In this document: piece after piece, positions 1 through 42,353 of the stretch
How the letters are laid out: each line of letters opens with the position of its first letter
Numbering within the stretch: position 1 is the stretch's first letter
DNA from: a virus
Strand: one strand, 5' to 3'
Length of the DNA stretch: 42,353 nucleotides
IMG/VR virus record: IMGVR_UViG_3300044957_000733
Location: 1 to 42,353 of that record
Made by a program: the position numbers and the translations under genes
The notes under the pieces: model-generated
Told to the model about the DNA's origin: nothing
Databases searched by the model: none
What the model saw: the letters and a program-made list of their open reading frames with translations, nothing else

Positions 1-86
1 GCCTCATCTACCATTACATGCATTTTATCAAGATCAATTTGCTCAACATGTCCACTTCGTTTTTTAACTCTAATTCCGTTACTCAT
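1..86 (-). CDS. nrdA: Ribonucleotide reductase large subunit NrdA, N-terminal fragment
   Basis: Only the first 28 or so codons are inside the window; the gene continues past position 1. The translation begins MSNGIRVKKRSGHVEQIDLD and goes on KMHVMVDEA. The pattern of a short basic strand, then a (D/N)xxK(I/M) helix start, is that of the ATP-cone that opens class Ia ribonucleotide reductase alpha subunits, which make dNTPs from NDPs. The ATG (84-86) overlaps the stop of the primase gene by 8 nt, so the two are translationally coupled. T4-like cyanophages commonly carry nrdA next to the primase gene, which supports the call. Too little is visible to judge active-site residues; another ATP-cone protein is the alternative. 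Confidence 0.72.
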   Translation of the reverse strand, partial: MSNGIRVKKRSGHVEQIDLDKMHVMVDE

Positions 87-1050
87 ATTTTTTCCAAGTA
101 GTAAATTTTAGTTTTGCTTCTAATCCAAAATATACATTAGATTCTACTATACTTTGAACATCAAGTCCAGAAAGTATCATATCATTGATATCCTTTTCAT
201 GAATACTTGAAGGCCAAATGACAACCTTTTGTCCTTTTTCAATAACTGTGGAAATTCTTGATAGGATTTCTGTATTACGTGGTTCATTATCATATATCCA
301 GACACAATCGTCAATACCCCACTTATCAATATCACCATCAGCTCCGCAAAGAGCAATCGAGTTTGAAATAAATGTTGAGTCAAAAGGTCCTTCGGTAATA
401 TATACAGTTTTGTTTTTTTCAATTTCGTCGAGTCCATATATTTTTGGGGCATCTTCATAGAGCATTATGGTAATGTATTTAATCTTATTGATTCCAAGTG
501 CTCTTCCCTGAAATCCGACAAGAGTATTTTGATAGAATAAAGGAATAATAATTCTCGATTCTTCATGTTTTATATCATCAAAAGTTTGTTTTAAAGAATT
601 TGTCCACTTCTTGAATTTTTCAGCATAGTAAAACTTATCAGGATTTAGTTTTCTTCCTTGCAAATAACCAGATGCACTTGAATTTTCAGATGCTCTGGGT
701 AAATCAAGTTTTGGTTTAAATGTTGGAACTTTAAATTCAAATTTAGGTTCTTCTATAATAAAATTTTTACCAGTATGCCCTTTCTTAAACTTTTCAAAAG
801 AGTATTGTTTATGTATTTTAATATCAAGTTGTTTTAGAAAATTATTAAAAGAAATATTAATACCACAGTTATGACATTTATAGTTTGTATTATTCTTAAT
901 TTGATATAAGTATCCTCTTGCCTTATTTTTATTCTTTTGAGAATCTCCACAAATTGGACATCTTAAGTTATAAAGATTATTCTTAACTTTTTTAAATTTT
1001 TGAAGACGATAAGATATTAAATTGATGTATTTTACATCAATAAAGTCCAT
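79..1050 (-). CDS. gp61: DNA primase gp61
   Basis: This 323-residue protein makes RNA primers for lagging-strand synthesis together with helicase gp41. A zinc ribbon is visible at the N-terminus (C31, C34, C59, C62, in CPIC and CHNC). A TOPRIM-like core follows, with the acidic strand around ITEGPFDS near residue 217 and IYDNEP near residue 250. The length is close to T4 gp61 (342). It starts at an ATG 23 nt below a sigma-70-like promoter and overlaps nrdA by 8 nt, so the two form an early transcription unit. Primase lies far from gp41 here (8.5 kb away), as in other T4-like cyanophages. Identification rests on the zinc ribbon, TOPRIM and synteny. Confidence 0.9.
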   Translation of the reverse strand: MDFIDVKYINLISYRLQKFKKVKNNLYNLRCPICGDSQKNKNKARGYLYQIKNNTNYKCHNCGINISFNNFLKQLDIKIHKQYSFEKFKKGHTGKNFIIEEPKFEFKVPTFKPKLDLPRASENSSASGYLQGRKLNPDKFYYAEKFKKWTNSLKQTFDDIKHEESRIIIPLFYQNTLVGFQGRALGINKIKYITIMLYEDAPKIYGLDEIEKNKTVYITEGPFDSTFISNSIALCGADGDIDKWGIDDCVWIYDNEPRNTEILSRISTVIEKGQKVVIWPSSIHEKDINDMILSGLDVQSIVESNVYFGLEAKLKFTTWKKYE

Positions 1051-1072
1051 AGTGAAACTATTGATTATTATT

Positions 1073-1100
1073 ACTATACTCGTTTATTTCTACTTGTCAA
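1073..1100 (-). promoter_or_regulatory. Sigma-70-type early promoter for gp61-nrdA
   Basis: On the minus strand, TTGACA (1095-1100, a perfect -35) is followed after 16 nt by TATAGT (1073-1078, 5/6 of the -10 consensus). The predicted start of transcription lies near 1066, about 16 nt upstream of the primase ATG at 1050. It sits between the stop of the preceding gene (1103) and the primase start, the only non-coding stretch there. The host RNA polymerase would be expected to use it early. Confidence 0.7.
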
Positions 1101-1102
1101 GT

Positions 1103-1510
1103 TTATTTAATTCGTTCTTGTCTTTGATGCTGCATTTCAGAAGGAGTCCACCACCCAGATGCAAGAGTTGAAAGTGCAGTAGTTAATATTGCCAACAAAA
1201 TTCCACAACCAACTGTCATCCATTTAATTTTTGAAATTTCAGAAACTTTATTTTCTAAATCTTCAATGTCTTCTTTTGTTTTTTGATGTTTTTTTTCATT
1301 TTCCTCTTTTACATTTTCAATCATCTTCAAAATTAAATCATCAGTCCTTTCTCCATATTCAATTTTTTCATCGTGAACTGCAAGCATTTTAATTACATTC
1401 GTATTAACTTCACTTAATTTTTGAATTGCATCATCTAATTTATTAACAATATTTGCAAAGTCTGCAAATTTTTGTTCTAACACAGCTACTTTTACTGTTT
1501 CTTCTGACAT
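1103..1510 (-). CDS. XhlA-like coiled-coil protein with C-terminal membrane anchor
   Basis: The protein has 135 residues. Residues 1-90 are a long charged amphipathic helix rich in heptad-like hydrophobic spacing. One hydrophobic segment follows at about 95-117 (starting WMTVGCGILLAI), then a short basic tail. This is the topology of the XhlA family of phage/bacillus small proteins, in which a coiled coil is tethered to the membrane and works beside a holin. I see no sequence motif that proves that role. The start ATG is preceded by an inverted repeat but no clear Shine-Dalgarno sequence. A small membrane protein of 59 residues lies 1.5 kb upstream in the same block (3027-3206), so a joint role in lysis or membrane association is possible but unproven. 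Confidence 0.6.
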   Translation of the reverse strand: MSEETVKVAVLEQKFADFANIVNKLDDAIQKLSEVNTNVIKMLAVHDEKIEYGERTDDLILKMIENVKEENEKKHQKTKEDIEDLENKVSEISKIKWMTVGCGILLAILTTALSTLASGWWTPSEMQHQRQERIK

Positions 1511-1520
1511 TTTTTTTAAT

Positions 1521-1556
1521 GCAAAGTTTTATTTTTTAATAAATTTGACACTTTGC
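1521..1556. repeat. Inverted repeat upstream of the XhlA-like gene
   Basis: GCAAAGT (1521-1527) pairs with ACTTTGC (1550-1556). Inside it TTTATT (1528-1533) pairs with AATAAA (1538-1543), leaving a six-base bulge. It ends 11 nt from the ATG at 1510. No U-tract follows on the minus strand, so it does not look like a terminator. It could structure the 5' leader of the downstream mRNA. Confidence 0.4.
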
Positions 1557-1577
1557 TAATAAAATCGTAATCTATGA

Positions 1578-1790
1578 TTATTTAGGTTTCATCCATCTCT
1601 TACGTTGTCCTGGTGGCAATTTAATTTGTCTTTTTTTTAAACTCATAACAGGATCAAATCCATCAAGTCTTCCTATTGGTGTTGATGAGCTTGTCAGTCC
1701 ACCAGTTCCTACAGAATTTACTATACCATCTTCTTTTAATCTTCGTAAATGACGAAAGGACTCAATAATTTTATTAATCTTCTTTTCCAT
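1578..1790 (-). CDS. Small hypothetical protein with basic proline-rich tail
   Basis: The 70-residue product begins MEKKINKIIESFRHL, has an amphipathic basic N-terminal helix, a Gly/Ser/Thr-rich linker, and a basic tail ending PPGQRKRWMKPK. The ATG at 1790 is chosen over an in-frame TTG at 1829. The longer form would add a hydrophobic stretch and overlap the preceding gene by 56 nt, against 17 nt for the ATG. The organisation (helix, flexible linker, conserved basic end) recalls a class of small hypothetical proteins in T4-like cyanophages, but I cannot assign a function. It is co-directional and overlaps the end of the upstream 129-residue gene, so it is part of the same unit. Confidence 0.6.
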   Translation of the reverse strand: MEKKINKIIESFRHLRRLKEDGIVNSVGTGGLTSSSTPIGRLDGFDPVMSLKKRQIKLPPGQRKRWMKPK

Positions 1791-2163
1791 TATAGATACT
1801 ATAAAGATGAGAAAGACAATGAATATCAACTTGAATATTATGAATGTCGGACTTTGGATATTCTGGAAATTTTCCTAAAAACATAATAAATGATTTCATT
1901 GCAGACCACAAATCTTTTTCAATTTTAAAAAATAACATTGGTGTGGTTGCCTCACCAAAGATATTATAAAGAATAATAAAATGATTTAGAAGTAAGTGAA
2001 CCTTTAAGTCTCCAGTGTTCTTATATCTCTTCAACAGTCTTTTAATATATTTAAAATGATTTAAATCTTTTTCAAAATCTTCTTTAGTTACTGCCTGAGG
2101 ATTTTCGTAATGTTTAATTGCAAATAAAAGAAAATTATCCTCATTCAATTCATTAAAAATCAT
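1774..2163 (-). CDS. Conserved-type helical hypothetical protein
   Basis: The 129-residue product starts MIFNELNEDNFLLFA and appears all-helical. It is rich in aromatic and leucine residues and has a charged middle (KRLLKRYKN near residue 40). It contains no catalytic motif, signal peptide or clear membrane segment that I can recognise. The ATG (2161-2163) lies 6 nt below the stop of the preceding virion-like protein, which indicates co-transcription from the late promoter at 2968. The 3' end overlaps the next gene by 17 nt. Similar short helical proteins occur in this position in T4-like cyanophage genomes as far as I recall, but none has a known function. Confidence 0.6.
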   Translation of the reverse strand: MIFNELNEDNFLLFAIKHYENPQAVTKEDFEKDLNHFKYIKRLLKRYKNTGDLKVHLLLNHFIILYNIFGEATTPMLFFKIEKDLWSAMKSFIMFLGKFPEYPKSDIHNIQVDIHCLSHLYSIYNGKED

Positions 2164-2169
2164 ATCACA

Positions 2170-2934
2170 TTATGCAGAAACTGTGAGAGTCGTGATCCCA
2201 ATTCCAACCGAAGTATCTGTAACTGTTCCAGCACCACCAACTTGACGAAGAATATCTGAGGTAAAGGTTTTGATTACTGCGGCACCACCAGAAAAATCAG
2301 TAATAGTTCCTACGACTCCTGCAGACATGTTAATACTAAAAATCGTTCCAACACCTGAATTTCCAGATGTAAAGGCAAATGCTACACGGTTTGAAATTTG
2401 ACCATTAAAGTTGTTATAAACAAAGTCACCATCATCATTAGTGTAATTTACAACTCCACTATTTGCTGAAGTTGATTCTGCCGTTGCAACAACTGATGTG
2501 CCTATAGATCTATTGAGAAGAACCGTGGCACCTGCACTACAATACACATTTTCATTCCAAACTACGTGAACATAAGCAGTTTGTCCACTATTTCTAATTT
2601 TATCCGTTGCACCAGCACCAATAGAAATTCTAGAATTTTGATTTGGATCTTCAAAAAAAACTGCGACAGGAGTTGCAGATGCAAGACCAGTTGCTCCAGT
2701 ATCTGAGGCGGATCCTGCGGTATTTAATCCGGCAACAGAAACAATTACTTCATCATAATAAGTTGTCGATAGACCAGATTGTTCTGAAGTACCATACCTT
2801 CTGTAAACCCACCCACGATTATCTGCAAAGCAATTCCAAGGAGTATTTTCACGGTCATTCTCGGAAAGATGTTTTGGAAGTCCATATCGATTTACTTCTG
2901 TTTCAGTGGTTGTGGAAATTCCCCAGATTGCCAT
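2170..2934 (-). CDS. Putative virion structural protein
   Basis: The protein has 254 residues and starts MAIWGISTTTETEVNRYGLP, a beginning I associate with a virion protein found in many T4-like cyanophages. The N-terminal 50 residues (ending NRGWVYRRYG) look globular. The rest is rich in Gly, Ser, Thr, Ala and Val with alternating hydrophobic residues, which suggests extended beta structure like that of fibre or decoration proteins. A perfect late promoter TATAAATA stands 33 nt upstream, which fits a late structural gene. No enzyme motif is visible. A part in the tail or neck is inference only; mass spectrometry of virions would be the test. Confidence 0.6.
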   Translation of the reverse strand: MAIWGISTTTETEVNRYGLPKHLSENDRENTPWNCFADNRGWVYRRYGTSEQSGLSTTYYDEVIVSVAGLNTAGSASDTGATGLASATPVAVFFEDPNQNSRISIGAGATDKIRNSGQTAYVHVVWNENVYCSAGATVLLNRSIGTSVVATAESTSANSGVVNYTNDDGDFVYNNFNGQISNRVAFAFTSGNSGVGTIFSINMSAGVVGTITDFSGGAAVIKTFTSDILRQVGGAGTVTDTSVGIGITTLTVSA

Positions 2935-2967
2935 TCTTTTTACCTATTAATTCGTTAATCTAAAAAG

Positions 2968-2975
2968 TATTTATA
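2968..2975 (-). promoter_or_regulatory. Late promoter TATAAATA
   Basis: On the minus strand this reads TATAAATAC, the full T4-type late promoter recognised by gp55. It lies 33 nt upstream of the ATG at 2934 and is fused to the U-tract of the preceding terminator. Confidence 0.75.
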
Positions 2976-3013
2976 AAAAAAATAGAGACCATAATATGCA
3001 GCCTCTATTTTTT
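2975..3013 (-). terminator. Intrinsic terminator after the 59-residue membrane protein
   Basis: AATAGAG (2981-2987) pairs with CTCTATT (3003-3009) around a 15-nt loop. Flanking A and T runs extend the stem. On the minus strand the hairpin is followed by a run of eight U residues. It ends transcription from 3206, just before the late promoter of the next gene. Confidence 0.7.
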
Positions 3014-3026
3014 AATTTTTTTATTT

Positions 3027-3206
3027 TCAAAGAATAAGATCTTTTGCACCTTTATTTTTCAGAAATTTTTGTACCTGAAGAAGAATCAGCGAAAGAATAC
3101 CATTTGCCTTGATTTTTGGATTTGCTCCAAGTGCTTCTGAAACTGCAAGTAATACAGTTAACACAAGTGTTTGATTTGCAACTAACCATGCGATTGCGAC
3201 TGACAT
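3027..3206 (-). CDS. Small membrane protein, holin-like size and topology
   Basis: The 59-residue product starts MSVAIAWLVANQTLVLTVLL. A hydrophobic N-terminal segment (about 3-22) is followed by a turn with ANPKIKANG and a second amphipathic helix, then a basic end (KFLKNKGAKDLIL). The ATG at 3206 is preferred over an in-frame TTG at 3245, because AGAGG stands 5 nt before it. A terminator follows directly. Its size, one or two membrane helices and basic tail would fit a holin, but many small phage membrane proteins look the same. A CTAAATA late-like element sits about 30 nt upstream. No homologue with known function comes to mind. Confidence 0.6.
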   Translation of the reverse strand: MSVAIAWLVANQTLVLTVLLAVSEALGANPKIKANGILSLILLQVQKFLKNKGAKDLIL

Positions 3207-3234
3207 AATAACCTCTGTATGAATGTTTCCTATC

Positions 3235-3242
3235 TTATTTAG
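3235..3242 (-). promoter_or_regulatory. Variant late-promoter-like element CTAAATAA
   Basis: CTAAATAA on the minus strand, 28 nt upstream of the ATG at 3206. It differs from NATAAATA at one position. The same variant recurs before several small genes in the window. Confidence 0.4.
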
Positions 3243-3264
3243 CAATTTTACCTTATTTTAACAA

Positions 3265-3957
3265 TCAATCAACATCTAAAGGTAATTTTCCGGACTTCTG
3301 CATTTGAAGTCTTTGTCTCTGCAGAGTCTGTTGTTTTTGTTGCAACATTTTCATATTCGCAATCTTTTGCTTGTCTAACATTTCTCGTTCTTTCTCTAGT
3401 GCAGGGTCTGGAGTTGATGCAACTGGTTTATCAATCATCTGCTCTCCAAGTCTACGTCCTCCACGCTCTGCAGCAAGTTTAGCAGCAATGGCCATTTGAC
3501 GACGTTTTTTTTTTGTTTTTCCCTTAAATTGTGGGGCATCAGACATATAAAAATCAGCAATTACATCACGCATTTTTGCTTTTCTAAGATTAAGTTTTTC
3601 ATTAAGTTCTATCATTTCTAAAAGAGTTCCACCAAGATTTTCTACTGACTCACCAAGTTTTGGATTGATTACAACTTTATTTCTTATTTTCTTTTCTTCT
3701 ACTTTTTTTATATCAACAATTTCAATTAAGTCAGAAAGATCATTTCTCCAATTTGAAAATCCTTCTTTTACTTTTTTCTTTGAGATTGCCTTTCCAACTA
3801 CTTTGCGACGATTATGAAGATACTTATCAGATTCATCGGTGTCGCCATCATTATCAATATCAGCATCTTCTTGGCCTACGGGATCAAGATGCGATTCTTT
3901 ACAAAAAACCTGCTCTAAATAAACTTTTGAAATATCGTTAAGAATATTATTAGACAT
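3265..3957 (-). CDS. Virion-associated protein with calcium-binding loop
   Basis: The protein has 230 residues. Residues 33-44 (DIDNDGDTDESD) form a perfect 12-residue DxDxDGxxD calcium loop of the EF-hand/dockerin kind, followed by YLHNRRKVVGKAI. The centre is charged and helical. The C-terminal 50 residues are a Gln/Lys/Met-rich coiled coil (QQKQQTLQRQRLQMQ) ending in KLPLDVD. I take it for a structural or head-associated protein because a TATAAATA late promoter lies 34 nt before its ATG, inside the end of the preceding gene. The ATG overlaps that gene by 8 nt. No enzymatic motif is seen, and the loop alone does not make it a cellulosomal dockerin. Confidence 0.6.
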   Translation of the reverse strand: MSNNILNDISKVYLEQVFCKESHLDPVGQEDADIDNDGDTDESDKYLHNRRKVVGKAISKKKVKEGFSNWRNDLSDLIEIVDIKKVEEKKIRNKVVINPKLGESVENLGGTLLEMIELNEKLNLRKAKMRDVIADFYMSDAPQFKGKTKKKRRQMAIAAKLAAERGGRRLGEQMIDKPVASTPDPALEKEREMLDKQKIANMKMLQQKQQTLQRQRLQMQKSGKLPLDVD

Positions 3958-5263
3958 TAGAGTAAATACTTTTTTTTATCTTCTTATACTTATTTATAAA
4001 TTCTTTGATGTGACTATAACCTTTATATGGTTTTGCTCCTGATTGTAGATTTGTCTCATCACCTTTCTCAAATCCTGGAGTCATATCTGCAGCATACTTA
4101 AAGTAACCAGAAGTTCCGACAAGAGTATTTGGTTTTCCAGGAAGTCTTTCTTTCTTATTCATTTTCTTTTCTGTATATTCCATTACATCCTTTATCCAAG
4201 GCTTAAATACATACTCTTCTTTTGTAAGGCAAATCAAATAGTTAGTTCCTCTACGAATAATCTCACCTACAAGTCCAGTATTTAAACTTTCTACAATCTC
4301 TCCAATTTTAAAAATATTACCTTTCACATAGTTTTCGCGTAAGGTTTTTTGATCATACTTTGGAGCAATCTTCCATAACTCAACAACTTCTCTTTTCTTT
4401 TTAACATTCATTCCTTGACGAACAGAATTAAAAAGTGCTCTTGTGTCAGCATCACTTAATATCTTTGGTGTTCCTCTGCGAAAAGTCTTAAAATCATCAT
4501 CTACAACTGCCTTTCTCATTTTAGATGCCGACATTCCCTCTACTCCTGGAGCATCAGAATCTCTCATACCTGCAGAGATTACATTAATTAAATCAAAGTT
4601 ATAAAGATTTCCATTATACTTATTTGCAAGATTTTCAAACTCTGCCTGACGATCAGAACCAACAACAATATTTACATTTTTATATCCCTCTTCGGAAGCA
4701 GTAACTAATACATCAAAAATTGATTTCATATTAGAATCGTTGATAATATTTTCCTCAAAATCAGGGAACATCTTTTTCATATAGGAAACCTTCATATCAG
4801 GATCAAGTGGATTCTTTTTAGGGTCTTGTGTTCTTGATGGATAAATCTTCAGATCTCCACCTGCTGATGCTGTTTTTGCTACACTTAAAAGTTTTTGATG
4901 TCCTACTGTTGGTGGATTAAATCTTCCAAATACAATAGTCAAAACAGAATCATCTTCTTCTGATTGTTTCTCTGATGATTGTTGCGATTCTTCTGATGAT
5001 TGAGGAATAACTTGTGCTTGTGTTCTTGAGGTTTCTTGTTTTTGTGATGTCTGTGATACTTCTCTTTCTCCTGTTGGTTCTTCAACATCTTTTGAAGTTT
5101 TTCTATCAATAAACTTAAATTTTCCTTTTTCTGTTTTTGCGATCAATTCTCCACGAGTGTTTAACCAACCACCGTGTCCATCACTCTTGAGGTTTAACTT
5201 TCTCGCTTGCATTGATGCTTTCGATTGAGTTGCCTCATTTAGAAATTGGAAAAAACTCTTCAT
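3950..5263 (-). CDS. Nucleotidyltransferase with capsid-targeting-like N-terminus
   Basis: The protein has 437 residues. The core (about 107-270) is a cytidylyltransferase/NMN-adenylyltransferase fold: HIGH-type motif GRFNPPTVGH at 113-122, GSDR at 202-205, and SASKMR at 245-250, which corresponds to the ISxTxxR motif. Such enzymes transfer a nucleotide from NTP to a small phosphate substrate; the substrate here is unknown. The first residues, MKSFFQFLNEA, resemble the T4 capsid-targeting leader and contain a plausible gp21 cleavage site (LNE then A). Residues 27-53 form a small Gly-rich domain, and 65-105 is a low-complexity Ser/Gln/Glu linker. The C-terminal part (about 315-360) looks like a KOW-type beta domain. 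A late promoter lies 21 nt upstream. Confidence 0.78.
   Translation of the reverse strand: MKSFFQFLNEATQSKASMQARKLNLKSDGHGGWLNTRGELIAKTEKGKFKFIDRKTSKDVEEPTGEREVSQTSQKQETSRTQAQVIPQSSEESQQSSEKQSEEDDSVLTIVFGRFNPPTVGHQKLLSVAKTASAGGDLKIYPSRTQDPKKNPLDPDMKVSYMKKMFPDFEENIINDSNMKSIFDVLVTASEEGYKNVNIVVGSDRQAEFENLANKYNGNLYNFDLINVISAGMRDSDAPGVEGMSASKMRKAVVDDDFKTFRRGTPKILSDADTRALFNSVRQGMNVKKKREVVELWKIAPKYDQKTLRENYVKGNIFKIGEIVESLNTGLVGEIIRRGTNYLICLTKEEYVFKPWIKDVMEYTEKKMNKKERLPGKPNTLVGTSGYFKYAADMTPGFEKGDETNLQSGAKPYKGYSHIKEFINKYKKIKKSIYSNV
3991..3998 (-). promoter_or_regulatory. Late promoter TATAAATA inside the nucleotidyltransferase gene
   Basis: A perfect TATAAATA on the minus strand lies 34 nt upstream of the ATG at 3957. 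It is embedded in the last codons of the upstream gene, so the calcium-loop protein can be expressed on its own. Confidence 0.65.
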
Positions 5264-5283
5264 ATTTTGTTTTGATATACTTT

Positions 5284-5291
5284 TATTTATT
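5284..5291 (-). promoter_or_regulatory. Late promoter AATAAATA
   Basis: AATAAATA on the minus strand, 21 nt upstream of the ATG at 5263, in the 31-nt gap between two genes. It fits the NATAAATA pattern seen before the capsid genes. Confidence 0.55.
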
Positions 5292-5294
5292 TGA

Positions 5295-6470
5295 TTAATA
5301 TATTTTTAAAAATGGGCCATTTTCAGAACCAAATTCTTTTTTTGCTCCATAATATAAAACTCTACACCATTCTTTTGTTTTCTTTTTCTTTTCAATCTCA
5401 ACCCAAGTATTTGCCCACTCCATTGCTATTAGTTTTGAAGAAAACCTTCCGGCAGAACTTCTATCACTAACATTTGTCTCATATATAATTGCGTTTTCTA
5501 AAATATCTTCAAAAGTATCTCCAATTTTTTTACCATTTTGATATACAGCAACTTCACCAAAATCTATCATAGAATTTGTTTTTAATTTATTAAACAAGTC
5601 TACCCAATATTTCTTATCAACATCATTCCATTTACCTACAGCAGGGATATGTGGGTGTTTAGTTGCAGAAGATGGTCTTGTCATTCCAAGATCTATAAAA
5701 AACTTATCCATCGCAATGCTAGAAACTTTTCCAAGTTTTGCTCCACTATCTTTTCCTTTTGGTGTTAAATCGGTTTGAACTACATTTCTTGCTTGGGAAT
5801 ATTGAAAGTTTCTAGATTGTCCATGAATTTGTCCTCCAGATTCTGTTTTTAAATCAAATCCAAGTTCTCCAGTATCAAATAAAAAGTTTGCTTTTTTTCC
5901 CAAAGTAAGAGTGCATTTCAGTGAGCCCGAAATAAGATCAATATTAACTCTTCCAGTTTTATCACCACCCATATTTGCTAAGTCCACACTAGCAATTTTT
6001 TTATTTTTGGATATTGCCTTTAGAGAAACTCCAATTAATATCTTTTCTTTTAATGCCTCTTTCATATAAGAATTCAAAAGAGATAAATTTGCTTTTTGAC
6101 TGTTTCCATCAATATTAGTAAGTTCTCTTATTGTTCCCTCAACAGTATTTTTCATATTTTTCTTAACCATAACAATATCCATAGGATTCCATCTATCTTT
6201 GACAGAAACTCCACAATTTTCTTTAGCAATACCTTCAATGTAAGGCATTATTCCAGAATCTCTGGAATACTCATACCCTTTATTTGAACCAAGAAACTTT
6301 TTTAATGCTGCTGCTTGCTTTATATAAGTTTTTTTCCATTCGGTATTATACCCATCATAAACTTTCAACATAAGTGAATCTGATGGTGCTTTTCCAGTTT
6401 CAATTACCGACTCAAAAAATACACGGGATCCATTTTCTTGTTTAGCAGTTTCCGTAGCGCTGGTTGCCAT
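5295..6470 (-). CDS. Conserved-type late protein of unknown function
   Basis: The 391-residue product starts MATSATETAKQENGSRVFFE. It is a mixed alpha/beta, Lys-rich soluble protein with no membrane segment. I recognise no catalytic motif. A Gly/Ser-rich stretch near residues 215-250 (GGQIHGQSRNFQYSQ) may be a loop. The ATG has GAGGT 5 nt upstream. A perfect TATAAATA late promoter lies 24 nt upstream, next to the tRNA gene, so it is a late gene and a virion component is likely. A 29-nt copy of its 5' end with a stop codon occurs 460 bp away at 6897-6929. Confidence 0.55.
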   Translation of the reverse strand: MATSATETAKQENGSRVFFESVIETGKAPSDSLMLKVYDGYNTEWKKTYIKQAAALKKFLGSNKGYEYSRDSGIMPYIEGIAKENCGVSVKDRWNPMDIVMVKKNMKNTVEGTIRELTNIDGNSQKANLSLLNSYMKEALKEKILIGVSLKAISKNKKIASVDLANMGGDKTGRVNIDLISGSLKCTLTLGKKANFLFDTGELGFDLKTESGGQIHGQSRNFQYSQARNVVQTDLTPKGKDSGAKLGKVSSIAMDKFFIDLGMTRPSSATKHPHIPAVGKWNDVDKKYWVDLFNKLKTNSMIDFGEVAVYQNGKKIGDTFEDILENAIIYETNVSDRSSAGRFSSKLIAMEWANTWVEIEKKKKTKEWCRVLYYGAKKEFGSENGPFLKIY

Positions 6471-6493
6471 AATACCTCAAATACTGTTTCAAA

Positions 6494-6501
6494 TATTTAT
6501 A
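6494..6501 (-). promoter_or_regulatory. Late promoter TATAAATA
   Basis: Perfect TATAAATA on the minus strand, 24 nt upstream of the ATG at 6470 and 2 nt below the 3' end of the tRNA gene. Confidence 0.72.
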
Positions 6502-6503
6502 AG

Positions 6504-6576
6504 TGGAGAATAGGAGACTCGAACCCCTCACCCCTGCCGTGCAAAGGCAGTGCTCTACCAAATGAGCTAATTCCCC
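6504..6576 (-). tRNA. tRNA-Ala (anticodon UGC)
   Basis: A 73-nt cloverleaf folds fully on the minus strand. The acceptor stem GGGGAAT pairs with ATTCTCC, with discriminator A. The D-stem is GCTC/GAGC, the anticodon stem CTGCC/GGCAG holds the loop TTTGCAC (anticodon TGC), and the T-stem AGGGG/CTCCT holds the loop TTCGAGT. The wobble pairs are G-U only. The 3' CCA is not encoded. It resembles bacterial tRNA-Ala(UGC). It lies between a terminator (6594-6622) and a late promoter (6494-6501), so its own promoter is not obvious. Confidence 0.95.
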
Positions 6577-6593
6577 GAGCACAGATATTATAA

Positions 6594-6622
6594 AACCCAC
6601 TCAACTAAAAGTCGAGTGAGTT
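6594..6622 (-). terminator. Strong intrinsic terminator
   Basis: A 12-bp stem (6594-6605 with 6611-6622, including two G-U pairs when read on the minus strand) closes a 5-nt loop and is followed by TTTT. It ends transcription of the 80-residue gene (6640-6882) and separates it from the tRNA. Confidence 0.8.
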
Positions 6623-6639
6623 AGAGCAACCTTCCGTGA

Positions 6640-6882
6640 TTATTTATTTTTATTCTTTAATCTTTCTTTATAATATTTTCTCATTTGTTGATGTCTTGCT
6701 TCTACATCTGCTGCTGTTTGCCGAGATTTTTTTTCAAAAGTTTTACTTCTTTGTCCTGCCGCGATCGCTGCTGCTTTTCTTCTTGCAGTAAGTTTTCGCC
6801 CAGGTTCTGCTTGACGATCAAGAGCATCCAAATTTCTTTGAAGTTGTCTTAAATCTTCATTGAATTGTTGAAAGGTTTTCAT
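6640..6882 (-). CDS. Small basic protein with capsid-targeting-like N-terminus
   Basis: The 80-residue product starts MKTFQQFNEDLRQLQRNL and is highly charged and helical, rich in Arg, Lys, Gln and Ala (AAAIAAGQRSK near residue 40). It ends in a run of Lys and Asn. The first seven residues match the MKT(F/Y)QxF start of T4 internal head proteins, though the cleavage-site glutamate context (FNED) is less clear than in the two proteins at 21444-22267. Basic internal proteins bind packaged DNA, which would fit its composition. There is no Shine-Dalgarno sequence, and a strong terminator follows. An internal head protein is an inference from the leader and charge. Confidence 0.6.
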   Translation of the reverse strand: MKTFQQFNEDLRQLQRNLDALDRQAEPGRKLTARRKAAAIAAGQRSKTFEKKSRQTAADVEARHQQMRKYYKERLKNKNK

Positions 6883-6896
6883 TGTGTTCGTTTTTC

Positions 6897-6929
6897 TTAT
6901 TTAGCAGTTTCCATAGCACCAGTTGCCAT
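6897..6929 (-). pseudogene. Decapeptide remnant duplicating the start of the 391-residue gene
   Basis: The minus strand reads ATG to TAA as MATGAMETAK. The first ten residues of the gene starting at 6470 are MATSATETAK. The 29 nt ending in each ATG match at 25 positions, and all four differences are transitions. The upstream sequences do not match. It looks like a relic of a duplication or recombination at the 5' end of that gene. Its stop overlaps a CTAAATAA element 15 nt before the ATG at 6882. Confidence 0.6.
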
Positions 6930-6941
6930 CTATTAAAAATA

Positions 6942-7973
6942 TTATTTACGATATTTTGATTGTGCTTCCTTTTCTGCTCTGTAACTATCTGGTTCTCCAG
7001 TTTTCTTTGCTTTTACAGCAGCGGCTGTTCTTTCTGAAAACTCGGCACCTACTTTTGCCATTTTTGGGTCTCTATATCCGTGAGAGTCTTCTGGAGTTCC
7101 CATTCCCATACCACCACTCGTTGAGAGTTTTTTAAGATAATGTTTTCTATTAAGCATTGGTTCTTGGTATGCCTCATCAACAATACTTTCTCTCCACTCT
7201 TCACTCATATTTGCCATAATCGCAAGAGCATTTTCATTGGTATCTGCATATCCTTCATTAAGTAAGTGTGAGAGGATGAGATCGTAGAGATCATAGTCTT
7301 CACCAAGTCTAGATGCAACAGCACCAGCACCAGAAGCAACACTGCGTGCTGTCTTGCCAACAAAACTCTTAGCTGCTTGTCCTGTTCTTCTTGCAGCACT
7401 AGAAGCACCTGCTTGTGCTTGAGCAATCTTTGTCTTGATTCTATCTTTGATGTTTGAAATTCTATCTTTGATGTTTGAAACAGCTGTTGCACCTGCTTTT
7501 CCTACTCTTTCAACTCCAGACCCAACTGCTTTTCCTACTCTTTCAACTCCAGATCCAACTGCTCCTCTTGTTCTTTCAACTCCAGATCCAACTGCTCCTC
7601 TTGCTCTTTCAAGTGCAGACTTGACAGCACCTTTTACTTTAGATACTGCTGCTTGTCTTGCTGCTTTTGCTTCTTCACGTCTCTTGGTTGCAGTTGTTGA
7701 TCTTGCGTATTTTTGAGACTCCTTAGAACCCGCAGGTGCATAAGGATTTAATTCTAAAAGAACTCCTTCAAGAAGATATTCTATTTCACCAAAATAATAT
7801 CCTTCATCAAGCATCTCATCAATTGTTTCATCAATAATTTCAGCAATTTCTTCATCAGAAAGATTTTCAACTCCAAAAAAATTATCAGACATCTCTTCCA
7901 ACTCATCTCTGAGATCTTCATCATAAACCGCAGTATATGCTTCTTGAAGATTGCGATAGTCTTGTGCGTCCAT
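6942..7973 (-). CDS. Repeat-containing virion-associated protein
   Basis: The protein has 343 residues in three parts. The first 90 are very acidic (start MDAQDYRNLQEAYTAVYDED, with NLSDEEIAEIIDETIDEM near 50). Residues about 100-215 are a basic Ala/Gly/Arg-rich region containing four 11-residue repeats of the type ERxxGAVGSGV and two copies of the heptad SNIKDRI. The C-terminal part has a helical domain (YDLILSHLLNEGYADT near residue 230, ending MSEEWRESIVDEA) that I have seen in various cyanophage proteins, then a basic tail. A perfect late promoter lies 21 nt before the ATG. An internal head or DNA-binding virion role is possible; no enzyme motif is present. Confidence 0.6.
   Translation of the reverse strand: MDAQDYRNLQEAYTAVYDEDLRDELEEMSDNFFGVENLSDEEIAEIIDETIDEMLDEGYYFGEIEYLLEGVLLELNPYAPAGSKESQKYARSTTATKRREEAKAARQAAVSKVKGAVKSALERARGAVGSGVERTRGAVGSGVERVGKAVGSGVERVGKAGATAVSNIKDRISNIKDRIKTKIAQAQAGASSAARRTGQAAKSFVGKTARSVASGAGAVASRLGEDYDLYDLILSHLLNEGYADTNENALAIMANMSEEWRESIVDEAYQEPMLNRKHYLKKLSTSGGMGMGTPEDSHGYRDPKMAKVGAEFSERTAAAVKAKKTGEPDSYRAEKEAQSKYRK
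7438..7479. repeat. Perfect 2 x 21-bp tandem repeat
   Basis: Two identical 21-bp units (7438-7458 and 7459-7479) encode the heptad SNIKDRI twice. They lie inside the repeat-containing virion gene. Confidence 0.85.
7504..7635. repeat. Four 33-bp tandem repeats
   Basis: Units begin at 7504, 7537, 7570 and 7603. The first three are nearly identical and the fourth is diverged. Each encodes an 11-residue repeat of the form ER(A/T/V)xxAVGSGV in the basic part of the protein. The length and identity suggest recent slippage or recombination. Confidence 0.85.
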
Positions 7974-7993
7974 TTTTACAAATACTTTTTAGT

Positions 7994-8001
7994 TATTTAT
8001 A
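7994..8001 (-). promoter_or_regulatory. Late promoter TATAAATA
   Basis: Perfect TATAAATA on the minus strand, 21 nt upstream of the ATG at 7973, in the gap after mazG. Confidence 0.72.
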
Positions 8002-8035
8002 AAAAAAAAATCATCAAAAGAGAAAATTAGTTATT

Positions 8036-8512
8036 TTATAAATCTCCTTCTACACGATTTTCTGATTTATGAACAGAAAAAGTTCCCTCTGGATATCTTG
8101 AAGATAGTTTTTGATAATTGATTTCCATCAATTCTTCAAATGTAGTATCAAGAGCAATACAAAGTTGAGACATATACCATAAAATATCTCCTGCCTCTTT
8201 TTTCATATGAAGAACATTATCTTCATTATATGGTTTTCCTTGTAGGAATATTTTTTTAATAATTTCTGCAAGTTCTCCTGCCTCAGCACTAACTCCAAGT
8301 GCCGCAGTCATAAGTCTTGAGACATCAACATCATATGTTACTTCAAGCTCAGTCAAACGAGAAAGAAGTGCAGCAAAATCACTACTTGCTGGACTTGTTG
8401 TTTCACGAACAAACTCAATATATTTTTGAGAATTAATAACTTTTTTTGTTTCTTCAGTCATAGTAAATTTGTTACTTCCATCAGGAAGATTTTCTTTTTG
8501 AATATTAATCAA
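8036..8512 (-). CDS. mazG: MazG-type nucleotide pyrophosphohydrolase
   Basis: The 158-residue protein has the all-alpha NTP pyrophosphatase core. The metal-binding pairs are ExxE (E77, E80 in SAEAGE) and ExxD (E106, D109 in KKEAGDILWY). MazG enzymes hydrolyse (d)NTPs to (d)NMP and pyrophosphate. Cyanophage MazG has been reported to prefer dGTP/dCTP, which fits its place at the end of the replication operon. The start is a TTG overlapping the gp41 stop (TTGA), with GAGGG 9 nt upstream. An ATG at 8461 would remove 17 residues and has a weaker site. I keep the TTG, with the start uncertain. Confidence 0.88.
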   Translation of the reverse strand: MINIQKENLPDGSNKFTMTEETKKVINSQKYIEFVRETTSPASSDFAALLSRLTELEVTYDVDVSRLMTAALGVSAEAGELAEIIKKIFLQGKPYNEDNVLHMKKEAGDILWYMSQLCIALDTTFEELMEINYQKLSSRYPEGTFSVHKSENRVEGDL

Positions 8513-9885
8513 AACTTAAATCCCTCAAATGATTTTTTAGATTTCTTTTCTTCATTATTATACTCATCTTCTTTACCAGAGTCAAGTATATCATTTTGAG
8601 CATCTTGTTCTACATCATAAAGTCTCATTTTTGATCGATCAATACCAATCACAAATCGTTTGTATATTGTTAAATCATTAAATCGGTTCTTAAGTTGCTT
8701 CACCAAAATTTGTCCCAATCTCTCAAGTTCTTCTGTGCTAATAAGGGCAAACATAAAATCAGCAGTAGCAGGAAGACCAAAGGATTCAGAAGTATCAGTA
8801 AGTTCAACATCAGAGCTCCCATAACCACTACGAGTAGTTTGAGTAGCGGAAACAATTGGAACATTTGCCTCAACTGCGAGTCCTCGTAGTTCTTCAGCAA
8901 TTGCTTTAATATAAGAATAGGAGTTAATTGATGAATTGCTCTTATACCTTGAGGAAGCACAAATATTAAGGTAGTCAATGAAAATAATATCAGGTTTAAA
9001 TGATTTTTTAAGTGTAAGTTCATTTAGAAGTGATTTAAAATGATTAGAATGTGCAGATGCCGTCGGATATTCTTTAATAATAAGTGTCCCCTGTGTTTTT
9101 TTAGCAATACTATTAACTTTTGATTCAAACATTGACTTTGGCAATTCAGTCAATTGTTGAATGGGAATGTTTAGAAGATTCGCATCAATTCTTTCAGCAA
9201 TACGTTCCTCTGCCATCTCAAGAGTAATATAGAGGACATTCTTTCCTTGCAATAAGACGGAGCTAGCAACGTGACACATGAATAGAGATTTTCCAGCACC
9301 AGTGCCAGCAAGAACGATATTGAGAGTCTTATTAGGTAAACCACCTTTTGTAATTTTGTTGAAGTAATCGAGATCAAATTCAATTTTTTCTTCCTTTCTA
9401 TGATAAGACTCATAACGTTTTTCAAAATCTAACAGATAATCATGTCCAACATGAGTATCAAAAGATACAGCAAGAGCATCAGATAGAATCGTTGGTATAC
9501 TATCTTTGTTTTTCTTTTCCTCTTTATCATCCGCAATATGTATAGATTCCATAAGTGCAAGATAAATTGCACGATCTCGACACCATTTTTCTGTAGTATC
9601 AACTAACCAGTCAAACTCTACAGGAACATTGTCAAGACACTCAATCAAATGTACAATCTGCTTGAAAGAATCTTCATTAATATCTCTACGTTTTTCAACT
9701 TCAATACAGAGAACTTCTTTTGTTGCAAGTTGATTATACTGTGTAACAAACTTAAGTATTTCTTCAAAAACTATTTTTTGATTTGAATCCTCAAAATATT
9801 CTCCTTTAATGAAAGGAATGACTTTACGAACATACTCTTCGTTATGAAGTAAATTGCGAAGAATTAAAAACTCAATTTTGTCCAT
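8509..9885 (-). CDS. gp41: Replicative DNA helicase gp41 (DnaB family)
   Basis: This 458-residue hexameric helicase unwinds DNA ahead of gp43 and works with primase. The Walker A motif is AGTGAGKSLF (about residue 194-203). The Walker B region is DIIFIDYLNI, followed by the DnaB-type SATQTTRSG. The ATG at 9885 (MDKIEFLILRNLL) is chosen; an in-frame TTG at 9903 would add six residues. The start overlaps the upstream dioxygenase gene by 14 nt. The C-terminal end is acidic and Lys-rich (NNEEKKSKKSFEGFKF). The length is close to T4 gp41 (475). Confidence 0.93.
   Translation of the reverse strand: MDKIEFLILRNLLHNEEYVRKVIPFIKGEYFEDSNQKIVFEEILKFVTQYNQLATKEVLCIEVEKRRDINEDSFKQIVHLIECLDNVPVEFDWLVDTTEKWCRDRAIYLALMESIHIADDKEEKKNKDSIPTILSDALAVSFDTHVGHDYLLDFEKRYESYHRKEEKIEFDLDYFNKITKGGLPNKTLNIVLAGTGAGKSLFMCHVASSVLLQGKNVLYITLEMAEERIAERIDANLLNIPIQQLTELPKSMFESKVNSIAKKTQGTLIIKEYPTASAHSNHFKSLLNELTLKKSFKPDIIFIDYLNICASSRYKSNSSINSYSYIKAIAEELRGLAVEANVPIVSATQTTRSGYGSSDVELTDTSESFGLPATADFMFALISTEELERLGQILVKQLKNRFNDLTIYKRFVIGIDRSKMRLYDVEQDAQNDILDSGKEDEYNNEEKKSKKSFEGFKF
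8522..8526 (-). promoter_or_regulatory. Ribosome binding site supporting the TTG start of mazG
   Basis: GAGGG on the minus strand, 9 nt upstream of the TTG at 8512, inside the end of the gp41 gene. Confidence 0.5.
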
Positions 9886-10423
9886 GAGGCAAATCAAATA
9901 CAAATGTTATTCTTGTCTCGTCACCAATATTCACGGCACCGTGTGGTAGTTTATTATTAAACCACAAAAGTGTTCCAGGTTCTACAATCACACTATCTGT
10001 TCCACAGAAGTACTGATATCTTCCAACAATAGAAAGATGATATCTATCTCTTGTTAAGTAATAAGTTCCTTCATCGATGTGAGCACCTACCATTTCATCA
10101 ATCGGAAGTGATAAGAATCCACAACGTTGTAATTCTTTGTTACCAAAGTTTTTTCGAATAATCTTTCGAATTTCACTATGATGATGATATGCAGGAGTCT
10201 TAATATTAATTTCAGAGTCTCCAACAAAATCTTTTTTAGTTTTGACTCCACCCATTATAAGTTGTAATGCACTCACAGGCAAGTCATCAAATCCTCGATT
10301 AAGAAGAGATTCAACATTTTTGATATTTTTTTGATGATCCCAGTCTTGAGAATTTTGTTTAAGTTGTTGAATAACTTTTTTTACATTAATTTCAGTATTG
10401 ATAACTTTAATACATTCATCCAT
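9872..10423 (-). CDS. Aspartyl/asparaginyl beta-hydroxylase-like 2-oxoglutarate/Fe(II) dioxygenase
   Basis: The 183-residue enzyme has a double-stranded beta-helix signature. The iron ligands are HxD (H115 and D117 in GAHIDEGTY) and the distal histidine H161 (KLPHGAVNIG). R171 (DETRITF) would bind the carboxylate of 2-oxoglutarate. The spacing and the WFNNxxPHGAVN block resemble the AspH family, which hydroxylates Asp/Asn side chains. The target is unknown. The start chosen is the ATG at 10423, overlapping the uvsX stop by 8 nt; an ATG at 10450 would overlap by 35 nt. It lies between uvsX and gp41 in one operon, so its substrate may be a replication protein or a host factor. Confidence 0.75.
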   Translation of the reverse strand: MDECIKVINTEINVKKVIQQLKQNSQDWDHQKNIKNVESLLNRGFDDLPVSALQLIMGGVKTKKDFVGDSEINIKTPAYHHHSEIRKIIRKNFGNKELQRCGFLSLPIDEMVGAHIDEGTYYLTRDRYHLSIVGRYQYFCGTDSVIVEPGTLLWFNNKLPHGAVNIGDETRITFVFDLPHGQN

Positions 10424-11417
10424 AAGTAAATTCTTTTCGTGCAATTTCATCCAGGGCCTGCATTATTTCAGCAGTAAAGTACTTTTCGGTATCTTTAAAT
10501 ATTTCCTTGGCATAAAGTTTTTTACCATTAATCTCATAACGTCCTGCAACATTTTTCCACATTCCACCAATTTCTCCAAGTTCCAAAAGGCCATAATACT
10601 TATCAAGGCCACGATCATCGTAAAATAAACGAATCGAAACTTCTTTATTTTCTTTACTTATTCTTGATTTTTGTGTTTTGGCACGAATAATATTTCCCAC
10701 AACTTCAGTTCCATCTTTTTCTTTTGATCTTGAAAGGTATATAATTATAGATGCAGCATACTGCAATCCTGATCCCCCGCTCATTTGCTTTCCACCATAA
10801 AGACTCATGCTTTCATATGTGTGATTTGTCACTATCATTGGGATATGTGCCTGACCCAATTTAAGTGTCAACATACGAAATGCACCCTTAATGAGTTGTG
10901 CCTTTGTCATATCGCGAGTATCTTTCTCGGCAAGAGTATCTGTGATTTCTTTATTCGTAGAAAGCATTCCCAAAGAGTCCAATACAAATATACAAGGACT
11001 CCTTTCATTCTTTGGTTTTTTTAGATATATATCAACTGCCTTTAATGTTTTATTACGAAAATCTTCAATCGTAACTACATTGACAACCACCAGGCGAGTT
11101 GTGTCAACTCCCCGACTTTCCAAAAGGGATTTTGTGATTGCTGCTTCAGTATCAAAATACAAACAATATCCAGTAGGATTATTGATAAGGAAATTTTTAA
11201 CGACGGCAATACTAAAAAAAGTTTTTCCAGTAGAAGTCTCCCCCGCGATTGCAGTAATCTTGTTACCAGAAACACCACCAAAGATGCTACCAGATACAAG
11301 AGCGTTAAAAATGTAGCTACCAGTATCCACATACGTTTCAGTTTCATCAATCTCTGATGCCAATTGTGTATAATCATTACCAATCTCTTTTACTATGTCC
11401 TTAAGAAAATCCATCAT
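10416..11417 (-). CDS. uvsX: UvsX RecA-like recombinase
   Basis: The 333-residue strand-exchange protein drives recombination-dependent replication with UvsY and UvsW, both present in this window. Walker A is GETSTGKT at 59-66. Walker B is in CIFVLDSLGML near 150. The region with NHTYESMSLYGGKQMSGGSG (about 200-220) corresponds to loop L2 and its flank. Translation starts at ATGATGG. The first ATG overlaps the stop of the 54-residue gene by 4 nt (ATGA), a sign of coupling. It is part of the gp43 operon. Confidence 0.93.
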   Translation of the reverse strand: MMDFLKDIVKEIGNDYTQLASEIDETETYVDTGSYIFNALVSGSIFGGVSGNKITAIAGETSTGKTFFSIAVVKNFLINNPTGYCLYFDTEAAITKSLLESRGVDTTRLVVVNVVTIEDFRNKTLKAVDIYLKKPKNERSPCIFVLDSLGMLSTNKEITDTLAEKDTRDMTKAQLIKGAFRMLTLKLGQAHIPMIVTNHTYESMSLYGGKQMSGGSGLQYAASIIIYLSRSKEKDGTEVVGNIIRAKTQKSRISKENKEVSIRLFYDDRGLDKYYGLLELGEIGGMWKNVAGRYEINGKKLYAKEIFKDTEKYFTAEIMQALDEIARKEFTYG

Positions 11418-11578
11418 ATTACCATCCCATATTGTTCGCGTAAGATTTTTTTATAAGGTAATTCTTGCTCTTTGAGTTCTTTTACTAATTTCAGTTTTTG
11501 ATATAAAGATGTATCATCATCAAAAGACAATGCAGTAATAATTGTATTTAGTTCTTTGTCAGTAATCGGTAAGTCCAT
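11414..11578 (-). CDS. Small hypothetical protein between gp43 and uvsX
   Basis: An open frame of 54 codons runs from the ATG at 11578 to the TGA at 11414. The translation begins MDLPITDKELNTIITALSFD and ends EQYGMVI. It is fully helical and charged. The ATG overlaps the gp43 stop (TAATG) and its own stop overlaps the uvsX start (ATGA), so it exactly fills the gap and is coupled at both ends. This coupling is the main evidence that it is real. I see no motif. A small replication accessory role would fit its place but is not shown. Confidence 0.75.
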   Translation of the reverse strand: MDLPITDKELNTIITALSFDDDTSLYQKLKLVKELKEQELPYKKILREQYGMVI

Positions 11579-14079
11579 TAGATAAAAAATGACTCCAAGT
11601 TAGTGGTATGTTCGATTTTCCATCCAATTACATCAAGAATTGATTTCAAAGGATCCAAAAATGCTTTTTCGAATTGTAATTCATAATTAATATATTTGTC
11701 AAGTTTAAGTTCTTTTGGAAACTCTGAAATAAATGAAATCACATTTTCATTTATTAAATTTGGTTTTTTAAGATAAATAAATTTAATTTTTTCACCATTT
11801 TTTATAATAGAATACTTATTTAAAAGTTTATTTTTTTTTATATAATAATTAAAAAGCAATGCACCACGAACGTGAATTGGTGTTCCTTTTGAATAAATTG
11901 AATTTTCTGAATAATATTTCTCAACATCAGATACTGTTCTTGGAAATGAGAGTTCTTCTGGAGAAAGAGTTTCAAACTCCTTTCTAGAATTTTCAATAAA
12001 TTTAATTACAGAATCTTCATTGCTATTCATTATCAATTTTAGAGCATTCTTAATCATTTTACGGCAGGGTGCTGGTGTAGAAGATTTGACTGCCTCAATA
12101 CCCATTATTTTAAGTTTAGGTTCTTCATAACGAACACCCTCAACATCCCAGGCATTTAGAATATATCTTTTTTTGGCAGTCCAAATTCCACGATCTGCAA
12201 TAGTTTCTCGTTTCATTTGCATTTTTTGAGCATAGGCATTTACATATTCTGCCAGTTCTTCATAACAACTTTCAATATATTTTTCAAGTTCCACCTTACA
12301 GATCTTATCAAGGAACGAAACAATGCTCTCAGTAGTTTCCTTTCTTCCTTTGTATACAGTTTCAACCAGAGGACCCATATGAAGATAAATGCTATCAGTA
12401 TCGGAAGCAATAACATAGTCAATATCATTAGTTTTAAGAAGTTTATTTAAATATACATTCATTTTATTCTCAATCCAACGAATTGCAACCTGCCCCGACG
12501 TTGTAATTGCTTCGGCATTTGCTAACTTATAATAACGAAAATATTCATTACCAATTGCGCCATAAGCTGAGTTAAGAGATATCTTTTTTGCCATCTGTAT
12601 ATTATTACATCTGGAAATTTCCTTTTCTAGTTCTTTTGTTGGATTTTTTTCATATTGTTTTTTTGCCTCAAGCATTTTCTTTTTAAATATGACTCTTTCA
12701 TTATACATTTTTTCCATCAATTCTGGAAGAAATCCACGAACATCTTTGCGATACATTGCACCATTCGGACATACTGCATAATCCTTGTAATCAGAAAAAT
12801 CAAGTTGTTTATTTAAAATTTTATCTACTGTTACTGTAGGGTGCTTTTCTTCTAATAAAGTTTCTGATGAAATATTATAACCCATTATCAAATGAGGATA
12901 TAGACTGTTAAGATCAAAACTTACCACATAATCATACATTCCAGGTTTTGGTTCTTTTACATAAGCTCCTGCAAATTTATTACTTTTTGTGGATCTATCT
13001 TTTGGCGGAATTACTATATTTTTTTTCTTTAAGTAATTAAAAATAATTGCATCCCAAGTTCTTACTTGATAAAATATATCAACATAATTTACTTTTGCAT
13101 CATATGCCATTGTAAGAGTAAGTTCAATCAACTTCATCTTATCTTCTAATTTATCAACAAGTTCTACGTCAATAATATTGTATTCAATAAATTTCTGCCA
13201 ATCCTTTGTATAAAAATCTTTGAAGGTATCAAATTCAGAGTGATCTAATTTATTTTGTCCGAGTTCTACTTCGGCAATATAATCCAAACGATACGATTCT
13301 TGAGCTTTATATGTAAATTTTTTATACAAGTCCAAATAATCAAGTTGTGTAATTCCACCAACATCAAAAACTGTATGTTTACGTCCATTAAGATATATTT
13401 CATCTTCAGTCACTAATCCCCAATTAGAAAATCGTTTCATTAGTTTTTCACCAAGAACACAATTCAATCTTTTACAAATATAAGGAACATCATATAACTG
13501 TATATTCCATCCAGTAATTACATCAGGAACGTCAATCATCCAATAATGAATAAATGAATTAAGAAGTTCATATTCATTTGAACAATAATGATACATTACA
13601 TCACTTCGTTTATTTTCAAATGGCTTCACTCCCCAAGTTATAATTTTTTTAGTATTATAATTTTGAATACTAATCGCAAGAATTTCTTCGGTACAAGATT
13701 CTACATCAGGAAATCCATCTTCTGATGAAACCTCAATGTCCAAGGTAACAAGTTTAATTTGACTGATATCAAATTTAATTTCTTCTTCTGGATAATTTTC
13801 TGAAATATATTGATAGACATATCTATCCTGCCCATATATCTCAAACCCATCAATATCTTTATATTTTTCAAAAAACTGCCTACAATCTTTTACTGTTCCT
13901 GGTTGTATTGGTTCTACATTTTCACCACTTAAAGTCTTATATTTTGATTTCTTTTTAGATGAAATAAAAAGAGTTGGAGAAAAATCTCTTTTTGTTTCAA
14001 ATCTTTTACCATTCTCTACGCCACGAATCAAAAATTGATTCCCAACCATCTGAACATTTGTATAGAAACTGAGAGACAT
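11578..14079 (-). CDS. gp43: Family B DNA polymerase gp43
   Basis: This 833-residue replicative polymerase contains a 3'-5' exonuclease and a polymerase domain. Exo I is TLDIEVSS (D114, E116). Exo III lies around YNIIDVELV (300-308). Polymerase motif A is FDLNSLYP (388-395), motif B is KKISLNSAYG (498-507), and motif C is DTDS (560-563). It is shorter than T4 gp43 (898), as expected for cyanophage versions. It follows two small Sm-like genes; the ATG is 1 nt after the stop of the preceding one. It is transcribed from the sigma-70-like promoter at 14682-14710. RegA, encoded about 1.2 kb upstream, may regulate the translation of replication genes as in T4. Confidence 0.96.
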   Translation of the reverse strand: MSLSFYTNVQMVGNQFLIRGVENGKRFETKRDFSPTLFISSKKKSKYKTLSGENVEPIQPGTVKDCRQFFEKYKDIDGFEIYGQDRYVYQYISENYPEEEIKFDISQIKLVTLDIEVSSEDGFPDVESCTEEILAISIQNYNTKKIITWGVKPFENKRSDVMYHYCSNEYELLNSFIHYWMIDVPDVITGWNIQLYDVPYICKRLNCVLGEKLMKRFSNWGLVTEDEIYLNGRKHTVFDVGGITQLDYLDLYKKFTYKAQESYRLDYIAEVELGQNKLDHSEFDTFKDFYTKDWQKFIEYNIIDVELVDKLEDKMKLIELTLTMAYDAKVNYVDIFYQVRTWDAIIFNYLKKKNIVIPPKDRSTKSNKFAGAYVKEPKPGMYDYVVSFDLNSLYPHLIMGYNISSETLLEEKHPTVTVDKILNKQLDFSDYKDYAVCPNGAMYRKDVRGFLPELMEKMYNERVIFKKKMLEAKKQYEKNPTKELEKEISRCNNIQMAKKISLNSAYGAIGNEYFRYYKLANAEAITTSGQVAIRWIENKMNVYLNKLLKTNDIDYVIASDTDSIYLHMGPLVETVYKGRKETTESIVSFLDKICKVELEKYIESCYEELAEYVNAYAQKMQMKRETIADRGIWTAKKRYILNAWDVEGVRYEEPKLKIMGIEAVKSSTPAPCRKMIKNALKLIMNSNEDSVIKFIENSRKEFETLSPEELSFPRTVSDVEKYYSENSIYSKGTPIHVRGALLFNYYIKKNKLLNKYSIIKNGEKIKFIYLKKPNLINENVISFISEFPKELKLDKYINYELQFEKAFLDPLKSILDVIGWKIEHTTNLESFFI

Positions 14080-14080
14080 T

Positions 14081-14341
14081 TTACTTAATCAAATCCTCAT
14101 ATTTTTTCAAAATACTATTATTTGGGTCGATAATGGTTAAAATTTTGTCCGAGTGAATCATAAAGACATTCTGAGGTGTATAGTCTAACATCCAAGGAAT
14201 TAATGTCATATCAGACTGAATAACAAATGGTTCAATCAATTTACAATCAGGTTCTCCTAATTCAGAACCAACTTCTTCAATCTGTGAGACCAATATTTGA
14301 TTGTTGAGAAGAATCAGAATCTTTATTATTTTCTTTTCCAT
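14081..14341 (-). CDS. Small Sm-like protein upstream of gp43
   Basis: The 86-residue product starts MEKKIIKILILLNNQILVSQ. The pattern is a strand with N-N-Q, a P(D)CKLIEPFVI strand, a WMLDYTP block, then a strand containing HSDKILTIIDP. The same order is seen in the next upstream gene and in the gene at 28140-28529, so I infer a small beta-barrel of the Sm/LSm kind. The reading frame overlaps the 3' end of that upstream gene by 65 nt, in a different frame. The ATG at 14341 is the only early ATG. It ends 1 nt before gp43. The function is unknown; an RNA-binding role is only a guess from the fold. Confidence 0.6.
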   Translation of the reverse strand: MEKKIIKILILLNNQILVSQIEEVGSELGEPDCKLIEPFVIQSDMTLIPWMLDYTPQNVFMIHSDKILTIIDPNNSILKKYEDLIK

Positions 14342-14660
14342 AATTTACAACATCCTCAATATACATTTGTGTTAATCTTGCAATTGGTTCGACAATTGTT
14401 ACAATCCAATCTGACGGAACTGGTATGACTTTATCAACAGTTAATGGCATCCAAGGATATAAAGATACTTGAAATGTTGATTTTTTTTGTTCTTCTGTAG
14501 ATTCTTCAGTCAGAAGAGTTGGTTCTCTCATTTTTACAATACAAGGTTTATTGAGAAAATATCCAATTACGTGACGATTTTCATCTTCTCCAGAAACCAT
14601 CTCTGAAACATCTGCGATTAAGTCTTCTCCAGACTTTAAAAGCAACAACTTTATCGTCAT
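14277..14660 (-). CDS. Small Sm-like protein, first gene of the gp43 operon
   Basis: The 127-residue product starts MTIKLLLLKSGEDLIADVSE. It contains the order KSGEDLIADV, LNKPCIVKM, SLYPWMPLT and WIVTIVEPIARL, which matches the KTGEEIFTKV, LNPITVSEI, WMKTTT and FVINLNDVVTM order of the gene at 28140-28529. The ATG at 14660 is preferred over a GTG at 14666. The predicted transcription start lies about 15 nt upstream. The tail (about 100-127) is acidic and Ser/Gln-rich and overlaps the next gene. As the first gene after a terminator-embedded promoter, it is probably expressed early. The function is unknown. Confidence 0.65.
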   Translation of the reverse strand: MTIKLLLLKSGEDLIADVSEMVSGEDENRHVIGYFLNKPCIVKMREPTLLTEESTEEQKKSTFQVSLYPWMPLTVDKVIPVPSDWIVTIVEPIARLTQMYIEDVVNYGKENNKDSDSSQQSNIGLTD

Positions 14661-14681
14661 TTTCACTTTATATCTTCATCC

Positions 14682-14710
14682 ATTATATCATAAAAAAAAG
14701 GAGGTGTCAA
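14682..14710 (-). promoter_or_regulatory. Perfect sigma-70 promoter overlapping a terminator
   Basis: The minus strand has TTGACA (14705-14710), a 17-nt spacer (14688-14704) and TATAAT (14682-14687), matching the bacterial consensus in all 12 positions. The -35 box lies in the hairpin of the hsp20 terminator and the spacer is its U-tract. It would drive the Sm-like genes, gp43, uvsX, gp41 and mazG. Confidence 0.85.
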
Positions 14711-14732
14711 CTGAATTTGATCAGTTACCTCC
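14692..14732 (-). terminator. Intrinsic terminator of hsp20
   Basis: GGAGGT (14700-14705) pairs with ACCTCC (14727-14732). AACTGA (14709-14714) pairs with TCAGTT (14721-14726). A three-base bulge separates them and the loop has six bases. On the minus strand eight U residues follow. It ends the hsp20 transcript. Confidence 0.85.
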
Positions 14733-14763
14733 CTTTAGCGACGATAGTTTAGCTCAATACTAT

Positions 14764-15198
14764 TTAGAGATAATCTTTTCTCTTATGAAACTCTGGAACA
14801 ATTCTACCCAGATTGACTGTAAGTAATCCATCCACAAAATTTACAGAAGTCACTTCTGTATCATCAGAAAGAGTCCATACTCTTTTAAAACTTCTTTGTG
14901 CTAAACCTTTATGTAAATAATTTGTTTCAGTCTCTTTATCTTCCTTTTGTCCTTCAACAAAAAGTTTTCCGTCTTGTGTATAAACAAAAACTTCTTTTTT
15001 TGCAAATCCAGCAAGTGCAAGTTCAAGTCGTGATTCTACATTACTAACTTGAACTAAATTATATGGTGGATAATTTGAAGTAGTTTCGTGAAGATTAAAT
15101 AGACGATCAAAATATTCGTCCATTCCAATACTATTGCGAGTAATCCTGTCCATCAGAACAGGAAGATCGGCAGCAGTGTAACGTGCAAGGTTAGTCAT
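14764..15198 (-). CDS. hsp20: Small heat-shock protein (Hsp20 family)
   Basis: The 144-residue protein begins MTNLARYTAADLPVLMDRIT. It has a short N-terminal arm, an alpha-crystallin domain (PPYNLVQVSNVESRLELALAG at about 45-65, then FAKKEVFVYTQDGKLFVEG and the conserved late strand DGLLTVNLGR) and a short tail (VPEFHKRKDYL). Such proteins hold unfolding clients. In cyanophages they may assist virion or host protein folding. The ATG at 15198 is chosen because AAAGGAG stands at 15207-15213 and the promoter at 15261-15269 leaves a 5' leader. The longer frame from 15249 would have almost none. It is a single-gene unit bounded by terminators. Confidence 0.9.
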   Translation of the reverse strand: MTNLARYTAADLPVLMDRITRNSIGMDEYFDRLFNLHETTSNYPPYNLVQVSNVESRLELALAGFAKKEVFVYTQDGKLFVEGQKEDKETETNYLHKGLAQRSFKRVWTLSDDTEVTSVNFVDGLLTVNLGRIVPEFHKRKDYL

Positions 15199-15206
15199 TA
15201 TGGTAG

Positions 15207-15213
15207 CTCCTTT
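15207..15213 (-). promoter_or_regulatory. Strong Shine-Dalgarno of hsp20
   Basis: AAAGGAG on the minus strand, 8 nt upstream of the ATG at 15198. It decides the start of hsp20 and is one of the best ribosome sites in the window. Confidence 0.8.
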
Positions 15214-15260
15214 AAAAGCGAGGTTTGATGATGTGAACCCTTTTAGCATTCACATTATTA

Positions 15261-15269
15261 ATTATAACA
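15261..15269 (-). promoter_or_regulatory. Extended -10 promoter for hsp20
   Basis: TGTTATAAT (15261-15269 on the minus strand) is a perfect -10 with the TGn extension. No good -35 is seen 16-18 nt upstream, where the regA terminator lies. It would start transcription near 15254. Confidence 0.5.
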
Positions 15270-15277
15270 GAAAGCAC

Positions 15278-15302
15278 AAAAAAAGAGAGTGTTGAGCTCC
15301 CT
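15278..15302 (-). terminator. Intrinsic terminator of regA
   Basis: AGGGAG pairs with CTCTCT (15297-15302 with 15284-15289; one G-U pair) around a 7-nt loop, and a run of seven U residues follows on the minus strand. It ends the clamp-loader/regA unit. Confidence 0.65.
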
Positions 15303-15307
15303 ATTTT

Positions 15308-15748
15308 TTATTCGGTTTCCTCTGTTTTTACTTTCTTACCAATATTATACTTAGTTTCTAATATCCAATCTTTTTTATCTATATATGCAAGGACTTTAAT
15401 TTGATTAAGTGGAGCAATATCAACAACTTCATCGGGATTAACAACAGATACTAAACCCCAATCTAAAAGAAGACGAATAATACGATTTCTTCTCTGAACA
15501 TCATTTACAGTCAGATTAGCATGTTTTCCATCCAGAGCAAATAGTTCTTTAAAGTGAACAATATAATATCTACCTTGCTTATGAAGAATATGACAAGATT
15601 GATATAATTTTTTTTCTTTACGTGATGCCACACCAATCCGTGTCAAAGTTTCACGAACTTTAAGAAAATCATCAGGTTCATTCAGCAAGACCTCAATCAT
15701 CATGCTTGGTGTCCATTGTACTTGTGGTTCTACCGTAACAGTCATCAT
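15308..15748 (-). CDS. regA: RegA translational repressor
   Basis: This 146-residue protein binds early mRNAs near the start codon. In T4 it represses genes for clamp, clamp loader and others. The sequence shows the RegA pattern: an N-terminal strand and helix (MIEVLLNEPDDFLKVRETLT), RIGVAS with a CHILHKQGRYYIVHF strand, the FALDGK and NDVQRRNRIIRLLLDWGL helix, and a C-terminal beta strand. T4 RegA has 122 residues; the extra length is at the C-terminus and is basic and acidic. The ATG overlaps the gp62 stop (ATGA). Being encoded with its probable targets gp44, gp62 and gp45 suggests autoregulation. Confidence 0.9.
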   Translation of the reverse strand: MMTVTVEPQVQWTPSMMIEVLLNEPDDFLKVRETLTRIGVASRKEKKLYQSCHILHKQGRYYIVHFKELFALDGKHANLTVNDVQRRNRIIRLLLDWGLVSVVNPDEVVDIAPLNQIKVLAYIDKKDWILETKYNIGKKVKTEETE

Positions 15749-16116
15749 CTTCCTCCAATGTCAAGTCGCTGTTTAATAAAATTAATCTGTTCTTTTGATA
15801 GGATTTTTAGAGCTTGAAGTGCCTTTTCATTACTATAACCATAGTATTGTTTAACACATTCCAAATCTTCAACTTTATCTTTATAAATCCAGGGAGAAAA
15901 TCTCCTCTGTTTTCTTATAGTATTTAGATAAAATGCATATTGCATATCTTTATCTAAAGAATAATTAAGATTTATTTCATTTACATATAATATACAATCG
16001 ATATATGCGGATAGGCAACGATTGATAATGTATGGTGAATAAGATTTAATATTCTCTGATAGATTTTCTTTTGTAAAATTGATTGAATTTAACCAGTCTT
16101 TAAGTTCGTAAGTCAT
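15745..16116 (-). CDS. gp62: Clamp-loader small subunit gp62
   Basis: The 123-residue protein partners gp44 to load the sliding clamp gp45. The features are characteristic of the family: PYIINRCLSAYIDCILYVNE near residue 28, then FYLNTIRKQRRFSPWIYKDK near 67, and a helix with YYGYSNEKALQAL. It overlaps both neighbours by 4 nt (ATGA), so gp44, the DruA-like gene, gp62 and regA are translationally coupled. It is shorter than T4 gp62 (187), as usual in cyanophages. Confidence 0.9.
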   Translation of the reverse strand: MTYELKDWLNSINFTKENLSENIKSYSPYIINRCLSAYIDCILYVNEINLNYSLDKDMQYAFYLNTIRKQRRFSPWIYKDKVEDLECVKQYYGYSNEKALQALKILSKEQINFIKQRLDIGGR

Positions 16117-17228
16117 CGTATAATTTGAATGTCATCATCATCAGTCCAGAGTTCGACCTTTGTTCTAAACCTATTTTCTTCTTTTAGTTTTTCGTACCTC
16201 TTAGTTGCTTTCTTTTTCCACCAAGAAATAATATTATCCAATTCAAACTTATCCCAGTTTGGACCACGAAGAAGTTCAGTTTGTTCTCCAAGAATAACCT
16301 CACGAACATTAGAATATCCATAATCAGAAATATAAAACCTTTTCTTTTGTGTCAACTCAAATGCATTACTAATTACAGAATTAAATTTCATAAGTTTTTC
16401 TTGATCTTGAAGAGAATTGCGAATAATAGATATCATTTTTGTCTGCCTCTTCATTTTTTTAGATGATGCTTTATTATCTGTAAGTGGAGTATTATTATTA
16501 AGTTCAGTAAATCTGTCATGCAATTTATGAAAAACATTATCATGTAATAAAGGAATAAATTTACTCTCTGTTAATCCTTTATTTTTCATAAAAGGTTTAA
16601 GACCATCATATTGAGAGGAATCTGTAGTAGATCCATAAAGAGAGGTTGTTTCAAATAAAGCAATATCTTTTTTAAAAACTTCGTTTAGTTTTTCACGAGC
16701 AAAATGCGAACAACAAAGAAGTGCAAGAAGTTTTCCACCAAGATAATTATATCCAAAAGGTTGTGATGGTACAATTACAAATCCCATCACCGCATGACGA
16801 TTAAATATTTTTAAATCTGGTTGTTTTCCTAACCAGACATTTCTTGGTTTAGAATTGATAGTTGGAGAACCAAAACGAATAAATCCGATGATTTTACCAG
16901 TATTTTTTTCAAAGATCATCCAACGAAGCTCTCTTCCTGGAATATTTGATTCATTATTATGTGAGGAAACTGCTCGTAATAAATTTACATAATTTTCTTG
17001 TGAGATTGAATTTTTAAATCTACCACCAACAAATTTAATATCAAATTTCATTTCTTCAGGTTTAATGTCTTCATTAAAGAATTCATCTTGATGTGAAACA
17101 ACTGAATTTAATTGCGAGATTATTTCTTTTTTTACATACCTCAAATAATCCTCTATGGAAGAAAAATTTTTATAATATTTTATAAATTCATCTGCTGCCC
17201 AACTTGCATCTTGTTCAGGAATAATCAT
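16113..17228 (-). CDS. DruA-like (DUF4338-type) protein
   Basis: The protein has 371 residues. The central part (about 95-235) follows the order of DUF4338, the domain of the Druantia defence protein DruA. An arginine-rich strand with ELRWMIFEKNTGKIIGFIRF comes first, then a MGFVIVPSQPFGYNYLGGKL stretch, a helix, FETTSLYGSTTDSSQYDGLK and a glycine/threonine turn (NKGLTES). Corresponding DruA features are an ILPW strand, NLAS helix, LLETFVD and a CYRAANW-type segment. The N-terminus is helical, and the C-terminus is basic with SWWKKKATKRYEKLKEE. The match is by pattern and needs a profile search. It sits between gp44 and gp62 with 4-nt overlaps on both sides, so a replication or DNA-binding role is likely. 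Confidence 0.55.
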   Translation of the reverse strand: MIIPEQDASWAADEFIKYYKNFSSIEDYLRYVKKEIISQLNSVVSHQDEFFNEDIKPEEMKFDIKFVGGRFKNSISQENYVNLLRAVSSHNNESNIPGRELRWMIFEKNTGKIIGFIRFGSPTINSKPRNVWLGKQPDLKIFNRHAVMGFVIVPSQPFGYNYLGGKLLALLCCSHFAREKLNEVFKKDIALFETTSLYGSTTDSSQYDGLKPFMKNKGLTESKFIPLLHDNVFHKLHDRFTELNNNTPLTDNKASSKKMKRQTKMISIIRNSLQDQEKLMKFNSVISNAFELTQKKRFYISDYGYSNVREVILGEQTELLRGPNWDKFELDNIISWWKKKATKRYEKLKEENRFRTKVELWTDDDDIQIIR

Positions 17229-18169
17229 TTAAAAGAACACTCGCACATTATTTCAGTCAAACAAGCAAGAAGATTTATTTCTTGATCTGCCACAAATGCC
17301 GACTGATATTGATATTTTGCAATAATAAGAACAGAAGCAGCAATACTGGGACCGTCCAAATGTTCATATAAGGCATCATATACCATACGAAGAACACTGC
17401 TGGCATCATTGTCAATATTAGAAACAACCCATTTACGAACTTTCGGGAAGTTCTTTTCCTTAAGACATTTAATGAGATCAATAAGTTTAATATTCGAAAA
17501 GGAAGCAAGAATTGCCGAGTCAATTTTTCCAGATACGGAATATCTTTGACATTCGTTCAAAATTCTTCTGAAATCGGGAAAATGTTTGTTTACAAGTTGG
17601 GCAAGAACTTTATCATCTGCTTCAACTTTTTCTTGATCCAAGATCTTTTTGAGCCTCTCAAAGAATTTTGAGGCAATTTTTGGTTTATCTTTGGATTTGA
17701 TTCCAAAGTCAACAACGGCACATCGAGAGTGAAGTGGTTCGATGATTTTGTTTTTGTAGTTACAGGTAAAGATGAACCTGCAATTACCACTAAATTCCTC
17801 AATAGCTGCCCGTAAGAGGAGTTGAACATCACTGGTTGTGTTATCTGCCTCATCAATGATGATGACTTTGTGTTTAGCAGTTGATGAAAGTGAAACGGTC
17901 GAAGCAAAGTTTTTCGCATTGCTTCTGATAGTATCGAGGAATCTACCCTCGTCGGATCCATTAATAACATAAAAATCTACTCCAAGTTCGTAACATAGTG
18001 CTTTAGCAACTGTTGTCTTTCCAATGCCAGGAGGACCAAAAAGCAACAGATTTGAAATTTCTCCTTTATCTACAAAATCCTGAAATGTTTTCTTTACACT
18101 TTCAGGCAAAATACACTCTTCAATTGTTTTTGGGGCATATCTTTCTACCCACAAAAAATCATTTCTCAT
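17225..18169 (-). CDS. gp44: Clamp-loader large subunit gp44
   Basis: The 314-residue AAA+ ATPase loads gp45 with gp62. Walker A is GPPGIGKT (45-52), Walker B IIIDEADN (103-110), sensor 1 TCNYKNK, and the SRC arginine finger is in HSRCAV near 155. The C-terminal third is the helical collar. The length agrees with T4 gp44 (319). The stop overlaps the next gene by 4 nt, and the upstream gene ends 3 nt before its ATG. Confidence 0.95.
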   Translation of the reverse strand: MRNDFLWVERYAPKTIEECILPESVKKTFQDFVDKGEISNLLLFGPPGIGKTTVAKALCYELGVDFYVINGSDEGRFLDTIRSNAKNFASTVSLSSTAKHKVIIIDEADNTTSDVQLLLRAAIEEFSGNCRFIFTCNYKNKIIEPLHSRCAVVDFGIKSKDKPKIASKFFERLKKILDQEKVEADDKVLAQLVNKHFPDFRRILNECQRYSVSGKIDSAILASFSNIKLIDLIKCLKEKNFPKVRKWVVSNIDNDASSVLRMVYDALYEHLDGPSIAASVLIIAKYQYQSAFVADQEINLLACLTEIMCECSFK

Positions 18170-18172
18170 AAT

Positions 18173-18685
18173 TTAGACCCATTTAGGTTTACGCTTGGGT
18201 ATGCGAAGATAATTATTCTTCACCCAAGGCTTTGATGCAATGTACCTTTTATAAGCAGTAAAGGTATCGATGCTATCATCAAATTTCCATTCTTCTGGCA
18301 TCGCACGGGCAAATGGAGTCACTTCTGTTATCTTACCTTTGGGAAACAAATGGTATGCATTTACAAGAGTCTTATAGCAGGAGTGAGTTTTATTATACCG
18401 CAAAGTATACTCATCACACAAGTTCATACCCCACTGAATTAGCCAATGTGCATTATGAACACTTTTTGTTGCCCATTGAGTGCAGGGATGATTACGAAAG
18501 GCACCCTTATCGGTCTTGTAGGGAGTGCCATCGATCTTGGGCAGAGTTCCATATCCGTGTCCCCATTTCTTTGATGCCACGATAGATAAAAGTTGGCAAG
18601 TTTCAACTGGCATTTTACAAATGTGTTTGTCTGGAAGTACAATTGCACTCTCTGCAGGAAATGGGGATGTAACGAATATATTCAT
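18173..18685 (-). CDS. Conserved-type phage protein, function unknown
   Basis: The 170-residue product starts MNIFVTSPFPAESAIVLPDK. It shows conserved-looking HxxKM (DKHICKMPVE), KKWGHGYG, FRNHPCTQWA and NAHWLIQWGMNLCDEYTLR blocks, and ends with PEEW and a basic KRKPKWV tail. I have seen this organisation (DKH, NHPC, W, EYTxRY) in proteins of many phages but cannot name a proven activity. The ATG overlaps the gp45 stop by 4 nt (ATGA) and the gene lies between clamp and clamp loader, so a DNA-linked function is plausible. The spaced His and Cys might bind metal, but there is no clear zinc motif. Confidence 0.6.
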   Translation of the reverse strand: MNIFVTSPFPAESAIVLPDKHICKMPVETCQLLSIVASKKWGHGYGTLPKIDGTPYKTDKGAFRNHPCTQWATKSVHNAHWLIQWGMNLCDEYTLRYNKTHSCYKTLVNAYHLFPKGKITEVTPFARAMPEEWKFDDSIDTFTAYKRYIASKPWVKNNYLRIPKRKPKWV

Positions 18686-19347
18686 TCAAAAGTAGAATCA
18701 GGTTCCAAAGCAATATAATACTTCAGATCTCTGTCAGTACTCGTAAATCGTGACAAAAGTTTTTGTGAAATGACAACCGCATAGGAACCAGGAAGAATCT
18801 TGATATTCTCTACTTTAAAGTTAAAAGTAAAAACACTATCAGTTTCTCCAACCACAATAGAAAAATCATTTGAGGTATCATTCTTTTTATCTCTTACTAC
18901 CAACTTAACAATACCTGCCTCACCAACCGCAGATAAGTCTGGAAGTTGATAAATTGCAGCAGCTTTAAGTAATGTATCTAATTGTTGAGTATTCAACTCA
19001 AAGCATACATCCTCACTGGGAAGAGCAATTTCCTTATCTGGTGGTGTTACAATCACGCTCGCATCAGCAAAAAAATAATTGGAACGAGACTTTCCTTCTC
19101 TAATTACAACATAACTATCATTCTCAAAATCAAGTTCGGGATTCTGAAGCAAACCAAGTCCATTTAGAAATTGATTCAAATCGTAAATACCAAAGTCTTT
19201 AGGAAACTCTTCAGTAATCGTTGCTTCGGCAAGTATATTTTTCATCACACTAATCGTTCTCAAAGAACTACCCCTTTTTAAAAAAATAGATTGATTGATA
19301 CTAGAAAAGTTTTTTAATAAAACAAGAGTTTTATCAGAAAGTTTCAT
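18682..19347 (-). CDS. gp45: Sliding clamp gp45
   Basis: The 221-residue protein forms the trimeric DNA clamp that tethers gp43 and, in T4, also activates late transcription with gp55. The start at the ATG at 19347 (MKLSDKTLVLLKNFSSIN) is the typical gp45 beginning; longer in-frame starts at 19368 and 19383 overlap the upstream gene more. The first half and second half repeat the clamp pattern of strands with charged faces (FPKDFGIYDLNQFL near 58-71). The length matches T4 gp45 (228). The stop is coupled to the next gene. Confidence 0.9.
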   Translation of the reverse strand: MKLSDKTLVLLKNFSSINQSIFLKRGSSLRTISVMKNILAEATITEEFPKDFGIYDLNQFLNGLGLLQNPELDFENDSYVVIREGKSRSNYFFADASVIVTPPDKEIALPSEDVCFELNTQQLDTLLKAAAIYQLPDLSAVGEAGIVKLVVRDKKNDTSNDFSIVVGETDSVFTFNFKVENIKILPGSYAVVISQKLLSRFTSTDRDLKYYIALEPDSTFE

Positions 19348-19876
19348 AGTTTGATTTCGCAGTTTCATTATTAAATCCAGCAAAGTGATACAAAAGAATA
19401 CCGTAGTGAATAATTTTCAAAGCATCAAGTCTTGACATTCCATTTTTTTTTCCAAAACGAGAGGAATACTTAATGAGATTATCACGACAAAAAGGAACTC
19501 CATCATCAATCGCATCAATTATATCCAGAACCTGAACCTTTGATTTATCAGAGGCATAGTGACCATTATAGGTTCCTTTGATATATTCTTCAACTGCTTT
19601 GAGTGTTTTTCCTTCACCAAACTTCCAAAAATTAGCCAAGTTTGATTGTGATTTTACTTCATAAGAAGTAGGAAATGAAATAACATCAGGAGAAGCATAG
19701 GGATTTCCAGTCAAACTGAATCCATCATCCTCCAAATAGTTATTACAGTTAAAAGAAATATGATCTTCCCCCATTCCTTCCAAAAAATGACTTCCGGTAA
19801 TAGAGGAACCAAATGTTACTGTAGAAAATTTTTTTGGAATAGAACTTTCATAATCGGTTTCAAAATTTTCAATCAT
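19334..19876 (-). CDS. DUF3310-like protein
   Basis: The 180-residue product starts MIENFETDYESSIPKKFSTV at the ATG at 19876, where GGAAA stands 7-8 nt upstream. A longer frame would begin inside the AAA gene. The N-terminal half is Ser/Gly/aromatic-rich. The C-terminal half has a helix pair with VLDIIDAIDDGVPFCRDNL, then IKYSSRFGKKNG and ALKIIHYGILLYHF. That is the (I)KYxxRxGKK pattern of DUF3310 phage proteins, which have no established function. It lies between the MoxR ATPase and the clamp. Confidence 0.55.
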   Translation of the reverse strand: MIENFETDYESSIPKKFSTVTFGSSITGSHFLEGMGEDHISFNCNNYLEDDGFSLTGNPYASPDVISFPTSYEVKSQSNLANFWKFGEGKTLKAVEEYIKGTYNGHYASDKSKVQVLDIIDAIDDGVPFCRDNLIKYSSRFGKKNGMSRLDALKIIHYGILLYHFAGFNNETAKSNYETF

Positions 19877-19928
19877 AAGATTTTCCAATAAAAGAATAAA
19901 AGAGAAGTATTTACTACTTCTTATCATA

Positions 19929-21029
19929 TCAGTTTGATTCAGATTCGTCAATAGGAAGTTTAAAATCCGTATCAATCTTATCGTAGAGTTCCAAGAAAGA
20001 TCGCTTGGTCTCATCATCAAAACGATTTACACAAACTTGTATTGCCTTTGCCTTATCATTAAAGATACTATAGGCACGAAGAATGTGAACGAGACGACGT
20101 GTACTGATGATTTCTTCAATACCACCATCATAAAAAGTCTTTCGAATCACATCTCCCCAATCTACAAGTCTCTTACAAAAATCACGATCTTCAATACCTA
20201 ATTCAAGAGCAACACCTTCTAAAATCTTTTGCTCAATTATAGGAGCAGGATAAGACTGCTCAAAGGTTACAGGAAAACGCTCTAAAAAGGCTTCGTTGAG
20301 CACGTTAGTTCCAATAAACCTGCCATCGTCTGAACCTTTGCCTTTAGTATTGGCAGTTGCAAAGACGTTAAACCCAGTTGTTGGTCTAACGAATTTTCCA
20401 ATTTTCTTAAGAAAAACTCCTTTTCCTTCCAAGACAGATTGTAAACATAAAATTTTGTTAGAGGCAAGGTCGATCTCGTCAAGGAGCAATATAGCACCTC
20501 GTTGTAATGCTTCAATGACTGGGCCGTTGTGCCATACAGTTTCACCATTAATGAGACGAAAACCCCCAATAAGATCATCCTCGTCAGTTTCTACTGTAAT
20601 ATTTACACGAATCAATTCTCTGTTCAGTTGAGCACATGCCTGCTCTACACTGAATGTTTTACCATTACCCGAAAGACCCGTAATGAACGTAGGATAAAAA
20701 AGATTGGATTGAATAATTTTTTTAATATCATTGAAGTTACCAAACTTGACGAAAGTATCATCTTTATCGGGAATAAGATTTTGTTCCACAGCAGGAAGGG
20801 CAGAGGGAGCAGAAAAACTGCGCTCAATTTCTTGAACCTTTTTTAATGTTACTTCCAAATTCCACTTACCACGTCCAACCTTAAAATTTTCCAATCGTTT
20901 AGTCACAGTTGGATATGAGATATTTTTAGATTTACAATAACCACGAACATCCGCAGCAATAAATTCTTTACCAAAAGTATTTTTAAGATCTGAAAGAATT
21001 TGATCGTCTGTCATTTGAATGCTTTTCAT
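19929..21029 (-). CDS. cobS-like: MoxR-type AAA+ ATPase, CobS-like
   Basis: The 366-residue protein has an N-terminal winged-helix-like part (20-58, KEFIAADVRGYCKSKNISYP and a KRLENFKVGRGKW end). The AAA+ core follows: Walker A GLSGNGKT (118-125), the MoxR/CobS loop ETDEDDLIGGFRL (147-159), Walker B LLLDEID (181-187), sensor 1 FATANTKG, and an FLERFP arginine-finger region. Cyanophage copies are usually called CobS because of similarity to the cobaltochelatase subunit, but cobalt chelation is not demonstrated. MoxR ATPases work with von Willebrand A proteins; such a gene lies 1.3 kb upstream (22291-24456). An ATG at 21014 is an alternative start. Confidence 0.85.
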   Translation of the reverse strand: MKSIQMTDDQILSDLKNTFGKEFIAADVRGYCKSKNISYPTVTKRLENFKVGRGKWNLEVTLKKVQEIERSFSAPSALPAVEQNLIPDKDDTFVKFGNFNDIKKIIQSNLFYPTFITGLSGNGKTFSVEQACAQLNRELIRVNITVETDEDDLIGGFRLINGETVWHNGPVIEALQRGAILLLDEIDLASNKILCLQSVLEGKGVFLKKIGKFVRPTTGFNVFATANTKGKGSDDGRFIGTNVLNEAFLERFPVTFEQSYPAPIIEQKILEGVALELGIEDRDFCKRLVDWGDVIRKTFYDGGIEEIISTRRLVHILRAYSIFNDKAKAIQVCVNRFDDETKRSFLELYDKIDTDFKLPIDESESN

Positions 21030-21059
21030 TTGTGAGAAAGAGTGTTTTCAACTGAATTC

Positions 21060-21086
21060 ATTATAAAACAAAAAAGGGATTGCCAA
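21060..21086 (-). promoter_or_regulatory. Probable sigma-70-type promoter overlapping a terminator
   Basis: The minus strand has TTGGCA (21081-21086, 5/6), a 15-nt spacer that is mainly the U-tract of the terminator, and TATAAT (21060-21065). The spacer is short, so this is less certain than the 14682 copy. It would start transcription near 21053 and drive the MoxR ATPase and gp45 units. Confidence 0.5.
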
Positions 21087-21095
21087 AACCCCCTT
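21070..21095 (-). terminator. Intrinsic terminator of the 61-residue gene
   Basis: AAGGG pairs with CCCTT (21074-21078 with 21091-21095) around a 12-nt loop, followed by a U-run on the minus strand. The stem is short, so efficiency may be moderate. Confidence 0.6.
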
Positions 21096-21098
21096 GTG

Positions 21099-21284
21099 TC
21101 AGTTTGCAAACTGGGTTTTTAGTTTTTCAAAGTGCTCTCTGCTTACAATTTTACCCTTATATCCAGGATAAAACTGCTTGATAATTGCTGGAATACCCAT
21201 TGCAGTAATCGAACTGTTACAAATTACACAGACTTCTTGTGTATCGTGATTGACTACATGCTCAAGTGGAAATTTAGTTTTCAT
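21099..21284 (-). CDS. Small protein, paralogue of the adjacent 60-residue gene
   Basis: The 61-residue product starts MKTKFPLEHVVNHDTQEVCV. It shares K-T-x-F-P-x-(E/Q)-H-x-V with the neighbouring gene product, then D-x-(D/E)-T, a strand of alternating hydrophobics, G-(I/V)-P, and F-Y-P-G-Y near the end. The C-terminal extension (KGKIVSREHFEKLKTQFAN) is unique to it. Two cysteines (CVICN) might form a metal site or disulfide, but the other copy lacks them. Transcription ends at a terminator just below. Function unknown. Confidence 0.6.
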   Translation of the reverse strand: MKTKFPLEHVVNHDTQEVCVICNSSITAMGIPAIIKQFYPGYKGKIVSREHFEKLKTQFAN

Positions 21285-21304
21285 CGTAATGATATAATCG
21301 CCGA

Positions 21305-21487
21305 TTACTCAAACTTATAACAATATCCAGGATAAAACTTATTCATATTATAAGGAACTCCATAACGACCCATTTGACCATTATTATTCCAGTAAATGTA
21401 TATTGTTTTTGTTTCTTCATCAACACGATGTTGATAAGGAAATTCAGTTTTCACTGCTGTAGTGGAATGATCTATTTTGTGCGACAT
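21305..21487 (-). CDS. Small protein, paralogue of the 61-residue gene
   Basis: The 60-residue product starts MSHKIDHSTTAVKTEFPYQH. It repeats the pattern of the next gene: KTEFP, QHRVDEETK, an aromatic strand (IYIYW), GVP and KFYPGY. The ATG at 21487 overlaps the upstream capsid-leader gene by 44 nt. A GTG at 21454 inside the frame is a possible alternative, since it would start almost at the shared region. The two genes are adjacent and in the same direction, which indicates a tandem duplication. Function unknown. Confidence 0.55.
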   Translation of the reverse strand: MSHKIDHSTTAVKTEFPYQHRVDEETKTIYIYWNNNGQMGRYGVPYNMNKFYPGYCYKFE

Positions 21488-22019
21488 TTTTTTCAGTTTG
21501 TTTTGAATTTGGTTTCTTTTTAGATCTTACTATACCTGCGGTAGTTTGTCCAATCGAAGGATCTGGATTATTTCCATACTTTGCTCTTCCAATACTGAAA
21601 GGCTTTTCTCCACTTCCGTCAGTTGATACCAGTTTAGCATCTTGACCTGCTCTCTGAATAATTACACTATGCTGTGGTTCACCAGATGGTCCTTTCTTTC
21701 TAGCTAAGTTTCCCATCATTCTCTCAAATCCTTTTCTAGAATTTTTCTTAGGATTTCTTGTTACTTGGTAAGAAACTTCTGTACTCGTACCCCTACCTTC
21801 ACCCTCATCATAAGAACCTACATTTTTACTAAATCCGTGTCCAGATCTTCTCAAGGTTCTCTCAATACGTCTTTCTTTACGATTTAGTGGTTCAGGTTGA
21901 GATACACGATCTCTTGAAATCAGAGCAGTATCTCTTTCTTGAGTATTTCTAATTTGTTTATGGATTGTTGCTTCACCAATAGAATAACATTCTACCATAA
22001 ATTCTTGAAATGTTTTCAT
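21444..22019 (-). CDS. Basic protein with capsid-targeting-like leader
   Basis: The 191-residue product starts MKTFQEFMVECYSIGEATIH. Its first nine residues are almost those of T4 internal head proteins (MKTYQEFIAE). Cleavage by the prohead protease gp21 after the glutamate (FMVE) would be expected by analogy. The remainder is strongly basic, disordered-looking and rich in Arg, Lys, Ser and Gly (NRKERRIERTLRRSGHGF near 48, then many NPKKNSRKG-type stretches), a composition suited to DNA condensation. It has no enzyme motif. A CTAAATAA element lies 17 nt upstream, overlapping the previous gene's stop. The end overlaps the next gene. Confidence 0.6.
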   Translation of the reverse strand: MKTFQEFMVECYSIGEATIHKQIRNTQERDTALISRDRVSQPEPLNRKERRIERTLRRSGHGFSKNVGSYDEGEGRGTSTEVSYQVTRNPKKNSRKGFERMMGNLARKKGPSGEPQHSVIIQRAGQDAKLVSTDGSGEKPFSIGRAKYGNNPDPSIGQTTAGIVRSKKKPNSKQTEKNVAQNRSFHYSSEN

Positions 22020-22035
22020 ATCTTTATGTTTTTAG

Positions 22036-22043
22036 TTATTTAG
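22036..22043 (-). promoter_or_regulatory. Variant late-promoter-like element CTAAATAA
   Basis: It lies 17 nt upstream of the ATG at 22019 and overlaps the stop codon of the preceding gene. Confidence 0.35.
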
Positions 22044-22267
22044 TTCCCTTGTTCTCTTCTCTCTGCTTCCCTACGTTTAGCAAATTGCATATAGGTTTCA
22101 CCTGGTTTCAGTTTATTACTATAATCAGGAATTGTTTGTGCTGAAGTGCTTTGTCCTCTGTCTTCACGAGCTCTCATTTGAGGGCCCTTACCAGGAAGTG
22201 TTCTGTCTATTTTATCTGGATGCCACCAATCACCTGCTTCAATCATAAACTCTTGAAATGTTTTCAT
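22040..22267 (-). CDS. Small protein with capsid-targeting-like leader
   Basis: The 75-residue product starts MKTFQEFMIEAGDWWHPDKI, which has the T4 internal-head leader and a near-consensus gp21 site (MIE then A). The remainder has an aromatic, proline and charge-rich sequence (GETYMQFAKRREAERREQGN at the end). The ATG at 22267 is preferred to a GTG at 22279 that would add MSAN before the leader, because the leader should be N-terminal. A CTAAATA element lies 21 nt upstream. I propose a packaged protein. Its function after injection is unknown. Confidence 0.6.
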   Translation of the reverse strand: MKTFQEFMIEAGDWWHPDKIDRTLPGKGPQMRAREDRGQSTSAQTIPDYSNKLKPGETYMQFAKRREAERREQGN

Positions 22268-22287
22268 ATTAGCAGACACTTTTTAAA

Positions 22288-22294
22288 TATTTAG
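22288..22294 (-). promoter_or_regulatory. Variant late-promoter-like element CTAAATA
   Basis: It lies 21 nt upstream of the ATG at 22267 and overlaps the stop codon (22291-22293) of the vWA gene. Confidence 0.35.
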
Positions 22295-24456
22295 ACAACA
22301 AGAGAAATAAACTCTCCAAGAACTTTCTTGTTAAGTTTTTTTGTTTTTAATGACTTTGCAAAAGCAGATTTAATTTGTGCCTTTGTTGCATCATCAGAAA
22401 CTTCAAATTCTGAATTTTGTGCCAGAGAACTTGAGGAAAGACCAAAATAAACATCATAAGCAGAATTTAAAATATTAATGCTTCTATGTTTTTTCCAGTA
22501 ATTCATAATTTTATCATACTCCGGTGAAGATTGTTTGTAATATAAACTTACAAATCGAAATGTATCTCTACTTTGAAGAATACGAATACCTACAAAGTTA
22601 ACAGAAGGAAAATTATCCTTTAAATTATAAAGTAAAGTCTCTGTAAAAGAATTATAATTTTGCTCTATTTTATATGTTGTTCCAATTTTACGATCTCGAA
22701 GAAAAGTACGAGTTGGTTTGATTCCACAAACTCCCAGATAATCTTCACTACCACGTTTTACCTGATGGTGATAAGGTAGAGAATTTGCCTCACCATCAGT
22801 AAGAATTACGCACTGAACTTTTTGAAGTTTATTGTCTTTTTGAAATTTGGGAAGAATTTGATGTAGAGAAATCAAACTTTCATTTAATGGAGTTCCAGAA
22901 AGAGAAAGAGAAGATGGAACTTGATATTGACAAAAATATGGTGAGGTAATACAAGTTGCAAGTCTCCAAATATTAATCATTTGACTCTCTAATGATCTCG
23001 AATTCACTTTACTAGTCAAAATATTCATTAGAGAAAATTCATCGCTAACAAAAACCATACCTTCTTTTTTCTGATAGTGAGAGTCCAAATATTTTTTAGA
23101 TTCCAATCGAGGGTTTCTCCATTCATTCGTAAAAGCATACACCTCAAATGGAATTGATATTTTTTTACAAAACCAAATTAAATTATAAAGTTGCTTACAA
23201 GTATCTTTTAATACCGTCTGCATTGAGCCACTCCAATCCAAAATGAATATCAATCCGTGATTCTTACCATCAGGTGTTATATTAATTTTTTTAAAAAGAT
23301 TCTCATTATATTTGTAAGTATGAAGACGAGAGGTATCAAGAACACCTGTACGAGAAGTTAATGTACGTGAATATGAATCTGCTGCCTTGCGACACTCAAA
23401 TTCTTTTACAAGATAATTAACTTCTTTTTGAGCAGAATTTTTAAATTCTTTAAAGGATTTGTCAGTTTCTTCGTAAATATCATACTTTGGTAATGAATTC
23501 ATTTTTAGCCATTCGTTCTTCAGAATTTGTTGATTTACAAAATATTCATCAATAAATTGATGTATTTCTGAATTTTTTGTAATAACCGTATCTAAATTAA
23601 CCTTTGGAATTTCAACATATACATTTTCACTTCCCATAAGATTTACAAGATTTTCGATTTTTTGGCGAAGTGATTCTGCTGTACGAACTTCGGGTTCATC
23701 AGAAAAATTAGCAGGGACATTGCTTACTGATTCTCCTTCGATTCTTTCAAATTGCTCCAAAGTCTCAGAGTTTATTAATTGTGATTGAACATTTTCTATT
23801 TCTTCGTCTTCAGATTGTTGTTGAACATTTTGCTCACTTGAATTCGAAGTATTTTCATCACCTTGTTGAGAATGAGAATCTAATTCAACGACATTTTGTT
23901 TTTTCTCTTTTTCATTCTTACAATAATTATAAAGTTTTTCAGCAGCAATTAACACTTCAGAAAAAGTTTCACACGATGCAATAAGGCTTAGGATTTCATT
24001 TTCATCAGAAGTAAAATTTAAAGGTAAAAAATTTCCAATCTTGAAATAAAGATTTGCACGATCAGCAAGATTAAAAGTAGTTACATCTTCATTCTTTATT
24101 TCAAAAAAGTCTTGTTCATTAAGCTCTTTATATCCATTATAAAATGTTTTTGCAAGTCCCGCATACTTACGTTTTATTAATTTTTCAATGCGAACATCTT
24201 CAACAATATTTACAAACTGCTGTGGAATTTCAATCTTCTCACTCCAGTCTATATCATCTGTAAAAAGAGCATGTCCAACTTCATGTCCCACCAATAAATC
24301 ATATATACCATTGCTTGCTTTCTCCCATAAGGGTAAAGTCAATACACGAGTATGAACATTAAAGCAAGCAGTAGAAACTTTTTTATGCTCTACCAATAAG
24401 TCTTCAGTAGCAAGCAATTTAGCAAGTTGTGACTTAATTTCGTGATTAACTGGCAT
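22291..24456 (-). CDS. Zinc-metallopeptidase-like/vWA protein, CobT-type partner of the MoxR ATPase
   Basis: The 721-residue protein joins two parts. The N-terminal part has the zinc motif HEVGH (58-62) and a NIVEDVRIE block (83-91) with the likely third ligand at E85. An acidic/Gln-rich low-complexity linker occupies about 185-260. The C-terminal part has a von Willebrand A domain with MIDAS DWSGSM (407-412), a LSGTPL region and VILTDGEAN. Such HExxH/vWA proteins pair with MoxR ATPases (CobS/CobT like), which fits the ATPase at 19929-21029. Chaperone-like or remodelling activity is inferred; the substrate is unknown. The gene ends at the two capsid-leader genes. Confidence 0.75.
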   Translation of the reverse strand: MPVNHEIKSQLAKLLATEDLLVEHKKVSTACFNVHTRVLTLPLWEKASNGIYDLLVGHEVGHALFTDDIDWSEKIEIPQQFVNIVEDVRIEKLIKRKYAGLAKTFYNGYKELNEQDFFEIKNEDVTTFNLADRANLYFKIGNFLPLNFTSDENEILSLIASCETFSEVLIAAEKLYNYCKNEKEKKQNVVELDSHSQQGDENTSNSSEQNVQQQSEDEEIENVQSQLINSETLEQFERIEGESVSNVPANFSDEPEVRTAESLRQKIENLVNLMGSENVYVEIPKVNLDTVITKNSEIHQFIDEYFVNQQILKNEWLKMNSLPKYDIYEETDKSFKEFKNSAQKEVNYLVKEFECRKAADSYSRTLTSRTGVLDTSRLHTYKYNENLFKKINITPDGKNHGLIFILDWSGSMQTVLKDTCKQLYNLIWFCKKISIPFEVYAFTNEWRNPRLESKKYLDSHYQKKEGMVFVSDEFSLMNILTSKVNSRSLESQMINIWRLATCITSPYFCQYQVPSSLSLSGTPLNESLISLHQILPKFQKDNKLQKVQCVILTDGEANSLPYHHQVKRGSEDYLGVCGIKPTRTFLRDRKIGTTYKIEQNYNSFTETLLYNLKDNFPSVNFVGIRILQSRDTFRFVSLYYKQSSPEYDKIMNYWKKHRSINILNSAYDVYFGLSSSSLAQNSEFEVSDDATKAQIKSAFAKSLKTKKLNKKVLGEFISLVV

Positions 24457-24523
24457 GATTTTTTTGCTTATAAACCTATCATACCAAAAACAAGTCTCTA
24501 CGAACGTTATAGTAGACAGATAT

Positions 24524-26236
24524 TTAAGTGTCCATTCTACTAAATCCCTTTACTTTGGTAAATTTAAGCACACTCTCAAATTTGTCTTCCATTCCTATCT
24601 TATGAGAAATTACAAAAATATTAGCATCCTTAACGACATATTTAATAATCTTAAGAAAATCTTCGGTTCCTGTAGAATCTAAAGAGCTATCAAAAATTTC
24701 ATCAAGTATCATCAAGTTACAATTCACAGAATTTTTCATTCTTGCAACTTCTCTCCAAGTAAATAATAATGCTAAATCTATGCGTTGCTTTTCACCCTCA
24801 CTAAAAGAGGCATAAGAAAAATCTTCGTGAATTGGTGATTGAACAATTTCATTAAACTCCTCATCAAGAGTGAAATTAATATAAAAGTCCATCATTTGCA
24901 AATAACGATTGACCTGTTGATTTATGAGGGGAAGATATTTCTTAATGATTTTGGATTTAACTCCACTATCCTTTAAGAGTTCATACGCAAAATCATAATA
25001 ATTGATTGAGTCCCGTTTAATTGCTAATTGATCATAAGTCTCATGAAGATTTTCTTGAAATAACTCTAACTTCTTATGTTCAGAATTTCTGTTTTTAAGT
25101 TGATTGGTAAATGTTTGAATTTGATTTTCAAGTTCTCTGATTTGCTTTTGACAGCCAGAGATTTTAGTATTGTTCCGAGAAACTTCATGTGTTAATTTTG
25201 TAATTTCTTTTGATAGTAGGGTAAATTGACGCTCTCGTTCTTCTTCTTCCTTGATTGCCTCTTCCAGTTCTTTATAACCAGATTGCAATTCCTTTGCCTT
25301 ATTTTGAGCATCATTAATTTTATTTATTCTAAACTCTTCATCAATTTCTTGAGTACAAGTAGGGCATACCATATTTTCATTAAAGAATTTATGTTCATCA
25401 GTAATTGTTAATATTTTTTGTGAGATTTTACCCTTCAGTACTTCAAGTTTTTTAAGTTTTTCTAATGCTCCTGTAACTTCTTCCTGTTCCTTTGTATATC
25501 TAAATATATCCTCTTCAAAAAAAGAATTTTGGTGGATATAATTACCAACTTCATTTAATAAATTGGCAATCTTTTCTTGATTGGCATTTATATTTGCATT
25601 TCCACGATTTTCAAGTTCTTCAATAAAGTTTTTTTGCATTTCAACTTTATCAAAAAGAGATTCCTTCTTAAGTTCTAAAGTTTTTATTTCATCCCGAATT
25701 TTACGAATTTTTTCTTTGATTACAATATTCATTGAAGAAAATATTTTAATATCCAACAAGTCCTCTATGACTTCTCTACGATGAGAAGTTGAAAGTTGCA
25801 TAAAAGGAATAAAGGCACTTGAACCCAATATTACGATTTGAGTAAAAGATTTATAATTCATTTTAAGAACCGTTTGTTCTAACCACTTTTGTTGATCTAC
25901 TGCTGCAGAAACCTGATCTATGATTTTATCATTACAATAAATTTCGAAAATATTTGGTTTAATACCACGAACAATTTTCCATTCAAAAGTTCCGATTGAA
26001 AACTCAACTTCAACGAAACAATCTTTTTCATTGACTGTATTGATAAGTTGAGATTTATTAATTTTTCTAAAACTGCGACCAAATAAAGAAAAGCACAGGG
26101 CATCTAAAATTGTAGATTTACCTGCTCCATTTGTACCGACAATCAAATTAGTTTTATTATTGATAAAATTAACTTCTGTAAATTGATTTCCAGTAGATAA
26201 AAAATTTTTCCAACGTATTTTTTCAAAAATAATCAT
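24524..26236 (-). CDS. gp46: Recombination endonuclease subunit gp46 (Rad50/SbcC-like)
   Basis: The 570-residue SMC-type ATPase works with gp47 to process DNA ends. Walker A is GTNGAGKST (34-42). The coiled coil is split by a zinc hook CPTC (C291, C294). The ABC signature is in SFSEGEKQRIDLAL and Walker B in NLMILDEIFDSSLD near the end, with a HKIGMED-type switch after it. The length agrees with T4 gp46 (560). The ATG follows the DUF3110 gene stop closely, and the order gp47, DUF3110, gp46 suggests one transcript. Confidence 0.95.
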   Translation of the reverse strand: MIIFEKIRWKNFLSTGNQFTEVNFINNKTNLIVGTNGAGKSTILDALCFSLFGRSFRKINKSQLINTVNEKDCFVEVEFSIGTFEWKIVRGIKPNIFEIYCNDKIIDQVSAAVDQQKWLEQTVLKMNYKSFTQIVILGSSAFIPFMQLSTSHRREVIEDLLDIKIFSSMNIVIKEKIRKIRDEIKTLELKKESLFDKVEMQKNFIEELENRGNANINANQEKIANLLNEVGNYIHQNSFFEEDIFRYTKEQEEVTGALEKLKKLEVLKGKISQKILTITDEHKFFNENMVCPTCTQEIDEEFRINKINDAQNKAKELQSGYKELEEAIKEEEERERQFTLLSKEITKLTHEVSRNNTKISGCQKQIRELENQIQTFTNQLKNRNSEHKKLELFQENLHETYDQLAIKRDSINYYDFAYELLKDSGVKSKIIKKYLPLINQQVNRYLQMMDFYINFTLDEEFNEIVQSPIHEDFSYASFSEGEKQRIDLALLFTWREVARMKNSVNCNLMILDEIFDSSLDSTGTEDFLKIIKYVVKDANIFVISHKIGMEDKFESVLKFTKVKGFSRMDT

Positions 26237-26237
26237 C

Positions 26238-26495
26238 TTAGTATTTTGGAGGAATTACAATGTCATTTGAAATAATGATCGTATACTTATAATCATTTAC
26301 ATTACAGATCTCTAACATAAGTTCATCTTCAACCTCTATTATATGTATCTCTGGGAATTCAGATTCTTCGAGCATCATAGAATATCTTACATCATCATCT
26401 TCTTCTTCGAAGAGATAAAAAATATTTTCTCCATATTCATTTATAACTGAATATGCACCCTTTCTTTCTCTTTCATGTATTGTGAATACAGACAT
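26238..26495 (-). CDS. DUF3110 family protein between gp47 and gp46
   Basis: The 85-residue product starts MSVFTIHERERKGAYSVINE. The start is the ATG at 26495, 2 nt below the gp47 stop; a TTG at 26513 would overlap. Its order of a strand with GxYSV, NIFYLFEEEDDDVRYSMMLE, and a final IIISNDIVIPP strand follows DUF3110, which is known in cyanobacteria and cyanophages. No function is established. It separates the two subunits of one nuclease complex, so it may act with it. The DUF3110 call comes from recalled pattern only. Confidence 0.65.
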   Translation of the reverse strand: MSVFTIHERERKGAYSVINEYGENIFYLFEEEDDDVRYSMMLEESEFPEIHIIEVEDELMLEICNVNDYKYTIIISNDIVIPPKY

Positions 26496-26497
26496 AC

Positions 26498-27532
26498 TTA
26501 AATCATTTCGCAAGCCTCACGATAAATTTCGTATAACATTTTTTGAACGATTGATTTATCAATTGATGTTTCAGATTCTTCAATATATCGATTTAAAATA
26601 GAGACTGTATCTTCTGATTCATATGCCTCAAAATCTTCATTTTCTTGTATTTGAATATTTTCAACAATTTTAAGTTCTGATATATTTGACTTATAAAGTT
26701 TATCGATAAATTTTTCAAACTTTTTAGTATTTGTTTTTTTGCGAACGATTACCTTTACAATTTTGTTCTCATACTCACGAGTATCAAATGTTTGATAATT
26801 TATGTCCTCGTAATAAATAATATAGTATATTCGATATGGATTATTTACAGGAGTGTGCTCAAGAGTTTCAGTATCGAAAATATGAAATCCACGAGTATCA
26901 TTTACATCGTTCCAAAAAATTTCATAGGGATTACCAAGATAAAATACTATTCCATTATTTGAACGAGTATGATAATGTCCAGAAAATACTTTTGTAAAAT
27001 CGTCAAATACAATTGAATCCATACCATCGTCCATTATATGTCCTTGATAGGCTTGAAACCCATTTAATTCTAAATGACCCATTGCAACTTTACAACCACT
27101 TTTTTTAATTAAACGTAAAGTTTTTTCTTCATTATCGGCACAAATCCAAGGAATCAAAAGAACATTTAAATTTCCAATTTTAATAACCTCTGGATCACTG
27201 TAAGTTTTTATATTTGAATAATTTTGAAGTAAAAGTGAAGGTGAATTTACAGTGTTCGTATTCTTATAATATGCATCATGATTTCCAACAAGCATATGTA
27301 CATTATATTTTGAGAGTGGATCTAATACAACTCTTTTTGTCCACTCTAAACTTTGATAGTCAATCGACTTACGACTATCAAAAGCATCTCCAAGGTGAAG
27401 AACTGTAGTGATTTTTTCCTTTTCTAATGTTGGAAAAAATATGTTTTTATAAAAGATTTCAAAGTAATCGTGAAAAACTTTAGAACCCTTCCTAACACCC
27501 CAGTGGCTATCTGTAATTATTGCAACACGCAT
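26498..27532 (-). CDS. gp47: Recombination endonuclease subunit gp47 (Mre11/SbcD-like)
   Basis: The 344-residue calcineurin-type nuclease shows all phosphoesterase motifs: DSHWGVR (D8, H10), HLGDAFDSRK, GNHD near 83, and GHYHTRSNN near 180-188. It binds two metals, and gp46 supplies the ATPase. The length agrees with T4 gp47 (339). The 3' end is 2 nt from the DUF3110 gene. It lies just downstream of gp55. Confidence 0.95.
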   Translation of the reverse strand: MRVAIITDSHWGVRKGSKVFHDYFEIFYKNIFFPTLEKEKITTVLHLGDAFDSRKSIDYQSLEWTKRVVLDPLSKYNVHMLVGNHDAYYKNTNTVNSPSLLLQNYSNIKTYSDPEVIKIGNLNVLLIPWICADNEEKTLRLIKKSGCKVAMGHLELNGFQAYQGHIMDDGMDSIVFDDFTKVFSGHYHTRSNNGIVFYLGNPYEIFWNDVNDTRGFHIFDTETLEHTPVNNPYRIYYIIYYEDINYQTFDTREYENKIVKVIVRKKTNTKKFEKFIDKLYKSNISELKIVENIQIQENEDFEAYESEDTVSILNRYIEESETSIDKSIVQKMLYEIYREACEMI

Positions 27533-27536
27533 AAAA

Positions 27537-28016
27537 TTAGTATCTTATTTTACTGTATACATCATCTTTAATAGTATTATATTCAGAATACTTTTCACTG
27601 TCAAGAGTGTTATCGTCAGTAAAAACTTCACTAAATCCGGAACGTTCAAGAATTTTATCTTTAATTTCTAATTGACGCTTTTCTCTCTGAATACGACGAA
27701 GAAAAGCATAGTAAATAACTTGTGTAAAATATGCGAATGGATTTTTAGATTTGTTTGGATCAAATCTATCAATGTACTGAACACAATTTTCAATTCCATC
27801 ACAAATCATATCTTCCTTGAACATATAATTAACAAAATTTGGTTTGAATGAAAGATGATTAGCAATCTTCAAAAAACATTCTCCAATATAGCGTGGTATG
27901 ACTGGTTTTGGTTTATCTTGAAAAATAGATATTTGAACATCTTCAGAATACTTAATTAATGCAGCAAGAAAATCCTTATTATTCACATAATGATCTGACC
28001 TTTTTATTTTAGTCAT
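27537..28016 (-). CDS. gp55: Late-promoter sigma factor gp55
   Basis: The 159-residue sigma factor directs the host RNA polymerase to NATAAATA promoters, with gp45 as coactivator in T4. The family block NYMFKEDMICDGIENC (near 69-84) is present, then FDPNKSKNPFAYFTQVIYYA and FLRRIQREKRQL. The start at ATG 28016 (MTKIKRSDHYV) is preferred to ATG 28034 by comparison with the expected gp55 start; neither has a good ribosome site. The divergent promoter at 28060-28088 would give a leader of about 40 nt. It controls the late genes listed here. Confidence 0.9.
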   Translation of the reverse strand: MTKIKRSDHYVNNKDFLAALIKYSEDVQISIFQDKPKPVIPRYIGECFLKIANHLSFKPNFVNYMFKEDMICDGIENCVQYIDRFDPNKSKNPFAYFTQVIYYAFLRRIQREKRQLEIKDKILERSGFSEVFTDDNTLDSEKYSEYNTIKDDVYSKIRY

Positions 28017-28059
28017 GATACTTGTTTTTATCATAAGTTTTATTCATTATTATATAGAA

Positions 28060-28088
28060 ATTATAATACATATTTAAATACTTGACAA
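28060..28088 (-). promoter_or_regulatory. Sigma-70-type promoter for gp55-gp47-gp46
   Basis: The minus strand has TTGTCA (28083-28088, 5/6), a 17-nt spacer and TATAAT (28060-28065). Its -35 overlaps the -35 of a promoter on the other strand. It would start transcription near 28053. Confidence 0.65.
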
Positions 28089-28110
28089 GGTTCTTAGATT
28101 AATGTATAAT
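28082..28110 (+). promoter_or_regulatory. Perfect sigma-70 promoter on the plus strand
   Basis: The plus strand has TTGACA (28082-28087), a 17-nt spacer (28088-28104) and TATAAT (28105-28110), matching consensus at all 12 positions. Transcription would start near 28117 and run antisense into the gene at 28140-28529. No plus-strand gene follows that I can support; only a nine-codon GTG frame is present. Confidence 0.65.
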
Positions 28111-28139
28111 TACCTTTGTGAAGGTTGAAAAGATTATTA

Positions 28140-28529
28140 TTAGCTAATATTATAAAGTTTCTCTAATATCTCTTTAACATTATTTACATTTGAAAAATAA
28201 TCCATTTCTTTAATTAGTTTTGATTCATTAATTTTCTCTTCATCTAGTTGTTTAACATATAATTGATGCATCAAAATCATTTCAATATCATAAGATTCAG
28301 ACATAGTAACAACATCATTTAAATTAATTACAAACATATTTTCTGTTGTTGTTTTCATCCAAGATTCAAATTTATATCCAGAAACTCCAGATCTGTTCTT
28401 AATTTCTGATACTGTAATTGGATTCAAAATAAATAATAAAGTTTTATCTTCTTCTTCAAATACAGATACTTTGGTAAATATTTCTTCACCAGTTTTTAAT
28501 TTAATTGATGCGTAAAAGTCTTCTTCCAT
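28140..28529 (-). CDS. Small Sm-like protein downstream of uvsW
   Basis: The 129-residue product starts MEEDFYASIKLKTGEEIFTK. It has the same strand order as the two small proteins upstream of gp43: KTGEEIFTKV, FILNPITV, WMKTTTENMFVI and NDVVTM. The second half is a helical tail rich in Lys, Glu and Asn (INESKLIKEMDYFSN). The ATG overlaps the uvsW stop by 1 nt (TAATG). The function is unknown. Three paralogues in one genome region, all beside replication or recombination genes, suggest a shared partner or nucleic acid target. Confidence 0.6.
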   Translation of the reverse strand: MEEDFYASIKLKTGEEIFTKVSVFEEEDKTLLFILNPITVSEIKNRSGVSGYKFESWMKTTTENMFVINLNDVVTMSESYDIEMILMHQLYVKQLDEEKINESKLIKEMDYFSNVNNVKEILEKLYNIS

Positions 28530-29998
28530 TATTTTTTAAGTTGTACTGTGATGATTTCATAATTAAATTTTTCTTCATTATAAATTTTAATTCTTTCTAT
28601 AAAATGATTTAGTGTGTAGTTTTTTCTTGAATTGTAAGTGCAATCATCAGAAATATCATATAAGACTGCCTTTTTTTTATTTTTTCCTTTTCTTAAAACT
28701 CTTCCAATCGATTGAAGATTTCTAATTCTAGATTTATTAGGAGATGCAAATATTACATTATGTAAATTTTGAATATTTATACCAGTTGAGAATGTACCAT
28801 AAGAAGCAACTATAATCGCATCACTTTCTTTTTCAGTAATTTCTCTTGTAAGTTCTCTCTCCTCTGTATCTACACCACCATGAATAAAAAAGACTTTTCT
28901 ATCATTCTTCTTGTTATTATTTATCATTTCATATAATATATATCCGTGAGTTTCTACTCTACTATATAAAACTAAAGTATTTCCTTTTAAATCTAAGGTT
29001 AAATTTTTAATAAATTTATTTCTTTTCTCATGAGAAATTAAATATTGTATTTCATCTTCATAAACATCAAATTTTTGAGGAGGGTGTTTAAGAATAATAC
29101 ACTTAATTTCCAATTGTGAAAGATGTCCTTGTTTCATCAACTGATCTGTCCTTGTAACTTTATATGATGGACCAAACAAGCCCTCCAAAACCCACTTATG
29201 AGTTTGAGTTCCGTCTAAAGTTCCAGTAAATCCAAATCGATATTTAGCATGATGTAATTTAGTCATGATTGAAATTAATGACTTACTCTTAAATAAATGA
29301 GCTTCATCACCTATAATAACTCTATAGTTTTCAAAAAAAGAACGCTCAAGTTTGTATATTGATTGCCAAGTAGTAATTGTAACCGAATTCTCATTTGTTT
29401 TTTCTCTTCCTGAATAAATTCGATGACAATATAATTCAGCATTCCAACCATAGTCTTGAAAGTCCTTATACAATTGCTCCACGAGTGATGTCGTAGGAAC
29501 AACTAAAAGTATTTTTTCTTGCTTATCTACATAGTATCTTACTAACGAATAAATCATCAGAGATTTTCCTGATGCTGTGGGAGATATCAATAATTTTCGA
29601 TTATTTCTTAATGCATCATATACTCCCTCTACTTGATAGTCACGAGGAGTGTAACAACAAATAGATTTCATATAATCTTGAACACCTTCTAATGAAATTC
29701 CATCATTTATTTCAAAAGGTTGTCCATAAAACTTATTATATTCAAAACTATAAGTATAATTTGCTTGCTCACAAAAATTTATAATTTTATCTAAAAGGCC
29801 AACATATATCTGTTTATTTCTGATGTCAAATAAATGAATTTCACCATTCCAATATTTATTGCGATATTGAGACATAAACTTTGCCCCATCTACTTGAAAT
29901 GTAAAATGATCTCTTAATTCATACTCAATGTAAGGTTGAGTTTGTAATTTTAAAAATACTTCGTTTATTTTTTTAATAATAACGTCTGATGCACTCAC
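28529..29998 (-). CDS. uvsW: UvsW RNA-DNA helicase
   Basis: The 489-residue superfamily 2 helicase resolves R-loops and branched DNA and switches origin use late in T4. Motif I is SPTASGKSL (139-147), motif II DEAHLF, motif III FTGTLDG, and motif VI is in QSIGRVLRKGKNKKKA near 440. The N-terminal domain (1-110) matches the UvsW accessory fold. The start is GTG (29998), for which no better ATG is close; AGGTG lies 12 nt upstream. A GATAAATA late promoter lies 22 nt upstream, which matches late expression of T4 uvsW. Confidence 0.93.
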   Translation of the reverse strand: MSASDVIIKKINEVFLKLQTQPYIEYELRDHFTFQVDGAKFMSQYRNKYWNGEIHLFDIRNKQIYVGLLDKIINFCEQANYTYSFEYNKFYGQPFEINDGISLEGVQDYMKSICCYTPRDYQVEGVYDALRNNRKLLISPTASGKSLMIYSLVRYYVDKQEKILLVVPTTSLVEQLYKDFQDYGWNAELYCHRIYSGREKTNENSVTITTWQSIYKLERSFFENYRVIIGDEAHLFKSKSLISIMTKLHHAKYRFGFTGTLDGTQTHKWVLEGLFGPSYKVTRTDQLMKQGHLSQLEIKCIILKHPPQKFDVYEDEIQYLISHEKRNKFIKNLTLDLKGNTLVLYSRVETHGYILYEMINNNKKNDRKVFFIHGGVDTEERELTREITEKESDAIIVASYGTFSTGINIQNLHNVIFASPNKSRIRNLQSIGRVLRKGKNKKKAVLYDISDDCTYNSRKNYTLNHFIERIKIYNEEKFNYEIITVQLKK

Positions 29999-30019
29999 GA
30001 TGATTTATTCACCTATAAA

Positions 30020-30027
30020 TATTTATC
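30020..30027 (-). promoter_or_regulatory. Late promoter GATAAATA of uvsW
   Basis: GATAAATA on the minus strand, 22 nt upstream of the GTG of uvsW. The sequence is nearly palindromic, with TATAAATA on the plus strand at 30014-30021. Confidence 0.6.
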
Positions 30028-30464
30028 TACCCAAATCCACTCATAAATTTTTGATATTCGATTGCATTCTTAATTTGATAAGTCCTACTATGTATCATTT
30101 TTAATATATTATCAACATAAAAAATTATCGCATCATAATAATCAAGTTTTAAAGAAACAGAAGAAAGTTTTTCATCAGCATCAAGATATTTTTGTAAGGT
30201 ATCTTTATCTCTGATTTTTTTGGGAAATGGATTTTTTATATAAGTTTCTGGATCAGATTTACCAGAATAATATTCATATCTTTCATGTCTAATATTTTTT
30301 CTTTGTTGTTCTGCTTTCTTTTTTAAAAGTATTGTATGATTATAGATATCAAAATATTTTGCATGTAAAACTGGTATTTTTAATGATTCTGTATGAAGAT
30401 TATCTGGATCTATTTCTGAATCTTTTTCCCACATTTTTTGAATTAATTCTAAGTCAAAACTCAT
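30027..30464 (-). CDS. uvsY: UvsY recombination mediator
   Basis: The 145-residue protein loads UvsX onto single-stranded DNA. It is helical and begins MSFDLELIQKMWEKDSEIDP, with IPVLHAKYFDIYN near 30-42 and a C-terminal RTYQIKNAIEYQKFMSGF. The charge pattern and length (T4 UvsY has 137) agree with the family. The ATG overlaps the stop of the tail-tube-like gene by 4 nt (ATGA), so it is coupled to a structural gene, while uvsW follows with its own late promoter. Confidence 0.9.
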   Translation of the reverse strand: MSFDLELIQKMWEKDSEIDPDNLHTESLKIPVLHAKYFDIYNHTILLKKKAEQQRKNIRHERYEYYSGKSDPETYIKNPFPKKIRDKDTLQKYLDADEKLSSVSLKLDYYDAIIFYVDNILKMIHSRTYQIKNAIEYQKFMSGFG

Positions 30465-31009
30465 AAAGCAATTCCACTAATAGTGGTTATATCATAGATA
30501 GTATACTTGAAACTTACGTCTGCTGTAAAGTATTGAATATCTGTATCAGTTGCATCAAAAGATAGTGTAGATAGTGAATAAGGAAATAAATCTTTAAAGG
30601 TTACATTAAATTTTGCAATAAAATTACTGCTTAAAATTTGCAAAGTTCCATCAGAATATATGTTCATTAATTTTTTCTCGTATTTTGAATTTACAATACC
30701 ATTATTTTGAAAGTTATAAATTTCTTCTAAACTTTCTGGGTATCCAAGACCACGAATCCAATTTTGCAATTCCATATAATTTTCAAGATTTTCATCAACT
30801 AAAAATCTTAAATTTAAATCTCCAAATATAATTTTATCTCCTGGAATATCAATATCTTTTAGATAAGAAGGTTGTATTGAAACACCTAAAGTTAAATCTG
30901 GTATATTTGCTTGATTGCAGAAAAAAGCAACTTTTGGACTTCTTTTAAGTAAAAATTTAAAACCTGTTGGTGAAAGAAAATTTCTATTTTCTATTTGGTT
31001 GACTGACAT
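30461..31009 (-). CDS. Second tail-tube-like virion protein
   Basis: The 182-residue product starts MSVNQIENRNFLSPTGFKFL. It shows the tail-tube superfamily order: a first strand FKFLLKRSPKVAFF, a QANIPDLTLG loop, a strand with IPGDKIIFGDLNLRFLVDE, an amphipathic helix (MELQNWIRGLG), then FKDLFPYSLSTLSFDATD and a final YKTIYDI-like strand. The gp19 protein of this window has the same order (GDRTYDTWSITVINDTD, MEDWMQHIG, FEDIFPTNISAIDLSF). It could be a tube-initiator or terminator protein (for example like gp54 or gp3) or a second tube form. It follows the gp23 terminator and is coupled to uvsY. Confidence 0.6.
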   Translation of the reverse strand: MSVNQIENRNFLSPTGFKFLLKRSPKVAFFCNQANIPDLTLGVSIQPSYLKDIDIPGDKIIFGDLNLRFLVDENLENYMELQNWIRGLGYPESLEEIYNFQNNGIVNSKYEKKLMNIYSDGTLQILSSNFIAKFNVTFKDLFPYSLSTLSFDATDTDIQYFTADVSFKYTIYDITTISGIAL

Positions 31010-31027
31010 TTTTTTAAATATTTAGAT

Positions 31028-31055
31028 AAAAAAAGAGGGTCTTAAGAGACCCTCT
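31028..31055 (-). terminator. Strong intrinsic terminator of gp23
   Basis: An 8-bp GC-rich stem (31034-31041 with 31048-31055) with a six-base loop is followed by seven U residues on the minus strand. It ends the capsid transcript, which is expected to be very abundant. Confidence 0.88.
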
Positions 31056-31076
31056 CAATAAACTTTGTGAGAAAAC

Positions 31077-32507
31077 TCACATTAGATTTTTTACAGCAAC
31101 TCTTCTATAGTAGCGGTTAGCATTCACTAAAAGTCTTCCAAGTCCTTGAGTAGTGCCTTCAGCAAATGGATTTGCAACAAGTCCATAGCGAGTCTTAAAT
31201 CCAATTTTTGGTTGGAATGAATTCTCACCAACGGCACGAACCATTTGAAGAGGAACATAAGGGCAATAGAACAGTCCAGCATCATAAGGTGAAGAACCCT
31301 TGTAACCAACAATATAATATTGATTACCAGGAGTAGCATTACCTGAGGTTAGGTTTGCTGCATATGGATCAATATAAACACGATACTTACCTTGAAGAAC
31401 ACCAGCAAAGGTGTTACCAGTATCGTCAACATTGAGATTGGCATTAAGTGCAGGAGTGTAGTCAAGAACACCAGCCATAGTCAGTGCTGAAGCAACGTCA
31501 GCAGAGCACATGATGATATTACCCTTTCCACGACGAGTTCTTTGTGCGATTGCATTAGCATCACGCTCAATTTGGAATAGAAGTCCTTTGAACTTCTCAA
31601 CTGACCAACGACCATTGGAATCAACATCAAGGTCAAATATACCTGCAGTAGCAACGTTCTGAACAGCACCTTGCTCAGCTACCTTATAAATGGTTCTGAT
31701 AACCTCACGATTGATTTCAGCAAGAATCTCTGTTGAGAGAATATTTGCTAATTCTGCTTCGGCATTTAGACCGTGAATTGCCTTGAGATCTTGAGCAAGT
31801 TCTAATGAATACTCAGCTTTCAGTGCTCTGGATTTTGCAGTTACAGTGACTTTCTCGATTGAAAATGCCATCTGGTTAAATGCATCAGCACCAGTGCCAT
31901 CAAGGTTTTCTGCATCTCCCGTTGCCATTCCCTGACCTACGTTGTAGGCAGTGGAAGTTGCAGTGCCAACAGGGTTAAGAACTGAAGGGTTGGTTCCACT
32001 TTGAGCAGTAGTACCAATACCAGCAGCAGTATCACTGAATCCTGCAGTTTCATCAAGACCTGCATCTTGACCAGAGAATGCAGAATCTACTTCGTTGTAG
32101 AATGCCTCAGTACCACTCTGATTGATATAACGTGAGCGCATTGCAAAAATAAGTCCAGTAGGACCACTCATTGGTTGTACGCCAGCAAGATCATAAGCAA
32201 CCAGATTAGGCATTGAACGTCTAATTAATGAAATTAGAACGGGATCGAAACCAGCAGTAGGACCAGCAGCAGCTGCACTGCCACCGAATCCTCCACTAGC
32301 ACCAGCAGCATTACCGCTGTTGGTTGGAGATTCCATCAACATTGACAATGAACCATTGTCGAATGAAGACTGCTCTCTTAAAAATCTTTCTTGATTTTCT
32401 AACAGGACAGCAGTTACTGCTCTACGATGCGAATCTTTGATTGATTCAAGACCCTCATAGTTGAGTAGAGGAGCCCACTTTTCCTGCAGATGTTCTGATT
32501 GAAACAT
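31077..32507 (-). CDS. gp23: Major capsid protein gp23
   Basis: The 476-residue capsid subunit has an N-terminal scaffold-like part (1-60, with HRRAVTAVLLENQERFLRE), a Gly/Ala-rich segment, then the HK97-fold core (MPNLVAYDLAGVQPMSGPTG at about 103-122). In T4 gp23 the protease gp21 removes the first 65 residues after a glutamate. The equivalent site here may be LME at E59 before SPTN. AAAGGT stands 9 nt before the ATG. There is no clear late promoter directly upstream, so expression may come from the gp22 promoter. The terminator follows. Confidence 0.96.
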   Translation of the reverse strand: MFQSEHLQEKWAPLLNYEGLESIKDSHRRAVTAVLLENQERFLREQSSFDNGSLSMLMESPTNSGNAAGASGGFGGSAAAAGPTAGFDPVLISLIRRSMPNLVAYDLAGVQPMSGPTGLIFAMRSRYINQSGTEAFYNEVDSAFSGQDAGLDETAGFSDTAAGIGTTAQSGTNPSVLNPVGTATSTAYNVGQGMATGDAENLDGTGADAFNQMAFSIEKVTVTAKSRALKAEYSLELAQDLKAIHGLNAEAELANILSTEILAEINREVIRTIYKVAEQGAVQNVATAGIFDLDVDSNGRWSVEKFKGLLFQIERDANAIAQRTRRGKGNIIMCSADVASALTMAGVLDYTPALNANLNVDDTGNTFAGVLQGKYRVYIDPYAANLTSGNATPGNQYYIVGYKGSSPYDAGLFYCPYVPLQMVRAVGENSFQPKIGFKTRYGLVANPFAEGTTQGLGRLLVNANRYYRRVAVKNLM

Positions 32508-32559
32508 TTGCGTTTACCTTTAGTGTGTTTGTTTACGTTTGATTTAATATTGAATTCAA

Positions 32560-33714
32560 TTATTTACTGAATCTTGAAAGAGTGTTCAGGTAAGATGCCA
32601 TTGTTCCTGAAATAGATTCAGGTGAACTATCTATTCCTTCTGACAAATTTTCAGTTTGAGACCTTGAACTTCTATATGATGGAAAATATGATTCTCTCAA
32701 AGTCTCTAATTTTTCACGATATTCTGATTCACTTTCAAACTCAACACTTTCGGCAAGTGAAGCGAGCTTATCTTTCTGAGTAGCAGCAAGACCACTCGAA
32801 ACTTGTTCAAAGATTCCGTCAGCAACCGACTCTGAGAGACGTTTGTTTAGGAAAACATTTTTCTCAATTTGCTCGTTGAGTTTTGTTTCCATTTCATCAA
32901 GTTTTTCTACCATACTATCTAGAACATCATATTTATCTTCAGGGATTTCTACATAATGATTTTCAAAAAGATTCTTCATTCCTTGAATGAAGGACTCTGT
33001 AAGTTCTGCCTTAAGTCCTTGCTCGATTGCAAGGTAGTTTTCGGTAAACCATTCATCAGCAACATATTCTAGATAAGAATCTACACGCTCGTTGAGTTCA
33101 GTTTTAATTTCTTCAATCTCCTCAACAAGTGCTCTTGCATATTGCTCTTCAATAGATTCTTTGATTTCACTAACCTTGGATCTAAGAGCAGCTTCAAAAA
33201 TGGTTCTTGCCTTTATCTGAAACTCTTCTGAAAGTTCTTCACCTTCTAGAAGAGCATTTACATCTTCTTCAATATCAAAATCTTCTTTCATATCTTCTTC
33301 ATCTTCTTTATCCCCTTCCTCGTCTTCATCTTTTTCCTTCTTCTTGCCTTTTTTGTGATTTTTATCTTCATCTTCATCTTCTTTATCGTTTTTTGCATCT
33401 TCGAGATGTTCTTTTTCATCATCATTTTCGTAGTCTTCTTTCACTTCTTTCATTGCATCAGCAGTACTTGCTTCTTTGTTTACAACATCTCTCACTTGTT
33501 TGAGTGTTACACCAGGAGTTTTGAGTTTAGCTGAATCATCATCTGACTTATAATTTTCTGGAGTAGGACCACCAAGGTCCTCCCAACTTCCAGTTTGACC
33601 TGGAGTGCTTCCAGATAATGATTTCATTGCATCTGCTGCTTGAGCATTAGAATTTACAGAAGTTTTGGATTGCTTAGTGCCTACTTCCATTTCTTGTAGA
33701 TCTCCACGAGACAT
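32560..33714 (-). CDS. gp22: Prohead scaffold (core) protein gp22
   Basis: The 384-residue protein is the internal scaffold around which gp23 assembles; gp21 degrades it in T4. The N-terminal half is highly charged, with an extreme Glu/Asp/Lys region (about 105-150). The C-terminal half is helical and coiled-coil-like (LNEQIEKNVFLNKRLSES near 280). Cyanophage gp22 typically has this long charged middle. A TATAAATA late promoter lies 37 nt upstream, and GGAGAG stands 7 nt before the ATG. Confidence 0.9.
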   Translation of the reverse strand: MSRGDLQEMEVGTKQSKTSVNSNAQAADAMKSLSGSTPGQTGSWEDLGGPTPENYKSDDDSAKLKTPGVTLKQVRDVVNKEASTADAMKEVKEDYENDDEKEHLEDAKNDKEDEDEDKNHKKGKKKEKDEDEEGDKEDEEDMKEDFDIEEDVNALLEGEELSEEFQIKARTIFEAALRSKVSEIKESIEEQYARALVEEIEEIKTELNERVDSYLEYVADEWFTENYLAIEQGLKAELTESFIQGMKNLFENHYVEIPEDKYDVLDSMVEKLDEMETKLNEQIEKNVFLNKRLSESVADGIFEQVSSGLAATQKDKLASLAESVEFESESEYREKLETLRESYFPSYRSSRSQTENLSEGIDSSPESISGTMASYLNTLSRFSK

Positions 33715-33750
33715 TTGAACTCTCCGATTTACCTTTATTAAATCTATATT

Positions 33751-33758
33751 TATTTATA
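33751..33758 (-). promoter_or_regulatory. Late promoter TATAAATA of gp22-gp23
   Basis: Perfect TATAAATA on the minus strand, 37 nt upstream of the gp22 ATG. It extends as TATAAATAAATATAG, so shifted copies are possible. Confidence 0.72.
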
Positions 33759-33760
33759 AT

Positions 33761-34411
33761 TTAAATATTTGCAAGAAAATCATTAAATAATTCTAATTTC
33801 TTTTCTTCCAATCTTTTTTGATCAACTAAAGTATTAATTCTTCTTTGTGTTTTTGTCATAATCTGTTCTCTTAAGATTCCATCGGACCACACCCACTCTT
33901 TTCCTTCCATAATTCCTTGAACAAATGCATCAGGTGCAGAAGGATCTGCAACAATATCAGCAGCAGTTGCTAACATAAAATCTTCACCAACTTCATTATA
34001 ACCATCACGATTTCTTGTAACAGAACCTATTCCACGAGAGGAAACACCAAGAGTTACACCAGAATTTAAAAGTGCCTCGGCAATTTTACCCATTGGAGTG
34101 GGAAGAATTTGTGCCTTACCGATAAAATTATTTCCTTCTGGAAAAAGAGAAATGATTTTATGAGAAACACGATCAAGATTTACTGTAGGCCCATCTGGAT
34201 GACCAAGTTCTCCAAGAGCACGACCTTTATTGACATATTGTTCATTATATCTCTTAACTTCTCTTTCCACAATCGATCTTCGATATAATCTATTATTACG
34301 ATTAGGTTGTTCAGTTTGAAGAAAAGGGCCTTGAATAAACAAAGTCTTTTTTCCATTTACTGTTTCAGTAAGAACCTCTACGGATTCAACTTCTTCGGTA
34401 ATAAGTTTCAT
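33761..34411 (-). CDS. gp21: Prohead maturation protease gp21
   Basis: The 216-residue serine protease processes core and capsid proteins. The family blocks are present: NRNNRLYRRSIVEREVKRY, then RALGELGHPDGP (the histidine of HP is the probable catalytic one), and GVTLGVSSRGIGSV with the serine. The start is the ATG at 34411 (MKLITEEVESVEVL), 1 nt after the stop of the upstream gene. The ATG at 34423 would overlap by 11 nt. Its presence gives meaning to the capsid-leader proteins found elsewhere in the window. Confidence 0.93.
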   Translation of the reverse strand: MKLITEEVESVEVLTETVNGKKTLFIQGPFLQTEQPNRNNRLYRRSIVEREVKRYNEQYVNKGRALGELGHPDGPTVNLDRVSHKIISLFPEGNNFIGKAQILPTPMGKIAEALLNSGVTLGVSSRGIGSVTRNRDGYNEVGEDFMLATAADIVADPSAPDAFVQGIMEGKEWVWSDGILREQIMTKTQRRINTLVDQKRLEEKKLELFNDFLANI

Positions 34412-34412
34412 T

Positions 34413-34967
34413 TTATGCTTCATTAGTAATTTGTACTTGTTGATAATATAAGACTCCAGTTGATCCAGTAGAACCTACAGCACCAAGTTTTTGTGAAACT
34501 CTTAATGTTGCATCAGCAGAGGAAAATGCAGTCACAATACCACTTGAGTTATAAGATACAATAATTCGACTCTGATGATATCCATTTATACCACTACTTG
34601 TATTCACAGACGTAACTGCCTGATGAGTAAAATCATAATAAGACTGATCAGATGCACTTAAAGTTACATAATCACCAATACCAAATGGAGATTGTGTTCC
34701 CTCTGCAAAATCTATGATTGTAGTTATTCCTGTTGTAATACCAACAACTCTATTTGATGCCTTGGTGAGAGAAAGAGTTACTGATTCACCAGAAGGAACA
34801 TAATAATCTGAAGAAGATGCTGTTGGACTTGATCCAATTGCAATATGTGCTGCACCACCAACGGCAACAACTCTCAAAGTATCTGATTGTACTGAAAATG
34901 GAGATGATGTTGTTGCGGTACCTGTAAACGAAAATGATGAACCTGCTCCAACTGGTCTATGCGTCAT
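34413..34967 (-). CDS. Virion structural protein between gp67 and gp21
   Basis: The 184-residue product starts MTHRPVGAGSSFSFTGTATT. It is rich in Ser, Thr, Gly and Val and reads as an all-beta protein: TLRVVAVGGAAHIAIGSSP, then SDYYVPSGESVTL and a RIIVSYNSSG strand near the end. This start and composition are those of a conserved virion protein in the same place in T4-like cyanophages. An AATAAATA late promoter lies 29 nt upstream. It might decorate the head, but this is not shown. Confidence 0.65.
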   Translation of the reverse strand: MTHRPVGAGSSFSFTGTATTSSPFSVQSDTLRVVAVGGAAHIAIGSSPTASSSDYYVPSGESVTLSLTKASNRVVGITTGITTIIDFAEGTQSPFGIGDYVTLSASDQSYYDFTHQAVTSVNTSSGINGYHQSRIIVSYNSSGIVTAFSSADATLRVSQKLGAVGSTGSTGVLYYQQVQITNEA

Positions 34968-34995
34968 TAATTTTTTTTATAATACACCTATCGAT

Positions 34996-35003
34996 TATTT
35001 ATT
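34996..35003 (-). promoter_or_regulatory. Late promoter AATAAATA
   Basis: AATAAATA on the minus strand, 29 nt upstream of the ATG at 34967. Confidence 0.55.
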
Positions 35004-35033
35004 ACTTTACAAATTCATAGTATAAATTTTACT

Positions 35034-35225
35034 TTATTCTTCATCTTCTTCGTATTCTGTATCATCTTCATTTCCCTCTTCATCAAAAATTGAAGATGCT
35101 ACCATTGGTCTAAATATATCTAATCTTTCTGTGGATTTTGCAAAAAGTAAATCTTTGATTTTATCGCTAATTTGAGATGGCGATTCATCAGTAATAATCA
35201 TATCCATCAGTTCATCCATATCCAT
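35034..35225 (-). CDS. gp67: Prohead core protein gp67-like
   Basis: The 63-residue product starts MDMDELMDMIITDESPSQIS and ends in an acidic tail (EEGNEDDTEYEEDEE). T4 gp67 has 80 residues, an N-terminal helix (MEGLIEAI), a central AAR-containing helix and an acidic tail; the present protein shows the same three parts (SDKIKDLLFAKSTERLDIFR centre). It lies between gp20 and gp21 as gp67 does in T4. Two overlapping late promoters are upstream. Confidence 0.75.
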   Translation of the reverse strand: MDMDELMDMIITDESPSQISDKIKDLLFAKSTERLDIFRPMVASSIFDEEGNEDDTEYEEDEE

Positions 35226-35250
35226 ATTTGTGATCCATTAATTACTTGTG

Positions 35251-35264
35251 TATTTATATTTATA
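35251..35264 (-). promoter_or_regulatory. Two overlapping late promoters TATAAATA
   Basis: Two TATAAATA copies overlap by two bases on the minus strand (35257-35264 and 35251-35258). They lie 26-32 nt upstream of the gp67 ATG and overlap the gp20 stop codon. Confidence 0.7.
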
Positions 35265-36945
35265 TCTCTCCTCCCTTAGGAATTTCTGCAATTTTTCCAT
35301 CTGCAACTGTTACATCGCCTTGTTTATCAATATTAGGTTCCATTACTGGTTGTCCTAAATTCATTTGAGATGTTTGATCTAATGGAAGATCAGTCTGTGA
35401 ATCAATTGGTTGATTTGGATCTGGAATAATTCCATTTTCAATTTCTTTTTTGATAATTGAATCTTGCTCAATAATTTCAACATCAGTTTGACGAAGAATT
35501 TTACGTCTTATATAATCTTGAGAGAAATATTTACCAACATAAGGTTCAGCAACTTGTACCATATTTAATCTTTCGTTCAATAATTCTGCATCCTTAAGTT
35601 CTGCAAAGTGATTATCATATAAAAAATCATATTGTATATGTTCACTCATTGATTCCCAATCCTCTGGAGTGATAATATTTTTAAGAATCAATTGAGTTTT
35701 TAACATATCATTAAACATATATGAGAACCTTTTTCTCAATCTACCAACAAACTTACTAAACTTAACTTCATCACGAAGAATTTCCGAAGATCGACCAAGA
35801 TTAAATCCTCCCTGTCCATCCATTCTCGATGGAGGAATATTTAAAGAACGATAAAGTTTTTTCTTAAAGTATTCAATATCTGTGATTTCACCAAGATTTT
35901 GGCCACCAGGAAGAGTTGTGATTTCAGTTCCTCTTCCACCCTCTCTTCGTGGTAACCAAAAATCTTCCATCATTGACATCATTTTTTTATCATCACGAAT
36001 TTCTCCAGTATTCGCATCATATACAAGTTTATTACGATATCTCATCATCACATCACGGAGATATTGTTCTGCTTTTACTTTAGGAAGATTTCCAACATCA
36101 ATATAAAATATTCTTCTTTCTGGTGCTCTTGAAAGACGGTAAATTACCAAAGAATCTTCAATCATACGAAGTTGATTAAGAGACTTAATTGCCTTATGAA
36201 GATATGAAAGAGTTGATCCCTTATTACGATCTACAAGACCAGAAGTGCAATATGTAATTGAATCTCTGGTCATTTTAATTCCTGCCTCACCACCCAATGC
36301 CGATGGATTGCCTGTGGGATAAGACATTTTAGGGTTATAAATAAAATATTCTTCAATCTCAGGAAATTCATATTCCATTGGATTGCGACTATTTGCATTT
36401 GCTAATCTATATCTTTTATTAAAATCTGTGGTTTTCTTTTGTTGCCTTATATAACGCATTTTTATTGCGTCAATATATCTTAATTCTTGTATTCCTTCTT
36501 CTGATTTTTTTAAGTCTATTATCTTATGATAATAAAGTCTTCCATCAATATACCAATTTCTATAAATTTCGTGAGATTTTCTATCAAAATCTAATAAGTT
36601 AAGAATATTTTTAAATTCTTCTCTAATTCTTTTTTTAATACCATCGCTGGCATTTAAGTTTGAAAGTTCAATTTCTACTGGACTATCGTTTGTGTCAGAT
36701 ACAATTGCCTCACTTACAATATCTTCAATAGCACTGTCACATTCTGGATGAAGTGCCATTTCACGGTACCTTTTAATTAAATCAAATTCAGTTCGGTAAA
36801 CACCTTCTATATCTATATAAGAGCCGAAAAATCCACTGCTCAAATAAAAATCAGATCCGTCTTCGCTATTTGGAGGAATTGGTGATACAACGGATGGTGA
36901 TATTAATTTTTGGTCTTCAATAGAAAAACCAAATAATTTTGCCAT
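35260..36945 (-). CDS. gp20: Portal vertex protein gp20
   Basis: The 561-residue portal forms the dodecameric ring through which DNA enters. It shows the gp20 features: an N-terminal half with FDLIKRYREMALHPECDSAI and IVSEAIV, a long middle with RLSRAPERRIFYIDVGNLPK and AEQYLRDVMMRYRNKLVYD, then LPGGQNLGEI and SRMDGQGGFNLGRSSEILRDE near 350-400, and a C-terminal helix. The length agrees with T4 gp20 (524). An AATAAATA late promoter lies 25 nt upstream. Confidence 0.97.
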   Translation of the reverse strand: MAKLFGFSIEDQKLISPSVVSPIPPNSEDGSDFYLSSGFFGSYIDIEGVYRTEFDLIKRYREMALHPECDSAIEDIVSEAIVSDTNDSPVEIELSNLNASDGIKKRIREEFKNILNLLDFDRKSHEIYRNWYIDGRLYYHKIIDLKKSEEGIQELRYIDAIKMRYIRQQKKTTDFNKRYRLANANSRNPMEYEFPEIEEYFIYNPKMSYPTGNPSALGGEAGIKMTRDSITYCTSGLVDRNKGSTLSYLHKAIKSLNQLRMIEDSLVIYRLSRAPERRIFYIDVGNLPKVKAEQYLRDVMMRYRNKLVYDANTGEIRDDKKMMSMMEDFWLPRREGGRGTEITTLPGGQNLGEITDIEYFKKKLYRSLNIPPSRMDGQGGFNLGRSSEILRDEVKFSKFVGRLRKRFSYMFNDMLKTQLILKNIITPEDWESMSEHIQYDFLYDNHFAELKDAELLNERLNMVQVAEPYVGKYFSQDYIRRKILRQTDVEIIEQDSIIKKEIENGIIPDPNQPIDSQTDLPLDQTSQMNLGQPVMEPNIDKQGDVTVADGKIAEIPKGGEI

Positions 36946-36969
36946 AATTTAATTAATTTATATTTCTAT

Positions 36970-36977
36970 TATTTATT
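36970..36977 (-). promoter_or_regulatory. Late promoter AATAAATA of gp20
   Basis: AATAAATA on the minus strand, 25 nt upstream of the gp20 ATG. Confidence 0.55.
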
Positions 36978-36984
36978 ATTTGTC

Positions 36985-37554
36985 TTAATCAGACTTGTCA
37001 ACGGGATACCAATAATTTACCTGAAATTCAACTGTAAATTCTTCAATTGCATCTGATGAATCAAAAGAAAGATCAATTGCGGAAATATTAGTTGGAAAAA
37101 TATCTTCAAACTTATACTGTTTTACATCTTTAACACCACTAGTAGAGGTTTGCCTCATAGATGATGAGACTCTAGTTAGTTGAGTCACCGTTGCATTTGC
37201 CATATAATTTTTAGGATCGGTAGCACCACTTGCATCCTTGTACTGACCAATATGTTGCATCCAATCTTCCATAACCTTTCTAATCGCAAAATCGGTGTCA
37301 TTAATTACAGTAATTGACCAAGTATCATAAGTTCTATCTCCAGCAACTTTAAAAATTCTTCCTCGAAAGGGAACATCAATAGATGCGATATTTGATGCAG
37401 GTAAATTAGTTGCCTTACATAAAACCACAAATTTTTCAGGAAGAGTGCCAGCATTAGCAGGAAGACTTCCAAAAGAGACTTCAAATAGATTGGGGCGAGC
37501 ACCACCACCAACCATTGCTGATTTAAAGTCGGAAAGAGTTTTATTTGTTGCCAT
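36985..37554 (-). CDS. gp19: Tail tube protein gp19
   Basis: The 189-residue tube subunit stacks in hexamers inside the sheath. It starts MATNKTLSDFKSAMVGGGAR. It shows NLFEVSFGSLP, LCKATNLPASN, a basic loop FRGRIFKVAGDRTY, WSITVINDTDFAIRK, MEDWMQHIG, and a final FEDIFPTNISAIDLSF to VEFQVNYWYPVD. AGGAG stands 10 nt before the ATG and an AATAAATA late promoter lies 22 nt upstream. The length agrees with cyanophage gp19. A second protein with the same strand order is encoded at 30461-31009. Confidence 0.95.
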   Translation of the reverse strand: MATNKTLSDFKSAMVGGGARPNLFEVSFGSLPANAGTLPEKFVVLCKATNLPASNIASIDVPFRGRIFKVAGDRTYDTWSITVINDTDFAIRKVMEDWMQHIGQYKDASGATDPKNYMANATVTQLTRVSSSMRQTSTSGVKDVKQYKFEDIFPTNISAIDLSFDSSDAIEEFTVEFQVNYWYPVDKSD

Positions 37555-37575
37555 TTTTGGATTCTCCTTTTATTT

Positions 37576-37583
37576 TATTTATT
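37576..37583 (-). promoter_or_regulatory. Late promoter AATAAATA of gp19
   Basis: AATAAATA on the minus strand, 22 nt upstream of the gp19 ATG. Confidence 0.55.
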
Positions 37584-37587
37584 TTAA

Positions 37588-39786
37588 TTAAACAGTTCCA
37601 GCAACTTCTTCAAAACTAACACCTGTGCGAGTTGCAACAAAAGTGAGAGTGACATAATTAATTGACTTCGTCGGCTTAAGAAAGATATCAGCACGAAACT
37701 CATTATTATCAATTACATCAGGAGTATTGTTTGATGTATCACAAACAACCAGAAATCCATAAAGACCTCTTTTTGCCTCCACATCACGAAGAAATGGTTC
37801 AACAATATTCTTAAAGTTTGCCCTGGTGAGTTCGTCATTTAATTCAAAGAGTTGTGCTTGTGCAGTTCTTTCGAGTGCTTGTTCAATTGTGAGGAATAAA
37901 CGACGAACGTTAATTCGATCAAATGCAGATGCATATCCAAGAGCAGTTTTGTCTCCAAAAAGAAGAGTTCCAATTCCAGGTTGAGTTATAATTGAATTGA
38001 TTCTTTGTTGATAAAGTTGATCTCTCTGTGCCTTTGATGGATTATAAGTAAGTTTAACAACATTATTTAAAATTCCTCTTTGCTGACCTGCAGGAGAGAA
38101 CCAAGGAAATGAAACAATATTGGTCCGAGTCATTAGACCTGCAACATCAGCATTGCAAGGAACATAACGAAATTGATTGTTAAATCTATCATAAACATAC
38201 TTATATCCACTATCAAAAATTGCATAAGATGATGATTGAAGTGAGCTAAAGTATTGAATTAGATTCGTTGTTTGAGTAGTTGTATTAGTAATTCCAATCA
38301 AATTTGCTCTGTGAGGTCCAATACAAGCAACACAGTCTGCTCTTGATCCAGCAAGAGAGATTAGAAAATTTGCCTTTGCCTGTGAATCAACTTGATTTAT
38401 AAGGCCTGGGCCCATAATAAGATAATCGAGCTGAATCTCATCTTTATTACTAAAGAGTTGATATGAATCAATCAAGTCTCCAAGAGATGCCTGCATTCCA
38501 CCAGAAGCAGAATAATTAACACCACCACTAAGAGAATATGATTTATTTCCAATTGAATTGAATGTCACTCCTTGTGCATTTTGTCCCCAGAGACCCTGTG
38601 CAGTTGTATATGGAACAAATGAAGTACTAAATCCAATTGCTCTTGGAGAAGTTCCGTGATATGAATCGGTGTAACTTGAAGGGTTTACTCCAGCATAAAT
38701 TTGAGAAGAAAAATCAGCAAGAAATTGCTTGTACCAAATTTTTTGCGGAGAACTCACTGCAGAAATTGAATCAAATGCCTTTGAAAGACTTACAAATTTT
38801 TCAATAATTGTTCCTTGATTTCCAGTTACCGTTCCCAGATCATCAACCACTGCGATATGAAGAGCATCATTTTTACCAGATCTATCAAGTGAATATTGAT
38901 TTGAAATTGGTTTTGGTGCAATCGATTTCCAATAAATTGTCGAATTTGTAAGATCAAGTGTTTGTTGTTGATACCAATCTAAAACTGTAGAGGGAGTAAT
39001 TGGAGAAGATGCCGATGTTCCAGTATTAATTCCTGAATTATTAACAAAGTAAAGAGAACTTGAAGTAAAGTATGATGCAGCAGAAGAATTTTCAGCATAA
39101 TCAATAAAAGTTTCTGTTCCTGCCGATGAAACTCTAGAAACAATTTTTACATCAATGCTACTATTTGAATTTATGGTATCTGTGGTAACACCAGTGATAA
39201 TACCTTTTAGATAGCCAGTAAAAAGTGATGTTGTTCCTGATCCAGCAATTGCAGTCTTTGTTATTGCAGTTGTAACACCAAAACCGATTTGAGCACCAAC
39301 AATTGAAAGATTAGTAGTTCCAATTCCAATTGTTTGATCTGCTAAATTATCAATGAAACAAACTTTTAATCCATTTGCCCAAGATCCTGGATTTTTTGCC
39401 GCATATGTAAAATCAGTTGCGTCTGCATGACTGTTGGTATAGTCATCATAATTTTCAATTTTCAATATAGATGTTGAAGCAATTCCAACTCCAGCATTTG
39501 CATTATTTAAAGTTGGCCCATCAGTTCTTACAACTTTCAAAATTCCACCATATGAAAGATAAGATGATGCACTCATCCAATACTCATATTGAGCATCTGT
39601 TGAAAGTGGTCTACCAAAAACGTTAATTAAATCTTGCTCCGTAGAAATAACGATTGGGTAATCAACCGGACCAATTGGAAATGGGCCTGCAATTACTCCA
39701 ATATTATCTAAAACATTATCTGCTCTTCCTACTGTTAAATCAACCTCTCTGACAAGTACGCCTGGAGATAATTGAGGAGTTGCCAT
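37588..39786 (-). CDS. gp18: Tail sheath protein gp18
   Basis: The 732-residue contractile sheath subunit starts MATPQLSPGVLVREVDLTVG, a standard sheath beginning. Next come IVISTEQDLINVFGRPLST (about 45-63), a large beta-rich variable middle (about 100-420), and the conserved C-terminal part with DRFNNQFRYVPCNADVAGLM, RVNVRRL-type and EPFLRDVEAKRGLYGFLVVCD, ending VSFEEVAGTV. T4 gp18 has 659 residues. GGAG stands 8 nt before the ATG and a GATAAATA late promoter lies 36 nt upstream. Confidence 0.96.
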   Translation of the reverse strand: MATPQLSPGVLVREVDLTVGRADNVLDNIGVIAGPFPIGPVDYPIVISTEQDLINVFGRPLSTDAQYEYWMSASSYLSYGGILKVVRTDGPTLNNANAGVGIASTSILKIENYDDYTNSHADATDFTYAAKNPGSWANGLKVCFIDNLADQTIGIGTTNLSIVGAQIGFGVTTAITKTAIAGSGTTSLFTGYLKGIITGVTTDTINSNSSIDVKIVSRVSSAGTETFIDYAENSSAASYFTSSSLYFVNNSGINTGTSASSPITPSTVLDWYQQQTLDLTNSTIYWKSIAPKPISNQYSLDRSGKNDALHIAVVDDLGTVTGNQGTIIEKFVSLSKAFDSISAVSSPQKIWYKQFLADFSSQIYAGVNPSSYTDSYHGTSPRAIGFSTSFVPYTTAQGLWGQNAQGVTFNSIGNKSYSLSGGVNYSASGGMQASLGDLIDSYQLFSNKDEIQLDYLIMGPGLINQVDSQAKANFLISLAGSRADCVACIGPHRANLIGITNTTTQTTNLIQYFSSLQSSSYAIFDSGYKYVYDRFNNQFRYVPCNADVAGLMTRTNIVSFPWFSPAGQQRGILNNVVKLTYNPSKAQRDQLYQQRINSIITQPGIGTLLFGDKTALGYASAFDRINVRRLFLTIEQALERTAQAQLFELNDELTRANFKNIVEPFLRDVEAKRGLYGFLVVCDTSNNTPDVIDNNEFRADIFLKPTKSINYVTLTFVATRTGVSFEEVAGTV

Positions 39787-39821
39787 TTGATTCTCCGTAA
39801 ATTCTCAGTTTATCTAAAAAA

Positions 39822-39829
39822 TATTTATC
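39822..39829 (-). promoter_or_regulatory. Late promoter GATAAATA of gp18
   Basis: GATAAATA on the minus strand, 36 nt upstream of the gp18 ATG, 12 nt before the terminase stop on the upper side of the gap. Confidence 0.55.
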
Positions 39830-39840
39830 AAAAAGTTAAT

Positions 39841-42353
39841 TTACATATATTGCCAAGTATATGAACGATCTCCATATTCATCAGCATACCAACGATCTCC
39901 ATCAATATCGGTAAAACTATTGTCACCTAAACCATCTTCAATGAATCCAAATGGTGCCATATCTTGTTCTATTTGATTTTTTTGTTCTTCATATAATCTT
40001 TTTCTTACATCTTGATCTGTAAGTTCTTTAAAGTAATCTTGAGAAACTAACCAGGCATAAATGACCAGGCACATTGCTAAATCGTCATTACATCCTTCTT
40101 CTGCCTCAAATGAATTATGTTTTTGAATGAATGTTGTAAGTTCACTCATAATTTCATAGTCATTCAGATATATCTTGTCTTCTTCAACCATTGTTTTTAA
40201 GTTTAAACAACCAACCTTTTTCACTGTTTTGGACATTTTTACACCAAGTTGTGTTTTCTTACCGGAAAATCCTTGGCCAACAATTTGTCCTGCTCTACCT
40301 CTCATGGAACACATTAATAAATTATTATATTCTAAATCATATTGAAGAATACTTGCGACTTGATCTCCAACATCATTTACTTCACATAAAATATAAGAAT
40401 CATTATAACTTTTAGCAACATCATAAATGATACTTGGAAATATCATAGGTTTAATTTCATTATTTCGATACTTTGCTACTACCTTATGTGGAAATTCTGT
40501 AATATCAATAACTACAAAAGCAGAATAATCATTACCAACCCCTCTTGCAACATCCACAGTAATGAGATAGTCGTGTTCATCAATAGAATCCACATAGACA
40601 TCTAAACCGGCGCTGCGAGTCTTGGGGGCATCATAGACGAGGGATCTGAGTTTTGACGGTGCAATTAAAGTATCGACAGAACCTAGAAACTCACATTCAA
40701 ACTCCACTTTAAATTGTTGTTCACTTGTGTTTGATATTGTTTGTGCTTTCCATTCCAAGTCTCTTCCTGGAACTTCACTCCAATGAACTTCAGTATGAAC
40801 ATATTCATTTTTACCTTTTTCTGCATCATGCCACATTCGGTAGAAGTGATTCATACCATGTGGCGTAGAAACGATGATTACCTTTGTTTGTTTACCTGAA
40901 GTAATCGTTGGATATACCGAGGCAAAAAATGATTCTGCAATATGATTCGGAACAAATGCAAATTCGTCCAAAAATAAAATATTGAATGACATACCACGAA
41001 CCGCAGAAGCAGAAGTAGAAGCAGCCAAGATCTTACTTCCATTTTCAAGTTCCAAAGAACCTTTATTCCAAGAGATAATACCTTGTTGCATCCATTTTGG
41101 TAAATTTTCATAAGCAGTTTGAAGTCGATCTAAAAGTTCTCTTGCAGTTGCTGCTTTGTTAGCAAGAATACCAATATTTACATTATCATTAAAGACTGCA
41201 TAATGAAGAAGATATGATACTACAGTAGTTGAGTTATGTGTTGGTATAAAAGTTTTACCGCATAAAAATAGATGATCGTCACTATCTACTTGAATACAAG
41301 CAACAGGAACACTATCAACTTTTTCTATTTTATGAATATAATGTCTATTTTCTTGAGGTCTAGTGGATTTTTTATTATCACATACCTCTATTTTTCTTGA
41401 AAGATTAAAAACTTTTTCTTTTGTACTAAAAGAAACTGTATGATAATAACTATCTTTTATTTTTTTATGTCTAACTTTTGATTTAATTCCTAAACTTGAT
41501 AATAACTCGACAAATTGTAATACAAACTCATAATTTTTTTGATAAAATTCGTAAGATCTTGTATTTCTTTTTACTGAACCATCAGTATCCATCAATCCAC
41601 GAAGAAGTTCCATGCGATCTTCAATGGATGATCTTAAATAATCTGTAGGAATATGTTTATTTTTTAATAAATTATATTTTTTTAGTTTAGAATATAAATC
41701 TCTTACCTTAAATCTAATGCAATTATTATTATTATTTTTTTCATATTCTACATCTATTTTTGTTTTGTAAAAATTAAAATCATTTTTATGTGAGATAATT
41801 CTTCCATCTGAAGAATAACCATCACCCAACCAAACGCCAAGAAGATATGGATCAATTTCTAAATTGTTCTTTTTAAATTTAACTGAATTTGATTTATGAA
41901 TAAAAAGTGATCCAGTGACTCCTCTTCCCTTTTTATTATTTGTTTTCGTTTGATATAATTTATAAATTTCTTCTGATGTTATAACTTTTTTTCCGGTTCT
42001 CCAAAAAGAACTATCAACTTCCCATAAATGTTCGGCATCAGCAATTATTTCTTCACCATTATCAAAATAAATCTTGTAACACTGATGGTTATACATTGTC
42101 TCAGTTTTCATAGTGACTGAGACAGATTTGCCAGAAGGGGAAAGTATATAATCACCTACACGCAAATCTCTCATAGTAGTCCAACCATTGGAGGTAGGTA
42201 TTGGAGTATCTAAGGATAATGCTTTACCCGTTTGACGAGGCATCTTACAGATATTAAATCTATTTTCATGAAATTTATTCACAAGTTTCTCTTGAAACGG
42301 ATACATTTTAAATGGTTGTAGTCCATGATCCAATGTAATAATTTTTACATAAT
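39841..42353 (-). CDS. gp17: Terminase large subunit gp17, 5'-truncated and interrupted by an intein
   Basis: The DNA-packaging motor continues past the right edge: the frame is open to 42353 (reads YVKIIT then LDHGLQPFKM), so the TTG at 42333 is not the true start. About 100 N-terminal residues should lie outside. Numbering from 42333, Walker A is split: RQTGK (33-37) and STT (368-370), separated by the intein. Walker B is ILFLDEFAF, motif III VSTPHGMN. The C-terminal RNase H-like nuclease shows DVARGVGNDYS, EVNDVGDQ and CNDDLAMC acidic residues. After splicing the ATPase and nuclease would be complete. Confidence 0.95.
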   Translation of the reverse strand, partial: YVKIITLDHGLQPFKMYPFQEKLVNKFHENRFNICKMPRQTGKALSLDTPIPTSNGWTTMRDLRVGDYILSPSGKSVSVTMKTETMYNHQCYKIYFDNGEEIIADAEHLWEVDSSFWRTGKKVITSEEIYKLYQTKTNNKKGRGVTGSLFIHKSNSVKFKKNNLEIDPYLLGVWLGDGYSSDGRIISHKNDFNFYKTKIDVEYEKNNNNNCIRFKVRDLYSKLKKYNLLKNKHIPTDYLRSSIEDRMELLRGLMDTDGSVKRNTRSYEFYQKNYEFVLQFVELLSSLGIKSKVRHKKIKDSYYHTVSFSTKEKVFNLSRKIEVCDNKKSTRPQENRHYIHKIEKVDSVPVACIQVDSDDHLFLCGKTFIPTHNSTTVVSYLLHYAVFNDNVNIGILANKAATARELLDRLQTAYENLPKWMQQGIISWNKGSLELENGSKILAASTSASAVRGMSFNILFLDEFAFVPNHIAESFFASVYPTITSGKQTKVIIVSTPHGMNHFYRMWHDAEKGKNEYVHTEVHWSEVPGRDLEWKAQTISNTSEQQFKVEFECEFLGSVDTLIAPSKLRSLVYDAPKTRSAGLDVYVDSIDEHDYLITVDVARGVGNDYSAFVVIDITEFPHKVVAKYRNNEIKPMIFPSIIYDVAKSYNDSYILCEVNDVGDQVASILQYDLEYNNLLMCSMRGRAGQIVGQGFSGKKTQLGVKMSKTVKKVGCLNLKTMVEEDKIYLNDYEIMSELTTFIQKHNSFEAEEGCNDDLAMCLVIYAWLVSQDYFKELTDQDVRKRLYEEQKNQIEQDMAPFGFIEDGLGDNSFTDIDGDRWYADEYGDRSYTWQYM
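41233..42222 (-). mobile_element. Intein with LAGLIDADG homing endonuclease in the terminase Walker A motif
   Basis: The 330-residue insert runs from A38 to N367 of the frame. Its start (ALSLDTPIPTSNGWTT, then LRVGD) is block A of the Ala-start inteins. Block B is in EEIIADAEHLWEV. The end FLCGKTFIPTHN is block G, followed by extein serine S368. The DOD endonuclease motifs are LLGVWLGDG (164-172) and LLRGLMDTDG (243-252), with HIPTDYL between. Both endonuclease motifs keep their acidic residues, so it may still be active. The insertion falls between GK and S of the phosphate-binding loop. Confidence 0.93.

Follow-up and report, generated by a model that had tools for sequence, protein, structure and literature searches.

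Antisense transcription in T4-like cyanophages has been described for CfrI of phage S-PM2, an RNA of ~225 nt that runs opposite psbA and a homing endonuclease gene (PMC2984593; PMC12197685). The locus described here, which lies beside the gene for the late sigma factor gp55, resembles that of CfrI in that antisense transcription would occur in the genome of a T4-like cyanophage with most of its genes on one strand (PMC2984593; PMC12197685). It differs in that CfrI belongs to the psbA locus and was demonstrated experimentally, whereas the gp55-side promoter is known from its sequence. Given that antisense transcription in cyanophages is already known from CfrI, the novelty of the present observations is limited. 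Promoters reading against phage genes are also known for lambda OOP and aQ, P22 sar, PAK_P4as15 (PMC12197685) and the T4 gene 32 antisense RNA; these have other loci and targets, and the cyanophage RNA considered here is a predicted one.

A further possible likeness is to the T4 replication origins oriF and oriG, in which a middle-phase promoter is followed by a downstream unwinding element near uvsY and which are regulated by UvsW (PMC3016281). T4 uses MotA promoters, whereas cyanophages are without motA (PMC2984593), and the present locus is a candidate for an origin role. In its boxes (i.e., TTGACA-17-TATAAT), the promoter matches the host-type (sigma-70-like) promoters that these genomes carry on their coding strand. 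Most of the latter are, however, found on the gene strand, while the antisense promoter faces no gene and is usually alone on its strand. The 2010 study of Sullivan reportedly used BPROM for genome-wide promoter prediction.

Divergent promoters at the gp55/uvsW border

The window analyzed (i.e., the whole IMG/VR record of 42,353 bases) is part of the genome of a T4-like cyanophage of the Kyanoviridae type. Its gp55 was 75-77% identical to those of Synechococcus phages SynMITS9220M01 and Bellamy, and its gene order, uvsY-uvsW-Sm-like-gap-gp55-(small ORFs)-gp47-gp46, agreed with that of annotated Kyanoviridae (Table 1). The Sm-like identity proposed for the gene next to the gap in a preliminary description of this DNA was borne out by a Pfam match (E 3.8e-12), and the 462 phage records in which this gene was found were all cyanophages or marine single-cell viruses. 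Intergenic copies of the late-promoter motif described for cyanophages, NATAAATA (PMC2984593), extended in the window from the tail-sheath region (39.8 kb) to uvsW (30020-30027), and the next was found only at ~8 kb. Because these motifs stop at uvsW, the divergent promoter pair lies at the border between the genes with late promoters (gp23-gp3-uvsY-uvsW-Sm-like) and the pre-late gp55-gp47-gp46 replication/recombination block.

Table 1. Positions of the promoter boxes, genes and late-promoter motif at the gp55/uvsW border of the window.
Feature	Position	Strand	Remarks
Antisense -35 box, TTGACA	28082-28087	+	TTGACA in 86/87 relatives
Antisense -10 box, TATAAT	28105-28110	+	Family pattern TANAAT, third base G/C/T
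Conserved block TACCTTTGTGAAGGTTG, core CTTTGT	28111-28127	+	Directly 3' of antisense -10; spans expected start near 28117
gp55 promoter -35 box, TTGTCA (5/6)	28083-28088	-	Overlaps antisense -35
gp55 promoter -10 box, TATAAT	28060-28065	-	Expected start near 28053
gp55, late sigma factor	27537-28034	-	PHROG 234, E 1.4e-64; first ATG 28034, second in-frame ATG 28016
Sm-like gene, first gene antisense to plus transcript	28140-28529	-	PF16243; PHROG 471 (annotated 'methylamine utilization')
uvsW helicase gene, second gene opposite plus transcript	28529-29998	-	PHROG 16 and others; synteny with annotated isolates
Late-promoter motif GATAAATA, immediately 5' of uvsW	30020-30027	-	Motif NATAAATA from PMC2984593

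Two divergent sigma-70-type promoters were found exactly where the preliminary description had placed them, each with a 17-nt spacer and TATAAT. The plus-strand copy matched the sigma-70 consensus at 12/12 positions, with a spacer within the 16-18 nt range. The gp55-facing copy, TTGTCA-17-TATAAT, had been given the same spacer and -10 box, but fell short of the full consensus (11/12), with its single mismatch in the -35 box. Both -35 hexamers are contained in the palindrome CTTGACAAG (28081-28089), in which they overlap by five bases. The pair appears to consist of host-type (sigma-70/RpoD) promoters, one arm of which would start gp55, while the other would be an orphan antisense promoter. As had been claimed, the plus-strand copy faces no gene: no plus-strand ORF of at least 40 aa was found between 28110 and 30330, and the positions of the Sm-like gene and uvsW place both of them antisense to it.

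Perfect TTGACA-N15-19-TATAAT sites numbered three in the window vs. 0.2 expected, and none of 100 shuffles reached three. The antisense promoter was the sole perfect site on the plus strand, so that the description of it as the only plus-strand signal holds for perfect sites; under looser criteria it does not, as an 11/12 promoter-like site lies at 35488-35516 inside the portal gene. The other two perfect sites are on the minus strand. One, at 27576-27604 with a 17-nt spacer, lies within gp55, at its 3' end, and is directed toward gp47; it is perhaps an internal promoter serving gp47-gp46. The other, at 14682-14710, has an extended TG before its -10 box and is upstream of a small ORF (14277-14666).

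Conservation and rarity of the antisense promoter

A first scan of 80 gp55 relatives revealed two conserved islands in the upstream DNA, separated by diverged DNA, and 21 isolates displayed the same pattern. In the resulting set of 87 non-identical regions upstream of gp55 (66 from environmental contigs and 21 from isolates), the antisense promoter was present in every region at 10-12/12 (score 10 in 5, 11 in 71 and 12 in 11), which amply confirms the conservation that the preliminary description had asked about. The mean best score was 11.07/12 vs. 8.3 in shuffles, whose highest mean was 8.52. The sole -35 box other than TTGACA was TTGCCA. The -10 box followed TANA(A/C)T with one exception, TATGAT, and the spacer was 17 nt in 80 regions and 16 nt in 7. 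Spacer sequences had diverged, while boxes and spacing were kept: the weighted column information was 1.85-2.0 bits in the -35 box and 1.5-2.0 in the -10 box, except for its third base (0.5; G/C/T), and was below 0.6 in most spacer columns.

The promoter was also retained at almost all loci found via the Sm-like protein, down to 35% identity. A whole-genome search located it in S-PM2 at 84446-84474, upstream of gp55 and in a separated layout; the reverse-strand start would be expected just below 84446 in that phage and just below 123705 in Syn9. In three Straboviridae outgroups, no comparable promoter was found upstream of gp55 (best scores 7-8/12).

We also counted the strict pattern TTGACA-N17-TANAAT on each strand of 22 sequences, all of them whole genomes or large contigs. 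On the gp55 strand there were 2-18 matches per genome or large contig (3 to 12 in the two environmental contigs), and on the opposite strand 0-4. The antisense site was the sole opposite-strand match in 15 of the 22 and one of two in another; in the remaining six it was present and departed from the strict pattern by a 16-nt spacer or one base. When the -10 box was relaxed, it was again the sole opposite-strand match in Syn9, P-HM1 and S-SCSM2R. Looser rules (11/12, spacer 16-18) added a few opposite-strand sites, mostly within genes. The antisense promoter is therefore the 'only' promoter on its strand for the strict pattern alone.

Independence from the gp55 promoter

The single -35 box shared by the two promoters is common (74/87) but not essential. 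In the other 13 regions, i.e., those of Syn9, S-RIM2, P-SSM4, S-MbCM6, ACG-2014a/b/d/f, S-CAM1, S-CAM7 and P-HM1 and the loci L066 and L073, the best gp55 promoter has its -35 box elsewhere, at offsets between 10 nt before and 31 nt after the shared position. The antisense promoter of these regions scored 10-12/12, with TTGACA in 12 of them and spacers of 16-17 nt. On the gp55 tree, relocation of the gp55 -35 box requires five changes, of which well-supported branches force at least three. Since the antisense boxes stay when the gp55 -35 box moves, the antisense promoter is ruled out as a by-product of the gp55 promoter, and it is the antisense promoter rather than the shared box that is the conserved object. 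On this comparison, the antisense promoter appears to be selected in its own right.

These distances also bear on a rather unlikely alternative, in which the backward promoter would adjust when or how strongly gp55 is expressed: overlapping promoters could not be occupied by two polymerases at once, divergent transcription would shift local supercoiling, and the RNA would be a by-product. Such tuning is consistent with the prevalence of the shared box, with the location of most other gp55 -35 boxes within one or two polymerase footprints, and with the -35 match, which at shared boxes is always better for the antisense copy (TTGACA vs. TTGTCA). The distance between the antisense -35 and gp55 -10 boxes, however, varies freely from 12 to 54 nt, whereas the internal spacing of the antisense promoter is fixed at 16/17 nt, and the two -35 boxes are up to 31 nt apart (S-CAM1). 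Furthermore, the loci L183 and L187 have a different ORF in the place of gp55 beside the pair, and yet their antisense promoter remains 12/12.

Sequences downstream of the antisense promoter

Conservation past the antisense -10 box spans ~20 nt, with no excess constraint beyond. The conserved block was rejected as a repeated regulatory motif, as it occurs as a single copy at the antisense site and has one other match, in S-PRM1. A hairpin or operator dyad after the -10 box (AACC...GGTT, in many copies) was likewise rejected, with arms only slightly longer than in shuffles (3.7 vs. 3.0) and no covariation. So was a hidden antisense ORF: frames of 25 or more aa occur in half of the loci, mostly from scattered TTG starts, and none is conserved. 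Synonymous sites of the Sm-like gene beneath the predicted antisense RNA displayed no excess of constraint over those of gp55; cis-antisense action requires no such extra constraint.

No conserved terminator of the antisense RNA was found within ~1.9 kb downstream. In ~29% of loci (including L034 and L046), a hairpin follows the antisense start at a distance of ~1.9 kb, close to the start of uvsW, and adjoins the late-promoter-like motif AATAAATA; this hairpin could either terminate the antisense RNA or regulate translation of uvsW. Other hairpins, tandem and with CTTCGG loops (e.g., AGTTCCCTTCGGGAACT), occupy a widened gap between the Sm-like stop codon and the antisense promoter at the loci L191, L194, L195, L198, L200, L202, L203, L205 and L206. 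In L183 and L187, the antisense strand between the Sm-like gene and the conserved promoter (i.e., downstream of the latter) carries an ORF of 232 aa (minus strand; L183:643-1341 and L187:1873-2571). This ORF includes the N-terminal domain of a T4-type terminase (PF03237) and has its own TTGACA-17-TAAGAT.

The downstream DNA could instead serve an R-loop replication origin, where RNA from the orphan promoter would stay annealed and prime replication as at T4 oriF (ori(uvsY)) and oriG. We regard this as improbable. The T4 origins, in which the unwinding element is A+T-rich, are turned off in the late phase, as UvsW unwinds their R-loops (PMC3016281), and the present site is ~2 kb from uvsY and adjoins uvsW. 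In 3 of 5 genomes, the DNA downstream of the promoter is among the least stable (percentile 0.01 in the window, 0.001 in DSL-LC03 and 0.04 in SynMITS9220M01), but it is not unusually unstable in Syn9 (0.17) or S-RIM2 (0.31), and the extremes of cumulative GC skew lie away from the site in four genomes.

The conserved block around the expected start and the adjoining Sm-fold gene point to yet another product, a discrete small regulatory RNA that would act in trans, perhaps with the neighboring Sm-like protein. The lack of an Rfam match, a conserved terminator, covariation, or excess constraint beyond ~20 nt argues against such an RNA, which we consider quite improbable.

That an A+T-rich window contains two look-alike promoters by chance, as the finding that window sites scoring at least 9/12 are no commoner than in shuffles might suggest, is extremely improbable, and a chance origin is refuted by boxes and spacing that are conserved throughout the family, independently of the gp55 promoter. 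The plus-strand boxes are thus very probably a real promoter under selection.

A possible element of the early-late switch

The likeliest of the readings considered, at slightly less than even probability, is that the product of this promoter works chiefly as an antisense transcript to the Sm-like gene and uvsW. We infer the production of this RNA, as well as its timing, length and effect. Before the late phase, polymerase with the host sigma factor would start near 28117 on the plus strand and run backwards through the Sm-like gene and uvsW, yielding a cis-antisense transcript. Such transcription would oppose premature sense transcription of the tail of the late operon. Once gp55 takes over the polymerase, the host-type antisense promoter would fall silent and the late promoter of uvsW would win. 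Late promoters are off early anyway, which counts against the need for antisense silencing. UvsW of T4, which unwinds the R-loops of origins, is produced from a late promoter (PMC3016281), so that keeping uvsW off early would make biological sense.

T4-like cyanophages rank with the most abundant viruses of sunlit waters, and their timing of the switch to late genes, in which MotA and AsiA of T4 have no part, is only partly understood. In the fullest form of our proposal, which is possible though doubtful, a promoter universal to these phages and often the sole strong one on its strand would drive antisense transcription before the late phase and so keep uvsW and the tail of the late operon in check (or would prime R-loop replication there) until gp55 is made, so that the late-sigma gene, the R-loop helicase and the Sm-like protein would form one early-late switch. 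The backward promoter at the gp55/uvsW border provides a precise and testable element for the study of that switch.
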